Positions 1 to 64,000 of a stretch of 64,000 nt of DNA are shown here, piece after piece (the first letter of the stretch is position 1; every line of letters begins with the position of its first letter). The notes below the pieces were generated by a model. The model searched no databases. It saw nothing but the letters and a program-made list of their open reading frames with translations, and had not been told where the DNA came from. Source of the stretch: Salinivirga cyanobacteriivorans (GTDB taxonomy: Bacteria; Bacteroidota; Bacteroidia; Bacteroidales; Salinivirgaceae); contig NZ_CP013118.1 of assembly GCF_001443605.1 (NCBI RefSeq), positions 2,181,501 to 2,245,500 on the forward strand, read 5' to 3'. Both the position numbers and the translations under genes were made by a program.

Positions 1-270
1 GGAAAGCATCATCCGGGCTGTATTGGCTCCAACACCTGAAACACTTATCAGGTGCCTGAACAGTTCACGTTCATCTGTTGTAGAAAAACCAAATAATTGC
101 TGATTATCCTCACGATAAATGGCGTGAGCCAACAAAGTAAACTCTTCTCCCACTTTAAGCTCACTATATGTGGTTAACGAAATACTGAGCAAATAACCTA
201 CTCCATTAATATCTACAACACAATTGGTGGGGGTTAAACTCGTAATTTTACCTTTAAAATAATCGAACAT
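1..270 (-). CDS. ruvA: Holliday junction branch migration protein RuvA, N-terminal part (gene runs off the window)
   Basis: The 90 codons visible on the minus strand begin MFDYFKGKITSLTPTN and include VVDINGVGYLLSIS, the OB-fold opening of RuvA, followed by LFRHLISVSGVGANTARMML, the first helix-hairpin-helix segment. RuvA forms a tetramer that holds the four-way junction open while RuvB hexamers drive branch migration. The start ATG (complement of 268-270) agrees with the usual RuvA N-terminus. A TAnnTTTG promoter box lies about 28 bases upstream. The C-terminal RuvB-binding domain is outside the window. Confidence 0.95.
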   Translation of the reverse strand, partial: MFDYFKGKITSLTPTNCVVDINGVGYLLSISLTTYSELKVGEEFTLLAHAIYREDNQQLFGFSTTDERELFRHLISVSGVGANTARMMLS

Positions 271-297
271 AACAATTGATTTGGATATACAAGAGGG

Positions 298-305
298 CAA
301 AAGTA
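298..305 (-). promoter_or_regulatory. -7 promoter box for ruvA (TACTTTTG)
   Basis: Read on the minus strand the bases are TACTTTTG, a full match to the Bacteroidota -7 consensus TAnnTTTG. It is 28 bases upstream of the ruvA ATG. A TTTA about 19 bases further upstream could serve as the -33 element, but the match is weak. Confidence 0.5.
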
Positions 306-450
306 CGAAATTTAGCCTAATCATAAAAGAATGTATCCTATCATCAATCAATTACAAAACGGATTAATATACCTCAAAGCTTACAACAGAATTATTGGTT
401 AGTTATGGGCAATTCACGAAATTGTTTTAAGTTAGCCGTAAATATTTAAA

Positions 451-1134
451 ATGATACGCAGGTTACTAATTCTACAAATGCTTATTCTTGTTTGCTTAAC
501 CAGCCAGGCACAGGAAGAAAAAACTCGCTATTTTAATAAAGATCAGCTGGTGATAGAACTATTGTCGAACCAATGGCTTGATGCACCTGATGATGTGAAG
601 CTTCATCCCCGTTCGCTGGCATTTAACCTGCAATTGATGTATAATCTGGTTGGCAAGAACTCCAATGTGGCCCTGGCTGCAGGCTTGGGTTTACTCACAG
701 AAAATTATCAAATCGATGCCTTGCCAAAGCTTTCTGAAAACAAACTATCATTCGCACCGCTCGATGATGAACTGAATTACACATCCAATAAAATAAGATT
801 TACCACGGTAGAATTACCGGTAGAAATTAGAATAAGAAGTAACAAAAACAGCAGAAATAAAACCTGGAAACTTTACCTGGGAGGAAAAGCGGGATATATG
901 TTTCAAAGCATGCACAAATATAGTGGCGACGACCCCGTGAAACCAAACCAAAAATTGAAGCAAAAAACCTTCAACCTGCCCTACACAGAACAATTCACCT
1001 ATGGCCTTACTGCAAGGTTGGGCTACGACGCAATAATGGTTACAGCCTATTATGGATTAACTAATCACTTCAAAAAAGATAAAGCGCCAGCTCTATATCC
1101 CTTTATGGTTGGATTGACACTCTTTGTATATTAA
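451..1134 (+). CDS. outer-membrane beta-barrel protein (PorT/OmpW-like size), function unknown
   Basis: A 227-residue protein with a Sec signal peptide (residues 1-20, ending SQAQ) and alternating hydrophobic/polar strands with aromatic girdles, such as LYLGGKAGYMF and LTARLGYDAIMVTAYYGL. It ends in FMVGLTLFVY; a C-terminal aromatic is typical of outer-membrane barrels. Eight to ten strands would fit the length. There is no OmpA or plug domain. It stands alone, convergent with the cytochrome bd operon and sharing the intergenic hairpin. The barrel fold is a firm inference from pattern; the substrate or role is unknown. Confidence 0.7.
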   Translation: MIRRLLILQMLILVCLTSQAQEEKTRYFNKDQLVIELLSNQWLDAPDDVKLHPRSLAFNLQLMYNLVGKNSNVALAAGLGLLTENYQIDALPKLSENKLSFAPLDDELNYTSNKIRFTTVELPVEIRIRSNKNSRNKTWKLYLGGKAGYMFQSMHKYSGDDPVKPNQKLKQKTFNLPYTEQFTYGLTARLGYDAIMVTAYYGLTNHFKKDKAPALYPFMVGLTLFVY

Positions 1135-1175
1135 AAAGCTGTTAAAAGCAGGTAAAAGAAACCCGCCTTTAACAG
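1133..1175 (-). terminator. rho-independent terminator downstream of the cyd locus
   Basis: An 8 bp perfect stem CTGTTAAA/TTTAACAG (1139-1146 and 1168-1175) is extended inward by partial pairing (GCAGGT with ACCCGC). On the minus strand it is followed by five T residues (complement of 1133-1137), so it ends transcription coming from cydAB and the small ORF at 1198-1308. On the plus strand there is no T run, so it would be a poor terminator for the barrel gene. Confidence 0.65.
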
Positions 1176-1197
1176 CCTGATAAAGATCGACCTGAAT

Positions 1198-1308
1198 TTA
1201 TTCTTCAGTAAGTTTTGCGTCAAACTTCTTTAATGCCCAAATTACTGCGAAGTAACTAACCACAATTAAAACGGGCCACGATAAGAGCCATAATATTTCA
1301 GTTATCAT
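1198..1308 (-). CDS. CydX-like small membrane protein (36 aa), candidate third subunit of cytochrome bd
   Basis: A 36-residue ORF too short for most gene callers. Translation begins MITEILWLLSWPVLIVVS and ends KKFDAKLTEE: one transmembrane helix with two Trp residues near the N-terminus and a short charged C-terminal tail. AGGA sits nine bases before the ATG. It is the next gene downstream of cydB on the same strand and precedes the operon terminator. CydX subunits of proteobacterial cytochrome bd have this size, topology and gene position. The primary sequence is not an obvious match to E. coli CydX, so identity as a bd subunit is inferred from context. The 177 bp gap from cydB contains hairpins and may separate its expression from cydAB. 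Confidence 0.6.
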   Translation of the reverse strand: MITEILWLLSWPVLIVVSYFAVIWALKKFDAKLTEE

Positions 1309-1359
1309 AATTTATCCTGTTAAATTATCAATCATTTCTAAAAAAGCTATCTTTCTCAA

Positions 1360-1435
1360 CCAATCCCGATACGCTTCGCTATCGGAAAAAGGTGTCGTCA
1401 ATCCTGAACCAATCCCGATACGCTTCGCTATCGGG
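1360..1435. repeat. two identical REP-like hairpins between cydB and the CydX-like ORF
   Basis: The sequence CCAATCCCGATACGCTTCGC followed by TATCGG occurs at 1360-1385 and again at 1409-1434. Each unit folds as CCGATA / TATCGG around CGCTTCGC, the second with an extra C-G pair. Spacing is 49 bp start to start. A shorter relative of the stem (TCCCGA/TCGGGA) is found inside the 137 bp insertion near 10.1 kb. These look like a repetitive extragenic palindrome family. Confidence 0.75.
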
Positions 1436-1451
1436 ATATTTTCCACTACAA

Positions 1452-1478
1452 TTTCCCAAAACTACGTTTTGGGAGAAA
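1452..1478. repeat. hairpin directly after the cydB stop
   Basis: CCCAAAAC (1455-1462), loop TAC and GTTTTGGG (1466-1473) form a perfect 8 bp stem just downstream of cydB on the minus strand. There is no long T run, so it may protect or pause the transcript rather than end it. Together with the two REP-like hairpins it fills most of the gap between cydB and the small ORF. Confidence 0.55.
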
Positions 1479-1485
1479 TTAAGTG

Positions 1486-2649
1486 TCAATATACATGAGA
1501 ATCGGACTCCATCTCTTCCTTATCAATTTTCTTATTATTGATAGATCGCCATGCATATACAATATAAGCCAACACAAAAGGCACAAGCAATGAAACATAA
1601 CTCATTACCTTAAGTGTATATGGACTCGATGAACTGTTAAATATGGTAAGCGAACTACTATAATCGCCAACAACCGACGGATAATATGCTGTATTGTTGT
1701 AACCTGCAATAAGGAAAAGTGACAACACTGTAAATACTGTCCCCAAACCAGCGGGCCAAATCGCTTTATCGCAATCTTTTTTGAACAAACCACCAGCTAT
1801 TCCGGCCAATACCAGCAATACACCAATTACAAATACAATTCCCACAAGCGGCATCTCAATCAAATTGAAGAAGTATTTGTTGGCTTGCATGAACACATCA
1901 CCTGTTTCGGGGTTAACTGCAAATCCATCGCGCAAGAATAACCATATCACAAAAGTTAAAAACAATGCTACAAATGGAATTCCGTTTATCCACAGCTGCT
2001 TTTTAATTCTTGGTATTATTTCCTCATGGTCTATTGTATTTTGAAAATAAAGCAGACCTAAAACGCGAGCAAGGAAGAATACCGTTAATCCAAGCACTAC
2101 ATTATGCAAATTTAAAACAGCCTCTAGACCGTGTGCAGGACCAGTCCAACGACTTATTACAGGCGAGACCTCTCCTATAATATTGGTAATATTCATTTTT
2201 GAAACGTCAAATTCAGATCCGGTAAAAAAGGTAGCCACTGCAGTACCTAAAAGAATTGTGCCAAGGGCGCCATTCAGAAATAGAAAGACCTCAAAAGTAC
2301 GTTTGCCCAAAAAGTTGTCGGGTTTGGTGCGGTACTCATATGAGATGGCCTGTATAATAAATGCAAATAAAATGGCCATCCAAACCCAATAAGCACCACC
2401 AAAACTGGTTGAATAAAACAGAGGGAAAGAGGCAAAAAATGCACCGCCAAATGTCACTAATGTGGTAAAGGTAAACTCCCATTTGCGGCCAAGCGTATTA
2501 ACCAACATGGTTCTTTCGGCTTCATTCTTTCCTAAAGTGTAAATAAGGGTTTGCCCACCTTGTACAAAAAGTAAAAATACGAGCAATGATCCCAAAAGAG
2601 AAATAATGAACCACCAATAATGCTGCAAAAATTCATAAGATTCTAACAT
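1486..2649 (-). CDS. cydB: cytochrome bd quinol oxidase subunit II
   Basis: A 387-residue polytopic protein (about eight to nine hydrophobic segments) with the CydB layout. Residues 1-25 give the first helix (YWWFIISLLGSLLVFLLFV) and the protein ends in a cytoplasmic tail. It pairs with CydA in the heme b558/b595/d oxidase that reduces O2 to water using menaquinol, useful at low oxygen. It starts two bases after the cydA stop, so the two are certainly co-transcribed. Length is in the family range of 336-390. Confidence 0.95.
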   Translation of the reverse strand: MLESYEFLQHYWWFIISLLGSLLVFLLFVQGGQTLIYTLGKNEAERTMLVNTLGRKWEFTFTTLVTFGGAFFASFPLFYSTSFGGAYWVWMAILFAFIIQAISYEYRTKPDNFLGKRTFEVFLFLNGALGTILLGTAVATFFTGSEFDVSKMNITNIIGEVSPVISRWTGPAHGLEAVLNLHNVVLGLTVFFLARVLGLLYFQNTIDHEEIIPRIKKQLWINGIPFVALFLTFVIWLFLRDGFAVNPETGDVFMQANKYFFNLIEMPLVGIVFVIGVLLVLAGIAGGLFKKDCDKAIWPAGLGTVFTVLSLFLIAGYNNTAYYPSVVGDYSSSLTIFNSSSSPYTLKVMSYVSLLVPFVLAYIVYAWRSINNKKIDKEEMESDSHVY

Positions 2650-2651
2650 GG

Positions 2652-4220
2652 CTATTTCCCTCCTTCCTGGTCTTTTGGACCAATTTTAATTTGACGAATA
2701 AGAATTTTTATTTCAGCTATGAGCAATGCCGTGAATATGGCAGCAAACAACCAGAATGTAATTTGCACTGAGCTTGCATCAATCTGAGAAACGGCTGCAA
2801 CTGTTGGCAATAAATCCTGTATAACCCAGGGTTGACGACCTACTTCAGCTACAATCCATCCGGATTGAGATGCAATGTAGGCCAGCGGTATACTAAACAA
2901 ACTGACCCATAAAAACCACTTTTGTTTGGCAAGGTTGCCCTTATTCACGAAGAATAGCGCCAAAGCAAAAAGAAGAATAAACAAAAAGCCCAGCGCTACC
3001 ATAATATGAAATGCGTAGAAAGTAAGCGGTACATTGGGGATAACGCTTTTAGGATCGTTTAAATAGCCATAGCCAAAATACTGGAAGTTTTCTTCCATCG
3101 TAAGCCTGTGCTTTTTGGCTGCCTCATCATTTCCGGCTTCTTTGGCACGACGGAAATCGGCCAGGGCATTAATGGCTATCTTACCGCGTTTAATCTTTTC
3201 CTCTACGGATATGCCTTTGAAGGTTTTCCCTTCTTTATTGGTATATTCATAACCATCAACTAAATCCTTTACACCGGGTACAAATGCATTGGCATCTCTG
3301 TAACCAAGTAAAGAAAGTAATTTTGGAATTTCCATTTTAAACAGAAATGCATCCTTATCGTCGTTATACTCCTTGCCGGGCGTTAGTGCGCCTATTGCCA
3401 CAAGGCCTGCCCCTTCCTGGCCTTCATACAAACCTTCCATTGCAGCAAGTTTCATTGGCTGTTTCTGAGTTACATGATAGGCACTTCCATCACCCGTCAT
3501 CACGAGAAACAAACTGGTAATTAAACCAAAAACTGAAGCTACTACAATGCTCCGTTTTGCCATTAATTTGTGGCGGCCTCTTAGTAAAAACCATGCACTT
3601 ATTCCAAGTACAAAAATGGAGGCCAGCACATAACCCGACGAAATGGTATGTAAAAATTTATTGATTGCAACGGGGGATAAAAAAACCTCCCAAAAGTTCT
3701 CCATTTCATTGCGTGCTGTTTCGGGATTAAACTTCATGCCGGCAGGGAACTGCATCCAGCCGTTGGCTACCAGTATCCAGAGTGCCGAAAGGTTGGCTCC
3801 AAAGGCTACCAGCCATGTAGAAATTAAATGGAACCGCTTACTTATTTTGTTCCATCCGAAAAACATCACCGCTATAAAAGTGGATTCGAGAAAAAAGGCC
3901 ATAATACCCTCTATGGCCAGTGGCGCACCAAAAATATCGCCCACAAACCAGGAATAATTGGACCAGTTGGTTCCGAACTCAAATTCCAGGATAAGGCCGG
4001 TGGCCACACCAATGGCAAAGTTAATACCGAACAGGGTCATCCAGAATTTAGTGATTTTCTTCCATTCAGGATTTCCCGTTTTTACATAGATGGTCTCCAT
4101 AATGGCCATGATGAACGCCAACCCCAACGTAAGGGGTACAAACATCCAGTGATACATAGCAGTAAGTGCAAACTGTGCACGGGACCAATCTACCAGGGAC
4201 AAGTCTACATTTTCTATCAT
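2652..4220 (-). CDS. cydA: cytochrome bd quinol oxidase subunit I
   Basis: A 522-residue CydA. Near the N-terminus FALTAMYHWMFVPLTLGLAF carries the axial His of heme b595/d. The conserved block GWIVAEVGRQPWVIQDLLPT lies near residue 440-460. The quinol-binding periplasmic Q-loop is long, with an insertion rich in Lys/Glu around residues 290-380, as in E. coli-type (long Q-loop) enzymes. It is transcribed with the DUF4492 gene three bases upstream and cydB two bases downstream. It would act as a high-affinity terminal oxidase in the inner membrane. Confidence 0.97.
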   Translation of the reverse strand: MIENVDLSLVDWSRAQFALTAMYHWMFVPLTLGLAFIMAIMETIYVKTGNPEWKKITKFWMTLFGINFAIGVATGLILEFEFGTNWSNYSWFVGDIFGAPLAIEGIMAFFLESTFIAVMFFGWNKISKRFHLISTWLVAFGANLSALWILVANGWMQFPAGMKFNPETARNEMENFWEVFLSPVAINKFLHTISSGYVLASIFVLGISAWFLLRGRHKLMAKRSIVVASVFGLITSLFLVMTGDGSAYHVTQKQPMKLAAMEGLYEGQEGAGLVAIGALTPGKEYNDDKDAFLFKMEIPKLLSLLGYRDANAFVPGVKDLVDGYEYTNKEGKTFKGISVEEKIKRGKIAINALADFRRAKEAGNDEAAKKHRLTMEENFQYFGYGYLNDPKSVIPNVPLTFYAFHIMVALGFLFILLFALALFFVNKGNLAKQKWFLWVSLFSIPLAYIASQSGWIVAEVGRQPWVIQDLLPTVAAVSQIDASSVQITFWLFAAIFTALLIAEIKILIRQIKIGPKDQEGGK

Positions 4221-4223
4221 AGC

Positions 4224-4460
4224 TTATTTGTTAGGTTTGGTTAGTTGCTCAATAACAAATTTACTCTTTTCCTCATCGCTGTCAAACTGTGTTTCCAGAA
4301 TATCGGGAAAAAAGAAAATTTTCAGAATCGCGAACATGATAAATAGCTTTAAAAGTATCAAAATCCAAAGTTGCACACCATAGCGGGGCATGTCCCTGAA
4401 GCCTTGATAATAGAAGTTAAATATCCGTTTAAATATGTTAGGTCGCTGTTTTTTTTCCAT
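4224..4460 (-). CDS. DUF4492 protein, first gene of the cytochrome bd operon
   Basis: A 78-residue protein beginning MEKKQRPNIFKRIFNFYYQG, with one transmembrane helix (about residues 28-52, LWILILLKLFIMFAILKIFF) and a charged C-terminal tail. The F-x-x-Y-x-x-GF-R-x-M pattern fits DUF4492, a small family seen next to cydAB in Bacteroidota and some Campylobacterota. Its stop lies three bases before the cydA start, so it is translationally close-coupled. A role in assembly or as an accessory subunit of the oxidase is inferred from the constant neighbourhood; no biochemical role is known to me. Confidence 0.8.
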   Translation of the reverse strand: MEKKQRPNIFKRIFNFYYQGFRDMPRYGVQLWILILLKLFIMFAILKIFFFPDILETQFDSDEEKSKFVIEQLTKPNK

Positions 4461-4716
4461 TTCAGAATATTTAAAGTCTTACGAACGAAATATGTTTAAA
4501 CGAATTGTTAATTTATAACAATTCTAAATTGCCACAATAATAATACCAGTCCCATAGCACAAATAGACTACGATTGAATTAAAAAACTGATATAGAAACA
4601 AGTAAGCAAAGCAAATAAAAACACATATTTAAGCATATAGATTTTAGAATGTATATAAATTAGACGCTCAAATTCGTTTTGATAAATGATTTGTATTTCT
4701 TTCGGGTTAAATCCCT

Positions 4717-4724
4717 TATTTTTG
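4717..4724 (+). promoter_or_regulatory. -7 promoter box for sdhCAB (TATTTTTG)
   Basis: TATTTTTG matches TAnnTTTG and lies 38 bases before the sdhC ATG. A TTTG at 4690-4693 is the nearest -33 candidate, with 23 bases between, slightly longer than usual. The rest of the 302-base gap 4461-4762 is AT-rich and holds no ORF or hairpin that I can support; it must also contain the promoter of the divergent cyd operon. Confidence 0.5.
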
Positions 4725-4762
4725 CTTAAATCACATGCGTATAATCACCAAAAGTAAAATCT

Positions 4763-5446
4763 ATGAGTAATATAACAAAATCTTCGATAGGCCGTAAAGT
4801 ACTCGTTAGCCTGTCGGGACTTTTTTTGATGATTTTTTTATTGGTTCACCTCGCCGTGAACCTGACACTCATTTTTGATGACACGGGCGAATTATTTAAC
4901 AAAGCCGCTCATTTCATGGCAACCAACCCGGCCATCAAAGTAATGGAACCTGTCCTTGCGCTGGGCTTCATAATCCATATTTTGTATGCTTCAATTGTAA
5001 CCCTGCGCAACTACCTGGCAAGGCCAGCCCGGTACAACAAACGCGATTCACAGGAAACCGGAGGCTGGGCTTCAAGAAACATGTTCTTTCTGGGATCTAC
5101 CGTATTCATTTTCCTGGTAATTCACATCTGGAATTTCTTTTGGAAGATGCGATTTGCGGGTGATCCACTGCTCGACCACATCACAATTGATGGAGAGCAA
5201 ATGGAAAATTCCTATAACCTTGTAGCAACACTCTTCAAATCAAGCTATATATACAGCAGCATTTACATTTTGGGTGCTATAGCTCTGGGATTGCACCTTT
5301 CACATGGTTTCTGGTCATCGTTCCATACCATGGGATGGAACAATGATATTTGGATGAAAAGGCTTCGTACCATTGCCATTGTTTATGCAGTTGTAATTGC
5401 CGGTGGTTTCATTTCAATTCCGGTATACTATATGATATTTTTCTAA
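4763..5446 (+). CDS. sdhC: succinate dehydrogenase/fumarate reductase cytochrome b subunit
   Basis: A 227-residue membrane protein with five hydrophobic segments, the B. subtilis/Wolinella-type cytochrome b558 subunit that carries two b hemes and reacts with menaquinone. His in LLVHLAVNL (residue 29), FIIHILY, LVIHIWNF and LHLSHGFW are well placed as heme ligands. It is the first gene of a tight operon, with sdhA starting 13 bases after its stop. It anchors the flavoprotein and iron-sulfur subunits to the inner membrane. Confidence 0.93.
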   Translation: MSNITKSSIGRKVLVSLSGLFLMIFLLVHLAVNLTLIFDDTGELFNKAAHFMATNPAIKVMEPVLALGFIIHILYASIVTLRNYLARPARYNKRDSQETGGWASRNMFFLGSTVFIFLVIHIWNFFWKMRFAGDPLLDHITIDGEQMENSYNLVATLFKSSYIYSSIYILGAIALGLHLSHGFWSSFHTMGWNNDIWMKRLRTIAIVYAVVIAGGFISIPVYYMIFF

Positions 5447-5459
5447 AATCCGATAGTCT

Positions 5460-7400
5460 ATGACAAAAATTAAAACACATATACCCGAAGGCCCTCTGGC
5501 CGACAAGTGGACCAAGCATAAAGCCGACTTAAAAGTGGTAAGTCCGGCCAATAAACGCAAACTGGATATTATAGTAGTAGGTACAGGATTAGCAGGCGCA
5601 TCAGCTGCAGCCAGCTTTGCAGAACTTGGTTACAACGTAAAAAACTTCTGCTACCAGGATAGCCCCCGGCGCGCGCACTCTATTGCCGCTCAGGGAGGTA
5701 TCAATGCCTCAAAAAACTACCAAAACGACAACGACAGCGACTTCAGACTGTTTTACGATACCATTAAAGGTGGTGACTACAGGGCAAGAGAGGCCAACGT
5801 ATACCGCCTTGCCGAGGTCAGTGGCGACATTATTGACCAGTGTGTTGCGCAAGGCGTACCTTTTGCACGCGAATACGGAGGAAACCTAGCCAACCGTTCC
5901 TTCGGTGGTGTACTTGTTTCACGTACATTTTATGCACGTGGCCAAACCGGCCAGCAGCTTTTATTAGGTGCTTATGGAGCTCTAAACCGCCAAATTGCCA
6001 AAGGACAGGTAGAAATGTACTATCGCCATGACATGCTCGATGTGGTAACTATTGATGGAAAGGCTCGCGGAATTATAGCACGTGACCTCACAACCGGTGA
6101 AGTAAAACGCTTTGGCGCTCATGCCGTGGTAGTAGCTACCGGAGGTTATGGAAATGTGTTTTTCCTTTCGACCAATGCAATGGGCAGCAATGGAAGTGTG
6201 CAATGGCAGGCCTACAAAAAAGGTGCTTACATGTCGAACCCGGCATTTGTACAAATTCACCCAACCTGTATTCCGGTTCATGGCGACCAGCAGAGTAAAC
6301 TTACACTCATGTCAGAATCGCTGCGTAACGATGGTAGGGTGTGGGTACCTAAAGACAAAGACACTGTTGAAAAGCTTCGCAAAGGGGAAATCAAAGGATC
6401 GCAGGTACCTGAAGAAGACCGTGATTACTACCTTGAGCGCCGCTATCCATCATACGGAAACCTTGTACCCCGCGATGTGGCCTCACGTGCTGCTAAAGAA
6501 CGCTGCGATGCAGGTTTCGGTGTAAACGATACAGGAAAAGCCGTATTCCTCGATTTCAAAGATGCCATCAACAGATTAGGTAAAGACGCTGTTGAGGCAC
6601 GATACGGAAACCTTTTCCAGATGTATGAAAAAATCACCGATGTTAACCCATATGAAGAACCCATGATGATTTATCCGGCCATTCACTACAGTATGGGCGG
6701 ACTGTGGGTAGACTACAACCTGATGACCAACATTCCGGGATTGTATGCCATTGGTGAAGCCAACTTTAGTGACCATGGAGCTAACAGGCTTGGTGCTTCG
6801 GCACTGATGCAGGGGCTGGCCGATGGATACTTCGTAATTCCATATACCATTGGCGATTACCTGGCCGATGAAATACAAACCCCAAAGATCGACACCAACA
6901 ATGACGCTTTTACAGAAGCCGAAAAAGCTGTTAATGCCAAACTTGAAAAACTCAAAAACATCAATGGTAAAACACCGGTAGACCATTTTCACAAAGAATT
7001 AGGTCACATTATGTGGGATAAGGTAGGCATGAGTAGAAACGAAAAAGATCTCAAGTCAGCCATTGAAGAGATTCAGGCACTGCGCAAAAAATTCTGGGAA
7101 GATGTACGTATCCCCGGAGACCTCAAAGAATTCAACCCCGAAATTGAGAAGGCCATGCGCGTGGCCGATTTCCTTGAAATGGGTGAGCTTATGGCACGTG
7201 ATGCCCTTGAACGTAACGAATCGTGCGGCGGGCACTTCCGTGAAGAATCGAAAACCGATGAGGGCGAAGCGCTGCGCGATGACAAAAATGGGGCTTACGT
7301 GAGTGCCTGGGAATACAAAGGCGATGACAAAACGCCTGAAATGCATAAGGAAGAGTTGACATTTGAATTTGTTACTCCGACACAGCGCAGTTATAAATAA
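5460..7400 (+). CDS. sdhA: succinate dehydrogenase/fumarate reductase flavoprotein subunit
   Basis: A 646-residue flavoprotein. The dinucleotide-binding motif [13 protein letters not shown] lies at about residues 39-52 and the covalent-FAD His region at [17 protein letters not shown]. The substrate-site segment [12 protein letters not shown] is near residue 408-419, and [15 protein letters not shown] further upstream is also conserved. The enzyme interconverts succinate and fumarate. With a b-type SdhC and menaquinone it can run as fumarate reductase, typical for anaerobic Bacteroidota. No frameshift or missing active-site residue was seen. Confidence 0.97.
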
Positions 7401-7429
7401 TTGGTATTAATGATTAAAAAAAGCGCTTT

Positions 7430-8191
7430 ATGGCAGACAAAATATTAAAAGAAATAAAAGTTAAGGTTTGGCGCCAACAAGGCCCCAAAGCCAAAGGTAA
7501 ATTTGAAACATATACCGTTAAAAATATATCTACCGGTTCATCATTCCTTGAAATGCTCGACATACTGAACGACCAGTTGATTATTGAAGGGAAGGACCCG
7601 ATTGCTTTTGACCACGATTGCCGCGAAGGCATTTGCGGAACCTGCAGCCTTTATGTGAATGGCCGTCCCCACGGACCCGACGAGGATGTAACCACCTGTC
7701 AGTTGCACATGCGTAAATTTAAAGATGGCGAAACCATTGTGGTAGAGCCATACCGCTCCAAAGCTTTTCCGGTTGTAAAAGACCTGGTAGTAGAGCGTAA
7801 TGCATTTGACCAGATATTGCAAGCTGGCGGATACGTGAGTGTAAACACCGGTGGCATACCCGATGGCAACGCCATCCCAATTTCAACCGATGAAGCCGAA
7901 TCAGCCATGGATGCTGCATCTTGCATAGGTTGTGGGGCATGTGTGGCAGCCTGTAAAAATGCCTCGGCCATGCTGTTCGTTTCAGCCAAAGTATCGCATC
8001 TGGCGCGTCTACCGCAAGGTAAAGTGGAGGCCAAACGCCGCGTAAAAGCTATGGTAGCCAAAATGGATGAGCTTGGTTTTGGAAACTGCACCAACACTGG
8101 TGCCTGCGAAGCCGAATGCCCCAAAGGCATTAGTATCACTAACATTGCCAAAATGAACCGCGAGTTCCTGGCAGCAAAAATTCGAGACTAA
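7430..8191 (+). CDS. sdhB: succinate dehydrogenase/fumarate reductase iron-sulfur subunit
   Basis: A 253-residue protein with a plant-type [2Fe-2S] ligand set ([12 protein letters not shown], with the fourth Cys in TTCQLHM). The bacterial ferredoxin domain carries [13 protein letters not shown] and [15 protein letters not shown]. These clusters pass electrons between the flavin of SdhA and the hemes of SdhC. It lies 29 bases after sdhA and is followed by a strong terminator, so sdhCAB forms a complete three-gene operon. Confidence 0.97.
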
Positions 8192-8210
8192 TTTTTTGAT
8201 GATAAAGCGT

Positions 8211-8241
8211 AAAAAACCGGGGCAAAGGCTCCGGTTTTTTT
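8211..8241 (+). terminator. rho-independent terminator of sdhCAB
   Basis: CCGGGGC (8217-8223) pairs with GGCTCCGG across a short AAAG loop with one G-T wobble. The stem is flanked by AAAAAA on the left and TTTTTTT on the right, so it can work in both directions. It sits 20 bases after the sdhB stop. From here to 8430 I see no gene. Confidence 0.85.
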
Positions 8242-8430
8242 ATGTTAGCATAGTCGAAAAATACAGGATCACTTCATAAAGTTGTGGATTTGTATTGAAT
8301 TGTCTATGTCGAATATATTACGACCCATTTGATGCTACAGCAAAAAGACATGGTTTGAATTGCTAGAATGTGAAAAACATTTCAGAAGTAACCTGAACAA
8401 ACTCCCGTAAATAACAATAGATCGCAGATT

Positions 8431-9131
8431 AAACGGATGCATACTGATAACGTTCGGGGTTATGATTGGAATTCCTCGGGTTTCAGTACCAGGTTTTTTT
8501 GTAAAAAGGCACAATTATGTTTCTCCTTATCTGTGAAAATCAGCTTATCTAAGATATCAGAGATGTTATTTTATTCAAATAATTACCGAACACTATGCTA
8601 CGACGAGAGCAAACATATGATATTTGGATTAATTAATCCGTATAATACGCGTTCTATTCTCGTGTTTTGTGCAATGGGGCACCCAATTTTGGCATAACCC
8701 TACTTTTTTTGCTACAGGTCAAAAAAAGTAGGCAAAAAAAAACCCGCCGCTTACAGAAAAGTGCTAAAAATCCATTCGTTATGGCTAAAGTTTACGAACT
8801 CACTTCGATTAAAAAATCGAAGCTCAAACAGCGCAAACTTTGACGCCATAACAAACAGATTTTTTTAACGCATTTTTCTTCATGCGGCTAGCTGGCAACC
8901 ATTTACCTGCTGCTCAACAACAAGCCCCAAAGCGAGTTGGCCGTTATCACACATGCCTGGATCCATATAACACAATTTAATTATAATAAACGAAACGGAA
9001 CGGGTCACCCAAAACAGAAAAATTAAGAGTCAAGTTGCTAATAATCAATTTTTATTTACCAAGTATCGTTTTCATGTACAAAACAGGATAAAAACTTATC
9101 GGCTACGCATTTTTCTTTAAATATCTTCGAT
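8431..9131. repeat. tandem ~700 bp repeat, copy 1 (701 bp)
   Basis: Starts at AAACGGATGCATACTGATAA and runs without a break into copy 2. Internal landmarks are GGATTAATTAATCC near 8626, a 13 bp perfect hairpin at 8699-8732, and a long imperfect hairpin bounded by GTTATGGC and GCCATAAC near 8777-8854. Copies 1 and 2 differ at only a handful of positions and by one A in an A-run, so the duplication is recent or kept uniform. The 86-codon ORF inside has no clear ribosome site and its differences between copies include three amino-acid changes; I do not call it a gene. Confidence 0.9.
8699..8732. repeat. 13 bp perfect hairpin in repeat copy 1
   Basis: CCTACTTTTTTTG and CAAAAAAAGTAGG surround the loop CTACAGGT. 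The same structure recurs at 9400-9433 in copy 2. On the plus strand no T run follows, so it is not an ordinary terminator. The perfect stem suggests that RNA or cruciform structure is maintained. Confidence 0.8.
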
Positions 9132-9831
9132 AAACGGATGCATACTGATAACGTTTGGGGTTATGATTGGAATTCCTCGGGTTTCAGTACCAGGTTTTTT
9201 TGTAAAAAGCCACAATTATGCTTTTCCTTATCCCTGAAAATCAGCTTATCTAAGATATCAGAGATGTTATTTTATTCAAATAATTACCGAACACTATGCT
9301 ACGACGAGAGCAAACATATGATATTTGGATTAATTAATCCGTATAATACGCGTTCTATTCTCGTGTTTTGTGCAATGGGGCACCCAATTTTGGCATAACC
9401 CTACTTTTTTTGCTACAGGTCAAAAAAAGTAGGCAAAAAAAACCCGCCGCTTACAGAAAAGTGCTAAAAATCTATTCGTTATGGCTAAAGTTTACGAACT
9501 CACTTCGATTAAAAAATCGAAGCTCAAACAGCGCAAACTTTGACGCCATAACAAACAGATTTTTTTAACGCATTTTTCTTCATGCGGCTAGCTGGCAACC
9601 ATTTACCTGCTGCTCAACAACAAGCCCCAAAGCGAGTTGGCCGTTATCACACATGCCTGGATCCATATAACACAATTTAATTATAATAAACGAAACGGAA
9701 CGGGTCACCCAAAACAGAAAAATTAAGAGTCAAGTTGCTAATAATCAATTTTTATTTACCAAGTATCGTTTTCATGTACAAAACAGGATAAAAACTTATC
9801 AGCTACGCATTTTTCTTTAAATATCTTCGAT
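9132..9831. repeat. tandem ~700 bp repeat, copy 2 (700 bp)
   Basis: Follows copy 1 directly and repeats the same landmarks, including the hairpin at 9400-9433 and the GTTATGGC/GCCATAAC-bounded fold near 9477-9556. It is one base shorter because an A-run after the hairpin has lost one A. No coding region is supported in either strand. Confidence 0.9.
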
Positions 9832-10206
9832 AAACGGATGCATACTGATAACGTTTGGGGTTATGATTGGAATTCCTCGGGTTTCAGTACCAGGTTTTTT
9901 TGTAAAAAGCCACAATTATGTTTCTCCTTATCCCTGAAAATCAGCTTATCTAAGATATCAGAGATGTTATCTTATTTAAATACTTGTTTATCAGCATATT
10001 AAGCACAGATAACAAGCGTATGAAATTAAATTAATTAGAGCCTGTCCATAAACTAAAGAGTCTGAGCTATAAAGTTCGAGGCTTGCTTTGAATGAGTATC
10101 AGGAGTCCCGAGAATCGGGATGACTGATGCGAATGAAAAGTATAACGAAGTTAGCGGACTTATTAGGTAGAGTCTAATTAATCCGTATAATACGCGTTCT
10201 ATTCTC
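9832..10206. repeat. tandem repeat, copy 3, partial and interrupted
   Basis: Copy 3 matches copies 1 and 2 closely from 9832 to about 9980, then diverges. It regains the repeat sequence at TAATTAATCCGTATAATACG (10175-10194) and ends at about 10206 (TTCTATTCTC). The hairpin and the rest of the unit are absent. A 137 bp insertion lies within it. The 280 bases after it, up to 10487, hold a small hairpin (TTATATGC/GCATATAA, 10393-10412) and no supported gene. Confidence 0.8.
10038..10174. mobile_element. 137 bp MITE-like insertion with 6 bp target duplication
   Basis: TAATTA at 10032-10037 and again at 10175-10180 bracket 137 bases that are missing from copies 1 and 2, which have a single TAATTA at the matching place. 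The insert starts GAGCCTGTCCATAAACT and ends AATAAG-like on the opposite strand (GACTCTACCTAATAAGT), a weak inverted match of about 9 of 17. It contains an internal hairpin TCCCGA-GAA-TCGGGA extended by partial pairing. It has no ORF. It is best read as a small non-autonomous element, but neither its ends nor its family are proved. Confidence 0.55.
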
Positions 10207-10487
10207 TAAAAAAAATCCAACCGTTATTAAAAAAGCCCACAACTTTTTTGGACGGTATGTTCAACTGATCCAAAACACCTTATTAAAGCAGGGTAAAATA
10301 TTACACAAATACCTTCAGGCTAACTTCAATTGCTGTATTTCTATAAAATATTTCTAAAATTATATACAAATCCATTAGCCCAAAAACTGAACTTATATGC
10401 CTTCGCATATAAAAAACCTTATGCTTCATCTCCGTTTTAAACATCAACCCGGCATATCTATAAAAACATCCCCTGGACTGCAATCAC

Positions 10488-11501
10488 TCAATTTGTTTTT
10501 CCTGTTATTCTTTGAAGGTAATTTGAAAATGCATTCTCTTCGATGCTACGTGAATCTTGTGATTGTTCAATTATGACTTCACCATCCCGGCTCGTAATGT
10601 AAAACTTGAACACAAACGCTGCATTTTTTCCTATACCCATTTTGCCAAACCGGAGGTCGGCAAGGTAGCGTCCATTGTCATCTTTATTTACATGATAATA
10701 ACCTTTAGTAAATTTAATGAGCTTTTGCAGCGCTTTGTCTTCTTTAATGTCATCAAGCAGCATCTCATTCCGGGGTATAAATTCAAAATCATTGGGTATT
10801 TGTTCATCGAAGTTTGAATACAGGGCCATATAATACCCCGAATCGGTTTCGGCCAAACCCATCCACAAAAAATTGGAGAGCGGAAGGGGAGCTGTTCTGT
10901 ATCGGGTATACATAATATCTTGTTCCGACAAAGCATTTTTAAATACAGCGTTCACATGTAGTTTATTACCTACAGTTCCAAGCAAATAAAACGATGTAAG
11001 AAAAATCAGTCCCACAATAAGTTTTCGTCTGATAGCTGAGCTACGCTTTATGAACATTATGGTAAGTAATACGAGAATAAAAGGGACGGTATAAAAAACA
11101 TCTACAATGGCAATGGTTCCAAATTCTACGCGATAATCAGAGAATGGCAGAAAAGCTCCTGTTCCGTACGTAGTGAAATAGTCTAATATCGGATGCGTAA
11201 AAGCAGCCATAAAAATAAGGAAGATCCATTCGCGAAGCTGAATATCCGTGTTTTTCTTGTGAATACGATGAATAAGCCAACCTAACAGCGGGGCCAATAG
11301 AAACGCAAAAATAATTGCATGACTAAACCCACGGTGAACAAAAAGCCCATCCACTTCGCTAAAAAATGGTGTTACAAAAATATCGAGATCAGGGATCAGG
11401 CCACCCACAGCACCCCACATAATTGCTTTATTTCCGGCTTTTTTACCGAGCACCATCTCTCCTACTGCTCCTCCAAGCACAGTTTGTGTAACTAAATCCA
11501 T
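10488..11501 (-). CDS. YdjM-family (DUF457) membrane-bound putative metal-dependent hydrolase
   Basis: A 337-residue protein. The N-terminal half has four to five transmembrane segments and the family's conserved polar residues: GGLIPDLDIF, HRGFSHA and THPILDYFTTYGTGAFLPF, with His and Asp placed to bind metal. The C-terminal half (about residues 190-337) is a soluble beta-rich region. The family is annotated as inner-membrane hydrolase and in E. coli is LexA-regulated; its substrate is unknown. It stands alone next to the IS element and the repeat array. Confidence 0.8.
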   Translation of the reverse strand: MDLVTQTVLGGAVGEMVLGKKAGNKAIMWGAVGGLIPDLDIFVTPFFSEVDGLFVHRGFSHAIIFAFLLAPLLGWLIHRIHKKNTDIQLREWIFLIFMAAFTHPILDYFTTYGTGAFLPFSDYRVEFGTIAIVDVFYTVPFILVLLTIMFIKRSSAIRRKLIVGLIFLTSFYLLGTVGNKLHVNAVFKNALSEQDIMYTRYRTAPLPLSNFLWMGLAETDSGYYMALYSNFDEQIPNDFEFIPRNEMLLDDIKEDKALQKLIKFTKGYYHVNKDDNGRYLADLRFGKMGIGKNAAFVFKFYITSRDGEVIIEQSQDSRSIEENAFSNYLQRITGKTN

Positions 11502-11680
11502 TTTTTAATTAATTAATGTATTGTAAAACAATTAAACCGAAGTTTTATCTTTTTGTTTCGAAGGGGGCGGGGCTAATGAAGAAAACCTGTTTGCGTAAGT
11601 GGTAAATAACTGTATAATCATATTGGAGTTGCTACATTTGCCCGGACATATAGTTAAGCCTAAAGAACTAGATTTGCATT

Positions 11681-12001
11681 ATGAGTGTACGAAGAAAGAA
11701 GTATGACAAAGAATTTAAAAAAATGGCAGTAGAGCTTTGTCAGACACAGCAAAACAGGCCAAAAAAGGAAATTGCACAAGAGTTGGGCATTACAGACAAC
11801 ATGTTAAACCGTTGGGTCAGGGAGCATGATAAATATGGAGATAACAGCTTTGCTGGACAAGGCAGGCCTGTGATGACCGACAAGGAGAAAGAGCTGGCAC
11901 AGCTTCGAAAAGAACTGCGGGAAACGCAAATAGAGCGCGATATCTTAAAAAAGGCAGTGAGCATTTTCTCCAAGGGCGACAGCAGAAATACGAATTCATA
12001 A
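11681..12001 (+). CDS. IS3-family OrfA (helix-turn-helix protein)
   Basis: A 106-residue protein with the transposase_8 helix-turn-helix (KEIAQELGITDNMLNRWVRE, about residues 28-47) that binds the element's ends. A leucine-zipper-like coiled coil follows (KELAQLRKELRETQIERDIL, about 67-86). The frameshift heptamer A_AAA_AAG is at 11947-11953, in frame near the C-terminus. Slippage there would fuse it to OrfB, giving the active transposase. Confidence 0.93.
   Translation: MSVRRKKYDKEFKKMAVELCQTQQNRPKKEIAQELGITDNMLNRWVREHDKYGDNSFAGQGRPVMTDKEKELAQLRKELRETQIERDILKKAVSIFSKGDSRNTNS
11947..11953 (+). promoter_or_regulatory. programmed -1 frameshift site (A_AAA_AAG) joining OrfA and OrfB
   Basis: In the OrfA frame the codons are TTA AAA AAG, the classic slippery heptamer. 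After a -1 slip the reading frame continues without a stop as GSEHFLQGRQQKYEFINM into OrfB, and KYEFI is the usual IS3 linker region. OrfB is exactly in the -1 register. No strong stimulatory pseudoknot was worked out. Confidence 0.75.
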
Positions 12002-12003
12002 AC

Positions 12004-12858
12004 ATGTACCAGCAAGAATTTGCTGTTGAGAAAATGTGTAAAGTGCTGGGGGTGGCAAGAAGTAGTTACTATGCATGGTTAGAAAGGAAACCATCAGCGA
12101 GGGTCATGGAAACGATAAGGTTGATGAAAAAAATCGGAGAAATATATCATGATAATAAAGGGCGTTACGGGAGCCCAAAGATAACCGATGAGCTGAATGA
12201 GCAGGGGTTTCAGGCATCGCGCCCGCGTATTGGCAGGATGATGAAGAAAATGGGGCTTCGGAGCATTACCCGCAAAAAGTACAGGGTAGCTACGACGGAT
12301 TCAAACCATGGGTTCCGGATAGCTGAAAACATCCTGAAAAGGGAGTTTTACCAGGAAGAGGTTTCTAAGGCATGGGTATCAGACATCACATACGTCCCCA
12401 CGGCAGAAGGGTGGTTGTATTTGACCATCATCATGGACTTATTTGACCGTAAAATCGTGGGATGGTCGCTTTCAGAAGACTTAACCACTGAGGCTACGAT
12501 CATCCCGGCCTGGCAAATGGCCAAAACCAACCGGCCAGTAGCACCCGGGTTGATTTTTCACTCTGACAGGGGCGTGCAATATGCCGCAGATAGCTTTAGA
12601 AAAGAATTAAAAGGCAATGATGTGGTTCAAAGCATGAGCCGCAAGGGCAACTGTTGGGACAATGCAGTGGCCGAAAACTTCTTTAAAATCATCAAGTCCG
12701 AGATGATTTATCACTATGATTACCGCTCTGTAAAACAAGCAAAAAACGCAATTTTTGAGTTTATAGAAGTATGGTATAATCGAAAAAGAAAACATGCTTA
12801 CCTGGGATATAAAACACCAGAAGCTTTTTCAAATTTTTTAAATATGAACGCGGCTTAA
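12004..12858 (+). CDS. IS3-family OrfB, DDE transposase catalytic subunit
   Basis: A 284-residue integrase-fold protein. An HTH_21 region (YGSPKITDELNEQGF) precedes the catalytic core, with the acidic triad at D127 (VSDITYVP), D188 (HSDRGVQY) and E224 (NAVAENFF). The 35-residue spacing between the last two is the DD(35)E signature. All three residues are present. It lies two bases after the OrfA stop and is probably made mainly as an OrfAB fusion by frameshifting, since its own ATG has no convincing ribosome site. Confidence 0.95.
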   Translation: MYQQEFAVEKMCKVLGVARSSYYAWLERKPSARVMETIRLMKKIGEIYHDNKGRYGSPKITDELNEQGFQASRPRIGRMMKKMGLRSITRKKYRVATTDSNHGFRIAENILKREFYQEEVSKAWVSDITYVPTAEGWLYLTIIMDLFDRKIVGWSLSEDLTTEATIIPAWQMAKTNRPVAPGLIFHSDRGVQYAADSFRKELKGNDVVQSMSRKGNCWDNAVAENFFKIIKSEMIYHYDYRSVKQAKNAIFEFIEVWYNRKRKHAYLGYKTPEAFSNFLNMNAA

Positions 12859-12873
12859 TCTTTTGTCCATTTT

Positions 12874-12904
12874 TTTGTTGCAATTCCATATTTTGTTATA
12901 TTTG
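12874..12904 (+). promoter_or_regulatory. hybrid promoter: -33 TTTG in the IS right end, -7 TATATTTG in the flank
   Basis: TTTG at 12874-12877 lies in the right inverted repeat of the IS3 element. TATATTTG at 12897-12904 matches TAnnTTTG and lies just outside it, 19 bases away, the normal spacing in this phylum. The downstream S41 peptidase ATG is 21 bases after the -7 box. The geometry suggests that the insertion created or replaced the promoter. Confidence 0.6.
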
Positions 12905-12925
12905 CATCCAAAACAAAATCACGTC

Positions 12926-14362
12926 ATGAAACAAGTTGTGTTTATTCTATTACTCTTGCCGCCGTATCTGCATGCACAAGAGTGCGATTGTACTTCCAGT
13001 TTTAATTGGTTAAAGGAAACCTTCGAAACCAATGATGCCGGATTCCCGGTAGTTATAAAAACCAAAGGAACTGACACTTACCAAAATTTCAGTGACTCAA
13101 TCGCTCAACATACAAAACAAATCCAAAACCACACGGAGTGTGTGAAATTGCTGGATGAATGGACACATTTTTTCCGCAAAGGACACGTTGGCGTATATTA
13201 CACGCATAATCCGGATAAAAACAGCCGAACGCAAGGGACTGAAGCACCTAAACCACAACCTAAAATTTGGCCTGTTGACACAACTGCTCTGTTTAAGAAA
13301 CTAAAAGACAGAAAACCACCTTATGGCATTTGCGATGTGTGGTACAACAACAATTACAAAATGGTTGTTGTGCCGGATACAATTAATGCACAGCGCGATT
13401 ATGTTGGGGTATTACTTTGGACAAATAAACCACAATGGAAAGCTGGACAGGTAAAGACAGAATTTTCCGACTCCGGCTCTTTGGTAAACTATTATATGGC
13501 AGACCATACACCACAGCAGCAATCTTTCAGCTATTCACTTAAATACCTTAAAACGGGCAATTTCCATTGGACTAGGTCTACGGAGTATGTGGCGCCTGAA
13601 GACACTGCAGAATTTTCAATTTATATGACAGAAGTGCCCCGCATAAAACAAATAAACAACGAAACGGTTTTAATAAGAATTCCCTCTTTCAGCTATAAAT
13701 ACAAAGAAAAAATAGATAATTTAATAGCCGAAAACCAGCCCCTACTAGATTCAACGCAAAATTTAATAATAGATGTGCGGGGAAATGGCGGTGGTGCCGA
13801 CCGCAGTTTCAAAAATATTACCCCCTTCCTCTACACCCAGCCAATGAAATTTCATAATATCGAAATTCGTTCAACACCAATGAATATAGCGGTATATAAA
13901 AAATGGTTCAGCAAGTCATTTTTGCAACGGGTATTTTTTGGCTTAGCTCTGAAAAGAAGGCTAAAGAAAAACATGGGTGAATATGTTGCCATGACTCAAG
14001 CTAAAATCAGGACAATTGATAACTACGATCCGAAACCATACCCTGAAAATGTATATGTAATTGCAGACGAAAATTGCGCCAGTTCCACCGAACAGTTTTT
14101 ATTGATGGCTGAGCAAAGCAGCAAAACCACCATTGTTGGTAAAACCACCTTTGGCGCTATTGATGTGTCGAATGTAAACACCGTTATGTTTCCGAATAAC
14201 AAGTACAGGTTAAATTATGCTACCAGCCGCAGTTTACGTGTATCAGAACGCATCATTGACGACATTGGTATTACGCCAGAAATAACCATCCCGGATACTG
14301 TTCCCAAATACCGCTGGTTAAGGTATATTGAAAAGAATTTGCTTTCAAAAAAAGGGGAATAA
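12926..14362 (+). CDS. secreted S41-family serine peptidase (C-terminal-processing-like)
   Basis: A 478-residue protein from the ATG at 12926. An in-frame extension to 12863 begins inside the IS end and is rejected. Residues 1-18 (MKQVVFILLLLPPYLHAQ) are a Sec signal. The S41 core shows LIIDVRGNGGG near residue 285 and ENCASSTEQFL, in which S386 is the expected nucleophile, followed by DDIGITPEITIPD. No PDZ domain is evident. It is likely a periplasmic or surface peptidase of unknown substrate. It sits directly behind the IS element and probably uses the hybrid promoter. Confidence 0.85.
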   Translation: MKQVVFILLLLPPYLHAQECDCTSSFNWLKETFETNDAGFPVVIKTKGTDTYQNFSDSIAQHTKQIQNHTECVKLLDEWTHFFRKGHVGVYYTHNPDKNSRTQGTEAPKPQPKIWPVDTTALFKKLKDRKPPYGICDVWYNNNYKMVVVPDTINAQRDYVGVLLWTNKPQWKAGQVKTEFSDSGSLVNYYMADHTPQQQSFSYSLKYLKTGNFHWTRSTEYVAPEDTAEFSIYMTEVPRIKQINNETVLIRIPSFSYKYKEKIDNLIAENQPLLDSTQNLIIDVRGNGGGADRSFKNITPFLYTQPMKFHNIEIRSTPMNIAVYKKWFSKSFLQRVFFGLALKRRLKKNMGEYVAMTQAKIRTIDNYDPKPYPENVYVIADENCASSTEQFLLMAEQSSKTTIVGKTTFGAIDVSNVNTVMFPNNKYRLNYATSRSLRVSERIIDDIGITPEITIPDTVPKYRWLRYIEKNLLSKKGE

Positions 14363-14576
14363 TGGAAGCTGTTTGATCTTGTTGTAATCAAATTGTGTGT
14401 AAAAAAAGTTATCCATTATTCAGGGAAAATAAAAAACAACACTGATTTATATTCATGCCTTATTCCTAATATACAAATCAGTTTTATCATTAAATTCATA
14501 AGATAAGGAGTCTGTGTTCCTCATTGAAAATTTCAAGAGATAAAGATATAATCAATTCTAAACAAATGATTATTTA

Positions 14577-14584
14577 TATCTTTG
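14577..14584 (+). promoter_or_regulatory. -7 promoter box for galE (TATCTTTG)
   Basis: TATCTTTG matches TAnnTTTG and lies 31 bases before the galE ATG. No good -33 TTTG is seen at the usual distance. The rest of the 253-base gap after the peptidase gene is AT-rich with no supported feature. Confidence 0.5.
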
Positions 14585-14615
14585 GAATTCAAAATATCAA
14601 AACAAAGCAATCCAA

Positions 14616-15653
14616 ATGGCAGAACACAATAAAAAGATACTCGTCACTGGTGGCACGGGGTACATCGGTTCTCATACAGTGGTTGAACTCCAGGAAGCCG
14701 GATTTGAGGTGGTTATTGTTGATAACCTCTCGAACTCTGAAGCAGACCTTGTAGAGCGCATTGGCAAAATTACCGGTACCGTGCCTAAATTCTATAAGGT
14801 AGACATGACTGCTAAAGATGAAGTTGCCGCAGTGTTTGAGGAGGAATCGACATTTGACGCCGCCATTCATTTCGCCGCCTACAAAGCAGTGGGCGAATCA
14901 GTGCAAAAACCACTGATGTATTACGAGAATAACCTCAATTCGCTGATGAACCTGTTATGGTTTGCCGACAAACACAATATGCAAAACCTGGTTTTCTCAA
15001 GTTCATGCACTGTATATGGACAACCGAAGCAACTTCCCGTAACCGAGAAGACAATGGTCATCAGACCCGAATCGCCCTATGGGAACACCAAACGTATCAG
15101 TGAAGAGATTATTGAGGAATTTGCACAAGTTACCAAAGACTTTTCAGGTATTGCATTGCGATATTTTAATCCCATTGGCGCCCATCCATCTGCATTGATT
15201 GGTGAACTACCGAGAGGTGTCCCCAACAACCTGGTACCTTTTGTAACACAAACCGCAGCCGGCCTGCGCGACCAACTGAAGGTTTTCGGCGACGACTACA
15301 ATACACCCGATGGGACATGCATTCGCGATTACATCAACGTAGTCGATCTGGCTAAAGCCCATGTGGCAGCCATCAAACGTCAACTGACCGGAAAAACCAA
15401 AAACAATTACGAAGTTTTTAATCTTGGTACAGGCACAGGCGCTTCGGTACTCGATGTGGTTAAAGGATTTGAAAGCGCCACAGGCGTAAAACTTAATTAT
15501 GCCATGGCGCCCCGTCGTCCCGGTGATGTGGAGCAAATTTATGCCAATGCATCAAACGCTGAAAATGAACTGAACTGGAAAGCCGAAAAAACACTGAAAG
15601 AAACACTGGCTTCGGCATGGGAATGGGAGAAAAAATTACGGAATATACAATAA
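14616..15653 (+). CDS. galE: UDP-glucose 4-epimerase
   Basis: A 345-residue short-chain dehydrogenase/reductase. The NAD-binding GGTGYIGSH lies at residues 12-20, the SSSCTVYG catalytic region near 128-135 and the YxxxK pair in SPYGNTKRISEE. GalE interconverts UDP-glucose and UDP-galactose for polysaccharide precursors or the Leloir pathway. The length (338-345) is normal. It leads a gene group with rfbB and a PHP phosphatase, pointing to extracellular polysaccharide synthesis. The -7 box is just upstream. Confidence 0.95.
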   Translation: MAEHNKKILVTGGTGYIGSHTVVELQEAGFEVVIVDNLSNSEADLVERIGKITGTVPKFYKVDMTAKDEVAAVFEEESTFDAAIHFAAYKAVGESVQKPLMYYENNLNSLMNLLWFADKHNMQNLVFSSSCTVYGQPKQLPVTEKTMVIRPESPYGNTKRISEEIIEEFAQVTKDFSGIALRYFNPIGAHPSALIGELPRGVPNNLVPFVTQTAAGLRDQLKVFGDDYNTPDGTCIRDYINVVDLAKAHVAAIKRQLTGKTKNNYEVFNLGTGTGASVLDVVKGFESATGVKLNYAMAPRRPGDVEQIYANASNAENELNWKAEKTLKETLASAWEWEKKLRNIQ

Positions 15654-15721
15654 CTCAAAATAAATAATTTACTTTGAGATTCTATAAGCAAAAAAATAGG
15701 TTGAATACAAAATAAAACCCA

Positions 15722-16777
15722 ATGAAAAAAACAATTCTTATAACCGGCGGAGCAGGATTTATCGGATCGCATGTGGTGCGCCGTTTCGTAAATAAATACC
15801 CTGACTATACCATCGTAAACATGGATGTGCTCACCTATGCCGGCAACCTTGAAAACCTTAAGGACATTGACGATAAGCCCAATTATATTTTTGAAAAAGC
15901 CGACATCACCGACGAAAAAGCAGTAAACGCCCTGTTCGAAAAATATAAATTTGACGGAGTGGTTCATCTTGCTGCCGAATCACATGTAGATCGTTCTATA
16001 GAAGACCCAATGGCCTTTATCCGCACAAATGTATTTGGAACTGTTGCGCTACTCAATGCAGCCCGCGCAGCCTGGAAAGACAATATGGAAGGCAAACTGT
16101 TTTATCACATTTCTACAGACGAAGTCTATGGTTCGCTTGGCAACACGGGATTATTTACCGAAACCACAGCTTATGACCCTAAAAGCCCGTATTCAGCAGC
16201 AAAGGCAAGCTCAGATCATTTTGTGCGCGCCTGGCACAACACCTATAACCTACCCATAGTCATCACAAATTGCTCAAATAACTATGGCCCAAATCAATTC
16301 CCTGAAAAACTAATTCCGCTGGCGTTCAACAACATTAAAAACATGAAACAGATTCCCATTTACGGGAAAGGTGAAAATATTCGCGATTGGCTATATGTAG
16401 AAGACCACGCGGCAGCAATCGACCTTGTTTTTCACAAAGGAAAAAATGGCGAAACATACAATATTGGTGGTAAAAACGAATGGACCAACATCGACCTGAT
16501 CCGGGAACTTTGTAGCATAATGGACAAAAAATTGAACCGTGAGCCCGGAACATCTGCCTCATTAATTACGTTTGTAAAAGACAGGGCGGGTCATGATAAA
16601 CGCTATGCAATTGACTCCGATAAAATAGAAAAGGAACTGGGCTGGGAGCCTTCACTGCAATTCAGCGAAGGGCTTGAAAAAACCGTAGATTGGTACATGG
16701 CCAATGAAAATTGGCTCAAGCATGTAATTTCAGGCGATTACCAGGCCTATTACGACAAAATGTATAAAGACCGATAA
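15722..16777 (+). CDS. rfbB: dTDP-glucose 4,6-dehydratase
   Basis: A 351-residue extended SDR. GGAGFIGSHVVRRF lies at the N-terminus, HLAAESHVDRS and STDEVYGSLG in the middle, and YSAAKASSDHFVRA supplies the catalytic Tyr/Lys. The E-V-Y of the TDEVYG motif is specific to RfbB. It makes dTDP-4-keto-6-deoxyglucose, the precursor of dTDP-rhamnose and related sugars. The other rml genes are not in this window. It lies 68 bases after galE and two bases before the next gene. Confidence 0.95.
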   Translation: MKKTILITGGAGFIGSHVVRRFVNKYPDYTIVNMDVLTYAGNLENLKDIDDKPNYIFEKADITDEKAVNALFEKYKFDGVVHLAAESHVDRSIEDPMAFIRTNVFGTVALLNAARAAWKDNMEGKLFYHISTDEVYGSLGNTGLFTETTAYDPKSPYSAAKASSDHFVRAWHNTYNLPIVITNCSNNYGPNQFPEKLIPLAFNNIKNMKQIPIYGKGENIRDWLYVEDHAAAIDLVFHKGKNGETYNIGGKNEWTNIDLIRELCSIMDKKLNREPGTSASLITFVKDRAGHDKRYAIDSDKIEKELGWEPSLQFSEGLEKTVDWYMANENWLKHVISGDYQAYYDKMYKDR

Positions 16778-16779
16778 AA

Positions 16780-17517
16780 ATGTTCGGAATATTCGGGCAC
16801 AAGAAAAAACTGGCAGACCTCGGGCAGGTGGAAATCGATATGCATTCTCACCTCATCCCTGGTATTGATGATGGTGTAAAAGACATGGATGAAAGCATTC
16901 AATCGATTAAACTGCTGCATGAAGCAGGTTACACGCACCTCATCACCACACCACACATCATGAGCGATTATTTTCCGAATAGCCCCGAAACCATAATCAG
17001 CGGACTTAAACAAGTGCGCGAGGCTGTAAAAAAGGAAGGAATACCCGTAAAAATTGACGCAGCAGCAGAATATTACCTGGATTATCCCTTTTTTGAAAAT
17101 TTTAATAAAACAAAACACCTTGCCATCAATGACCGGTTTCTGCTTTTTGAATTATCATTCCTAAATCCGCCCGAAATATTAAACGAAATTATTTTCCGCA
17201 TACAAACTGCCGGTTACATACCAGTATTGGCTCACCCCGAGCGCTACAGCTACTGGTTTCGCAACTTCGACCAATTCTACAAACTCAAAGACCGCGGTGT
17301 TTGGTTGCAACTTAATATAAACTCCTTTGCAGATGAATATGGTGTACCTACGCGCAAACTGGCTGAAAAAATGATCAAAGCAGATATTGCAGATCTGTTA
17401 GGATCAGATTTTCACCGGCCACAGCATATTGACAGTATGCAGAAAGCGCTGGGTAATAAACACCTTGGTAAACTGATCAATTCAGGCAAGCTACGTAATG
17501 CAGAGCTGATTAGCTAA
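16780..17517 (+). CDS. PHP-domain tyrosine-protein phosphatase (CpsB/YwqE type)
   Basis: A 245-residue PHP-family protein. Metal-binding motifs include DMHSHLIPGIDDG (residues 21-33), TTPHIM, LAHPERY and DFHRP near the C-terminus. This set is typical of CpsB/YwqE phosphatases that dephosphorylate the tyrosine kinases controlling capsule chain length. The start is two bases after rfbB, so it is co-transcribed with sugar-nucleotide genes. The partner kinase (Wzc-like) is not in the window. Confidence 0.88.
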   Translation: MFGIFGHKKKLADLGQVEIDMHSHLIPGIDDGVKDMDESIQSIKLLHEAGYTHLITTPHIMSDYFPNSPETIISGLKQVREAVKKEGIPVKIDAAAEYYLDYPFFENFNKTKHLAINDRFLLFELSFLNPPEILNEIIFRIQTAGYIPVLAHPERYSYWFRNFDQFYKLKDRGVWLQLNINSFADEYGVPTRKLAEKMIKADIADLLGSDFHRPQHIDSMQKALGNKHLGKLINSGKLRNAELIS

Positions 17518-17672
17518 AACCAGCTTACATAAAATCGTAACATCAACTATTTACATCTGAATTTGTTATAAACAATAACACCCGCTTACGTTGTTGCAAA
17601 TGTGGATTTTAAAGCCAGCAGAATACCAAACCTGATTATGGCCTAATTTCCGGAACACTAAAAAAACGTTTT

Positions 17673-19094
17673 ATGCTTAGATATCTATTTTGGTTAAGTA
17701 TTACCATCGTATTTCTGTCTTGCATCAAACAGGTTCAAACAGAGCCGAAGAAAACAGTAAATCGCGACTTAACAGAAATTAAAAAATCAGACACATTAAA
17801 AGCCCTGGTTACTTATAGTGCCACAAGCTATTTTTTATACCGCGGGCAACCCATGGGTTATGAATATGAGCTATTAAAACGGTTAGGTAAACAATTAGAT
17901 GTAAACATTGAGATCACGGTTACGCAAAACCTGAACAACATGCTCGAAGCATTGAACAATGGTGAAGTAGATATAGTTGCCCATGGCCTTGCTGTTACCT
18001 CAGAAAGGAAGGAAAAAGTTTCTTTTACCGATTACCTTTACCTTACCCAACAGGTGCTCGTGCAAAAAAAACCCGATAACTGGCGGCAATTATCATGGGC
18101 CGAAACGCAAAAATCGCTCATTCACGACGCCATTGAACTCATTGGCGACACTGTTGCTGTGAGGGCAAACTCATCATACCTTAAACGGCTGCAGAACCTT
18201 TCTAAAGAAATTGGAGGAAAAATACACATCGACACTTTGAATGGCAACCTCTCTACGGATGAAATAATACAAATGGTGGTAGATGGAAAAATCAAATACA
18301 CCATTGCAGATAAAAATCTGGCGCAAATTAATGCCTCCTATTATCCGGTATTAAACATTGATGTACCTGTGAGTTTCTCGCAACGCATAGCCTGGGCAGT
18401 ACGAGACAACTCTCCCGAACTGCTTGATTCTGTGAATAAGTGGATAAAACAAGAGCGAAAAGATGCAGTTTATTATGTCATTTACAACAAATATTTTAAA
18501 AACAAAAGAGACTTCAGGCGCCGCATTAAAAGCGACTTCTACAGTCTTAATAAAAATCAAATCAGCCAATACGACCCACTTATTAAACGTAATGCAAAAA
18601 ACTTAAATTGGGATTGGCGACTTTTAGCATCATTAATTTACCAGGAAAGCCGCTTTAAACCTGCTGCAAAATCGTGGGCCGGTGCAAAAGGCCTTATGCA
18701 AATGATGCCTGCTACCGCAAAAGAGATGGGAGTAAAAAACAGGCTCGACCCTGAAGATAATATCCGGGGTGGTACGAAGTACCTCAAACAGCTCTTTGGC
18801 AATTTCAATCAGATAGAAGATACAACCCAACGCATTATGTTTGCTATGGCTTCATATAATTGCGGTTATCAGCATGTGAGAGACGCTCAGCGTTTAGCTG
18901 AGGCTAATAACCTGAACCCCAAAAGGTGGACAAATAATGTAGATTCAATGATTTTGGCGCTGAGTTATCCAAAAAACTACAATAAAGAATTCATAAATTA
19001 TGGGTATGTGCGCGGTATTGAACCATTCAAATATGTCAACCAGATTTTTGAAAGGTTTGAACATTATAAAAAATTCATCACTTTAATAGAATGA
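17673..19094 (+). CDS. MltF-like membrane-bound lytic murein transglycosylase (lipoprotein)
   Basis: A 473-residue two-domain protein. A lipoprotein signal (IVFLSC, Cys17) precedes an amino-acid-binding-like SBP_bac_3 domain (about 40-275). A GH23 lytic transglycosylase domain follows (about 290-460). The catalytic Glu is E325 in IYQESRF, followed by GAKGLMQMMPATA and later YNCGYQHV. MltF cleaves peptidoglycan with formation of 1,6-anhydro ends, and its N-terminal domain senses cell-wall fragments. It stands alone with a 155-base leader that shows no clear promoter. Confidence 0.92.
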   Translation: MLRYLFWLSITIVFLSCIKQVQTEPKKTVNRDLTEIKKSDTLKALVTYSATSYFLYRGQPMGYEYELLKRLGKQLDVNIEITVTQNLNNMLEALNNGEVDIVAHGLAVTSERKEKVSFTDYLYLTQQVLVQKKPDNWRQLSWAETQKSLIHDAIELIGDTVAVRANSSYLKRLQNLSKEIGGKIHIDTLNGNLSTDEIIQMVVDGKIKYTIADKNLAQINASYYPVLNIDVPVSFSQRIAWAVRDNSPELLDSVNKWIKQERKDAVYYVIYNKYFKNKRDFRRRIKSDFYSLNKNQISQYDPLIKRNAKNLNWDWRLLASLIYQESRFKPAAKSWAGAKGLMQMMPATAKEMGVKNRLDPEDNIRGGTKYLKQLFGNFNQIEDTTQRIMFAMASYNCGYQHVRDAQRLAEANNLNPKRWTNNVDSMILALSYPKNYNKEFINYGYVRGIEPFKYVNQIFERFEHYKKFITLIE

Positions 19095-19202
19095 CCTTAA
19101 AATATATTTTAACACTGATCCATTATATAAAAAAATACAGTAAATTTCAGACAGTTTTTTACAGCTAACCACTACAACTAACAAAGATACAAACAACTGA
19201 AA

Positions 19203-21191
19203 ATGAAAGTAATTGAACACACATGGATTCCCATGTCCGATGGCGTACGTCTGTCGGCAAAAATTTGGATCCCCGATGGCGCAGCGCACACCCCTGTACC
19301 AGCAATTCTGGAGTACATACCCTACCGCAAAAGAGATTTTAAAGCGGTTCGGGATGAAGAGACATACACTTTTTATGCGCAGCATGGATACGCTGGTGTA
19401 CGCGTCGACCTCCGCGGCAGCGGTGAGTCAGAAGGTATTTTACAAGACGAGTATCTGCAACAAGAACTCGATGATGGGCTGGAAATATTGAGCTGGATTG
19501 CAGCGCAGGATTGGTGCAACGGTAATGTAGGCATAATCGGGATATCATGGGGAGGATTTAATGGCCTGCAACTGGCAGCGCTTCAGCCACCAGAATTGAA
19601 AGCTGTTGTCTCTGTAGCCTCATCAGACGACCGCTACCAGGATGATGTGCACTATATGGGCGGAAATTTACTTACTGACAATTTAAGCTGGGCATCAACC
19701 ATGTTTGCATACAACTCCTGCCCGCCCGACCCTGAACTGGTAGGCGAAAAATGGTTCGACATGTGGATGGAGCGCCTCGAAGGAAGTGGTTTGTGGCTCA
19801 AAAAATGGCTGGAGCATCAACGGTACGACGATTATTGGCGTCATGCCTCAGTTATGTTCAATTACGATAAAATTAAGGCTCCTGTTTATGTGGTAAGTGG
19901 CTGGGCTGATGGGTACTCGAACACCATTTTCAGATTGCTCGAAAACCTGAAGGTTCCGACAAAAGGACTGGTCGGCCCCTGGGGACATAAATATCCGCAC
20001 CACGGAAGCCCCGGACCTAAAATTGATTTTCTTGATGAAACCCGCCGTTGGTGGGACAGATGGCTTAAAGACGAACAAAACGGCATTGATAAAGAACCCA
20101 GGCTCCGCGTGTGGATGCAGGATACGGTTTCCCCAATATCAAGTAGTCGGCCGGGACGCTGGGTAGGTGAAAAAGATTACACAACGCCCAATATTCACAT
20201 GCAAAAGTACCACCTGAAGCCTGCTACATTGGACAAATCCGATAAAATCGATGATTTTATACCTGAAATGACCATACAAAGCCCGTTAAGTGTAGGGTTA
20301 TTTGCGGGTAAATGGCTTTCCTATTCGGCAACTACAGATTTGCCAAGCGACCAGCGCGAGGAAGATGGCGGAGCCCTAATTTTCGACACGCTGCCGCTGG
20401 AAGATGATTTGGAAATTCTTGGAGCTCCCCAAGTTGAATTAGCCCTGAGCAGCGATAAGCCTGTGGGAATGGTAGCCGTTCGTTTGTCAGATGTAGCTCC
20501 CAATGGCAGAGCTACACGCGTAACTTATGGCGTACTGAATTTAACGCATCGCGATAGCGACGAAAACCCTACGGAACTGGAACCCGGTAAAAAATATAAA
20601 GTTAAAGTTGATATGAACTATATTGCTCAAAGGTTCCCCAAAGGACATCAACTGAGGTTGGCCATATCAACATCATACTGGCCTCTGACCTGGCCATCGC
20701 CCGAACCTGTGCGGTTAACAATCTACCCGGGAGAGTCATTGTTCTCTGTTCCAGAACGAGTCAAAGGACTTGACCAAAACGATTTGCGCGACCTCGACAC
20801 ACATGAATCAACCGGGGGAATGAATACAACCACAATTATTCCGGCTCATCGTGAATGGAAAGTAGAACACGACATGGCCAATAACGAGGTGAGTTTAAAT
20901 GTGGTAAACAACGATGCCAAATACCGGCTGGACGATATCAACTGGACTATTCAGAAAAAAGTACAGGAGCGATATTCGTATAAAAATAACAATTACGATA
21001 CCGTGCGTGGTGAAGTAAAAAGTGAACGCACTTTTGAGCGGGACGACTGGTTTGCAAAAACAATCACACGAACCGTGTTAACAAGTACGCGTACCCATTT
21101 TATCATTCGTGCCACCCTTGATACATACCACGGCGATGTGCGTGTATTCAGCAAATCATGGGATGAGCAAATTAAACGTGATTTATTATAA
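19203..21191 (+). CDS. CocE/NonD-family (X-Pro dipeptidyl-peptidase S15-like) hydrolase
   Basis: A 662-residue alpha/beta hydrolase. The nucleophile elbow GISWGGFNG lies near residue 117, the acid region in GWADGYSN near 235 and the His in GPWGHKYPHHGSPG near 262. A C-terminal jelly-roll (PepX_C) follows from about residue 370. No signal peptide is seen, so it is probably cytoplasmic. Relatives hydrolyse amides, esters or N-acyl dipeptides. Its stop is 12 bases before an ATP-grasp gene, suggesting that the two act on the same amide-linked compound. The substrate is unknown. Confidence 0.85.
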   Translation: MKVIEHTWIPMSDGVRLSAKIWIPDGAAHTPVPAILEYIPYRKRDFKAVRDEETYTFYAQHGYAGVRVDLRGSGESEGILQDEYLQQELDDGLEILSWIAAQDWCNGNVGIIGISWGGFNGLQLAALQPPELKAVVSVASSDDRYQDDVHYMGGNLLTDNLSWASTMFAYNSCPPDPELVGEKWFDMWMERLEGSGLWLKKWLEHQRYDDYWRHASVMFNYDKIKAPVYVVSGWADGYSNTIFRLLENLKVPTKGLVGPWGHKYPHHGSPGPKIDFLDETRRWWDRWLKDEQNGIDKEPRLRVWMQDTVSPISSSRPGRWVGEKDYTTPNIHMQKYHLKPATLDKSDKIDDFIPEMTIQSPLSVGLFAGKWLSYSATTDLPSDQREEDGGALIFDTLPLEDDLEILGAPQVELALSSDKPVGMVAVRLSDVAPNGRATRVTYGVLNLTHRDSDENPTELEPGKKYKVKVDMNYIAQRFPKGHQLRLAISTSYWPLTWPSPEPVRLTIYPGESLFSVPERVKGLDQNDLRDLDTHESTGGMNTTTIIPAHREWKVEHDMANNEVSLNVVNNDAKYRLDDINWTIQKKVQERYSYKNNNYDTVRGEVKSERTFERDDWFAKTITRTVLTSTRTHFIIRATLDTYHGDVRVFSKSWDEQIKRDLL

Positions 21192-21203
21192 AAAATTTAA
21201 AAC

Positions 21204-22499
21204 ATGGATAAGAAACAAATATTTATCGTAGGACTTGATGACTTCAACCTTAAGAAACTGCAAAACCTGCCCGAGGCAGCATATTGCGATTTTCATGCTG
21301 CTTTGCACATTTCAGAAATGCGCAATGTGGAACAGTATGATATGGAAAAACTAATCAATTTGTGTTTTGAAAGAATTGATAAACACGGTAAAATCGATGG
21401 CATAGCCAGCTATTACGACTTTCCTGGCACCATGTTGGTTCCTATTATTGCAGAAAAATATAACCTTCCGGGGCCATCGCTGGAGGCTATGACCAAGTGT
21501 GAAAACAAATACTGGAGCCGATTGGAGCAGAGCAAAGTAATTCCGGAACATATTCCTCAGTTTAAAGCTTTTGATCCATTCGATGACAATGCATTTGAAA
21601 AAATTGGCATGATTACACCATATTGGGTAAAACCCATTAAATCGTTCCGTTCATTTTTAGCCTACAAAATCAATGGCGAAGCACAATTTCGTGAGAATAT
21701 GGAAGAGGTGAAAAAGCACATCGACTTTATGGCCGAGCCATTTAACTATTTGATGAAACAATACAACATGCCTGAAGAGTTTGCTAATATGGAAGAACGC
21801 ATGATAGCTGAGAGTCCGATTACCGGGCACCAGTGTACGGTGGAAGGATATGTGAACAATGGCAATGTGGTCGTTTATGGTATTGTGGACAGCATAAGGG
21901 AAGGTGACAGATCATCATTTGGTCGCTATGAGTACCCTTCATCGCTACCACAGGAAATTCAGTTTCGTATGGCCGATGTAACCCGCCGTGTAGTTCAGCA
22001 ACTTGGGCTCGATCATTCACCTTTCAATATTGAGTATTTTTACAATCCCACAGCCGATGAAGTTTACTTTTTGGAGATTAACCCGCGTATTTCACAGGCA
22101 CACACTGATATATTTGAAAAGATTCACGGTATTTCGCACCACTCCATCATGCTGAATCTGGCTTTGGGACAAAAACCCAAAACATTGGGAAATAATGGGG
22201 AATTCAATAAGGCGGCCAACTTTATGTTGCGTACGTTCGAACCCGGAACAATTAAAAAAGTACCCACTGAATCGGAGATTAAAATCCTGAAAAAATTCAT
22301 CCCTTCATTGGAGGTAAAAGTACAGGTAAAAGAAGGTATGCACCTTAAAGATTTGCAGGGGCAGGACAGTTATAGTTTTGAGCTGGCCAACATTTTTATT
22401 GGCGGCAGAGATCAAAATGAGCTGGTAGAGCGCTACAACAAATGTATGGATGGCCTTACGTTTGACATTGAATATGATGAAGCTGTTCAACTGTACTAA
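21204..22499 (+). CDS. ATP-grasp ligase of unknown substrate, paired with the CocE hydrolase
   Basis: A 431-residue protein with an ATP-grasp arrangement. An N-terminal pre-ATP domain (residues 1-95) ends in PGPSLEAMTKCENKYWSRL. The central domain carries WVKPIKSFRS and a long insertion, and the metal-binding end is VYFLEINPRISQAH (E and N of the family motif). Such enzymes make acyl-phosphate intermediates and join carboxylates to amines or thiols. It resembles biotin carboxylase or carbamoyl-phosphate synthase only at the fold level. It is tightly coupled to the upstream hydrolase. The product is unknown. Confidence 0.75.
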   Translation: MDKKQIFIVGLDDFNLKKLQNLPEAAYCDFHAALHISEMRNVEQYDMEKLINLCFERIDKHGKIDGIASYYDFPGTMLVPIIAEKYNLPGPSLEAMTKCENKYWSRLEQSKVIPEHIPQFKAFDPFDDNAFEKIGMITPYWVKPIKSFRSFLAYKINGEAQFRENMEEVKKHIDFMAEPFNYLMKQYNMPEEFANMEERMIAESPITGHQCTVEGYVNNGNVVVYGIVDSIREGDRSSFGRYEYPSSLPQEIQFRMADVTRRVVQQLGLDHSPFNIEYFYNPTADEVYFLEINPRISQAHTDIFEKIHGISHHSIMLNLALGQKPKTLGNNGEFNKAANFMLRTFEPGTIKKVPTESEIKILKKFIPSLEVKVQVKEGMHLKDLQGQDSYSFELANIFIGGRDQNELVERYNKCMDGLTFDIEYDEAVQLY

Positions 22500-22519
22500 A
22501 GAATAACCCGATATTTTTC

Positions 22520-22558
22520 AGAAAAGGATTCTATTTATCTTTAATGGAATCCTTTTCT
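22520..22558. terminator. bidirectional hairpin terminator between convergent genes
   Basis: AGAAAAGGATTC (22520-22531) and GAATCCTTTTCT (22547-22558) form a perfect 12 bp stem with a 15-base loop. The flanking A and T runs are parts of the stem. It follows the ATP-grasp gene on the plus strand, and on the minus strand it spans the last codons and stop of the Na/Pi transporter, so one arm is coding sequence. Confidence 0.7.
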
Positions 22559-24192
22559 ATTGCACCAATAGCACGCCGCGCAATTCGGCGCGCCAGGCTG
22601 TGCAGCCTCCTTGCCACTTCTAATAATTCTACTTCAAAACGAATTATAGAAACACGATGTTCCTCAGAATCACCCAATCTGGAATACACATGCCGGTGTA
22701 CTTTTGCGTGGTCCTCTGCAAACTGATCTTTGCTTTCCGTTACTGACTCTGCTTTTGGCTTGTCTTTTTCCTGAAAAGCCGTTATTGCATCAGCCAGGTA
22801 GGCATTAGCCTGTTCATATAAATCAAGCAACATTTTGTGCGTCTCCTCACTCACTTCAAAACCAAGCTTCAGTCGATGCTCTGCAGCTTCTACCACACTG
22901 GTGGTATAAAGGTCTCCTGCATTTTCAATGATGTTAGCAATATCTGTCTGGCGTCGCACACGTTCCATTTCATGCTCTGACAATTCTTTTTGCTGAATTT
23001 GACTGATATAGCTTAAAATACGTTCGTGCCACGAATCCAGTATGTCGTCTCTTTTTCGTAAATCATCGAGGTTGGAGCGTGTTCCGCGAATGGCCAGGGG
23101 AATGCTATCGCTTGCAATATGGACAAGATCCTGCCCCATCTCTTTCAGGGTTTTTTCAACCATATCGAGGGCCAGGTTGGCGTGTTTTAAATAGTAGTCG
23201 TCGAGCAAAGGTACAGTACGATCGGCAGGAGCTTTGTCGGGCAAAATCCTCTTGATCAGATGAGCTACAGATTTTGTAAAACCAATAAACAACAGGGCAT
23301 TGCCAATATTAAAGATAGTGTGGGCATTGGCAATTTGACGTCCAACATCATTTTTCGAAATATCTGCAACCAGCTCACTTAATTGCGGTATTAAAAAAGC
23401 AAAAATAATGGCGCCCAATGAATTGAACAACACATGTGCAAGTGCAACCTGCACGGCAGGCCTTGGTTTACCAATTGCAGCTAGCAAAGCTGTGACACAG
23501 GTTCCAATATTGGCGCCAATTATCATAGCCACGCCGGTTTCGATATTTAACAAACCTTGCGAGGCGAGTACAATTACTACACCTGTGGTAGCCGATGAGC
23601 TTTGCACAAGGGCTGTAAAAAAAGCTCCGAATAAAATCCCATATACAGGGAGTGCGGTGTTTTTCATCACTTCCATAAAGGGCTCAAAACTGCGGAGTGG
23701 CATTGTAGCCCGGGTCATTAAGTTCATTCCAAGAAAAACCAGGCCCAATCCCAGTAAAATATATCCGTAATTTTTAAGCCGGCGAAACTTAGTAATGGTA
23801 GTCAATACATAACCCACAGCCACAATCAGCAATGCCGATTCGGTTACTTTAAATGCAATAATTTGCGCTGTGATGGTGGTCCCAATATTGGCACCTAAAA
23901 TAATTCCCAGTGTTTTGGAGAACTCCATAAGACCGGCCGACACAAAACCAACAACCAGGACGGTAGTAATTGAAGAAGACTGAATTACAGCTGTTATACC
24001 AGCTCCTGCGGTAAGCGAGGTCCAGCGGTTGCGGGTCATTTTGGCCAAAAAGTTAGTCAGTCTATTGCCTGCAGCAGCCTTCAAACCATTGGTCATTTGG
24101 ACCATGCCATATAAAAAGAGGGCAAGTCCCCCGGCCAGACCCAAAGCAACTTCCCACCAGTTAATTTGAACAATGGTTTCCTGTGTTTCCAT
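22531..24192 (-). CDS. Na+/phosphate cotransporter family protein with C-terminal PhoU-like domain
   Basis: A 553-residue protein. Two inverted membrane repeats carry the family QSSS signatures (AVIQSSSITTVLVVG near residue 68 and ALVQSSSATTGVVIV near 196) and GANIGTT/GANIGTC motifs. A C-terminal helical PhoU-like region (about 350-545) follows. The YjbB/NptA type exchanges Na+ and inorganic phosphate. It is monocistronic, with the next upstream gene oriented the same way but 36 bases away and unrelated. Confidence 0.9.
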   Translation of the reverse strand: METQETIVQINWWEVALGLAGGLALFLYGMVQMTNGLKAAAGNRLTNFLAKMTRNRWTSLTAGAGITAVIQSSSITTVLVVGFVSAGLMEFSKTLGIILGANIGTTITAQIIAFKVTESALLIVAVGYVLTTITKFRRLKNYGYILLGLGLVFLGMNLMTRATMPLRSFEPFMEVMKNTALPVYGILFGAFFTALVQSSSATTGVVIVLASQGLLNIETGVAMIIGANIGTCVTALLAAIGKPRPAVQVALAHVLFNSLGAIIFAFLIPQLSELVADISKNDVGRQIANAHTIFNIGNALLFIGFTKSVAHLIKRILPDKAPADRTVPLLDDYYLKHANLALDMVEKTLKEMGQDLVHIASDSIPLAIRGTRSNLDDLRKRDDILDSWHERILSYISQIQQKELSEHEMERVRRQTDIANIIENAGDLYTTSVVEAAEHRLKLGFEVSEETHKMLLDLYEQANAYLADAITAFQEKDKPKAESVTESKDQFAEDHAKVHRHVYSRLGDSEEHRVSIIRFEVELLEVARRLHSLARRIARRAIGAIEKDSIKDK

Positions 24193-24228
24193 AAAAAACC
24201 TGTTTAAAAAAATTACATGTATTTTAAG

Positions 24229-25341
24229 TTAATCTCTCCCTGCCTGTGCGTTTTCTCTGTTTACAACAGCTTCAAATAAGCGTAAGTATTTTTCCTTATT
24301 GGCATCAATGGAATAGCGATTAACGATGGTTGCCCGCCCCGCGGCACCTATCTCTTTCCGTAAAACAGCATTGTCGATGAGTTGTTTGAGTGTATGTGCC
24401 CACTCCTGATCATTCGCTGCTAAATAACCATTCACACCATGCTCAATAATTTCCGTATTCACTCCCACAGGCGACATCACCGCAGGAATACCAACCGACA
24501 TGTATTGCAGGCCTTTAAAACCGCACTTCCCTCTTGACCATTCATCATCGGGTAACGGCATAACCCCAATGTCGATTTCGTTTAGTCGTGCTACCTCATC
24601 ATGTGCCGACCAGGGTACATTTTCAACTTCAATGCGCTCATCATCGATGCCTGCGTCGGCAATCACACGAATTTTCAATTGACCGTTATAAGCCTTCTGG
24701 AGCTTTTCCAATACCGGAATGAGCAACCGAAAATGTTTCAGAGTGGTACTGCTGCCAGTCCAGCCAATGCGCACATAGTTTTGCTCAGATTTTTTTTCCC
24801 GTGGTTGGTGGTATGATGTATCAATGGTGGTTGGAATAATTTCCACGTTGTCGTTAAATTGTTTTGCATAATTGGCCAAGTACTGGTTTCCAGCAATAAC
24901 CAAAGTCGAAAAAGCGCAAATCTCCCCTGTTTTCTCAGGTCTTTTAAGCCATTTCAATTCTTTATTGGCATCTGAAACATCATTCAGCCAAATGGCATCG
25001 TCGAAATCAAAAATGATGGGCACGCCTTTACGCTTAATTTTTCGCTCAAAACGGGTCCGGCCAAGCATAAAAGCTTCGCGGTAAATAAAAACGGCATTGT
25101 ACTGCTTTACCCTGGCCACATGCCTGCAACGTCTGAAATAAGACTTAATTACAATAAATAACTTTAGAAAATAGTTGTGTCTTTTGTAAAAGTTCCGATC
25201 GTCCCATGCTGTGAGCAGGTTGGCATAATCAATTTCGTAGCCGTTGGCCTGCAAATGCGGAATAAAATGTTCACAACGAAAACGCTGACCGGGGGAACGG
25301 TTCATTCGGTGCGGAACAATATATAAAATGCGTTTTTTCAA
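24229..25341 (-). CDS. glycosyltransferase, group 1 (GT4-like)
   Basis: A 370-residue GT-B enzyme. The C-terminal donor domain shows IGWTGSSTTLKHF, then FKGLQYMSVGIPAVMSPVGV, in which the usual E is replaced by Q/Y at one position. The N-terminal domain begins ILYIVPHRMNRSPGQRF. The start is TTG at 25341, overlapping the stop of the upstream gene as TTGA, so the two are translationally coupled. It probably adds a sugar in surface polysaccharide assembly; donor and acceptor are unknown. Confidence 0.8.
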   Translation of the reverse strand: MKKRILYIVPHRMNRSPGQRFRCEHFIPHLQANGYEIDYANLLTAWDDRNFYKRHNYFLKLFIVIKSYFRRCRHVARVKQYNAVFIYREAFMLGRTRFERKIKRKGVPIIFDFDDAIWLNDVSDANKELKWLKRPEKTGEICAFSTLVIAGNQYLANYAKQFNDNVEIIPTTIDTSYHQPREKKSEQNYVRIGWTGSSTTLKHFRLLIPVLEKLQKAYNGQLKIRVIADAGIDDERIEVENVPWSAHDEVARLNEIDIGVMPLPDDEWSRGKCGFKGLQYMSVGIPAVMSPVGVNTEIIEHGVNGYLAANDQEWAHTLKQLIDNAVLRKEIGAAGRATIVNRYSIDANKEKYLRLFEAVVNRENAQAGRD

Positions 25342-26558
25342 AGTTCTGAATAAATTTCATGGTATTTTTCAATACCATCGGTTAATGAAAAATATTGACG
25401 GGCAACTTTAACAAGCTGATCCTGGTTTATTGCAGGGCCATTAAAGTATGTGTTTAATGTTTGCCTGTAAGCGCTTTCAGTAAAATCATGCACCAATAAA
25501 TCCGGAAAATGTTGCTTATAAATCAAATCCACATCGCCTACACCAGCATTGGCAATCGCTGGAATACCCATACCCAGAATTTCAGCCAACTTGGTTGGAG
25601 ATGATGCCTGCTTGGAAAAAACCGGCTTGATGAAAAACAAAGATAAATCTGACAATGAAAGCAATGCAGGCACATCATGGCGCGCCACACCGTGGCAAAC
25701 AATCTGCTGATTATCAATATTTTTATGAGCGGCCTCTGATTTAATTTTTTCTGCTTCGTCGGGTGTAATAAAAAGCATTTTGGCTTTAGGTTTAAACTCC
25801 AACAATACTTTAAAAAAATCGAGCATTTCAGACAGCATATACCATGAACCTATTGAGCCCAAATAAGATAGCACAAAGTCGTATTTCAACGCCAATGCCT
25901 CCCTAAAAGAAGCCTTTTTAGATTCATCAATGTTTTCAGGAGAAAAATGATCAAAATCGGCACAACATGGAATTACAGCAACCTCATCCGCCTTCAAATT
26001 CAAAAAAGGCCATTGCTGAATAATATTCTTACCTGCCTGCGTGAGACTCACAACAGCATCGGCAGTTTGAAATAAGCTTCGCTCTTTATTTTTAAAATAC
26101 GTATAAACCAGATTAAAAACCGGATTTTTTTTGTTCCATATACCTCCTTCAGCCCGCTCATCGGGCCAAAAGCCCCGCATATCGAATAATAGTTTCACGC
26201 CATATTTGCTTTGCAAAACCTGTCCGGCCATTGCAGGCAAATACCCCCGGGCGTGTGCCACATCAAATGCCTTTTCGCGATGCAGCTTTAGAGCAAGTTT
26301 TTTCATTTTATGAAAATCTTTCAGCGAGGATAAAACAGGTGGGGTGGATGTATAACTTTGCGGGGCCCACTCAATATTAAAATCATCGCAAATTGCTTTT
26401 ATATGCTTACTTTGAGCTGCGTACCGGTTGGGTTTTTCAAAAGAGAGCAGGGTTATTTTATGACCTTTTTTCGAGAGCCCGCCAAGGTACGGAAGTACCT
26501 GCGACTGCCCGAGTGGATCGGTCATTCCATCGTATGATATGTACAATACTTTTTTCAA
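25338..26558 (-). CDS. glycosyltransferase, group 1 (GT4-like)
   Basis: A 406-residue GT-B enzyme beginning with VLYISYDGMTDPLGQSQVLP, a common opening of Bacteroidota GT4 proteins with the acceptor-domain Gly-rich loop. Later it has LSYLGSIGSWY and the donor-site PTKLAEILGMGIPAIANAGV, containing the conserved E. The start codon is TTG at 26558. It overlaps the second glycosyltransferase by four bases. The divergent membrane protein at 26817 may polymerise or process their product. Confidence 0.85.
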   Translation of the reverse strand: MKKVLYISYDGMTDPLGQSQVLPYLGGLSKKGHKITLLSFEKPNRYAAQSKHIKAICDDFNIEWAPQSYTSTPPVLSSLKDFHKMKKLALKLHREKAFDVAHARGYLPAMAGQVLQSKYGVKLLFDMRGFWPDERAEGGIWNKKNPVFNLVYTYFKNKERSLFQTADAVVSLTQAGKNIIQQWPFLNLKADEVAVIPCCADFDHFSPENIDESKKASFREALALKYDFVLSYLGSIGSWYMLSEMLDFFKVLLEFKPKAKMLFITPDEAEKIKSEAAHKNIDNQQIVCHGVARHDVPALLSLSDLSLFFIKPVFSKQASSPTKLAEILGMGIPAIANAGVGDVDLIYKQHFPDLLVHDFTESAYRQTLNTYFNGPAINQDQLVKVARQYFSLTDGIEKYHEIYSEL

Positions 26559-26816
26559 TACGGGTATAAATCAGCGGCCATCTTTTTAAATGCACAAAAA
26601 ACGCAACCAAAATACAAAAAGACGGCCATTGGAGCAAAAAGAGGGGCAAAGAAGTCGAAATTAAAAAGAAAAACAGGTAAACAGACCTATAATTTAGTTT
26701 ATGTAAGCAACAATTGCTTAAAGTACGGTTTTAGCACATCTAATTGATCATTTTCAATCCGAAAGTTTTATCTTCGCAATACTTACCCTGAAGTAAAATA
26801 AAAGAGACGATTGGAA

Positions 26817-28187
26817 ATGGAATATTTCAGCATTTGGGATTTCTTTCTGGTACCTGCCTATATTCTTTTGGCCTGGGTAATTTCAGCCAGAATTGCCCAA
26901 AAACGTCGCGAAAAGCTTCCACACTATCGTTTCTATCACTGGGGACTTTTATACAAAATAGGGGGTGCACTTGCGCTCTGTGCTATTTATCTTTTTTATT
27001 ACGGAGGAGGCGATACAACAGGTTATTTCAGAAGCGCACTCGTGCTACGGAACCTACTTTTTGAAGATCCGGGCACGTATTTAAGTATTTTGTCAAACAA
27101 TCTCACTCCTGAGAACTTTAGTGCGTTTACAAACGAAACCGGATACCCAATATATTACCGGGATCCGAACTCATTCACGGTGGTAAGATTCACTTCAGTG
27201 CTCATGCTTTTCACTACGGGCAGCTTCCTGCAGGCATCCATCCTCACTGCAATCATCACTTACAGCGGGGTATGGAGGCTTTACCTCATGTTTGTTGAAA
27301 TGTATCCGAAAAACGACACCCTCCTTGCCGTTGCAGCACTGTTCATTCCTTCGGTAGCATTTTGGGGAAGCGGAGTATTAAAAGATTCTTACACAATGGC
27401 CGCAGCCGGGTGGTTCATCTTTGCTTTTTATAAAATATTCTTTCAGCGAAGGCGCATATTGCTCTATGGTATTGCCATCGTAGTGAGTATTTACGTGTTG
27501 ATTTCAATTAAAGCATACATATTTTTTGCGCTGCTTGGTGGAATAATGATTTGGGTTGCCTTCTATTTTCTTAACAAACTCAAAAGCGGGTTCTTCAGAT
27601 TATTTGTTTTACCCATACTCGCCCTGATGTTTTGGGGCCTCGGGCAATACATAATTTTCAATATTGGGGAATACGTAGGCTCATACTATACCTCTATGGA
27701 TGCGCTGCTGCAAAAAGCCATTATCACACAGGACGACCTTACGAGGGCATATTATGGCGGTAACTCATTCGACCTGGGAGAACTCCAACCAAACATACAG
27801 AGTATTTTGTCAAAAGCCCCCAAAGCAACCATTGCAGGCCTGTTCAGACCATTCATTTTTGAAGCCAAAAACCCGGTAATGTTTATCTCCGGTCTGGAGA
27901 ACACGGCTTTATTGCTCTTACTTTTCTGGGTAATATTTAAAACAGGACTAAGGCGTTTTATTGGAATAATGTTCGAAAAACCCGTGATACTTTTTGCTTT
28001 TGGTTTCACCATTCTATTTGCTTTTTCGGTAGGGCTCACAACCGCAAATTTTGGAGCACTTGTTCGTTATAAAATTCCACTACTCCCATATTATGTTGGT
28101 GCTTTATTCATTATTTATCACATTGCCCAAAAAAGAAAAGCGCAAGACAATGGTGAAGAAATTAGTGAATCCTCTGAACAAGTTTAA
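26817..28187 (+). CDS. polytopic membrane protein, Wzy/polymerase-like
   Basis: A 456-residue protein with about ten to eleven transmembrane segments from the ATG at 26817 (a TTG two codons upstream is less likely). A large extracytoplasmic loop at about residues 80-130 and the C-terminal LVRYKIPLLPYYVG motif resemble O-antigen or capsule polymerases and related glycan membrane proteins. WGSGVLKDSY near residue 185 is also shared by such proteins. It is divergent from the glycosyltransferase pair across a 258-base gap that holds only a TATCTTCG near-match to a -7 box. A polymerase role is inferred from context and pattern. Confidence 0.55.
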   Translation: MEYFSIWDFFLVPAYILLAWVISARIAQKRREKLPHYRFYHWGLLYKIGGALALCAIYLFYYGGGDTTGYFRSALVLRNLLFEDPGTYLSILSNNLTPENFSAFTNETGYPIYYRDPNSFTVVRFTSVLMLFTTGSFLQASILTAIITYSGVWRLYLMFVEMYPKNDTLLAVAALFIPSVAFWGSGVLKDSYTMAAAGWFIFAFYKIFFQRRRILLYGIAIVVSIYVLISIKAYIFFALLGGIMIWVAFYFLNKLKSGFFRLFVLPILALMFWGLGQYIIFNIGEYVGSYYTSMDALLQKAIITQDDLTRAYYGGNSFDLGELQPNIQSILSKAPKATIAGLFRPFIFEAKNPVMFISGLENTALLLLLFWVIFKTGLRRFIGIMFEKPVILFAFGFTILFAFSVGLTTANFGALVRYKIPLLPYYVGALFIIYHIAQKRKAQDNGEEISESSEQV

Positions 28188-28219
28188 CTTTATATAAGTT
28201 TCAGTAAAAAACTTACTAC

Positions 28220-29482
28220 ATGCGAAACCAGGAACTACCATATCATTTTTTCACACGTAACAGAAAAAACCTTCAAAAGGAGCTTGATCCAAACACACTT
28301 GTAATTGTATTCTCCAACCCCGTATCTATCCGCAATGGCGACCAGCAATACGTTTACCGGCAGGCTTCAGATATGTTTTACTTCTCTGGCATCACACAAC
28401 CCGAAACTGTGCTTGTAATGTACACCACCGGGGGTAACTGGCATGAAATTCTGTTCATCAACCGCCCCGACCCCAAAACAGCAATTTGGGATGGCTACCA
28501 GCTCAGCACCTCCGATGCAGCGGATGCAAGTGGTATAACAGATGTAAGGTATACCGATACAATGAAGCAAACACTGGAAAAGCTGGCCAAAAAGAACGAA
28601 AAAATAGCTTCAACCTATCCGGCACACCATCAAGTTGCTGTACAATGGACAGAATACCTGATGGAACGTAATAAAAAAATCAGCCAAACCAGCCTGCAAC
28701 CAATCATTTCAAAGCTGCGTGTAATTAAAGCGCCTGAAGAGATAGCCCTGATTAAAAAAGCAATTGACATTACAAGAAAAGCCTTCGAAAATCTGGTTCC
28801 AATGATTCAATCAGGTGCAATGGAATACGAGATCGAAGCTGAAATGATACGCACTTTTATTGCGAATGGCTCGGATGGACATGCATTTGACCCCATAGTC
28901 GCATCGGGCCCAAATGCATGTATCTTACACTATATCAACAACAAACGGAAAATGAAGAATAAAGAGTTGTTGCTACTGGATTTTGGTGCTGAGTTTAACG
29001 GATATGCAGCAGATATGAGTCGCACATTACCTATTGGAGGGCATTTTACCACCCGGCAAAAAGAGGTTTACCGGGCCGTGCTTAATGCACAAAAAGAGGC
29101 CATAAACCTCATTCGGCCCGGCATAAGTATAAAAGATATAAATGAGCAAGTGCGACAATACCTGGAAAAAAAGATGGTTGAACTTAATCTTTTTACTGAA
29201 CAGGATATAGCACAACAAAACCCTGAAGAACCGCTGACCCGAAAATATTTCATGCACGGGACAAGCCATTTTATGGGTATTGACGTGCATGATATAGGCG
29301 ATACGAAAGAAAAGCTGCAACCCGGCATGGTACTAACTTGTGAACCGGGGCTTTACATTAAAGAAGAGTCGCTGGGTGTACGCATTGAAAACGACATACT
29401 GGTAACTGAAAATGGCAACGAAGACCTCATGGCCCATATTCCCCGAGAAACAGAAGACATTGAGCGATTGCTAAGCCAATGA
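28220..29482 (+). CDS. pepP: Xaa-Pro aminopeptidase (aminopeptidase P, M24B)
   Basis: A 420-residue two-domain metallopeptidase. The creatinase-like N-terminal domain (1-170) is followed by the pita-bread fold with its metal ligands: LLLDFGAEFNGYAADMSRT (two Asp), HGTSHFMGIDVHD (His), LTCEPGLY (Glu) and RIENDILV (Glu). It removes N-terminal residues preceding proline, in the cytoplasm. It precedes the Memo-AMMECR1 cluster by 76 bases; whether it is functionally linked is unclear. Confidence 0.93.
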   Translation: MRNQELPYHFFTRNRKNLQKELDPNTLVIVFSNPVSIRNGDQQYVYRQASDMFYFSGITQPETVLVMYTTGGNWHEILFINRPDPKTAIWDGYQLSTSDAADASGITDVRYTDTMKQTLEKLAKKNEKIASTYPAHHQVAVQWTEYLMERNKKISQTSLQPIISKLRVIKAPEEIALIKKAIDITRKAFENLVPMIQSGAMEYEIEAEMIRTFIANGSDGHAFDPIVASGPNACILHYINNKRKMKNKELLLLDFGAEFNGYAADMSRTLPIGGHFTTRQKEVYRAVLNAQKEAINLIRPGISIKDINEQVRQYLEKKMVELNLFTEQDIAQQNPEEPLTRKYFMHGTSHFMGIDVHDIGDTKEKLQPGMVLTCEPGLYIKEESLGVRIENDILVTENGNEDLMAHIPRETEDIERLLSQ

Positions 29483-29558
29483 TAAAAATATATTAAAAAA
29501 TTAAAATTGGCAAAATCTATTTTTTTGATTATCTTTTTAAGGGCCAACAAAATAGGGT

Positions 29559-31073
29559 ATGTCAATGAACAAAAGCACACTAATCTTTTTCGCAATGCTG
29601 ATGTTGCTGTTTATTGGATGCCGGTCGCAGGACCATCCAAAACAACACATCAGGCAAGCTGCCGTAGCAGGCCAGTTCTACCATAAAAACCCGGCTCAAC
29701 TAAAAAATCAACTAAAACAGTTTTTTTCAGAAGCTAAAACTAAACGCGCCGGAACAACACGAGCAGTCATCGTTCCTCATGCCGGATATGTATTCTCAGG
29801 TCAGGTTGCCGCATCGGCATTCAACCAGATCAACCCAGATCGAAAAATAAAAAACGTATTTCTTTTGGGTTCTGCCCATCGTGTTTGGGTAAACAAAGCA
29901 TCGGTATTTGGTGGTGAAGCATATGAAACACCTTTGGGACAAGTACGGGTAAACACCGAAATTGTACATAAACTACTCGAAAATTCTGCGTTCAGCTATA
30001 ACGAAAAGGCACATAAAAACGAGCATAGCCTTGAGGTAGAATTGCCCTTTCTGCAACATCACCTCAAAAACAACTTTCAAATTATCCCCATACTTGTTAA
30101 CACACAAGACCAAAGGGAAATTCAATCCATTGCCAAAGCACTAAAACCATATTACACTCAGAATAATCTTTTCGTAATAAGTACCGATTTTTCTCATTAT
30201 CCTTCCGACAAAGATGCTTGCAAAACAGACAGTCTTACAGCAGAAGCTGTGGCATCAGGCAACACTGAAGAACTACTGATGCAAATTGAAAAAAACAACC
30301 AGAAAGGCGTCTCCAATTTAAAAACAAGTATGTGTGGATTAAGTGCCATGTTGGTTTTTCTCGACATAATTGAAGATCAGGGGTATACAATTGAAAAAAT
30401 TGAGTATCGCAATTCATCGGACAGTCAATATGGCAACAAAAACAGAGTAGTCGGTTACTGGGCCATGCGTGTCGTCTCAAAAAAGGCAATAAAAGCCAAA
30501 GAAGCCAGTTTCTCACTCAACGCAACAGAAAAAAACTACTTACTCAAATTAGCAAGAAACACAATAGACCAATATTTAAAAACAAAACGAATTCCTGCCA
30601 TACCTGAAAACGATTTAACTCCCAATTTAAAAACAAAAACAGGTTGCTTCGTCACCTTGCATAAAAACGGCAGGCTCCGCGGATGTATCGGTAATTTTTC
30701 GGGTACACTCCCGCTGGCAGAAGGCGTACAGGAAATGGCTGTGGCAGCGGCTACCGAAGATCCACGTTTCAATACTGTAAGGTCTGAAGAATTGAAATCG
30801 ATAAAAATTGAAATTTCAGTGCTTACCCCGCTTAAGCCCATTGATAATCTTAAAGATTTTGAATTGGGTAAGCATGGTATTTACATCCAAAAAGGCATGC
30901 ATTCGGGCACCTACCTACCACAAGTTGCCGATGATAAAAACTGGACAAAGGAGGAGTTTGTAAGCCACTGCTCAAAATATAAAGCCGGTTTGGGCAAAGA
31001 TGGTTGGAAGAAAGCCAAATTGTATACATATGAAGCTTTAATCTTTTCAGAAAAATCTCATAGCAATGAATAA
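29559..31073 (+). CDS. AmmeMemoRadiSam system: Memo (protein B) - AMMECR1 (protein A) fusion lipoprotein
   Basis: A 504-residue fusion. Residues 1-21 end in LFIGC, a lipobox, so the mature protein should be lipid-anchored outside the cytoplasm. The Memo domain (about 30-305) carries VPHAGYVFSGQVAASAF, LLGSAHRVW, HSLEVELPFLQHH and ISTDFSHYP, which include the His/Asp/Cys positions of the dioxygenase-like fold. The AMMECR1 domain (about 320-500) has LRGCIGNFSGTLPLAEG and VAAATEDPRF. It overlaps the radical SAM gene by eight bases. The biochemical function of the system is not established to my knowledge. Confidence 0.9.
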   Translation: MSMNKSTLIFFAMLMLLFIGCRSQDHPKQHIRQAAVAGQFYHKNPAQLKNQLKQFFSEAKTKRAGTTRAVIVPHAGYVFSGQVAASAFNQINPDRKIKNVFLLGSAHRVWVNKASVFGGEAYETPLGQVRVNTEIVHKLLENSAFSYNEKAHKNEHSLEVELPFLQHHLKNNFQIIPILVNTQDQREIQSIAKALKPYYTQNNLFVISTDFSHYPSDKDACKTDSLTAEAVASGNTEELLMQIEKNNQKGVSNLKTSMCGLSAMLVFLDIIEDQGYTIEKIEYRNSSDSQYGNKNRVVGYWAMRVVSKKAIKAKEASFSLNATEKNYLLKLARNTIDQYLKTKRIPAIPENDLTPNLKTKTGCFVTLHKNGRLRGCIGNFSGTLPLAEGVQEMAVAAATEDPRFNTVRSEELKSIKIEISVLTPLKPIDNLKDFELGKHGIYIQKGMHSGTYLPQVADDKNWTKEEFVSHCSKYKAGLGKDGWKKAKLYTYEALIFSEKSHSNE

Positions 31074-32289
31074 ATACCAGAAACTAATCGTCATCGCAGC
31101 CCTTATTGTTTCTATTGTGGCCATTGCTGTACAAATAATCTTTTACCAACCCCGGCAAGCTGCAGAAAAAATCGCTGTAAAAGAGACCTTCACTCCTCCC
31201 TGCATGAAGGCCGGTATTGCAAGCTTACCTCAAAGTAAAATAACACGCCAGTTGGTGGAATCGCATAACCTTTCCATGAAAGAATCTTACTATTACGATA
31301 AAATACCGGCAACCGGCGAAGTGATATGCCGGCTTTGCCCCCACAAATGCATTTTGCGTGAAGGCGAACTCGGCGATTGCAGAGTGCGGGCAAATGTAGA
31401 AGGCAAATTACGCACACTGGTCTACGCCCGGCCAATAACAATGCACCTCGACCCAATTGAAAAAAAACCTTTTTTTCACTTCCTCCCTACAAAAAAAACC
31501 CTTTCAATAGCCACAGCAGGTTGCAACCTGCGCTGCAGAAATTGCCAAAACTGGCAAATCAGCCAGCTATCTCCATTCGAAATGGAAAAAGTAAAAGTAA
31601 GGTCACCCAAAACAATAGTAAACCTTGCCAGGAAATACAATGCCGAAATAATTTCATACACCTACAACGACCCCATTGTATTTTTTGAATACATGCTGGA
31701 GACAGCCAAATTAGCGCATAAAAATGGCATTAAAAACACAATGGTTACGGCGGGTTTTATAAATGAAGAACCAATGGAGGAACTGGCTCAATATATCGAC
31801 GGTGCGACGGTAGACATAAAAGGTATGACGAATGAATTTTACGACCGGTTCAACACAGGAGAACTCGACCCGGTATTAGATGCAATTAAGGTAATGAAAA
31901 AAGAGGGTGTATGGCTTGAAATCAGCTACCTAGTGATTCCGGGAGAGAATGACACTAACGAAGATTTCGATAAATTTGCCCGGTGGGTGAAAGACAATAC
32001 AGGCAAAGGAACGCCTGTACATTTTCTGCGTTTCTTCCCACACTACCAAATGAAATCGAAACCAGCCACGCCGGTGCCAACGCTCAAACGCGCGCGTAAA
32101 CGGGCAATAAATGCCGGATTGGAGTACGTATACATCGGCAATGTGCGCGACCCGGAAACAGAAGATACCTTTTGCCCGCATTGCCATAAAAAAATTATCG
32201 ATCGCAACGGATATCAAATGAAGGCACTGCATATAAAAGATGGTAAGTGCGAATTTTGCAATCAACCCATAAACGGAATCTGGAAGTAG
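31066..32289 (+). CDS. AmmeMemoRadiSam system radical SAM enzyme, with an N-terminal membrane anchor
   Basis: A 407-residue radical SAM protein. An N-terminal hydrophobic helix (residues 7-27) with MNKYQK before it suggests a signal-anchor. A four-Cys region (CRLCPHKC...GDC) precedes the cluster motif CNLRCRNCQNW near residue 150. The C-terminus is a zinc-ribbon-like CPHCHKK...CEFC. The layout matches the pyruvate-formate-lyase-activase-like enzyme paired with Memo and AMMECR1. It overlaps the fusion gene upstream and abuts the membrane gene downstream, so all three form one transcript. The membrane anchor is unusual for a radical SAM enzyme. Confidence 0.88.
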   Translation: MNKYQKLIVIAALIVSIVAIAVQIIFYQPRQAAEKIAVKETFTPPCMKAGIASLPQSKITRQLVESHNLSMKESYYYDKIPATGEVICRLCPHKCILREGELGDCRVRANVEGKLRTLVYARPITMHLDPIEKKPFFHFLPTKKTLSIATAGCNLRCRNCQNWQISQLSPFEMEKVKVRSPKTIVNLARKYNAEIISYTYNDPIVFFEYMLETAKLAHKNGIKNTMVTAGFINEEPMEELAQYIDGATVDIKGMTNEFYDRFNTGELDPVLDAIKVMKKEGVWLEISYLVIPGENDTNEDFDKFARWVKDNTGKGTPVHFLRFFPHYQMKSKPATPVPTLKRARKRAINAGLEYVYIGNVRDPETEDTFCPHCHKKIIDRNGYQMKALHIKDGKCEFCNQPINGIWK

Positions 32290-34401
32290 ATGAATCAAAA
32301 TCTGAAAAATGGCTACTTGTTCTTTTTGGTCAGTTTTATTGCCTTACTCACACAGGTAATTTACCTGCGTCAGGTACTTATGTTGTTTGAGCAATCAGAA
32401 TATATTATCAGCATTTTCCTGTTTCTGTGGTTAGGGGCAAATGGATTGGGCGTGCTGCTTGGCAGCAGGCAAAGTTTTTCAACAACCCGGTTATACACCC
32501 TGGTTCAATTATACAGTGTTTTTGCTATTGTTTTTTATTATGTAATAATTATTGCCAGACCTGAGCTTTTAGGTATCACCACTTCCATGAGTTTAATGCG
32601 CGGAATTATCTACACTGCAAATTCTATAATTCTCATAAGCGGTTTTAACGGATGGTTATTTGCCCAATTTGCTAAACAAACAAAAACAGGGCAAAACGTA
32701 TTGATTCTATACAAAATAGAAACACTGGCTTTTATTCTTGCCGGTCTGCTTTCAACTATTGTTTATCTCTATTATCCGGCATTCTTAATTCTTGCCGGGG
32801 CAGCTGTAACTACACAACTATTAGTGTTAAGGCAACAAAAAAAATGGTGGAATTACCTGTCAATAGCACTGATTCTGATATTGATACTTTTTAAACCTAC
32901 AATTGAAGCGCAAAGCTTAAAAACGTTGTTTGCCGGTTACAGTTTTGTAGAATCAAAATCGACTTCAGAAGGCGAATTAACACTATTGGCTTCCAAGGAG
33001 GGGGCAGATACTTTATTGCTCTTTCAGGGATCACCGGCCATAAAAGCAAATCCGCCTGCTGCTGCTGAAGAGGCAACCCTTCCGGCTCTTGCACAAGTTC
33101 ATGAAAACCCTTCTATTTTAATAACAGGCAGCGATATTGTACCATTATTAACCGGGCTATCTCAGGTAAAGCATAAAGATATCCACATACTTACAGAAGA
33201 CCTGAAATACTTTAAAATACTTCAAACGCACTTACCTGCGCGCATTAAAAAAATTATACAAAACCCTAATGTCAGAGTTATCCACAAAACACTACAAAAC
33301 CATCTGAAAAACAGAGCAGGTAAATATGATTTAATATACATTAATGAACCCCGGCCTGCATTGATGCAAAATGCGCTGATGTATTTTCCGCAAAACATAA
33401 AAATGCTGCATGAAGCATTGAATACCGGTGGTTGCCTGAGTCTTTTATTCCAGTCAGAGGCGGCCTATTCAGGACGAATAAACAAAAACCTGAAGGGTAG
33501 TGTATTCAATACAACCAAACAGACCTTTCGACACACAGAAGTGCTTGGTTTAGATAATTTTACGGTAATACTGGCCTCAGAGAACCCACTTTCCACCGGT
33601 TTAACAGAAATGCAACAAAATCTGGCAAAATACGGTATTCAGCCAACCTATTTCAACAGTTTTCATGTGGGCAACAGGTTGCGGAATCAGAAAAATATCG
33701 GGATGGATAAAATTACAGGATACGAAACCAAATTGTCATTTGACAAACCGCTGGTTTACCTGGCCGGGTTACTTCAAATGTTCCAAAAATACTCAGTAAA
33801 CCTTACAACTCGAGTTATGGCAATTGGTGAAAAAATATATCGCAATCTCCGCATTTGGCAATTGATTGCATTAATAATATTTATATCAGCATTTATGCTT
33901 TTCTCTTATCGTAAACCCGGTTATGCTGTTGTTTTCCATGGAGGTTTTACAGGGATAGCCGCACAAACGATGTTTATTTATTTCTACCAACTCCATTTTG
34001 GTCACATCTATTTACTCATTGGCTTATTAATAGCCCTATTTATGGTGGGCTTACTTGGTGGGCTAATGCTCAAAAATACTGATCAAAATAAGCACCTCGC
34101 AGTTACGGCACTAATATCAATAATTGCCTTGTTACTTTTGCTTACATTAACAGGATCGCGGGTCGCTGTTTTTACAGGCATTTTACTATCTGGTTTTTAT
34201 ACGGGTCTTCTTTTTAATACAATAAACTATCACAAACAAATTCCCGGCCTACACCTCTATGTAAACGATTTATTGGGTGCAATGGCCGGGAATATTTTAG
34301 TTCCTATACTAATAATTCCTTTGCTTGGATTTTATTTACCAGTAATCCTGATATTAGGAATGGGAATCATCAGTCACTTTTTATTATATCAGCGATTTTA
34401 G
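32290..34401 (+). CDS. polytopic membrane protein with degenerate spermidine-synthase-like domain
   Basis: A 703-residue protein. Residues 1-200 hold six to seven transmembrane segments. Residues about 225-450 form a soluble Rossmann-like domain related to spermidine synthases, and 510-703 hold another six to seven segments. The usual glycine-rich loop reads ILITGSDIVPLL and the catalytic Asp region reads YDLIYINEPRP, so the SAM/polyamine-site signature is eroded. It begins at the base after the radical SAM stop. Similar fused proteins accompany Memo/AMMECR1 genes. It may transport or modify a small molecule; activity as a polyamine synthase looks doubtful. Confidence 0.7.
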   Translation: MNQNLKNGYLFFLVSFIALLTQVIYLRQVLMLFEQSEYIISIFLFLWLGANGLGVLLGSRQSFSTTRLYTLVQLYSVFAIVFYYVIIIARPELLGITTSMSLMRGIIYTANSIILISGFNGWLFAQFAKQTKTGQNVLILYKIETLAFILAGLLSTIVYLYYPAFLILAGAAVTTQLLVLRQQKKWWNYLSIALILILILFKPTIEAQSLKTLFAGYSFVESKSTSEGELTLLASKEGADTLLLFQGSPAIKANPPAAAEEATLPALAQVHENPSILITGSDIVPLLTGLSQVKHKDIHILTEDLKYFKILQTHLPARIKKIIQNPNVRVIHKTLQNHLKNRAGKYDLIYINEPRPALMQNALMYFPQNIKMLHEALNTGGCLSLLFQSEAAYSGRINKNLKGSVFNTTKQTFRHTEVLGLDNFTVILASENPLSTGLTEMQQNLAKYGIQPTYFNSFHVGNRLRNQKNIGMDKITGYETKLSFDKPLVYLAGLLQMFQKYSVNLTTRVMAIGEKIYRNLRIWQLIALIIFISAFMLFSYRKPGYAVVFHGGFTGIAAQTMFIYFYQLHFGHIYLLIGLLIALFMVGLLGGLMLKNTDQNKHLAVTALISIIALLLLLTLTGSRVAVFTGILLSGFYTGLLFNTINYHKQIPGLHLYVNDLLGAMAGNILVPILIIPLLGFYLPVILILGMGIISHFLLYQRF

Positions 34402-35537
34402 AAATCGAGTTTCTTGCGCAATTCTTTTGGCACAGCATCTTTGTGCACCATTATAGCAATAGTCTTGGCTTTAACAAACGGAAGCGACATATGTAATTTT
34501 CCCTGAAAATCATTGCTATTATGATTCCATGAATTTTTTATGATATAATATGGATTTCCTTCCCTGTCTTCTGAAGTACCAATCAAATGCATCAAATGGT
34601 CATCGGTAGATTTCTGCGACATAAATGTAGCTTCACGTAAATCTGTGGTCACCTCTTTTTCCGGCGCAATATCGTTCAAATAAGACTCATCTTTAAGCAC
34701 ATCCTCTATCGGCAAAACAGCAAAACCTTTCCCATGATTAAAACCATGCTCGCTCACATCGCCATCCCAACAAACGGTATAACCCTCTGCTATGGCATAA
34801 TCAATGGTTCCGATAAGTTCCTCCAGCTTTACATTGTAATAATGATCAAAAGACCAGTTGTCCGGAATATCAAGATTAACTGATGTATAGTAAGGGTAGA
34901 ATTCATAAGAAGTTAACTCCACATAATCATCAGGGTTTACACCTAAAGATTTTTGAAATTCCTTACTTGTCACTTTTTTTCCATTCCATTCAAAATTTTC
35001 AGGTAAAATACCGAAATAAACATCCATTACAGCCCTAAAGGCGTCGATCCACAAAGGCATTTTTCTGCGTTGTTCGGCAAGTTTATCAAGCATTCCGTGC
35101 ATCATGGCTACAACTTCAGAATGATTATGTTCGGTTCCCTCGTATGCTATTCCCGTGTAGGCCGCTTCAGGCACCATACCCTCTTCACGAATAACATTCA
35201 TCACATCATGCGCCTGTCCGCCCTGTGAAAAGTTGGTTTGACCATGGCGCATAATATAGCGTTGAGCTTTATCTAAATATGCATGATAGACAAAAAACAT
35301 TTCACTTAAATCCACAGAATCTTTTCCCATACGCATAATTTCGGATTCGAGAAAAGAGGTTGTGGCAAAACTCCAACAAGTACCTGCCCTGCCCTGATCT
35401 TTTGCCATGGTATGTGGCAGTTCTTTTACAATATTAAAATCATAGGCAGTGGTATTTTCGGTTTCCTGAGCATTGGAATATGACAAAAAACCTACGATAA
35501 AAACCATAATTAAATTGGTTGATAGATGTGCTTTCAT
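34398..35537 (-). CDS. C1-family cysteine peptidase (bleomycin hydrolase/PepC-like), exported
   Basis: A 379-residue papain-fold peptidase with an N-terminal signal (residues 1-23, SNAQ). The active-site segment is DQGRAGTCWSFATTSFLE near residue 45-62, with the catalytic Cys. HLMHLIGTS supplies the His and IIKNSWNHN the Asn. Bleomycin-hydrolase relatives are usually cytoplasmic aminopeptidases; this one should be periplasmic. Its last bases overlap the end of the convergent membrane-protein gene by four. Confidence 0.88.
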   Translation of the reverse strand: MKAHLSTNLIMVFIVGFLSYSNAQETENTTAYDFNIVKELPHTMAKDQGRAGTCWSFATTSFLESEIMRMGKDSVDLSEMFFVYHAYLDKAQRYIMRHGQTNFSQGGQAHDVMNVIREEGMVPEAAYTGIAYEGTEHNHSEVVAMMHGMLDKLAEQRRKMPLWIDAFRAVMDVYFGILPENFEWNGKKVTSKEFQKSLGVNPDDYVELTSYEFYPYYTSVNLDIPDNWSFDHYYNVKLEELIGTIDYAIAEGYTVCWDGDVSEHGFNHGKGFAVLPIEDVLKDESYLNDIAPEKEVTTDLREATFMSQKSTDDHLMHLIGTSEDREGNPYYIIKNSWNHNSNDFQGKLHMSLPFVKAKTIAIMVHKDAVPKELRKKLDF

Positions 35538-35640
35538 TTTGTAGAATATTGAGTTTATTATTTTGCTTTGAAAGTAATATAAAGCTAATTTCTATGCCAA
35601 ATTAATTTTATAATTACAGGATATTGTTCATTTACGTACA

Positions 35641-35670
35641 AAAAAAAACTGTCCAATACTTTCTGGACAG
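35641..35670 (-). terminator. terminator of the receiver-protein gene
   Basis: CTGTCCA (35649-35655) and TGGACAG (35664-35670) form a perfect 7 bp stem with an 8-base loop. On the minus strand it is followed by eight T residues (complement of 35641-35648). It lies downstream of the receiver gene that ends at 35695. Confidence 0.75.
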
Positions 35671-35694
35671 CCTCTCTATGACAGTTTTTTAATT

Positions 35695-36081
35695 TTATGC
35701 TACCGGACTAAAATATTTATCAATAGTAGCATACATTTTATTAATATTGATTGGCTTTACAATATATTCATCGCATCCGGATTCCAGACCTTTTTCGCGA
35801 CCGCCCTCAATGGCATGGGCTGTTTGTGCTATAATGGGTAAATCGTGGCGAATGGACTTAATGGCTTTTGAGGCTTCAAAACCATCCATACCCGGCATTT
35901 GAATATCCATTAATACGAGGTCTACCTCATCATGTTTTTTACAGAAATCAACAGCCTCTTTGCCATCCATTACACGCAAAATATTAGCTCCTGTGTCCTG
36001 AAGAATTTTCTCCAGAAAGCGGTAATTCACATCTACATCTTCAGCTATAAGTATATTTTTCTCTGACCAGTTATACTCCAT
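35695..36081 (-). CDS. stand-alone response-regulator receiver protein
   Basis: A 128-residue CheY-like domain. The phosphoacceptor Asp is in LVLMDIQMPGMDGF (about residue 55), the acidic pocket in AEDVDVN, and Thr and Lys appear at IIAQTAHA and YIVKPI. No output domain is attached. The sequence is of the kind found in the receiver part of hybrid histidine kinases, so it may serve a phosphorelay encoded elsewhere. Confidence 0.9.
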   Translation of the reverse strand: MEYNWSEKNILIAEDVDVNYRFLEKILQDTGANILRVMDGKEAVDFCKKHDEVDLVLMDIQMPGMDGFEASKAIKSIRHDLPIIAQTAHAIEGGREKGLESGCDEYIVKPININKMYATIDKYFSPVA

Positions 36082-36201
36082 TTCAGGACTTTTTTTTGCA
36101 ATTACGCGCTTTTTTTCGAAAAATGCTATTTTTTTTCACTATGGTGCACTCATCTACAGAAAGATAAAACAGGGCTTTGGTCCACTCCATATTGTATCTG
36201 A

Positions 36202-37305
36202 TTATTCTGCTGCATTATCAGATTCAAGATCTGATATATCAACGTCACCGGGGCCCGCATCAAAACTTTGTTTTTCTAATGGATTGGCCGATGCCTCCTC
36301 ATAAACTCTTCGGTTACGGGAAATATCAGAGGCTAAATAAATAGCATTCCTTAATGAAGCGGGATTACCTAAATCTTTTCCTACAATATCGAAAGCGGTA
36401 CCGTGACCGGGTGAAGTTCTAACTACAGACAAACCTGCCGTATAATTCACACCTTCTCCCTGGGAGATAACCTTAAAGGGTATCAATCCCTGATCGTGAT
36501 ACATCGCCAACACAGCATCGTATTGATTATAACCACCGGATCCGAAGAACCCATCCGAAGGAAATGGCCCAACTGCCATAATACCCTCCTGCCTTGCTTT
36601 TTCAATTGCAGGCTGAATAATGTCCCGGTCTTCAGTACCGATAATTCCATTATCGCCGGCATGTGGATTAAGTCCAAGCACAGCTATTTTGCCTTTACTT
36701 AGGGCAAAGTCTTTTAATAAACTTTCGTGCAACACTTTAATTTTACTATACACCAGATCTTTGGTCAATGATCCCGGAGCATCTTTTAAAGGAATATGGC
36801 CGGTAACTACGCCTACCCTGAGCTCATTAAAAACCATAAGCATTAATACCTCTTCACTATTGAATTGTTTTTGAAGGTACTCAGTATGACCGGGAAAAGA
36901 AAAACCAGCCTGTTGAATGTTCTCTTTACAAATAGGTGCCGTAACCATTGCGTCGATCAAACCGTTGGTCATATCATTCACCATTCGATCAAGGGCAAGT
37001 ACGGAGCACTCTCCAGCCATTTTGGTAGATTTACCAAGCTCTACACGCACATTATCATCAAGTACATTTATTAAATTGGCTCTTTTGGGATTGGCATCCT
37101 CAGCCTTACGAATAGCATTAAAACTAAAATTTTCAATATCCAGTGCTTTTCTATGATAGGCGGCAACTTTTGGAGAACCATACAAAATGGGTGTGCATGA
37201 ATCGTTTAGTCTGTTATCTTGTAAAGCTTTTATAATTATTTCGTAACTAATTCCGTTAATATCTCCGTGAGAGATACCCACTTTTATTTTATCGTCTTTC
37301 CTCAT
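36202..37305 (-). CDS. pdxA: 4-hydroxythreonine-4-phosphate dehydrogenase
   Basis: A 367-residue PdxA for pyridoxal-phosphate synthesis. The three metal-binding His are in PGHTEYLQKQF, GLNPHAGDNG and AMYHDQGLIPFK. The start is MRKDDKIKVGISHGDINGI, in which GDINGI is the common Bacteroidota form of the GDP-x-GI motif. The C-terminal tail of about 25 acidic residues is longer than in E. coli PdxA (329 aa). The pepA gene ends 49 bases upstream on the same strand. Confidence 0.94.
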   Translation of the reverse strand: MRKDDKIKVGISHGDINGISYEIIIKALQDNRLNDSCTPILYGSPKVAAYHRKALDIENFSFNAIRKAEDANPKRANLINVLDDNVRVELGKSTKMAGECSVLALDRMVNDMTNGLIDAMVTAPICKENIQQAGFSFPGHTEYLQKQFNSEEVLMLMVFNELRVGVVTGHIPLKDAPGSLTKDLVYSKIKVLHESLLKDFALSKGKIAVLGLNPHAGDNGIIGTEDRDIIQPAIEKARQEGIMAVGPFPSDGFFGSGGYNQYDAVLAMYHDQGLIPFKVISQGEGVNYTAGLSVVRTSPGHGTAFDIVGKDLGNPASLRNAIYLASDISRNRRVYEEASANPLEKQSFDAGPGDVDISDLESDNAAE

Positions 37306-37354
37306 TGTATTTTTGATTTGTCATTCGTGGCAATATCACCTGCAAATAAAAGGA

Positions 37355-38794
37355 TTATTTTGTAAGCGCCTTTACAAAGTCAAATAATAATCTTACGCCC
37401 ACACCGCTGGAACCAAATTTATGGTAATGTAGCGCTTTATGTACAAAAGCCACTCCGGCAATATCCAGGTGTATAAACGGGTGGTTTGTAAATTGCTCCA
37501 GAAACTTGCCTGCTGTAATGGCTCCGGCACTTTCGCCACCTATGTTTTTAAGGTCGGCAATATCTGACTTTAGCATTGTAGCATAATCATCCCAAAAGGG
37601 AAATTTAACAATACGCTCATAGGTGCGCATTCCTGATTCCTCCAAAAGTTTAAAATATTTCTCTTTGGCATTACCCATGGCAGCAATACCGTAAGGCCCA
37701 ATAGCCCGGGAGGCTGAACCTGTAAGGGTGGCAACAGAGAGCACAAATTCAGGTTCAAACTTATCAACATAGCTCAGGGCGTCTGCCATGATGAGCCGGC
37801 CCTCTGCATCGGTATTCATTACCTCGACCGATTTGCCGTTATGCATGGTAATAATGTCGCCCGGAGAATAAGCCTTTGCGTTTATGCGATTATCTGTGGC
37901 CGGTATTAAAGCTATTGCATGAATTGGCATTTTATTGCGGGCAATGGTATACATCAAACCTGCTACTGTGGCTCCACCAGCCATATCAGATTTCATATAA
38001 TCCATACTTTTAGCTGTTGGTTTTATGCTTAATCCGCCTGAATCATAAACCACTCCTTTTCCAACAAAGGCCAACGGTTTTTTATTTTTAGCTTTGGGGT
38101 GTTTCCATTCCAGCTTAATTAGCACCGGAGGCTCTTCGCTTCCCTGGTTTACGGCGAGAATTCCACCCATATTCATTTTTTGCAGGTCTTCTTTTCGGTA
38201 AAGCTCTACATTCAAACCAGAAACATGTGCAGCGCGGGTAATTTCATCGGCAAACCGGGTTGCCGTAAGCGTAGATGCCGGTTCATTTACTAAATCGCGT
38301 GTCATAGCAACGGCTTGCATTGTAATCTCAAGCTCCTCTATGTCATGCTCTTTGAAATACTTATTAAAAATATTCAGCCGTTTTAATGGTTTTGTTGGAT
38401 TGGTATTCTTTTTATATTTATCGAAGCTATAAGAAGCCATTAACAAACCTTCCACCATTGCGGTTGTAGTTTCTTTACGCCCTGAATAATCAATAAGCGT
38501 TAAAAAATCGAGTTCATTTTCATGTACTTTGTCTGCAAGTTTTGCACCTGTACGCCTGATAGACTCAAGTTCATCTGTACACTGATCATCGCAACCCGTA
38601 ATCACGATAAAATTCCAGTGGTAAAAATAATTCAATGGTATGAGTCGGGTGTTTTGTGCTATGCGGTGTTGGATATAATCAATTTCACGATCAGAAAAAA
38701 TGCTCTTATCCAGCTTATCAAAAGAATCTACTAAAAAAACACTGTTTACTAATTGCGGTTTCTCTTTTACAAGATTGAATATAATATTGTCCAT
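37355..38794 (-). CDS. pepA: leucyl aminopeptidase (M17)
   Basis: A 479-residue M17 aminopeptidase from the ATG at 38794 (MDNIIFNLVKEKPQLV). An in-frame start 11 codons upstream is possible but would extend into the divergent mqnC region. The metal/catalytic signatures are VVYDSGGLSIKPT, MKSDMAGGATV and the family motif NTDAEGRL. The two-zinc enzyme removes N-terminal Leu and other residues, normally as a cytoplasmic hexamer. The N-terminal macro-like domain is present. Confidence 0.93.
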   Translation of the reverse strand: MDNIIFNLVKEKPQLVNSVFLVDSFDKLDKSIFSDREIDYIQHRIAQNTRLIPLNYFYHWNFIVITGCDDQCTDELESIRRTGAKLADKVHENELDFLTLIDYSGRKETTTAMVEGLLMASYSFDKYKKNTNPTKPLKRLNIFNKYFKEHDIEELEITMQAVAMTRDLVNEPASTLTATRFADEITRAAHVSGLNVELYRKEDLQKMNMGGILAVNQGSEEPPVLIKLEWKHPKAKNKKPLAFVGKGVVYDSGGLSIKPTAKSMDYMKSDMAGGATVAGLMYTIARNKMPIHAIALIPATDNRINAKAYSPGDIITMHNGKSVEVMNTDAEGRLIMADALSYVDKFEPEFVLSVATLTGSASRAIGPYGIAAMGNAKEKYFKLLEESGMRTYERIVKFPFWDDYATMLKSDIADLKNIGGESAGAITAGKFLEQFTNHPFIHLDIAGVAFVHKALHYHKFGSSGVGVRLLFDFVKALTK

Positions 38795-38863
38795 AATAAC
38801 CCTTTTAGATATCTGGTAAAGGTACAAAAAACATATAAAATTCTTAAATTCTCAGGATATAAC

Positions 38864-38871
38864 TATTTTTG
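38864..38871 (+). promoter_or_regulatory. -7 promoter box for mqnC (TATTTTTG)
   Basis: TATTTTTG matches TAnnTTTG. It is downstream of the first possible in-frame TTG of the mqnC reading frame (38753) and 35 bases upstream of the TTG at 38906. If it is real, translation must begin at 38906 or later, which decides the start. Confidence 0.5.
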
Positions 38872-38905
38872 TAACCATATTGATTATGATACGAAAAACA
38901 GTATT

Positions 38906-40003
38906 TTGAAGCACACTAAAATTCACCATATTTACGAGAAAGTTGCACATGGTGTAACGATATCAAGGTCAGAATCAAAAACTCTGTACAAACAGGCTCC
39001 GCTCTCTACTCTTATGTTTTTAGCGCACCAGCGGCGTAAAGCGCAAACAAATCCCGATTATGTGGGATGGATCGTAGACCGGAATGTAAACATAACCAAC
39101 GGATGTTTTAGCCAGTGCACTTTTTGTAATTTTTGCGTAAAACCCGGTGATCAAAACGAGTATATCACTACAATGGATCAGTACCGGGAGAAAATCACCA
39201 AACTATTCAGTTTGGGAGGGAATCAATTATTGCTCCAGGGTGGTATGCATCCGAAATTGGGCTTAAGCTTTTATACAAAACTCTTCAGTGACCTGAAGGC
39301 TGAATTTCCGGAATTAAAACTCCATGCGCTTGGCCCGGCAGAAATACAATTCATGGCTCAAAAAGCGAAATTGTCTAACAGAAAGGTTCTTGAAGAACTC
39401 ACAAGTGCCGGAATGGATAGTTTACCAGGAGCAGGAGCAGAAATTTTAGTGGACCGGGTACGCAATATCATCTCTCCCCGCAAATGCAACAGCCAACAAT
39501 GGCTAGACGTAATGCTTGAGGCACATCAAATGGGTTTGGTCACCTCAGCCACCATGATGTTTGGACACGTTGAAACCCTTGAAGAACGCATTGAACATCT
39601 GTTCAGGCTTCGGGAAGTACAATCACAAAAACCTGATGATGCACCCGGCTTTGTTACTTTTATACCCTGGCCATTCATGTCTGAAGGCACGCAATTGTTG
39701 CAGCAACAACCAAACATTAAACCGGTTATGTCTGCAGAATATATTAAAATGCTAGCGCTGAGCAGAATTATACTCGATAACATTAGCAACCTGCAAGCCT
39801 CCTTACTTACCGTAGGTAAAGACATTGCCCAAACATGCCTTTTTGCCGGCGCCAATGACCTTGGCTCTATCATGATTGAAGAAAATGTAGTATCCTCGGC
39901 AGGCGTAAGACGAACAATTGAAAAAAACACCCTGACAGATACAATCGAAAAGGCGGGTTTTAAACCCCGCTTGCGTAATCAGGCCTATGAGTTTGTTGAC
40001 TAA
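38906..40003 (+). CDS. mqnC: cyclic dehypoxanthinyl futalosine synthase (radical SAM), futalosine menaquinone pathway
   Basis: A radical SAM enzyme with NGCFSQCTFCNFCV carrying the cluster Cys. LLQGGMHPKLG and DSLPGAGAEILVDRV are MqnC signatures, followed by GHVETLEERIEHL. It cyclises dehypoxanthinyl futalosine on the way to menaquinone, which the sdh and cyd complexes need. The open frame extends to 38753 across the pepA start but contains no ATG before residue 87. I choose TTG at 38906, just before the first conserved helix (HHIYEKVAHGVTIS), giving about 365 residues. MqnE is the alternative but fits the motifs less well. Confidence 0.85.
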   Translation: MKHTKIHHIYEKVAHGVTISRSESKTLYKQAPLSTLMFLAHQRRKAQTNPDYVGWIVDRNVNITNGCFSQCTFCNFCVKPGDQNEYITTMDQYREKITKLFSLGGNQLLLQGGMHPKLGLSFYTKLFSDLKAEFPELKLHALGPAEIQFMAQKAKLSNRKVLEELTSAGMDSLPGAGAEILVDRVRNIISPRKCNSQQWLDVMLEAHQMGLVTSATMMFGHVETLEERIEHLFRLREVQSQKPDDAPGFVTFIPWPFMSEGTQLLQQQPNIKPVMSAEYIKMLALSRIILDNISNLQASLLTVGKDIAQTCLFAGANDLGSIMIEENVVSSAGVRRTIEKNTLTDTIEKAGFKPRLRNQAYEFVD

Positions 40004-40014
40004 ACGTTTAATTT

Positions 40015-40629
40015 TTAAAACAACCCATGCAGATCAGCACTTACCTGATCGACTACGTAACTCATATGTTCCGGATTATTGGCAAAGTTGTATTTATCTA
40101 CATCAATTACCAGTAAATTACCTGCAGTGTAACCACTTATCCAGGCTTCATAACGTTCGTTCAGGCGCTTGAGATAATCAATACGTATGGTTTTTTCATA
40201 TTCGCGGCCACGCTTCTCAATCTGGTTCACCAGCGTTCCTACAGAAGCACGTAAATAAATCAATAAATCGGGAGGCTTAATGAGGGAATTCATCAAGTTA
40301 AAAAGCCGGAAATAATTGTCAAAATCACGCTTTGACATTAAACCCATATCATGCAGGTTGGGCGCAAAAATATAGGCATCCTCGTAAATAGTACGATCCT
40401 GAATAACCTGAAGTCCCGATTTCTGAATCTCAACAATCTGACTAAAGCGGCTGTTTAAAAAGTAAATTTGCAAATTAAAAGACCACCGCTGCATGTCATT
40501 GTAAAAATCATTGAGGTAGGGATTATCATCCACATCTTCGTAGTGTGTTTCCCATCCAAAATGTTTGGCAAGCTTGCCTGTTAGTGTGGTTTTCCCCGAT
40601 CCGATATTTCCGGCTATGGCCAAATGCAT
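40015..40629 (-). CDS. deoxynucleoside kinase (dNK/deoxyadenosine-deoxyguanosine kinase type)
   Basis: A 204-residue kinase with P-loop AGNIGSGKTTL (residues 5-15). YEDVDDNPYLNDFY supplies the catalytic Glu region and DRTIYEDAYIFA the DR-motif. A lid-like RGREYEKTI segment follows. It phosphorylates deoxynucleosides for dNTP salvage. Its stop is followed after 11 bases by the convergent end of mqnC. It is three bases downstream of the propeller-like gene. Confidence 0.9.
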   Translation of the reverse strand: MHLAIAGNIGSGKTTLTGKLAKHFGWETHYEDVDDNPYLNDFYNDMQRWSFNLQIYFLNSRFSQIVEIQKSGLQVIQDRTIYEDAYIFAPNLHDMGLMSKRDFDNYFRLFNLMNSLIKPPDLLIYLRASVGTLVNQIEKRGREYEKTIRIDYLKRLNERYEAWISGYTAGNLLVIDVDKYNFANNPEHMSYVVDQVSADLHGLF

Positions 40630-40632
40630 AAA

Positions 40633-41406
40633 TTAGTAATTTAATGGTTCAATTTGATTTTCCTCTAACAAATATAGTTGATTTTTACTTTGCCATACAG
40701 CATCTATTGTTTTATTGCCTTTAAACAATGTATCTGTTTTATTTATCGTATAATTAAATTTTAATACACGCTGCTTATCAACATAATACACATGCTTATA
40801 ATTCACATAGGGTTTTTCAATCCTATTAAAAGAAAACTTATGGCTGAAGGTACCAAATTGATCAAAAAGCAACAATTCATCTGAACGGGTCAATACAAGT
40901 AACATATTATTACGCCATACCATTTTTTCAATTTCTACTGCATTGGCATAATTAAAGTATACAGCTCCTTTTTGCAGCACCTCAAGGTTTTTGCTTACCA
41001 GAAGCAGCTGTCCGGTTTGCCCGTCAGCTATCCAAATCTGGTCATCAGGACCAAGGCAAGTAGCAGAAACATCGTAAAACCCTTTTGTAGAGAGATCGAG
41101 CGGATCGCCTAATGGGGCCAGCTCGTTGTCTAGTAAAACTATAGCATTTGCATCTTTATGAAAAACCAGATTTTTCAATCCCTTGAAACAATCTATTTGC
41201 TGAATATCGCCATGGTAGCTGTCCTGATAATTTGCAACCTGATTGCCTTGTAAATCTGTTTTAATAAGCTGAACACCATCACTCAGATACACAAACCCAA
41301 GCACATCTGCATCCACCAATTGCCAGTTGCCCTGTGGCATAGCCTGAGCTCTTACTAAAAAATGAAAAAGCAACAGAAAGCAGACTGACAATAATGGTTT
41401 CTTCAT
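40633..41406 (-). CDS. secreted beta-propeller-like protein of unknown function
   Basis: A 257-residue protein with a Sec signal (residues 1-20, LVRAQA). It contains repeated blade-like units such as LVDADVLGFVYLSDGVQLIKT, IWIADGQTGQLLLVSK and VLTRSDELLLFDQFG. This looks like a six-bladed propeller, with no catalytic motif that I recognise. It lies between a GH3-family gene (10 bases upstream) and the deoxynucleoside kinase (3 bases downstream), so the three are probably co-transcribed although no common role is evident. Confidence 0.6.
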   Translation of the reverse strand: MKKPLLSVCFLLLFHFLVRAQAMPQGNWQLVDADVLGFVYLSDGVQLIKTDLQGNQVANYQDSYHGDIQQIDCFKGLKNLVFHKDANAIVLLDNELAPLGDPLDLSTKGFYDVSATCLGPDDQIWIADGQTGQLLLVSKNLEVLQKGAVYFNYANAVEIEKMVWRNNMLLVLTRSDELLLFDQFGTFSHKFSFNRIEKPYVNYKHVYYVDKQRVLKFNYTINKTDTLFKGNKTIDAVWQSKNQLYLLEENQIEPLNY

Positions 41407-41416
41407 AACTGAATAA

Positions 41417-42925
41417 TTATGGCATCATTTGAATAAGTTCATCAATATACTTGCGGTTATTGGCAAGTTGTGGAACTTTATTTTGGCCACCGAGCTTGCC
41501 GCGTTTTTTCATCCATTTGTAAAACAACCCGTCAGGTGCTTTATGAATTACGGGCATTGACAGCACGCTGTCTTTGTATCTTTTTGCTTCGTAATCGCTG
41601 TTTACGGTTTGAAGGGCATTGTCCAGCGATACAGTAAAATGATCCATACTATCAGGTTCGCGTTCAAACTCAATTATCCATTCGTGCCCACCTGAATCCT
41701 TATTTTTCATATAAATAGGGGCAGCTGTAAACTGCGATACCTTAGCATTGGAATTTTTACACGCAACATCAATTGCTTTTATCGCATTATCTACAATCAG
41801 TTCTTCACCAAATGCATTAATAAAGTGCTTTGTACGGCCTGAAATTTTCAGTTTATGCGGAAACGTAGAAGTAAAAATCACGGTATCACCAATCATGTAG
41901 CGCCACAAACCACTATTGGTACTAATGACCATGGCATAGTTTTTCCCGATTTCGACCTCCTCAATAGTTACTGTTTTAGGATGATCTTCATCAAGTTGAT
42001 CCATAGGAATAAACTCATAAAACACGCCCAGGTCAAGCATCAAAAGCATATCATCACGACTGGGTTCATCTTGTATAGCAAAGAAACCTTCGGAGGCGTT
42101 ATAAGTTTCCATGTAACGCATCTGATCTGATGGAATAAGCTCTTTGTACATTTGCCGGTAAGGGGTAAAATTGACGCCTCCATGTATAAAAAGTTCCAGA
42201 TTGGGCCACACTTCAAGTAAATTTTGCTTCCCGGTTTTCTCAAGTATAGCTTTTATCAGCACCAACATCCATGAAGGAACTCCAGCCAGGCTGGTAACAT
42301 TCTCCTCCAGAGTGGCGCTCATTATTTTTTCAATTTTATTCTCAAACTCGTCAATCAGAATGGTCTCTTTATTGGGCGTACGGATAAAATGAGTCCAAAA
42401 TGGCATATTCTGAATAAGAATAGCAGATAAATCGCCATAATAAGATTCTCTCGATTCATTAATTTGATGACTACCTCCTAGCGTTAAAGCTTTACCTGAC
42501 AAATAATTATTCTCCGGGTAATTATCGTTATAAATGGCCATTACATCCTTGCCACCTCTAAAATGACACTCTTCGAGTGACTCTTCGGTGACTGGAATAA
42601 ATTTACTTTTATCAGCTGTAGTACCTGATGACTTGGCAAACCATTTAATTTCGCCAGGCCACAGCAATTCAGACTCTCCTTTCCGCATACGATCAACCCA
42701 GGGTTTTATATCGTCATATGTTTGTAAAGGCACACGTTCCTTAAAACTATCGTAACCTTTTATTTCCCTGTAATTATATTTTTTGCCCCACTCGGTTGGT
42801 GCTGCCTGGTTTATTAATCGTAGAAATGTTTCATACTGAACATCTGCAGGATACTGTCGCATCAGGTTAATTTGCGACATACGCTTAATATTCAGCCACG
42901 AAACTATGGAGTTAAGAATTGGCAT
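41417..42925 (-). CDS. GH3-family acyl-adenylating enzyme
   Basis: A 502-residue protein of the GH3 auxin-responsive family. FAKSSGTTADKSKFIPVT lies near residue 105-122 (ATP/AMP loop), METYNASEGFFAIQD near 235-250, and the C-terminal domain begins at about 350. In plants GH3 enzymes conjugate carboxylic acids to amino acids by adenylation. Bacterial members are common in Bacteroidota but their substrates are unknown. It heads a minus-strand gene group. Confidence 0.88.
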   Translation of the reverse strand: MPILNSIVSWLNIKRMSQINLMRQYPADVQYETFLRLINQAAPTEWGKKYNYREIKGYDSFKERVPLQTYDDIKPWVDRMRKGESELLWPGEIKWFAKSSGTTADKSKFIPVTEESLEECHFRGGKDVMAIYNDNYPENNYLSGKALTLGGSHQINESRESYYGDLSAILIQNMPFWTHFIRTPNKETILIDEFENKIEKIMSATLEENVTSLAGVPSWMLVLIKAILEKTGKQNLLEVWPNLELFIHGGVNFTPYRQMYKELIPSDQMRYMETYNASEGFFAIQDEPSRDDMLLMLDLGVFYEFIPMDQLDEDHPKTVTIEEVEIGKNYAMVISTNSGLWRYMIGDTVIFTSTFPHKLKISGRTKHFINAFGEELIVDNAIKAIDVACKNSNAKVSQFTAAPIYMKNKDSGGHEWIIEFEREPDSMDHFTVSLDNALQTVNSDYEAKRYKDSVLSMPVIHKAPDGLFYKWMKKRGKLGGQNKVPQLANNRKYIDELIQMMP

Positions 42926-43133
42926 AATTGAAAAATCTGTTTAGTTTTATAAATTGTAAAAATAAAATTTAACTTTTTGATTTCATCACAAAAATCAATC
43001 TTTTATGGCTCTGCATCTACAGGTGAAAATCCATATTCAAAAAACAATCCGGATTGAATAATCTCACCTGCTAGTTGCAAATAAAACGAATGGTAATAAA
43101 TGATTGTTTTACCAAAAATTTAAAATAACACAA

Positions 43134-43688
43134 ATGAACTATTTCGACCTGGCCATTGCAATACCGCTGATTTGGGGAGTTTATAAAGGATTTACCAAAG
43201 GGTTTATTAACTCACTGGCTACATTAGCGGCCCTGGTACTTGGAATTATTGGCGCTATTAAGTTTAGTGGTATTACAAGTGTTTTTCTTGCCAAAAACCT
43301 CAATATCGGAACTACCTATTTACCTTTAATTTCATTTGCAGTAACTTTTATTGGTATTATAATCGCCATTCATTTTCTGGCCCGCATTATTGACAAACTA
43401 CTTTCTGCAGTAGCCCTTGGAGGTTTTAACCGCATTGCCGGGGCACTTTTTGGGTTGGCTAAATATGGTTTCATTGTTAGTATTGTTTTAATTATTCTAA
43501 ACTATATTGACCGACAGGTGCAGTTTATGCCAAATGATAAAAAAGAAGCTTCGCTGCTTTACGACCCTGTGTCAAAATTCGCACCAACCATAATCCCATA
43601 TATTGACCTCGAACGCTTAAAATCTGAAGTCCAAAACCGCGTGCCTGACATGAACAAAGAGGACCCAATTCCAAAAGAGAAAGGCTAA
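43134..43688 (+). CDS. CvpA-family membrane protein
   Basis: A 184-residue protein from ATG 43134 (MNYFDLAIAIPLIWGVYKGF); a TTG-like start 10 codons earlier is unlikely. Four transmembrane helices are visible, with the family G-x-x-x-G-F/NSLATLAALVLGI pattern and FNRIAGALFGLAKYG. A short hydrophilic tail follows. CvpA proteins are associated with colicin V production in E. coli and with envelope integrity elsewhere. It stands alone. Confidence 0.85.
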   Translation: MNYFDLAIAIPLIWGVYKGFTKGFINSLATLAALVLGIIGAIKFSGITSVFLAKNLNIGTTYLPLISFAVTFIGIIIAIHFLARIIDKLLSAVALGGFNRIAGALFGLAKYGFIVSIVLIILNYIDRQVQFMPNDKKEASLLYDPVSKFAPTIIPYIDLERLKSEVQNRVPDMNKEDPIPKEKG

Positions 43689-43854
43689 CATCGCATTTGC
43701 AATTGATGCCAGCCTTTTGGGGGGTTACCAACCTGTTTTTTTTTAATACTGTTCTCCCTGACCTAAATTTGGGGTCATTTAGAGGATAATTTGTTTTTGA
43801 TTCCTCTTCGACAAATATACTGCATCAATTTGGAGGGATCTACCTATATCCCAC

Positions 43855-43870
43855 TACGTAGATCTACGTA
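43855..43870. repeat. 16 bp perfect palindrome upstream of tyrS
   Basis: TACGTAGATCTACGTA reads the same on both strands. It is about 185 bases upstream of the tyrS ATG in a 367-base gap that otherwise holds a poly-G run, a TAATTTTG promoter box and no ORF. It could be a repressor operator, a restriction-modification or recombination target, or chance. Confidence 0.5.
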
Positions 43871-44014
43871 TTTGTACCCAACAAACCAACCTAAAAGCCT
43901 GACTACCAGAAAACAGAAACGTAATTTAAAATCAATATAAATAACAATTCATTCAAAAACCTATTTGCTGCAAAAGTTGAGGGGGGGTGCATTCGGTAAT
44001 TGACCAACTTTGAT

Positions 44015-44022
44015 TAATTTTG
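44015..44022 (+). promoter_or_regulatory. -7 promoter box for tyrS (TAATTTTG)
   Basis: TAATTTTG fits TAnnTTTG and lies 33 bases before the tyrS ATG. TTCG at 43992-43995, 19 bases upstream, is a near match to the -33 TTTG. No T-box or leader-peptide structure is apparent. Confidence 0.5.
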
Positions 44023-44055
44023 GGGTTGATTTTTGACTAACCAAAATTGAGTGCA

Positions 44056-45351
44056 ATGACGAATTTTGTAGAAGAACTGAAATGGCGAGGTATGATTCAT
44101 GATATTATGCCGGGCACAGAAGAGCAACTAGCAAAAGAAATGACTTCAGCATACGTTGGAATCGACCCTACTGCTGATTCACTCCACATAGGCCATCTTG
44201 TTGGCGTAATGATGTTAAAACATTTACAAAGAGCCGGGCATAAACCAATAGCGCTGGTAGGCGGGGCTACAGGAATGATTGGCGACCCCTCGGGAAAATC
44301 GCAGGAACGCAATTTACTCGACGAACCCACCCTTCGTCATAATGAAGAAGCCCTAAAAGCCCAACTGGCAAAATTTCTGGACTTTGAAACACCCTCTGAA
44401 AACAAAGCCGAATTGGTTAACAACTACGATTGGATGAAAGATTTTTCGTTCCTTGAATTCATTCGCGACATAGGTAAGCACCTCACTGTAAACTACATGA
44501 TGAGCAAGGATTCGGTTAAAAAACGACTGAGTGCAGAATCATCTGAGGGGATGTCTTTTACCGAATTCACTTATCAACTTGTACAGGGATATGATTTCAT
44601 GTGGCTTTATAAACATAAAAATTGCAAGTTGCAGATGGGTGGTTCTGACCAATGGGGTAACATTACTACCGGCACTGAACTTATAAGACGTAAACTTTCA
44701 GGAGAAGCATTTGCCATGACCTGCCCGTTAATTACAAAAGCCGACGGCGGTAAATTTGGTAAAACCGAAAAAGGCAATATCTGGTTGGATGAAAATCGCA
44801 CCTCACCTTACGAATTCTATCAATTTTGGTTGAACACATCAGACGAAGATGCCGGAAAATTCATCAAGATATTTACATTATTGGGCAAAGAAGAAATAAA
44901 AACACTTGAGCAGGAACATCTGGAAGCACCTCATCAAAGGAAACTTCAAAAGCGCCTGGCTGAAGAAATGACCATAATGGTGCACGGCGAAGATGCCCTG
45001 AAAATGGCACAGGAGGCTTCACAAATATTGTTTGGTAAATCAACCAACGAAAACCTGAAGGCAATCGACGAGCGCACCTTTTTATCTGTATTTGAGGGTG
45101 TACCAACCTTCGATATCGATAAAAACTGGTTAAATGATGGCGTGAATGTTGTAGATTTATTGGCAGAAAAAACACAGGTTTTTGGCTCCAAGGGAGAAAT
45201 GCGCCGACTGGTAAAAGGCGGAGGCGTAAGCATAAACAAGGAAAAAATCCAGGATGTGGAGCTAACAGTTGATACATCATATTTGTTAAACAACAAATAC
45301 ATCCTTGTACAAAAAGGCAAAAAGAAATATTTTGTATTACAATGTCAATAG
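44056..45351 (+). CDS. tyrS: tyrosyl-tRNA synthetase
   Basis: A 431-residue class I synthetase from ATG 44056 (an in-frame TTG three codons earlier is less likely). HIGH is at residues 44-47 in [10 protein letters not shown], the tyrosine-site [11 protein letters not shown] and the SDQWGN segment follow, and KFGKT at about residue 233 is the KMSKS-loop equivalent. The C-terminal S4-like RNA-binding domain ends ...KKYFVLQCQ. It overlaps the next gene by 10 bases, so tyrS and the NUDIX gene are co-transcribed. Confidence 0.97.
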
Positions 45352-45983
45352 ATAGCAAAGAACTAATAAATTTAATTGAACATGAAATAAAAGAATTACC
45401 GGGACGTGAGGCACATCGCCTTATGTCTCCGAAGCATCGCGTTTTAAAACCAACCAGGGACCAAAAGCCCCGGCAAAGCGCGGTATTAATCTTGCTATAT
45501 CCTAAAAACGACAGCACACAGATCGTAATGATCAAGCGTGCCGAATACGACGGTGTACATAGTGGTCAAATTGCGTTTCCCGGTGGTAAAAAAGAACCCG
45601 GAGACAACAACCTGCTCGATACAGCCCTGCGTGAAACCTTCGAAGAAATTGGCTTGCGAAGGAACGACATTCGCATCATCGGTAAACTATCTCCTTTATT
45701 TATTCCGGTTAGCAACATGTGCGTACACCCATGGGTAGGTTTCTATAACAGCCAACCTGTTTTTGTAAAACAAGACAAAGAAGTGCAGCAAGTTTTATCT
45801 ATTTCTTTAGACCAGCTTTTAGGAAATGAGGTCATTACACAATCGGTATTTTCCGGTGCCCATTACCAGGTGGAAGCCCCTTGTTACTTTGTAAACGGAT
45901 TGCGCATATGGGGTGCTTCAGCAATGATTCTCAGTGAATTTATTACCATATTGAAAAGAAACACTGATTTAGGCAGATCATAG
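45342..45983 (+). CDS. NUDIX hydrolase, CoA-pyrophosphatase-like
   Basis: A 213-residue protein. The NUDIX box is [20 protein letters not shown] followed by EEIGL, a full match to G-x5-E-x7-REUxEExGU. [10 protein letters not shown] just upstream is typical of the CoA pyrophosphatase (NudL) group, which hydrolyses CoA and derivatives to 3',5'-ADP products and phosphopantetheines. It is translationally coupled to tyrS by a 10-base overlap. Confidence 0.9.
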
Positions 45984-46040
45984 ATTTTTAAAAAAATTAG
46001 AAAAATTAGGCTGAAAATTATTTGAGTTTTGAAAAATCAT

Positions 46041-46048
46041 TATCTTTG
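46041..46048 (+). promoter_or_regulatory. -7 promoter box for tRNA-His (TATCTTTG)
   Basis: TATCTTTG matches TAnnTTTG and ends 17 bases before the mature tRNA. A TTTG at 46021-46024 is a possible -33 element at 16-base spacing, a little short. Confidence 0.55.
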
Positions 46049-46065
46049 CACACCGAAATCAATCT

Positions 46066-46141
46066 GGTGGGAGTAGCTCAGTCTGGTTAGAGCACTGGAT
46101 TGTGGTTCCAGGGGTCGTGGGTTCAAGTCCCATCTTCCACC
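46066..46141 (+). tRNA. tRNA-His, anticodon GTG
   Basis: A full cloverleaf can be folded. The acceptor stem is GTGGGAG with CTTCCAC (one wobble), the D arm is GCTC...GAGC, and the anticodon stem CTGGA/TCCAG encloses the loop TTGTGGT with GTG at 34-36. The T arm is GTGGG TTCAAGT CCCAT. The genome encodes a G before position 1 (46066), the extra G-1 that His-tRNA synthetase needs. The 3' CCA is not encoded. A terminator follows immediately. Confidence 0.95.
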
Positions 46142-46142
46142 C

Positions 46143-46176
46143 AAAAAAGCGAGGGATTATTATCCTTCGCTTTTTT
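46143..46176 (+). terminator. rho-independent terminator after tRNA-His
   Basis: AAAAAAGCGAGGGAT (46143-46157) pairs with ATCCTTCGCTTTTTT (46162-46176) over a 4-base loop, with one G-T pair. The 3' arm ends in six T residues. It is a strong terminator. Confidence 0.9.
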
Positions 46177-46251
46177 ATTTAATAAACTTCTCTTCAAAAT
46201 CAGTTAACATCACTACCCTATTTTAGCTTTAGAATCCCAAAAATAAAAGCT

Positions 46252-46422
46252 ATGCATAATTTTCATGAATTAAGCTTAACGCCCCCAGGCGAACTTTCCC
46301 GAATCTACAATGAGCTCATAGCTAAAACCGAATATGAAAGGCTTTCCCGGGAAGACAAATATAAAATTGAATACCTTCAACTTCAAATGCATGAGCAATC
46401 AGATGTATTCAATCATTTTTAA
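46252..46422 (+). CDS. small hypothetical protein, 56 aa
   Basis: A 56-codon ORF below normal length cut-offs, beginning MHNFHELSLTPPGELSRIYN and rich in Glu, Lys, Gln and aromatic residues. The second half (LSREDKYKIEYLQLQMHE) is a likely amphipathic helix. This tail pattern is faintly like the C-terminus of PD-(D/E)XK (Rpn-type) proteins, so it could be a remnant. It lies between the tRNA terminator and the SiaC-like gene, with no recognisable ribosome site. Moderate to low certainty that it is expressed. Confidence 0.4.
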   Translation: MHNFHELSLTPPGELSRIYNELIAKTEYERLSREDKYKIEYLQLQMHEQSDVFNHF

Positions 46423-46485
46423 TATTTTGAAGTGATTGTTTTCTTTAACTAAAAATTATATCTTTAAACTTCATAATTTTTGAAT

Positions 46486-46860
46486 ATGATTTTTAACGAA
46501 GGAGACCATCATAAACCGAGCATCAAATTCGACAAAGAAACCGGAACCCTCTCCGTTACAGGGAGTTCTTATCCTGAAAATGCAGAAAAAGTTTATTATC
46601 CGGTGCTTGACTGGCTAAGCGAATTTGATTTTGGGCAAACACCCAAAATGATACTACACATTTCATTAAAATATTATAATACTGCCACATCGAAAAAGCT
46701 TTTTGAAATTATTAAAAAGTACAACCAGGCCTGGAAAAATGGTCAAAAGACCGAAATACGCTGGGAATACATGAGCGACGATGAGGACATGTTCGAATCT
46801 GGAAGATACTACAGCGAACTGGTGGAGGTACCTTTTCACTTTATTGAAATTCCTGATTAA
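46486..46860 (+). CDS. SiaC-family regulatory phosphoprotein (DUF1987)
   Basis: A 124-residue protein from ATG 46486. Conserved blocks are PSIKFDKETGTLSVTGSSYP, EN...VYYPVLDWLSEF, LKYYNTATSKKLFEII (the Thr/Ser stretch holds the phospho-site in SiaC) and WEYMSDDEDMFESGRYYSEL. In Pseudomonas, SiaC is phosphorylated by SiaB and dephosphorylated by the PP2C-like SiaA, and switches on the diguanylate cyclase SiaD. No SiaA, SiaB or SiaD partner is in the window, so its signalling partners are unknown. Confidence 0.85.
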   Translation: MIFNEGDHHKPSIKFDKETGTLSVTGSSYPENAEKVYYPVLDWLSEFDFGQTPKMILHISLKYYNTATSKKLFEIIKKYNQAWKNGQKTEIRWEYMSDDEDMFESGRYYSELVEVPFHFIEIPD

Positions 46861-47261
46861 ATATACATTATCACCATTCTCATAAATACTACTGGCAAAA
46901 AAATCACACATCAGAGGTAATCCGCTTAAATCCGCCTATACTTGATGTTTGTATTTTAATGGAAAAGAACTAATTAGCGACAAACTAAAATATTCTCCAT
47001 GTTTTTCATCGACGCTCAAAACGTATAAGCATTTTGAAAAAGAAAAACTAAATGCCTTAGGTATTTAGACGATATTTTCATTACAATATGTGTTATATTT
47101 TTTTGGTAACCTTAAACCAGGTCTTTTTCACAGGTCAACTTCACCTCACAACTTTATGAAGAGACCCGAAATCTTCTTTTGTTTTTTTCCAGAAAAGGCA
47201 TATTTTAGTTTTTATTTCTTAAATAAAACGACATTTGATGTACTTCATTTAATCATTTTAT
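46861..47261. other. 401-base gene-free stretch before the BCCT gene
   Basis: Very AT-rich. It contains short ORFs only in non-conserved frames, one of which (47090-47275) runs into the transporter start and has no start signals. TATATTTTTTTG near 47095 is close to a promoter box but misspaced. I see no repeat, RNA fold or terminator that I can support. Confidence 0.5.
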
Positions 47262-48923
47262 ATGCAAAAATCTAAGATGAAACCACATGACAGTGAGGCC
47301 CATCTAAAAAGCAACAAACGTTATTTTGATGTAGATGGGCCTGTCTTTTGGCCTGCCGCAGTCCTGATTATTCTTTTCATTGCCGTTACACTGATTATAG
47401 GAAAACCAATGGAGAAAATATTTTCCTCCGTACAGGATAATATTTCAGATTTTGGAGGATGGTTTTTTGTATTATCAGTAAACTTTTTCTTGTTTTTTGT
47501 CTTTTTTATAGCTTTTAGCAAGTTCGGCAAAATTAGGCTTGGCGGAGATCGCGCAAAGCCGGAATTTTCATTGGGAGCCTGGTTTGCCATGTTATTTAGT
47601 GCCGGTATGGGTATAGGTATTCTATTCTGGAGCGTTGGCGAACCCATGAATCACTTTATGAGCCCTCCCCAGGGAGAAGCCGGAACTGTAGAGGCCGCGA
47701 GACTATCCATGGAAACTACCTTTCTTCATTGGGGCCTACACGCATGGGGTATATATGCCCTTGTCGGTATGGCTTTGGCATTCTTCACCTTTAACAAGAA
47801 ATTGCCTTTAACCATCAGTTCAGTATTCTATCCCTTACTTGGAGAAAAAGTTCATGGCCCATGGGGAAAAGTTATTAATGTACTAGCCGTAGTAGCAACA
47901 CTATTTGGGTTAGCCACTTCACTTGGTATGGGCGTGCAACAGGTGAGTGCCGGCCTGGCTCATTTGTTCGACTTGCCCGACACAGTTACGTCCCAGGTAA
48001 TTTTAATCACCCTGATTACTTTTGCTGCAACCGGTTCGGTTATAGCAGGGTTAAGTGGTGGTGTGAAGCGTTTGAGTCAGCTTAACATGTACCTGGGAGC
48101 CCTGTTTTTATTATTCATGCTTCTGGTAGGGCCTTCATTATTTATTTTCGACTCATTTGTGCAAAATTTGGGAGCCTACGTGCAAAATTTCTTTGAGCTT
48201 TCTTCATGGACCGAAACTTACCAGCAGTCTGACTGGCAAAATGGGTGGACCGTTTTTTACTGGGCATGGTGGATTAGCTGGTCACCATTTGTAGGTATGT
48301 TTATAGCCCGCATTTCACGTGGCCGTACTTTGAAAGAATTTGTCCTTGGCGTACTTATCGTGCCGACCTTACTAACTTTCTTTTGGTTATCGACCTTTGG
48401 CGGTAGCGCAATGTATTTGGAAATAAATGCCATGGCCGATATTGCAGGTGCAGTATCTGAAAATGTGGCAACCTCATTGTATGTGCTCCTTGAGCAATTT
48501 CCATTGTCGCTAATCACATCCAGCGTAGGAGTAATACTGGTCACCAGTTTCTTTGTAACCTCTTCTGACTCCGGCTCATTGGTAGTGGATAGTTTAACTG
48601 CAGGAGGGAAACTTGATGCACCTGTCCCTCAACGCATCTTCTGGGCACTTACCGAGGGAGCTGTCGCTGCTGTATTGTTGATTGGAGGTGGTCTGGGCGC
48701 GCTCCAAACAGCTGCCATATCCACTGGCCTGCCGTTTGCTATTTTACTCATTATATTAGCATTCAGCTTACTCAAAGGCTTACGAATGGAATATAGCAAC
48801 ATGATGGAACTGAAACGAGAAGAGGAGCGCAAAGAATATCAGGATACAATTGCCAATTTGATACGTAAACGCGAAAAAGCCAAATCATCTGGCAAAAGTG
48901 ATGAACAAAAACAAAATTCATAA
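47262..48923 (+). CDS. BCCT-family transporter (betaine/carnitine/choline type)
   Basis: A 553-residue, 12-helix secondary transporter. The BCCT signature is WTVFYWAWWISWSPFVGMFI, followed by RISRGRT, and the first-half GMGIGILFWSVGEPMNHF is also conserved. GMGIG suggests Na+-coupled uptake like BetP. The charged C-terminal tail (about residues 515-553) could sense osmotic stress. It leads a group with a universal stress protein (18 bases on) and a betaine-binding lipoprotein, so a role in compatible-solute uptake is likely. Confidence 0.93.
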   Translation: MQKSKMKPHDSEAHLKSNKRYFDVDGPVFWPAAVLIILFIAVTLIIGKPMEKIFSSVQDNISDFGGWFFVLSVNFFLFFVFFIAFSKFGKIRLGGDRAKPEFSLGAWFAMLFSAGMGIGILFWSVGEPMNHFMSPPQGEAGTVEAARLSMETTFLHWGLHAWGIYALVGMALAFFTFNKKLPLTISSVFYPLLGEKVHGPWGKVINVLAVVATLFGLATSLGMGVQQVSAGLAHLFDLPDTVTSQVILITLITFAATGSVIAGLSGGVKRLSQLNMYLGALFLLFMLLVGPSLFIFDSFVQNLGAYVQNFFELSSWTETYQQSDWQNGWTVFYWAWWISWSPFVGMFIARISRGRTLKEFVLGVLIVPTLLTFFWLSTFGGSAMYLEINAMADIAGAVSENVATSLYVLLEQFPLSLITSSVGVILVTSFFVTSSDSGSLVVDSLTAGGKLDAPVPQRIFWALTEGAVAAVLLIGGGLGALQTAAISTGLPFAILLIILAFSLLKGLRMEYSNMMELKREEERKEYQDTIANLIRKREKAKSSGKSDEQKQNS

Positions 48924-48941
48924 ACTTAATAATTTAACACT

Positions 48942-49862
48942 ATGTATCAACTTGATCATATACTAGTTTGTCTAGATCTTACGGACATGGATGATTTTCT
49001 TGTTCGTTACAGCAACTTCATGGTGGAGAAATTTAAGCCCCAAAGCATTACGTTCATGCACGTGGTGCGGTCTTACGATATCCCAAAAGAAATTTTGTCA
49101 ACCTTTTCAGAAATGGATGCACCCCTCACAGAGATTGTCAAAGAAGAGGTGCAGGAAAAAGTTGATGAACATTTTATACATAAAAACGACATTGAAACCA
49201 TTGTCACAGTAGAGGAAGGTTATACGACCGAAACCATTGTACAGTACAGCCAAAAACATAACATTACACTTACCCTTATGGGTAAGAAAATTGGTTACAA
49301 AGGACGCGGTGGAGTAGTACGAAAGGTATTGAGCATTACACCATCTTCAGTATTGCTCATCAGTGAAACCACCCAACACAAAATTGAGCATGTAATGGTG
49401 CGCATGGATTTCACTAAAATTGCAGGAATAACCATGAAAATGGCTGAGCAACTTCAAGAATTAACTGGAGCAAAAATATCATGTCACCATGTATACAAAT
49501 TACCACTAAAATATTTCCCTCAAAACCGACCTGAAGATGATGAAAAGCTACAAATGCATGTAGAAAAACACAGTAAAAAAGAGTACGAGAAATTTGCAAA
49601 ACGCCTAAAAATAGACACTAAAGCTATTCCATGCACATGGACACTTGATGTGGAGAATGAAGAAGCCCATATTCTATATAATCAGGCTTTGAACATTCAG
49701 GCAGATATGATTCTAATTGGTTCGAAAATTAAGTCTGAGATGGCCGATGTAATTCTTGATACGACTTCAGAAAAACTGGCCGGTCCGGAGAAAAATATTC
49801 CGGTATTTGTAGTCAAAGACCGTAAGCAAACCCTTGGATTTTTAGAAGCATTGTTTGATTAA
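48942..49862 (+). CDS. universal stress protein (tandem UspA-like domains)
   Basis: A 306-residue protein with two UspA-fold halves. The first ends GKKIGYKGRGGVVRKVLSIT (the ATP-binding G-x2-G-x9-G(S/T) pattern in degenerate form). The second ends MILIGSKIKSEMADVILDTT. It lies directly after the BCCT gene and before a betaine-binding protein, and may link solute uptake to stress. Confidence 0.85.
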   Translation: MYQLDHILVCLDLTDMDDFLVRYSNFMVEKFKPQSITFMHVVRSYDIPKEILSTFSEMDAPLTEIVKEEVQEKVDEHFIHKNDIETIVTVEEGYTTETIVQYSQKHNITLTLMGKKIGYKGRGGVVRKVLSITPSSVLLISETTQHKIEHVMVRMDFTKIAGITMKMAEQLQELTGAKISCHHVYKLPLKYFPQNRPEDDEKLQMHVEKHSKKEYEKFAKRLKIDTKAIPCTWTLDVENEEAHILYNQALNIQADMILIGSKIKSEMADVILDTTSEKLAGPEKNIPVFVVKDRKQTLGFLEALFD

Positions 49863-49873
49863 ATTTATTCATT

Positions 49874-50755
49874 ATGATACGACAAGCATTCACATATTTA
49901 CTGGCAATTTCCATGAGCCTCTTTCTGATGAGCTCATGCGATTTTGAGACGGTTGAAGAGGAAAAAGAAAGAAGCATAAAACTGGTTTATACCGATTGGT
50001 CAGAGAGTGTGGCGTTAAACTACCTCTCAACTTATCTTCTGGAAGAAAAACTTGGGTACAATGTAATCACAAAGCTTACCAATATTGAATCAGCCTATGC
50101 TGAGCTGGCAGAAGCAAAAGCAGATGTTTTTACAGACGCCTGGTTACCAAAAACACAGGAAAAATATTACACCCGGTATGCTGAAAATCTTGAGAAGGTG
50201 AGCATCATCTATCCGGAAGCACGCACGGGATTCGTTGTTCCTGATTACAGCCCATTAAAAACTATCAGGGACCTGCAATCTCACACCCATCCGGTGGTTG
50301 GAATTGACTCCGGAGCGGGTGTTATGCACAAAGCCCGTTTGGCTATAGAATCATATAAACTTCAAACACCATTGGAGAATCTTTCAGAGAAAGCAATGGT
50401 ATCGAAGCTTGAAAATGCCTTAAAACGTCGAGAGGATATTGTTGTAACAGGTTGGGAGCCCCATTGGATATTTGCCCGTTACGAAGTAAGGTTTTTGGAA
50501 GATCCTGACAATTTGTTTGGTGAAAAAGAGAAAATTTATGCCATCAGTCGCAAAAATCTGGCATCAAAACATCCTGTGGCTGTGCGGTTTTTTGAACGCA
50601 TGCAACTTTCCAAAAAGCAACTCAATACGCTTGTTTATGAAATCCGTGTAGCCGAAGACCCAATTCAGGGAGTCAAAAAATGGATAAAGCATAATGAGTA
50701 TGTCGTAAACCAGTGGGTGAAAGATTTGCAACCTGTTCGAAAGAAAATTATGTAG
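49874..50755 (+). CDS. glycine betaine/proline-type ABC substrate-binding lipoprotein (OpuAC-like), no ABC partner nearby
   Basis: A 293-residue protein with lipobox LFLMSSC (Cys22). An OpuAC-like fold shows YTDWSESVALNYLSTYLLE near the start and DVFTDAWLPKTQEKYY. VGIDSGAGVMHKARLAIE and VVTGWEPHWIFARYEVRFLE follow, whose Trp/Tyr positions suit a quaternary-amine aromatic cage. It begins 11 bases after the stress-protein gene. No permease or ATPase gene is in the window. It may serve a transporter elsewhere or act as a sensor. Confidence 0.85.
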   Translation: MIRQAFTYLLAISMSLFLMSSCDFETVEEEKERSIKLVYTDWSESVALNYLSTYLLEEKLGYNVITKLTNIESAYAELAEAKADVFTDAWLPKTQEKYYTRYAENLEKVSIIYPEARTGFVVPDYSPLKTIRDLQSHTHPVVGIDSGAGVMHKARLAIESYKLQTPLENLSEKAMVSKLENALKRREDIVVTGWEPHWIFARYEVRFLEDPDNLFGEKEKIYAISRKNLASKHPVAVRFFERMQLSKKQLNTLVYEIRVAEDPIQGVKKWIKHNEYVVNQWVKDLQPVRKKIM

Positions 50756-50840
50756 GTTTTGTCTGAATGCCATTTGTTTCGGATGAATTTTACACCTGCC
50801 TTGTCGTCCGGTGACAAAGCGTTCAATTTAATCATACGGT

Positions 50841-52319
50841 ATGCATCAGATTAACCTCATATTTCCACATCAACTTTTTGAAAAGTCCCCCCTGTTTGTT
50901 AACCAGTTTCACGTTTGGTTGGTTGAACCAGATCTGTTTTTCAGGCAGTATGCATTTCACAAACAAAAACTGTTGTTTCACAGGGCTTCGATGAGTTACT
51001 ATGCAACCTATTTGCGTGAACGCGGTTTTGCTGTTCATTATATTGAGGGTCACAAACCCGAAGCCGACATTCGGACACTGATTCCCAGGCTTGGACAGCA
51101 AGGTGTAAAAGTTATTCATTATATCGATCCAACGGATGATTGGTTGTCGCGCCGGTTGAAGCATGCCTCAGAAAAAGCAGGTATCAATCTCAAAAGTTAC
51201 CAGTCACCCTTGTTTCTGAACTCGATCAATGACCTTAGCAGCTTTTTCAAACCGGGTAAGCAGCAGTTTTCACAAACGGATTTTTATAAAAAACAACGAA
51301 AAAAACGCAACATCCTGCTCTCAGAGGACCAAAAGCCTGTTGGTGGAAAATGGACATACGATACAGAAAATCGCAAAAAATACCCGAAGAAAAAGCAACC
51401 ACCTGTGGTTCATTACCCTGTAGCAGATCAATATTTTGAAGAAGCTGTTGATTATGTAAAAAAGCACTTTTCTCACAATCCGGGTTCAATTCCGGATAAA
51501 CCGCTTTATCCATACACCCATCAAAGTGCTAAAAACTGGTTCAGTGATTTTCTTACAGAGCGATTTAGTGAGTTTGGAACCTATGAAGATGCCATTGTAA
51601 AAGATGCGCATTTTTTGCATCACAGCGCACTCACTCCCATGCTGAATACGGGGCTAATTACACCGGAAGAGGTCCTGGTAACCACCCTTAATCATGCCAC
51701 AAAAAATAGTATCCCGTTGAACTCTACAGAGGGTTTTATTCGACAAATAGTAGGTTGGCGTGAGTTTATGCGAGGTCTTTACCAGTTTTGTGGCAGCGAT
51801 ATGCGCACGCGAAATTTCTGGAATTTTCACCGAAAGATTCCATCATCTTTTTATGACGGCACAACAGGGATTGAGCCGGTGGATAGTACCATAAAAAAGT
51901 TACTGAACACAGCTTACCTGCATCATATTGAGCGGCTCATGGTAGTTGGCAATTTTATGCTCTTATGTGAATTCCATCCCGATGAAGTTTACCGTTGGTT
52001 CATGGAATTATTTATCGATGCCTACGATTGGGTAATGGTGCCAAATGTTTATGGTATGAGCCAGTTTGCAGATGGAGGAAGCATGGCTACAAAACCTTAC
52101 ATCAGTGGAAGTAATTACCTGATGAAAATGAGCGATTTTGCAAGAGGTGATTGGCAAGCCACCTGGGATGGTCTATTCTGGCGATTTATGCATGTCCATC
52201 GTAATTTTTTTATTCAAAATCCCCGATTAAGCATGTTGGTGCGAACTTTCGATAAAATGGATACAAATAAAAGACAAATGCATTTAGAAAACGCTGAAAA
52301 GTTTTTGAGTAGTATTTAG
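50841..52319 (+). CDS. cryptochrome/photolyase-family protein related to Fe-S bacterial (6-4) photolyases, apparently lacking the cluster
   Basis: A 492-residue protein with the (6-4)-photolyase-like/FeS-BCP layout. The N-terminal Rossmann domain starts INLIFPHQLFEKSP. The catalytic half has GFIRQIVGWREFMRGLYQF, HHIERLMVVGNFMLL and PNVYGMSQFADGGSMATKPY. In the PhrB type the cluster is held by a Cys in the PVDC motif and three Cys in a loop after MSDYC. Here these read PVDS (S349) and MSDFARGDWQATWDGLFW, with no Cys. It should be a DNA photolyase or light sensor with FAD; repair activity is inferred. Confidence 0.85.
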   Translation: MHQINLIFPHQLFEKSPLFVNQFHVWLVEPDLFFRQYAFHKQKLLFHRASMSYYATYLRERGFAVHYIEGHKPEADIRTLIPRLGQQGVKVIHYIDPTDDWLSRRLKHASEKAGINLKSYQSPLFLNSINDLSSFFKPGKQQFSQTDFYKKQRKKRNILLSEDQKPVGGKWTYDTENRKKYPKKKQPPVVHYPVADQYFEEAVDYVKKHFSHNPGSIPDKPLYPYTHQSAKNWFSDFLTERFSEFGTYEDAIVKDAHFLHHSALTPMLNTGLITPEEVLVTTLNHATKNSIPLNSTEGFIRQIVGWREFMRGLYQFCGSDMRTRNFWNFHRKIPSSFYDGTTGIEPVDSTIKKLLNTAYLHHIERLMVVGNFMLLCEFHPDEVYRWFMELFIDAYDWVMVPNVYGMSQFADGGSMATKPYISGSNYLMKMSDFARGDWQATWDGLFWRFMHVHRNFFIQNPRLSMLVRTFDKMDTNKRQMHLENAEKFLSSI

Positions 52320-52541
52320 AATGCTTTTTTTATCACCGCCACAAATCGCGGCGTATGTTGTTTCCTTAATTCCTGCCAGTAAAGTTTGCTCAAAATATGA
52401 TTTACCACACCTTTCGTGGCGTGGACTTCGACAACCCCAAAATCTGTAAGGCTTCAGCCTGCAAAATATTTCTTAAAAATGTCATAGATTTTTGTAGGGT
52501 AAAACTCCTTTCATTCGGTACAGCATTGAATAACATCAAAC

Positions 52542-52850
52542 TTGTATCAATTGCTAAATTTTTTATCCATTACCCTTTTCATAGTCATATCATTTATGAC
52601 TTGCGATCAGTCCATACAGAGATTGGTCACATGTGACTTTATCGTAGAGTCGGAATCACAATGTGAAACGGATCATATAAGCATTAATTCAATTGATCTG
52701 GAACAAAGATATGCTGAGCAATACCTGGGAGTTTTATTGAGGAAAGAGCAAAACCAGTTTTTGAAGCCTCAAAAGCTTTCACATAAAAAGTTTTCTGCCA
52801 ATCAGTACCGGGTTGCTGATGCTGAGTTTATTGATGAGGCTTTGTTTTGA
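52542..52850 (+). CDS. possible small lipoprotein, 102 aa (TTG start)
   Basis: The frame opens at TTG 52542, since a stop lies just upstream and no ATG is available before residue 19. Residues 4-21 (LLNFLSITLFIVISFMTC) form a hydrophobic segment ending in a Cys that could be lipid-modified, but there are few positive charges before it. The rest is hydrophilic, ending in VADAEFIDEALF. No relative is recognised. It precedes the lipoprotein at 52944. It may be real or a decayed gene. Between 52320 and 52541 I see nothing else supported. Confidence 0.4.
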   Translation: MYQLLNFLSITLFIVISFMTCDQSIQRLVTCDFIVESESQCETDHISINSIDLEQRYAEQYLGVLLRKEQNQFLKPQKLSHKKFSANQYRVADAEFIDEALF

Positions 52851-52943
52851 AAAAAAAATCAGGATTTAGGGTAGGGTATAATATTTTTTAGACGGTATAG
52901 ATACAAAGAGACGATAAAACCTTAAAACTTTAAAATTAACAGT

Positions 52944-53852
52944 ATGAAACGAGTTATTTTTTTAATTATCGCATTGTCAACCATAGCATTTTTTAGCTGT
53001 GAAAGACAAGAAAATGACGATTTAAACAGCGGCTCTCTTCTGAGCGACGATGAAAAAGCAGCCATTACCAACGATGCAGCAGCAGATGACGCCACAGAAG
53101 CAGTTGATTATGAAGTAGATTATTTTTCAAGTTCTTCAGAGATTATTTTTGAAATTGAAGATGGAAGTCAGCTCAAATCTGCCAATCGCTGGGGATTCCG
53201 CTACTTAAACGGAGAAGGTCCCATCATTACCATTGATCCTGCAGGTAATGTTTGGCCTAAAACCATAACCATAGATTATGGCGATGGTGTGGAGTTGATC
53301 AACGGACGCACAATCAGTGGTATCATAACCATTGAGGTGTCAGACCGCCCATTAACCAATGGTGCCACACGGCATGTAACCTACACGAACTTTTATGTGG
53401 ATTCTGTAAATATTGCCGGAGAAGCCACCCGCACATTTACAGGAACAGACAGCACAGAACGTGTATTTTCAAATGTGAGCGATCTCACGCTAACTTTTAC
53501 AGATGATAGTCAGCTGTTTCGTCATGGTGAGCGCACCAGAACGTTGGCAGAAGGTTTTGAAACCATTTTCGACCACACAGATGATTTAATTCTGATTACA
53601 GGTTTTGTGAACTATGAAAACACTGATTCTGCCACTTTCAGCAAAACCATTACCAGTCCATTAACAAAAATTGGTTGTTGCCGGTTTATTGTGGAAGGTA
53701 CAGTATTCTTTTCCCTCAATGGAGAGGAATTCGCAGAACTGGATTATGGTGATGGTACTTGCGATGACATTGCTACCATTACAAAAGATGGAGAAACCCA
53801 CCAAATAACCATTGGCCACAGATACAGAAGATTCCCCTGGTGGCGACGTTAA
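52944..53852 (+). CDS. secreted lipoprotein of unknown function
   Basis: A 302-residue protein with lipobox IAFFSC (Cys19) followed by an acidic low-complexity linker (DDLNSG...DDATEAVDYEVD). The remainder is rich in beta strands and Thr/Asp, such as KTITIDYGDGVELINGRTIS and TTAEL-like DYGDGTCDDIAT. The repeated DYGDG pattern suggests Ca-binding or PKD-like loops. It is probably cell-surface exposed. It has its own terminator downstream. Function is not recognised. Confidence 0.7.
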   Translation: MKRVIFLIIALSTIAFFSCERQENDDLNSGSLLSDDEKAAITNDAAADDATEAVDYEVDYFSSSSEIIFEIEDGSQLKSANRWGFRYLNGEGPIITIDPAGNVWPKTITIDYGDGVELINGRTISGIITIEVSDRPLTNGATRHVTYTNFYVDSVNIAGEATRTFTGTDSTERVFSNVSDLTLTFTDDSQLFRHGERTRTLAEGFETIFDHTDDLILITGFVNYENTDSATFSKTITSPLTKIGCCRFIVEGTVFFSLNGEEFAELDYGDGTCDDIATITKDGETHQITIGHRYRRFPWWRR

Positions 53853-53861
53853 CCCCTGACC

Positions 53862-53895
53862 TGACAGCGCCTTTTCCCAAGGTGCTGTCATTTTT
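53862..53895 (+). terminator. rho-independent terminator after the lipoprotein gene
   Basis: TGACAGCGCCTT (53862-53873) and AAGGTGCTGTCA (53879-53890) form a 12 bp stem with one G-T pair and a 5-base loop, followed by TTTTT (53891-53895). It lies 9 bases after the stop. Confidence 0.9.
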
Positions 53896-54067
53896 CAGTT
53901 GTCCATAGGAATGCGTCCGGCAGGTCTTTCACATATCAGTTTTAAGTTATTGAATTAATAAGCCACTTTTTTCAATTATGCTTGCCGGACGCTATTTCTG
54001 TAAAACCTGTTGTTGCTCTAAAATGGAAGTTGTAAATTTACCTGCAGTAGAATAAAAAATCCGGATT

Positions 54068-54559
54068 TTGGACAAGAATGAATTCAAAGCATTGTTTGAT
54101 CTTTACTTTGAGCGGGTAAGAAACTATATCTTTTATCGCTCAGGTGATCCGGAACTGGCCACAGATATAGCGCAGGAGACATTTATGCGAATATGGGAAA
54201 AGCAATTAGATATACATCAGGGAAAAGAAAAAGCTTTGCTTTTTAAAATAGCCGGGGATATATTCGTAAGCAATTACCGTAAGCAGCAAATTGCGTTGAA
54301 ATTTGCAACCCAATCGGTTCAAACAAATGGTGATATGACCACAGATGATCAGATCTCCTATAATGAACTAAAAGCCAAATACGAACAGGCTTTATCTGCC
54401 ATGAATGAAAAGCAAAGAGTTGTATTTTTAATGAGCCGGAACGACGGATTAAAATACCAGGAAATTGCATCAACCCTCAACATTAGTGAAAAAGCAGTAG
54501 AAAAACGCATGTCAAAAGCACTTGAATATTTAGATAAGCAACTAATCCATGAGCGATAA
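54068..54559 (+). CDS. ECF-type RNA polymerase sigma factor
   Basis: A 163-residue sigma-70 family protein. Region 2 (FDLYFERVRNYIFYRSGDPE and DIAQETFMRIWE) contains the -10-binding helix. Region 4 (QRVVFLMSRNDGLKYQEIA and LNISEKAVEKRMSKAL) is the helix-turn-helix. The start is TTG at 54068 (the ATG nearby is out of frame). Its stop overlaps the FecR gene by 11 bases. It is the FecI-like first gene of a three-gene signalling operon. Confidence 0.92.
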   Translation: MDKNEFKALFDLYFERVRNYIFYRSGDPELATDIAQETFMRIWEKQLDIHQGKEKALLFKIAGDIFVSNYRKQQIALKFATQSVQTNGDMTTDDQISYNELKAKYEQALSAMNEKQRVVFLMSRNDGLKYQEIASTLNISEKAVEKRMSKALEYLDKQLIHER

Positions 54560-55400
54560 GAACCAATATAGCGACAGGCATTCACAATTTTTTGAGCATA
54601 CCAATATTCCATATTCACGCTCAAAAGATGATGTGTGGGATGCCATGATGAACCAACAAAAACCGGAGATTAAGCAATCGGGCAAAACACGAAAAATGTT
54701 AATTTACTGGTCGGCGGCTGCTATGGTTATCGTCCTTCTGGGTTTAACCTCCTTCATGCGTTTTTATAGTGTCACCCTGTATGCACCGAAAGGCCAACAT
54801 TTATCTAAATTACTGCCAGACAGCAGCAGGGTTCACCTCAATGCTCAAACCCAAATTTCTTATTATCCTTATTGGTGGCGGTTTGCCAGGTTAGTAGAAC
54901 TTGACGGAGAGGCCTTTTTTGATGTACGTAAAGGAAGTAATTTTGCTGTCAACTCTGAAATGGGAACCACTACAGTGCTCGGAACTCGTTTTAATATCTT
55001 TGCCCGCAACAAGCAATACCGGGTACAGTGTATTTCAGGTCAGGTGGAGGTAAAAGATAATACCGGACAGAAACAAATTCTAAAGCCTGATCAGGCAGTA
55101 ATTGTATCCAATGAAGGCAACCTCAAATACATTGAAAAGGGTGGAGCAAAACATGCCATCTCCTGGACTAAAAACCGGTTTGTTTTTACTGCAGTGCCTA
55201 TAAAAGACGTTTTTAAAGAAATGGAGCGCCAGTTTAACTTGCAAATAAAAGTGGCTGAGGCTATAAATGGCACATATACCGGAAATTTTAAAAGAGGTAG
55301 TAACCCGGAAAGCATATTACGATTAATCGCCCGTCCATTTGGGCTTGAAATAGAAAAAACAGACACAAAAGCATACAGGATAACAAAAAGCGAAAATTGA
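54549..55400 (+). CDS. FecR-type anti-sigma factor
   Basis: A 283-residue protein. An N-terminal cytoplasmic anti-sigma region (1-55), one transmembrane helix (about 57-75, MLIYWSAAAMVIVLLGL) and a periplasmic FecR domain with HLSKLLPDSSRVHLNAQTQI and FFDVRKGSNFAVN...GTRFNIFA. A C-terminal STN-like segment (IKDVFKEMERQFNLQIKV) follows. It holds the sigma factor inactive until the TonB receptor signals. It ends overlapping the receptor start. Confidence 0.92.
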   Translation: MSDKNQYSDRHSQFFEHTNIPYSRSKDDVWDAMMNQQKPEIKQSGKTRKMLIYWSAAAMVIVLLGLTSFMRFYSVTLYAPKGQHLSKLLPDSSRVHLNAQTQISYYPYWWRFARLVELDGEAFFDVRKGSNFAVNSEMGTTTVLGTRFNIFARNKQYRVQCISGQVEVKDNTGQKQILKPDQAVIVSNEGNLKYIEKGGAKHAISWTKNRFVFTAVPIKDVFKEMERQFNLQIKVAEAINGTYTGNFKRGSNPESILRLIARPFGLEIEKTDTKAYRITKSEN

Positions 55401-57901
55401 ATGATCGAATTATAGCATTTTTGTTGCTTTTTATTCTGCTTAGTGCGCGTTTAGACGCACAGAAAATAAGCATCGAGGCAACAGAGCAGCCCCTCAGTGA
55501 AGTATTAATTCAACTCAGGGATGGTTATAATATGTCATTTTCTTTTGATGATGCAGCTCTCCGAAAATTCCGAATTACGTTAAATAAAACCTTCAAAAAT
55601 CCTGAAGAAGCATTAACTTTTATTACAAAAGACCTTCCTCTGGATTTCGAAAAATCGGGCGATGTGTGGATAATATATCCGGCACCTGAAAAACCAAAAC
55701 CCCTGCCCCAAAACAAATCGCGACTTATAAGCGGACAAATACAGGAACGAAAAACGCTTGAGTCCCTACCCTATTCCAATATTGTAATCAATGGGCAAGG
55801 CACCATTTCTGATGCTGACGGATATTTCACTTTCCGGTCAACCGATACTGTATTTAATTTAAGCATCTCACAACTGGGTTATTACCGAATTGATACCACC
55901 CTGGCGCCGGGTAGGAACTATAAAATAACCATGGTGCCAGCGGTAGAATCGCTCAAAGAAATTGTAATTACCGACCGCTTACTAGAAACATTTGTTTACA
56001 CAGAATCACGCGCCGGGATTTTACATTTAAACCATAAAGTGACGAAATTTTTACCGGGTAGCAGCAACAATTCGGTCTTTAATCTGCTGCGATTGCAATC
56101 CGGAATACTAGCCGCAGCCGAGTCTTCCGACAACCTGATCATTTGGGGAGCTTATGAAGGCCAAAGCCGAATCTTATTCGATGATTTTTTGCTGTTTGGA
56201 CTTAAAAATTTCAACGACAATATATCAGCTGTAAACCCCTATGTTGTCAAAAATATAAAAGTCTTAAAAGCCGGGTTCGATGCTTCATATGGCGATTGCG
56301 TAGGAGGCATTGCCGACATAACAGGCAAAGATGGGAACAAGATTAAATTGGGGGCGGATGTGAGTCTGAATAATTATACCGTAAACTCAATGCTGCAAAC
56401 TCCGATTGGAGAAAGAGGTGCGTTTTTACTCGCATTCAGACACACTTACCACGATTTATATGACAATAAAAACCTCGATCCTTATAAAAGAAGAGGCCAG
56501 ACATCTGAATCCGGTATAACTGTAATACCAGATTATGTTTTCAGAGATTTAAATCTTAAATACACTTTCAGAAACGATAATGGTTTTCATTTTCGTACAA
56601 GCTTGCTAACCGGACAGGATAATTTCTCATATAGTATAGATGAAGCCTTTAACCAAAGATTTCAGCTTTTACGAGAAACCTCTGAAACTAACCTACAAAA
56701 AGGAGCTTCATTTGTTATGGGTAAAGATTTTTATAACGGCTTAAACTTAAAACTTACCTTAACCTATTCAGCACTTAATTCAGAATTCAATAATGAGCAA
56801 GAAATCATTAACAACAATAATGGAAATCTTATAAAACAAGAGTTGATTGAGGCCATAAATAAAACAAAAGAAACTACAGCAGAATTATCTGCCCGAAAAG
56901 CCATTAATAAAAACCATCAGATTGAAGGCGCTTTTAAGTATACAGCCAACCGCTCAATTTGGAAAGAAGATTCTTCCGGGGTGCAATCCATAAGTCAAAA
57001 TATTGTAGGAGCTTATGCTACAATAATTCTTCAGGATCAAATAAATTTGGGACGATTTACATTATTGCCGGGTTTACGATTTTCATATTTACCTTACCTG
57101 AATAAAAACTTTACACAACCGCGACTTTCAATCAGTTACAAATTTGGCGAACATATAAATTTCAGTCTTACCTCGGGGCTCTATAATCAATACCTGAGTA
57201 AAAGCTCTGTACAGGATCAAAGTGGAAACTATCGATACATGTGGACTTTGGCCAATGATTCAACGTACCCGGTATTGAGGGGCAAACACCTTACCGCATC
57301 ATTAACATTTGAAAGGGCTAATACACAGGTAGCTTTATCGCCTTATTACAAAAAAACCAAAGGGATGACCCGTTATGTGAACTTCAGCCAAATAGAAACA
57401 GATGGAATATTTAAAGGACAGGGACGCGGTTATGGTTTTGACGTATATGTAAAACAAAACTTCAAAGGACATACTGCCTGGCTTTCATACACATGGAGTA
57501 AAACCGAAGAGCTTTTTGACCATTTTCCTGACAGCGAATATCGTTTTGCCCCGCAAGATCAGCGGCATGAAATTAAGCTGGCAACCTTACTGAATTTTGA
57601 CCCGTTTTATTTCTCTGCCAATTATGTATATGGCTCCGGATTCCCCGTTCCTGACTATAACCAACAGCCAATAGAAATAACACGCACACCTTACCACCGG
57701 TTTGATGTGGCACTTACCTATAAATTTAATTTTAGCACATTTTATGGTGAAGCGGGCATCTCTGTTTTAAATATTTTTGACCGTGAAAACTTACTGTATA
57801 ACAATCTGGAACGCGTACCTGCAAGCCAGACTACCTCAATTAGCATTTATGAGCAATCGGTTCCTTTCACTCCCACAATCTACATCAAACTAGGCTTTTA
57901 G
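55397..57901 (+). CDS. TonB-dependent outer-membrane receptor with STN and carboxypeptidase-regulatory-like domains
   Basis: An 834-residue protein beginning at TTG 55397 inside the FecR stop (TTGA). It has a signal peptide (residues 1-20), an STN domain (about 25-95, ISIEATEQPLSEVLIQLRDG) that can touch FecR, a carboxypeptidase-D-regulatory-like fold (about 107-190), a plug (about 220-310) and a long beta-barrel ending TIYIKLGF. No SusD partner is present. The sigma-FecR-receptor order implies that substrate binding triggers gene expression. The substrate is unknown. Confidence 0.92.
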   Translation: MNDRIIAFLLLFILLSARLDAQKISIEATEQPLSEVLIQLRDGYNMSFSFDDAALRKFRITLNKTFKNPEEALTFITKDLPLDFEKSGDVWIIYPAPEKPKPLPQNKSRLISGQIQERKTLESLPYSNIVINGQGTISDADGYFTFRSTDTVFNLSISQLGYYRIDTTLAPGRNYKITMVPAVESLKEIVITDRLLETFVYTESRAGILHLNHKVTKFLPGSSNNSVFNLLRLQSGILAAAESSDNLIIWGAYEGQSRILFDDFLLFGLKNFNDNISAVNPYVVKNIKVLKAGFDASYGDCVGGIADITGKDGNKIKLGADVSLNNYTVNSMLQTPIGERGAFLLAFRHTYHDLYDNKNLDPYKRRGQTSESGITVIPDYVFRDLNLKYTFRNDNGFHFRTSLLTGQDNFSYSIDEAFNQRFQLLRETSETNLQKGASFVMGKDFYNGLNLKLTLTYSALNSEFNNEQEIINNNNGNLIKQELIEAINKTKETTAELSARKAINKNHQIEGAFKYTANRSIWKEDSSGVQSISQNIVGAYATIILQDQINLGRFTLLPGLRFSYLPYLNKNFTQPRLSISYKFGEHINFSLTSGLYNQYLSKSSVQDQSGNYRYMWTLANDSTYPVLRGKHLTASLTFERANTQVALSPYYKKTKGMTRYVNFSQIETDGIFKGQGRGYGFDVYVKQNFKGHTAWLSYTWSKTEELFDHFPDSEYRFAPQDQRHEIKLATLLNFDPFYFSANYVYGSGFPVPDYNQQPIEITRTPYHRFDVALTYKFNFSTFYGEAGISVLNIFDRENLLYNNLERVPASQTTSISIYEQSVPFTPTIYIKLGF

Positions 57902-57972
57902 CAAAACAACCTGCACACTGTAATTTGTCCTGAAAACACTAACTTCTTGTTTTGTAATGCCTGATAATTTGC

Positions 57973-57980
57973 TATTTTTG
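57973..57980 (+). promoter_or_regulatory. -7 promoter box for the DksA-like gene (TATTTTTG)
   Basis: TATTTTTG matches TAnnTTTG but ends only four bases before the ATG at 57985. If used, transcription would start at or inside the start codon, so the mRNA would be leaderless or translation would begin at the second ATG (57997). Confidence 0.4.
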
Positions 57981-57984
57981 AAGT

Positions 57985-58308
57985 ATGAACCACGATGAAA
58001 TGAAACAAAAAATCAATGAGGAAATTGCTAAAACCGAGCAACTCATTACCGATTACAAAGAAATGACACAACCCGTATCACCTGATAACGCCATTGGTCG
58101 GGTATCACGCATGGATGCCATAAATAACCGCAGCGTGAATGAATCTGCTTTACGGAATGCAGAGGAGAAGCTGAGAAAACTGGAGTATGTAAAAAAGAAC
58201 CTGGATAGCAAAGATTTTGGAAAATGTGTAAAATGCGGGCAGGAAATACCACTTGGCCGTCTGCTTATTAAACCCGAAAGTGTCTATTGCGTGAAATGTG
58301 CCAGGTAA
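57985..58308 (+). CDS. TraR/DksA-family zinc-finger protein
   Basis: A 107-residue protein. A coiled-coil N-terminal half with repeated Glu/Lys (MKQKINEEIAKTEQLI and ALRNAEEKLRKLEYVKKNL) is followed by a C4 zinc finger, CVKCGQEIPLGR...YCVKCAR. DksA-type proteins bind RNA polymerase in the secondary channel and act with ppGpp. The conserved Asp pair of E. coli DksA is not obvious in the short coiled coil. A possible restart at 57997 is noted. Confidence 0.9.
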   Translation: MNHDEMKQKINEEIAKTEQLITDYKEMTQPVSPDNAIGRVSRMDAINNRSVNESALRNAEEKLRKLEYVKKNLDSKDFGKCVKCGQEIPLGRLLIKPESVYCVKCAR

Positions 58309-58314
58309 TTATCT

Positions 58315-58812
58315 ATGAACAGAAAAAACTTTAAAAAACCTACACGTCGTCTTTTTGTGTTTTTACATGCAACTTTTTCTTCACTCTGGATTGGTGGTGC
58401 ACTTTCGATGCTCATTCTTATTTTTTTAAAGCACCCCACCAACGAATACCAGTTATTGGCGTATAACACAGCAATTAAGCTGATTGACGATTTTGTTATC
58501 ATCGGTTCAGCCAATGGCGTATTACTTACCGGAATTATACTTTCATGGAAAACACCCTGGGGCTTTTTTAAGCATTGGTGGGTGGCAATTAAACTGGTAC
58601 TTACCATAGCTATGGCAGTATTTGGCACTGTAGCACTAGGTCCCTGGACAAACGAATCAGTCACAATGGTACAGGAGATGGGCATGGAAGCAATCAACAG
58701 CAACAAGTATCAACATATACAGCTAATGCAAATGATTTTTGGCCCTTTGCAGTTCTCTATGATGCTGTTTTTACTTTACCTGACAGTTTATAAGCCTTTC
58801 AAAAAAATATAG
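58315..58812 (+). CDS. DUF2269/CopD-like membrane protein
   Basis: A 165-residue protein with four transmembrane helices. RRLFVFLHATFSSLWIGGAL near the N-terminus and His in KHWWVAIKLVL and HIQLMQMIFGPLQ suggest heme or copper ligation as in the CopD/DUF2269 superfamily. It lies six bases after the DksA-like gene, so they are probably co-transcribed. The function is unknown. Confidence 0.65.
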   Translation: MNRKNFKKPTRRLFVFLHATFSSLWIGGALSMLILIFLKHPTNEYQLLAYNTAIKLIDDFVIIGSANGVLLTGIILSWKTPWGFFKHWWVAIKLVLTIAMAVFGTVALGPWTNESVTMVQEMGMEAINSNKYQHIQLMQMIFGPLQFSMMLFLLYLTVYKPFKKI

Positions 58813-58925
58813 TAATTAGTTTTAGAACCTTGTGTAATTATGGTGAGGATTTAAACAATTGCAGATTTACAACTGTATTATAATCAGCCTTTTAACCATG
58901 AGGCAAAAAAACACAATAAGCTGAT

Positions 58926-60014
58926 TTACTCTATATCAAATATAATTTCAATATGAACTTTAGAGGGGACCTTGTCCCCTGTTTTTATGGCTGGTCGCCA
59001 GGGGCCCAAACTATCAATCAGCTTCCTAATTTCTATTTTTTGATCATCAACTAAATCCGCTTTCGTTTCAACCCGATAAACTTTTCCAGTTGTTTCGATG
59101 AACAACGTAAGATCAAAGTTTTGGTTTGTTATGGAGTGCTCCAGAATTCGTTTTGCCAGTTCCTTTTTATAACTCTTTAGCGTCATTGAACCGGGAGGCT
59201 GCGCAACATGATCTGTAGGCGTAGCTTTTTCCCGTTTAGCACGCGAAGTTGTTTTTTCTTCAGTCGCAACACCAGCAAGGGCATCTACCGTGCCTGAGGT
59301 AGGTGCTAAGTTTTTACCAGATAATTCGGCCTGATCTGTTGAGGTTGTTTCTGCTTTAGGCTGGGCTCCTGCAAATGCCATTTCTGAAAGCGATTCTGTG
59401 ACTTTCTCAGTTTGATCCTCCTTTTTAATTTCTTCTTCTGCAGCTATATCAAGTTCATCGGTTAGCATTTCATCATCTGCTACAAATTCCGTCATTTCCA
59501 GCATTTGATCGTCCTGTTTTTCTTTGCTTTGAGTTACTGTCTCAACTGTTCCTTTTGCACCTAAGCCCCCCGACTCTGCTGTTGTTTGAGCTCCTTTCTC
59601 GCTGGGTGTAGCAGATTCCTCCTCAATTTTTTTGGGTTCTTCTTCCGGTGAAGTGTCACTCATTGCAATTTTTTCGTTTAAGGGCTCACTATATGCAATA
59701 TCATCTTTCAGTTCCTCATTAAGCATAAAAAAAGTGACAGACCCAACACCTGCTAAAATGGCAATTCCCGCTGCATAACCAAGCCAAAGCGGAATGGTTC
59801 TGGATCGTTTATGGGATCGCTGGTCAATGTGCATTTTTAGTTTTTCAATGTCCGCCTCCAGCTCTTCAGAACTCAATTGCGACAGGCCGTCAAAAGCCTC
59901 CTCATCAAAAGCATCCTGCATCATATCCCGCTCAAAAGCATGACGTTCTTCAGATTTTTGACGATTGCCAAAATACTTTTTAAAATGGTTATATGAGAGT
60001 TTTCTTTTACCCAT
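58926..60014 (-). CDS. anti-sigma-like protein with C-terminal TonB-like domain
   Basis: A 362-residue single-pass protein. The N-terminal cytoplasmic part (1-75) has NHFKKYFGNRQKSEERHAFE and DAFDEEAFDGL, the common Bacteroidota anti-sigma-associated opening. One transmembrane helix (about 77-97) is followed by a long acidic, low-complexity periplasmic linker (100-270) and a TonB-C-like domain (about 275-362, LAKRILEHSITNQNFDLTLF and GPWRPAIKTG). It overlaps the sigma gene by eight bases. It probably ties the sigma factor to an envelope signal. Confidence 0.75.
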   Translation of the reverse strand: MGKRKLSYNHFKKYFGNRQKSEERHAFERDMMQDAFDEEAFDGLSQLSSEELEADIEKLKMHIDQRSHKRSRTIPLWLGYAAGIAILAGVGSVTFFMLNEELKDDIAYSEPLNEKIAMSDTSPEEEPKKIEEESATPSEKGAQTTAESGGLGAKGTVETVTQSKEKQDDQMLEMTEFVADDEMLTDELDIAAEEEIKKEDQTEKVTESLSEMAFAGAQPKAETTSTDQAELSGKNLAPTSGTVDALAGVATEEKTTSRAKREKATPTDHVAQPPGSMTLKSYKKELAKRILEHSITNQNFDLTLFIETTGKVYRVETKADLVDDQKIEIRKLIDSLGPWRPAIKTGDKVPSKVHIEIIFDIE

Positions 60015-60594
60015 GTTTCACGTCCTTTTGTTCAAGACATATCTTCAGATTGCGTTTGCCATTTTGTATGTAGCTTTTTACCTTTTTCTCTTCAATGGTT
60101 AATTTTTCAGCAATTTCACGGTAACATTGCGTTCTAAAATAAAACAATTCAATGCACAATTGTTGTTCATTTTTAAGTTTCTCAATGCACTCCCGGAGTT
60201 TGGTTTCTACTTGTTCACCGTGCGCTTCATCAATAGGATGCGAAATACTTGTAGATTCCATAAATTCTTCGGCAAAAAAATCCGCTTGTTGTTTTTGTTT
60301 AGTTTTGGCTTTCCGCATTGCCATCAGGCAATGATTTTTTGTAACCACGTAAAGCCAGCTTTTAAAATTTACGATGGTTTGCTGCCGTACTTTTTCAATG
60401 AGGGATTCAAAAATTTCTGTTACAGCATCCTGACTTTCCTCACGCTGCCGAAAATATTTCAGACATACACCATATACCAAATGCACATACCGGTTGTAAA
60501 GATCTGCCAAATACTCAAGGTCGCCATTTTGCAAATAAGCTTGTAACAACTCCTGATCGTCGGTTATTTTATTTTTTCGCCTTGAATTGACCAT
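60007..60594 (-). CDS. ECF-type sigma factor
   Basis: A 195-residue sigma-70 family protein. Region 2 is LYNRYVHLVYGVCLKYFRQR with SQDAVTEIFESLIEKV. Region 4 is LCIELFYFRTQCYREIAEKL with EEKKVKSYIQNGKRNLKI. It overlaps the anti-sigma-TonB gene by eight bases and is divergent from the VWA-protein gene, an arrangement that suggests the three are one regulatory unit. Confidence 0.92.
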   Translation of the reverse strand: MVNSRRKNKITDDQELLQAYLQNGDLEYLADLYNRYVHLVYGVCLKYFRQREESQDAVTEIFESLIEKVRQQTIVNFKSWLYVVTKNHCLMAMRKAKTKQKQQADFFAEEFMESTSISHPIDEAHGEQVETKLRECIEKLKNEQQLCIELFYFRTQCYREIAEKLTIEEKKVKSYIQNGKRNLKICLEQKDVKHG

Positions 60595-60719
60595 TTTTTA
60601 CACCCTGGTAATCAACACATAATGATTTTAATTAAAAAAAAGTTACCCGGTTTTATGGAATTAAATATCGGAATGCATCCTAAATACAAAACCGAATGTT
60701 TCATTTAAATCTTAAAGTT

Positions 60720-62561
60720 ATGAAAAATATTCATTTGATAATGATCATTGCAGCAATGCTGCTTGCAGGCAACCTTAATGCAATAAAGGTTAGCGGAATT
60801 GTTACATCTAAAGCAACCGGGAATCCTGTTCAGGGTGTAAATGTTTCCATGAAATCGAATGTGATGAATTATGCCGTAACAGACCAAAAGGGACGCTATA
60901 ACATTAATGTTCCTGGCACGGCCATACTGGTTTTCCGCACTTCGGGTATGCAGCCTCATGAAGAAAAAGTCAGCGGACGCAATATCATTAACGTTAGCCT
61001 GATGCCTGTAATTACGAAAGAAAAACAGGTGGAGGAAGCAGAACTTGATGACCATTTAGCTTTTACAGAACCTACAATTTCAAGAAACAAAAAGTTGAGT
61101 GCTGCACAAACTACTGTTACTGGAGCGGCTAATTATCGCATGCCTTCAGAGCCATATAACAGAGAGGGTTATGCTACCGTTATTGAAAATGACTTCAATA
61201 AATCCATTAAAGATCCGCTCTCTACTTTTTCCATTGACGTGGATGCTGCATCGTACAGCAATATGCGCAGGTTTCTGAATAATGGCCGCAAACCACCAGT
61301 TGATGCGGTGCGCATTGAGGAAATGATCAACTATTTCAGTTACGACTATCCGGAACCTGAAGGAAAAGATCCGTTTGCCATTTACCAGGAAGTGAATACC
61401 TGCCCCTGGAACAAGGAAAACATGTTGTTGCACATTGGCCTGCAGGGGAAAAAGCTTGATATGGAAGACCTGCCGCCATCAAACATCGTGTTTTTGCTGG
61501 ATGTATCAGGTTCAATGAACACACCAAATAAATTACCTTTATTGAAAAAAGCCTTTAAACTGCTCGTGAAGCAGCTTGATGAAGATGACCGTGTAGCCAT
61601 TGTGGTTTATGCAGGCAGCTCTGGTTTGGTGTTGCCTTCCACTTCAGGCGACCAGAAAGAAAAAATTCTGCAGTCGTTGAATAATTTACGTGCAGGAGGT
61701 TCTACAGCAGGTGCTGCCGGATTAAAACTGGCTTATGAAGTAGCTGCAGACAATTTCATCAGAAGGGGAAACAACCGTATTATTCTGGCAACCGATGGAG
61801 ATTTTAATGTGGGTGTTTCGAGCGACGCTGAAATGGAACGCCTCATTATGAAAAAACGAGACAAAGGCATTTTCATCTCCGTATTAGGATTCGGAATGGG
61901 CAATTACCAGGACTCAAAAATGGAAATAATCGCTGACAAAGGTAATGGCAACTATTCCTACATCGACAATATTTTGGAAGCAAAAAAAGTGCTGGTTAAC
62001 GAATTTGGCGGTACACTTTTCACCATTGCCAAAGATGTGAAAATCCAAATCGAATTCAACCCCGCAGTGGTTGAATCTTATCGACTTATTGGTTATGAAA
62101 ACCGTTTGCTCAACGATGAAGACTTTGAAGATGACAAAAAAGATGCCGGAGAGCTCGGCGCCGGACATACCGTAACAGCCCTGTATGAAATTGTGCCAGC
62201 CGGGAACGCATCATCACAAATCAATACCCTTAAATACCAAACCGCCCAGATTAATGCTTTGGCTAAAGAAGGAAGTGAAGTAGCTACTGTAAAATTTCGC
62301 TATAAAAAACCAGATGGAGCTAAAAGCATTTTAATGGAAGAGGTTATTGCCTACCATAAAAAACGGTTTGACAGAAGCTCGGATAATTTTAGATTTTCAG
62401 CTGCAGTGGCTGGTTTTGGCATGCTGTTGCGAGACTCCAAATACAAAGGAGAATTAACCACAACTGATGTAATTCAAATAGCCCAGTCAGCAAAAGGTCA
62501 GGATAAAGAGGGCTACCGCAGTGAGTTGATTCGCCTTATGAAACTATCAGAACTTTTGTAG
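60720..62561 (+). CDS. VWA-domain (YfbK-type) protein with carboxypeptidase-regulatory-like N-terminus
   Basis: A 613-residue protein from ATG 60720 (an in-frame ATG eight codons earlier gives a weaker signal peptide). Residues 1-23 are a Sec signal. About 24-110 form a carboxypeptidase-D-regulatory-like domain. A YfbK N-terminal domain follows with FSIDVDAASYSNMRRFLNNG. The VWA domain (about 265-430) has FLLDVSGSMN, the metal-ion site DxSxS, and RAGGSTAGAAGL. A YfbK C-terminal domain ends the protein. It is divergent from the sigma/anti-sigma pair. The function is unknown. Confidence 0.88.
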   Translation: MKNIHLIMIIAAMLLAGNLNAIKVSGIVTSKATGNPVQGVNVSMKSNVMNYAVTDQKGRYNINVPGTAILVFRTSGMQPHEEKVSGRNIINVSLMPVITKEKQVEEAELDDHLAFTEPTISRNKKLSAAQTTVTGAANYRMPSEPYNREGYATVIENDFNKSIKDPLSTFSIDVDAASYSNMRRFLNNGRKPPVDAVRIEEMINYFSYDYPEPEGKDPFAIYQEVNTCPWNKENMLLHIGLQGKKLDMEDLPPSNIVFLLDVSGSMNTPNKLPLLKKAFKLLVKQLDEDDRVAIVVYAGSSGLVLPSTSGDQKEKILQSLNNLRAGGSTAGAAGLKLAYEVAADNFIRRGNNRIILATDGDFNVGVSSDAEMERLIMKKRDKGIFISVLGFGMGNYQDSKMEIIADKGNGNYSYIDNILEAKKVLVNEFGGTLFTIAKDVKIQIEFNPAVVESYRLIGYENRLLNDEDFEDDKKDAGELGAGHTVTALYEIVPAGNASSQINTLKYQTAQINALAKEGSEVATVKFRYKKPDGAKSILMEEVIAYHKKRFDRSSDNFRFSAAVAGFGMLLRDSKYKGELTTTDVIQIAQSAKGQDKEGYRSELIRLMKLSELL

Positions 62562-62593
62562 TATTTTATGACAAAGAGTAGCAATATCACAAT

Positions 62594-62628
62594 GGGAGTC
62601 CGGCTCAAAGTCGGGCTTCCTTTTTTTT
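62594..62628 (+). terminator. terminator after the VWA-protein gene
   Basis: GGAGTCCGG and TCGGGCTTCC (62595-62620) pair with one bulged T, followed by a run of T residues (62619-62627). The rest of the 301-base gap to gatE has no further feature; TACTTCG near 62674 is only a partial promoter match. Confidence 0.75.
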
Positions 62629-62862
62629 GCTGTTTATTCCCGGCTAATCTGTCAAAATCCGTTAAATATAAAAATACTTCGATTACGCTATGTTGCTTTC
62701 TTTTTATACCTGGTATTTGGCCAACATGGTAAAACAAAAACCACCTCCATATTTGGCAGTTGTAAAAGTGTTGATTACATTTAAGGGCATTTAGAATGAA
62801 GGTAGCGCTTTTACTGCAATCAATTAGCCATAAATGCTACCTATCCTATAAACCTCTAAACA

Positions 62863-64000
62863 ATGAAAGATACTTTCGATCCCAAAGCCAATTATAAAGC
62901 TACCCGGAAAAAAATTGGCTATCAACCCCGTAAAAAATCCGACCAAAAAACTTATGACCGAATTGGTTTCATGTCGGGTTTGGAAGTGCATCAGCAACTT
63001 AAAACCAAATACAAACTTTTTTGTCGTTGTCCGGCCGGCATTTACCACGATGACGATAATTACGATGCCGAATTAATTCGTCACATGCGCCCAACTTTAA
63101 GTGAGTTAGGAGAATATGACGGCACGGCACTAATGGAGTTCAAAACACGGAAAAATATATTTTATCGCATCAACAATGAAAATGCCTGCACGTATGAAGT
63201 CGATGATACGCCACCATTTTTGATGGATAAAGAAGCCCTGGAAATTGCCCTGGAAATTTCTTTACTATCGAAACTCAATGTAGTTGGCGAAGTCCATATT
63301 ACACGCAAACAATATCTTGATGGGAGCATCCCAACGGGTTTTCAGCGTACAGCAATTTTAGGTGTGGAAGGCGCCATCGAATTAAAAAACAAAACCGTAA
63401 GGCTCATTCAATTGAGTATAGAAGAGGATTCGTGTCGCGAGATATCAGATGTTGGTCACAACCGTATATACAAAACAGACCGCCTTGGAATGCCATTGAT
63501 CGAAACGGTAACATACCCCGACATGGTAAACCCCAACGAAGTGAAAGAAGCCTGTGATTATATTCGTTTTTTAAACCGCAGCACCGGAAAAGTACTTACT
63601 GGTCCGGGCGCAGGCCGACAAGACGTAAACGTAAGCTGCAAAGGAGGAACACGGGTAGAGATTAAAGGAGTATCGCATACCAAATGGATCCCCGAGCTTA
63701 CCCACAATGAAGCTTTCCGCCAATGGGCACTTTTGGCCATTCGCGACGAACTTAAATCCCGTAAAATTGATCAGGAGAAGTGGGCAATAAGCCATAAAAT
63801 ACTGAATATTGACAAACTCAGCATCTCAGAAAAATTCAAAAAAGATCATCTTCAGCAAAATGAAAAACTGGTACTGGTAAAATTACCTGATTTTCAGAGC
63901 ATACTCTCTCACTTCACGCAGCCCGGAAAAATGTTTGCCGATGAACTTTCGGGCAGGCTTAAAGTAGTGGCATGTCTGGAGCATCCCAATATGTTTCATA
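62863..64000 (+). CDS. gatE: archaeal-type Glu-tRNA(Gln) amidotransferase subunit E (runs off the window)
   Basis: The open frame from ATG 62863 continues to the window end (379 codons). IGFMSGLEVHQQLKTKYKLF followed by CRCPAG, ELIRHMRPTLSELGE, TPPFLMD, RKQYLDGSIPTGFQRT, QLSIEEDSCRE and RQDVNV...TRVEIKGVSH are GatE/GatB superfamily blocks. HQQL with KLFCRCP and the R-HMRP segment are the GatE form, not bacterial GatB. GatE with GatD converts Glu-tRNA(Gln) to Gln-tRNA(Gln), and is otherwise known from archaea. GatD is not visible here. The Yqey-like tail lies outside. Confidence 0.85.
   Translation, partial: MKDTFDPKANYKATRKKIGYQPRKKSDQKTYDRIGFMSGLEVHQQLKTKYKLFCRCPAGIYHDDDNYDAELIRHMRPTLSELGEYDGTALMEFKTRKNIFYRINNENACTYEVDDTPPFLMDKEALEIALEISLLSKLNVVGEVHITRKQYLDGSIPTGFQRTAILGVEGAIELKNKTVRLIQLSIEEDSCREISDVGHNRIYKTDRLGMPLIETVTYPDMVNPNEVKEACDYIRFLNRSTGKVLTGPGAGRQDVNVSCKGGTRVEIKGVSHTKWIPELTHNEAFRQWALLAIRDELKSRKIDQEKWAISHKILNIDKLSISEKFKKDHLQQNEKLVLVKLPDFQSILSHFTQPGKMFADELSGRLKVVACLEHPNMFH

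Follow-up and report, generated by a model that had tools for sequence, protein, structure and literature searches.

A membrane-anchored radical SAM enzyme in a putative envelope version of the AmmeMemoRadiSam system

Introduction

The closest described relative of the locus analysed here is the AmmeMemoRadiSam system, composed of AMMECR1 (TIGR04335), Memo (TIGR04336) and a radical SAM enzyme (TIGR04337). Burroughs et al. reportedly treated a PCAD-Memo superfamily in 2019 (J Biol Chem). PMC11081632 terms human MEMO1 a protein of unknown primary molecular function. Parts of the locus also resemble the pyruvate formate-lyase activating enzyme, which is the nearest radical SAM fold of known structure (3cb8; TM-score by target length, 0.72) and has the same CxxxCxxC motif, and the PRK03612-type polytopic spermidine-synthase-like proteins (PF01564), with which membrane helices and a synthase-like domain are shared. 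Two types of electron carrier domain, FMN_bind and Fer4_5, are found fused to a gammaproteobacterial homologue of the polytopic protein; we take the former to be of the NosR/RnfG type and the latter of the NapH/NosR type.

Radical SAM enzymes depend on SAM, a strong reductant and Fe-S assembly and, to our knowledge, are for this reason considered cytoplasmic (or organellar). In the literature searched, which leaves most subscription journals outside its coverage, we found none reported to be exported. We analysed a window (the whole stretch of 64,000 nucleotides) from Salinivirga cyanobacteriivorans in which this normally intracellular enzyme type is membrane-anchored; many relatives bear an apparent export signal, so that radical chemistry may occur in an unexpected place. 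The module is also a handle on Memo and AMMECR1 and narrows the possible location of their substrate.

Results

A compact three-gene module

Memo, AMMECR1 and the TIGR04337 radical SAM enzyme are adjacent in the window and all above family cut-offs (Table 1), which places the locus in the AmmeMemoRadiSam system. It differs from this system in that the Memo-AMMECR1 fusion is a predicted lipoprotein, the radical SAM enzyme is anchored and a polytopic partner is added. The packing originally described is confirmed by the coordinates: the fusion and radical SAM genes overlap by 8 bases (31066–31073) and no gap precedes the polytopic gene at 32290. The module was however proposed to begin at 28220, where a separate aminopeptidase P gene is located; it begins at 29559. 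The nearest relative, locus L115, has the same three genes in the same order, again with an N-terminal helix and a lipoprotein-like start of the fusion; the arrangement is therefore not due to chance. A second AmmeMemoRadiSam operon, made of separate signal-less genes, lies around C1:3182155-3183944 of the same genome.

Table 1. Features of the module and of the gene ahead of it (window coordinates)
Feature	Coordinates	Strand	Evidence
Aminopeptidase P gene (M24); separate gene, ahead of the module	28220–29482		family match
Memo-AMMECR1 fusion, predicted lipoprotein, 504 aa	29559–31073	+	TIGR04336 251 bits, TIGR04335 184 bits, PF01875, PF01871
Lipobox codons F18-I19-G20-C21	29610–29621	+	sequence
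Memo domain, residues 32–303	29652–30467	+	TIGR04336
AMMECR1 domain, residues 327–496, LRGCIG motif (C376)	30537–31046	+	TIGR04335
AmmeMemoRadiSam radical SAM enzyme, membrane-anchored at its N-terminus, 407 aa	31066–32289	+	TIGR04337 363 bits (cut-off 220), PF04055
Membrane anchor, about residues 7–27	31084–31146	+	hydropathy; helix 3–26 in model
CxxxCxxC (C153, C157, C160)	31522–31545	+	alignment of 36 export-type proteins
Polytopic protein, 703 aa, 7+7 helices, inserted spermidine-synthase-like domain	32290–34401	+	hydropathy reading, relatives' PF01564
Synthase-like domain, residues about 205–520, predicted periplasmic	32902–33849	+	positive-inside pattern, alignment

The lipobox with Cys21, already noticed in the original prediction, is present in the fusion, and together with a basic n-region and a hydrophobic stretch it suggests a lipoprotein. 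H74 and H107 of the fusion align with the histidines corresponding to human MEMO1 His49 and His81, while C259 of the Memo domain was placed by motif only.

The radical SAM enzyme and its anchor

The radical SAM and auxiliary cysteines are invariant among 36 aligned export-type proteins. Compared to the pyruvate formate-lyase activating enzyme and other glycyl-radical activases, the window enzyme shows 16% identity and has extra cysteine motifs at both the N- and C-terminal ends. No fourth neighbour gene was constant across 71 loci, which gives no hint of a partner glycyl radical enzyme; across another 40 loci, no family other than the three of the module occurred in more than five.

The proposed N-terminal membrane helix was recovered both by hydropathy (best 15-residue mean, 3.3) and in the model (mean pLDDT 80.8). 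Among 230 fetched radical SAM proteins classed by their N-terminus, the only two with such an anchor were the window enzyme and its L115 homologue (61% identical), the latter read as Tat-like by script and set to anchored by eye. With neither RR nor KR in its start, MNKYQKLIVIAALIVSIVAIA, and with this hydropathy, the window enzyme does not resemble a Tat substrate. Because the charges around the anchor favour N-in/C-out (hand count), the outward orientation considered in the original prediction is indeed predicted, and no more than predicted; the bias is clearest in L115, where MNKKKR stands ahead of the helix.

Translation from a start past the anchor, for example Met70 (MKESYYYDK), would produce a soluble enzyme, and this position coincides with the start of many signal-less family members (MKEA..Y). 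L115, however, reads LHEASFY at this position and lacks the Met, and its frame can be aligned to the window enzyme further upstream as well, through the helix and a TR..VE..NLS stretch. A downstream start is thus highly improbable.

Export-type starts and partner signals in the family

Two batches of loci fetched for this survey were chosen largely by N-terminal length among the matches listed (100 regions and 40 regions). Short-flank duplicates (L071-L098, L001 and most of L199-L246) were dropped before counting, as were proteins below 200 bits by our own profile, without CxxCxxxC or cut at the 5′ end. An export-type N-terminus was found in 107 of the 230 (104 Tat-like, [K/R]R-x-F-[L/I], one probable and two anchored); the rows are related to one another and all counts of this survey test association, not prevalence. 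Some class assignments depart from the script or the motif: L114 was assigned to the signal-less class by eye, L158 (LTKREFIRYSL) reads Tat-like yet was counted as signal-less, and L270 (TRKEFLK) and L284 (TRKKFLK) are signal-less in the main counts and export-type in the flank comparison.

Of 56 export-type rows, 54 have a Memo neighbour with a secretion or lipoprotein signal, compared with 9 of 32 signal-less rows, where the Memo starts of L055 and L056 (identical proteins) read as Sec but are counted as 'none', the script demanding a basic residue. With flanks of at least 2.5 kb, the polytopic gene was nearby in 51/75 export-type and 2/54 signal-less rows (Fisher p 7e-15, nominal for related rows). 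Conversely, 70 of the 77 rows with a polytopic gene nearby are export-type. As for the seven signal-less ones, L143 and L146 are in tandem with a Tat-type enzyme, L270 and L284 carry RK variants of the motif, and L056, L059 and L060 are gammaproteobacterial loci, which keep the polytopic gene next to a radical SAM enzyme without signal; there, a Memo signal was detected by script in L060 and by eye only in L056, and no Memo gene was seen on the contig of L059.

A further difference from the AmmeMemoRadiSam system is that relatives of the window module have Tat-like starts: the module recurs in the phylum of the window and in that of locus L067, usually with a Tat-like radical SAM enzyme. The association of the polytopic gene and of Memo signals with export-type rows supports the original idea of a system working at the membrane, and the envelope reading gains support at the family level. 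Homologues with neither anchor nor lipobox, the counter-case raised in that prediction, do exist for the Memo-AMMECR1 and radical SAM pair (for instance L054, L174 and L175); the polytopic gene was not in the stretch seen at these loci.

Tat-like signals

The consensus of the Tat-like set is [S/T/N][K/R]R[E/D/Q]F[L/I]. In the 40-region batch, 30 of 32 Tat-type rows from the phylum of L067 carry RR, with what reads as a Tat motif of the (S/T)RRxFLK kind and a weak h-region. The remaining 72 Tat-type rows, including L067 itself (MNRRTFLASG...AWA), have KR in 57 cases and RR in 15. The median hydropathy of the hydrophobic stretch is 1.45 in the Tat-like set (n=104) versus 2.18 for the Sec or lipoprotein signals on Memo partners (n=54; p 1e-19); Tat signals are expected to be less hydrophobic than Sec signals (PMC1182353). 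A CxxCH motif stands beside the Tat-like signal in 3/104.

These starts could nevertheless be coincidental or non-functional, with all enzymes cytoplasmic in an ordinary AmmeMemoRadiSam system that has a lipoprotein Memo. Most such rows in the phylum of the window have KR and not RR, whereas the hydrogenase small subunits of its order, presumed to be sure Tat cargos, have RR in 5/5; in addition, few Pfam TAT_signal matches were obtained (6/36 export-type members), a family not among the best 25 of 30 for 11 signal-less members and too weak as a detector. Coincidence is on the other hand hard to reconcile with the homologous RR motifs of the L067 phylum, with the co-variation of partner signals and with residue-shuffled N-termini, which passed the Tat-like filter in only 174 of 5200 trials. 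There are also reports of a natural Tat signal with KR (TtrB) and of Arg-to-Lys changes being tolerated (PMC1182353). We regard this explanation as improbable. TatC was found in 39/40 Tat-type genomes tested, as well as in G346 and in the genome of the window, but also in 17/18 genomes without TIGR04337 and in 15/18 genomes of the order with a TIGR04337 match not grouped as Tat-type, whose N-termini were examined in a minority only; its co-occurrence was dropped as a discriminator.

The polytopic protein

Twelve or more helices had been proposed for the third protein and we read 14 from the merged peaks of a hydropathy average across 62 homologues; its AlphaFold model (5 sequences) is of low confidence (mean pLDDT 52). 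In contrast to the PRK03612 type, the module protein has a second helix bundle after the synthase-like domain, and the positive-inside pattern predicts this domain to be outside. The domain is clear in relatives L056, L060 and L067 (PF01564, E 1e-10 to 2e-15) but weak in the window, with no Pfam match at E 0.001 and a match to the NCBIfam spermidine-synthase type (PRK03612) far below cut-off (E 3.4e-4). The family-conserved G281, G285, E289, D299, E302, D334, N362 and R363 are replaced in the window, and the nucleotide-binding signature is absent both there and in L115. Since the nucleotide-binding residues are lost, the window domain is probably no synthase, which makes the originally proposed 'synthase-like partner' doubtful for this locus; spermidine synthase or aminopropyltransferase was rejected as an identity, given the missing Pfam match and the replaced nucleotide-binding and catalytic residues. 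Gammaproteobacterial homologues are fused to FMN_bind and Fer4_5, by family match in L056 and L060 and by alignment in L059; these domains are absent from the window protein.

Tree placement and orientation of the window enzyme

In a tree for which L158, L259, L270 and L284 were set to export-type by hand, the window enzyme and L115 group (SH-aLRT 82 and 92) with sequences that have no signal on the radical SAM enzyme, but joining the pair to the 33 Tat-type rows was not rejected (p-AU 0.198). The nearest rows with signal-less radical SAM enzymes are L055, L056, L058, L059, L060, L065 and L221; Memo Sec/lipoprotein starts were found in L058, L060, L065 and L221 by script and in L055 and L056 by eye.

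Such neighbours, mostly with Sec/lipoprotein Memo partners, would fit an arrangement on opposite faces of the membrane. The window enzyme would be tethered to the inner face, with cytoplasmic SAM, reductant and Fe-S assembly, and its product would pass through or to the polytopic protein for the outer Memo-AMMECR1. The missing Tat motif is in line with this, as is the loss, in the window subtype, of polytopic nucleotide-binding residues perhaps needed for SAM outside. However, the N-in/C-out bias of the anchor, strong in L115, points outward, a periplasmic location is predicted for the rest of the module, export-type enzymes prevail among the rows with the polytopic gene, and the tree placement of the pair is not firm. 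We consider opposite faces rather unlikely.

Discussion

The reading that we favour, at slightly better than an even chance, is that the module represents an AmmeMemoRadiSam system of the cell envelope, with the enzyme exported and active outside. In most relatives, the [4Fe-4S] cluster would be loaded in the cytoplasm before Tat export; in the window and L115, the membrane anchor would replace the Tat signal. Once outside, the radical SAM enzyme could generate a radical, either on a substrate in the envelope or on a small molecule, and the product may then be acted on by the lipoprotein-tethered fusion, through the metal site of Memo (His-His-Cys) and the cysteine of AMMECR1. Where its domain is intact, the polytopic protein might hand over SAM or a SAM-derived cosubstrate; in the window subtype, it would be a scaffold or transporter only.

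The fuller claim comes just short of even odds in our estimate: a widespread clade exported mostly by Tat and performing periplasmic radical SAM chemistry, with SAM or a derivative handed over by a polytopic protein that has an aminopropyltransferase-like domain in the periplasm and electrons supplied by FMN/4Fe-4S modules, of which the window would be a rare Sec-type-anchored variant needing cluster insertion after or despite Sec. If a conserved set of these enzymes is exported, the periplasm must receive SAM, electrons and enzyme already loaded with its cluster; we know of no SAM source there. Against outward export stands the lack of RR or KR in the window enzyme. A Sec-type anchor would moreover export an unfolded, cluster-free chain, which counts against an outward window enzyme; according to PMC9251779, Sec is ineffective where complex metal cofactors are concerned. 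For the exported enzyme that we favour, electrons might cross the membrane via FMN/4Fe-4S modules like those fused in Gammaproteobacteria. A NapH-like 4Fe-4S protein is encoded close to Tat-type genes in L247 and L255.

A compact unit with an anchored radical SAM enzyme

The module is a compact forward-strand unit of three genes. The tight packing noted originally was confirmed, with an 8-base overlap between the fusion and radical SAM genes and no gap before the polytopic gene. The start proposed at 28220 had to be abandoned, as this position opens an aminopeptidase gene outside the module. A papain-like C1 peptidase gene with a likely signal peptide, as judged by eye, converges on the module and overlaps the polytopic gene by 4 bases.

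Genes of the module and its immediate neighbours (window coordinates)
Gene	Position	Strand	Family evidence
M24 aminopeptidase P	28220-29482		
Memo-AMMECR1 fusion	29559-31073	+	Memo and AMMECR1 models above cut-off
Radical SAM enzyme	31066-32289	+	TIGR04337 above cut-off
Polytopic protein	32290-34401	+	Pfam, no match; NCBIfam, weak match (E 3.4e-4)
Papain-like C1 peptidase	34398-35537	-	

In the window Memo, H74 and H107 align with His49 and His81 of human MEMO1 (numbering matched by hand), which PMC11081632 names as ligands; the cysteine ligand C259 was assigned by motif alone, the alignment ending ahead of it. LRGCIG is retained in AMMECR1.

The same one-contig genome encodes TatC and a second AmmeMemoRadiSam system, with separate AMMECR1, radical SAM (331 aa, N-terminus MKEASFY) and Memo genes and no visible signals. 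In contrast to this ordinary system, the window module carries envelope-type features and is thus its envelope-type paralogue. By family it belongs to AmmeMemoRadiSam, as a previously undescribed variant; the literature searched, which takes in few subscription journals, yielded no account of a radical SAM enzyme that is exported.

The predicted N-terminal membrane helix of the radical SAM enzyme is real, though rare. It recurs in locus L115 (genome G346, of the same order as the window), which has the same gene order, MNKKKR ahead of the helix, and 61% identity over the whole radical SAM protein (72% in the core). The L115 frame aligns with that of the window upstream of window Met70, arguing against a start downstream of the anchor. 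L115 is the sole close relative found: a search centred on G346 across 392 genomes of the order gave no other match at E 1e-120 or better, and one across 395 genomes of the class yielded nothing above 43% identity besides the window itself. Many relatives have a Tat-like start in place of the anchor.

Tat-like starts in relatives

Of the genomes scanned, TIGR04337 exceeded its cut-off in 66 from the phylum (296 scanned), 140 from the order (295) and 138 from a second phylum, that of locus L067 (148). The window's phylum and order are presumably Bacteroidota and Bacteroidales, and the second phylum presumably Desulfobacterota. Among 230 radical SAM rows from neighbourhoods fetched from these genomes, 123 were signal-less, 104 had a Tat-like start and 1 a probable one, and 2 (the window and L115) were anchored; rows were chosen largely by N-terminal length and are mutually related, so that counts speak to association, not prevalence. 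CxxxCxxC was retained in all 36 aligned export-type (Tat-like or anchored) proteins.

The motif reads [S/T/N]-[K/R]-R-[E/D/Q]-F-[L/I], and 174 of 5200 trials with shuffled N-termini gave a sequence that passed the filter. Median hydropathy of the hydrophobic stretch was lower (1.45) than in the Sec/lipoprotein signals of partner Memo proteins (2.18). RR was present in 30 of 32 Tat-type rows from the L067 phylum set; the other 72, L067 among them, had KR (57) or RR (15). PMC1182353 describes TtrB as a natural KR Tat signal and Arg-to-Lys changes as tolerated. Speaking against KR, a survey of 74 genomes of the order turned up five small subunits of hydrogenase, all with RR. KR is thus a likely, though putative, Tat signal in these relatives.

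TatC presence (39/40 Tat-type versus 32/36 comparison genomes) is not discriminating. G409 and G507, genomes from the same taxonomic family as the window, each gave no TatC match and a single TIGR04337 match. Tandem Tat-type genes, three in L137 and two in L162, lie beside one polytopic gene, and oppositely oriented radical SAM pairs with Tat-like starts occur in L248, L250, L259, L261 and L280, of the L067 phylum (one L259 member, TRRDALK, was missed by the main filter).

Co-variation of the three parts

The Memo signal, the polytopic gene and the export-type start co-vary. Among rows with a Memo gene nearby, that Memo carried a secretion or lipoprotein signal in 54 of the 56 export-type ones (the others being one start-cut and one without); of the 32 that were signal-less, 9 had a Memo with such a signal, 20 a Memo lacking it and 3 a Memo cut at its start. 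These nine are L143 and L146, in tandem with a Tat-type enzyme, the doubtful L191, and L058, L060, L065, L218, L219 and L221; among the 20, the Memo starts of L055 and L056 look like Sec signals by eye. In L143 and L146 the Tat-type and signal-less genes adjoin in one apparent operon.

A polytopic gene was nearby in 70/107 export-type versus 7/123 signal-less rows and, where the flank reached 2.5 kb or more, in 51/75 versus 2/54 (L270 and L284 reassigned to export-type for their RK variants). The remaining 24 of 75 lacked it in the stretch seen, and some export-type genes lacked either partner there. The clearest exception to the export pattern is gammaproteobacterial: L056, L059 and L060 have a radical SAM enzyme without signal.

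Topology and orientation

Averaged hydropathy of 62 polytopic homologues reads as seven helices, a domain and seven helices, in keeping with the 12 or more helices predicted; a poor structure model likewise has seven helices ahead of the domain. Basic short loops lie mainly on one side, which would place the N-terminus inside and the inserted domain outside. The proposed spermidine-synthase-like character is weak in the window protein, which has a weak NCBIfam match, no Pfam match and has lost conserved residues of the domain. G281, E289, D334, N362 and R363, kept in 58, 55, 58, 60 and 59 of the 62 homologues, are lost in both the window and L115, so that anchor, gene order and nucleotide-site loss go together.

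We lean towards an outward orientation of the window enzyme, favoured by the charge bias of its anchor; if the anchor obeys this bias, all three soluble parts are predicted to be periplasmic. What counts against a Sec-type anchor is that the Fe-S cluster needs loading ahead of export, a requirement stated in PMC9251779. A tree of 105 rows grouped the window and L115 with the signal-less L055, L056, L058, L059, L060, L065 and L221 with modest support (82, 92); joining them with 33 Tat-type sequences was not rejected (p-AU 0.198). For both the fusion and the polytopic protein of the window, the matches that rank next below L115 come from loci where the radical SAM enzyme is Tat-type.

A possible extracytoplasmic scheme

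In L056, L059 and L060 the polytopic protein (1222-1304 aa) carries C-terminal FMN-binding and Fer4_5 regions, detected by Pfam in L056 and L060 and by alignment in L059. A NapH-like 4Fe-4S protein lies near a Tat-type gene in two loci of the L067 phylum set, and three radical SAM enzymes (L034, L035, L274) have CxxCH, a possible haem c site, just past the Tat-like signal. These features are consistent with periplasmic electron delivery, although the radical SAM enzymes of the three gammaproteobacterial loci carry no signal.

Starting from the observed parts, motifs and co-variation of the module, a scheme may be proposed. The Fe-S cluster would be inserted in the cytoplasm, the enzyme exported by Tat in most relatives, and the radical made outside. 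Memo and AMMECR1 may carry out follow-up chemistry, the polytopic protein would hand over SAM where its site is intact, and electrons could enter via the FMN/4Fe-4S modules.

No constant fourth gene was found in the loci compared. The Tat-type loci L262, L271, L272 and L277 have one neighbour family in common, whose L277 member is a DUF362 protein (PF04015) itself starting with KRRDFLK.
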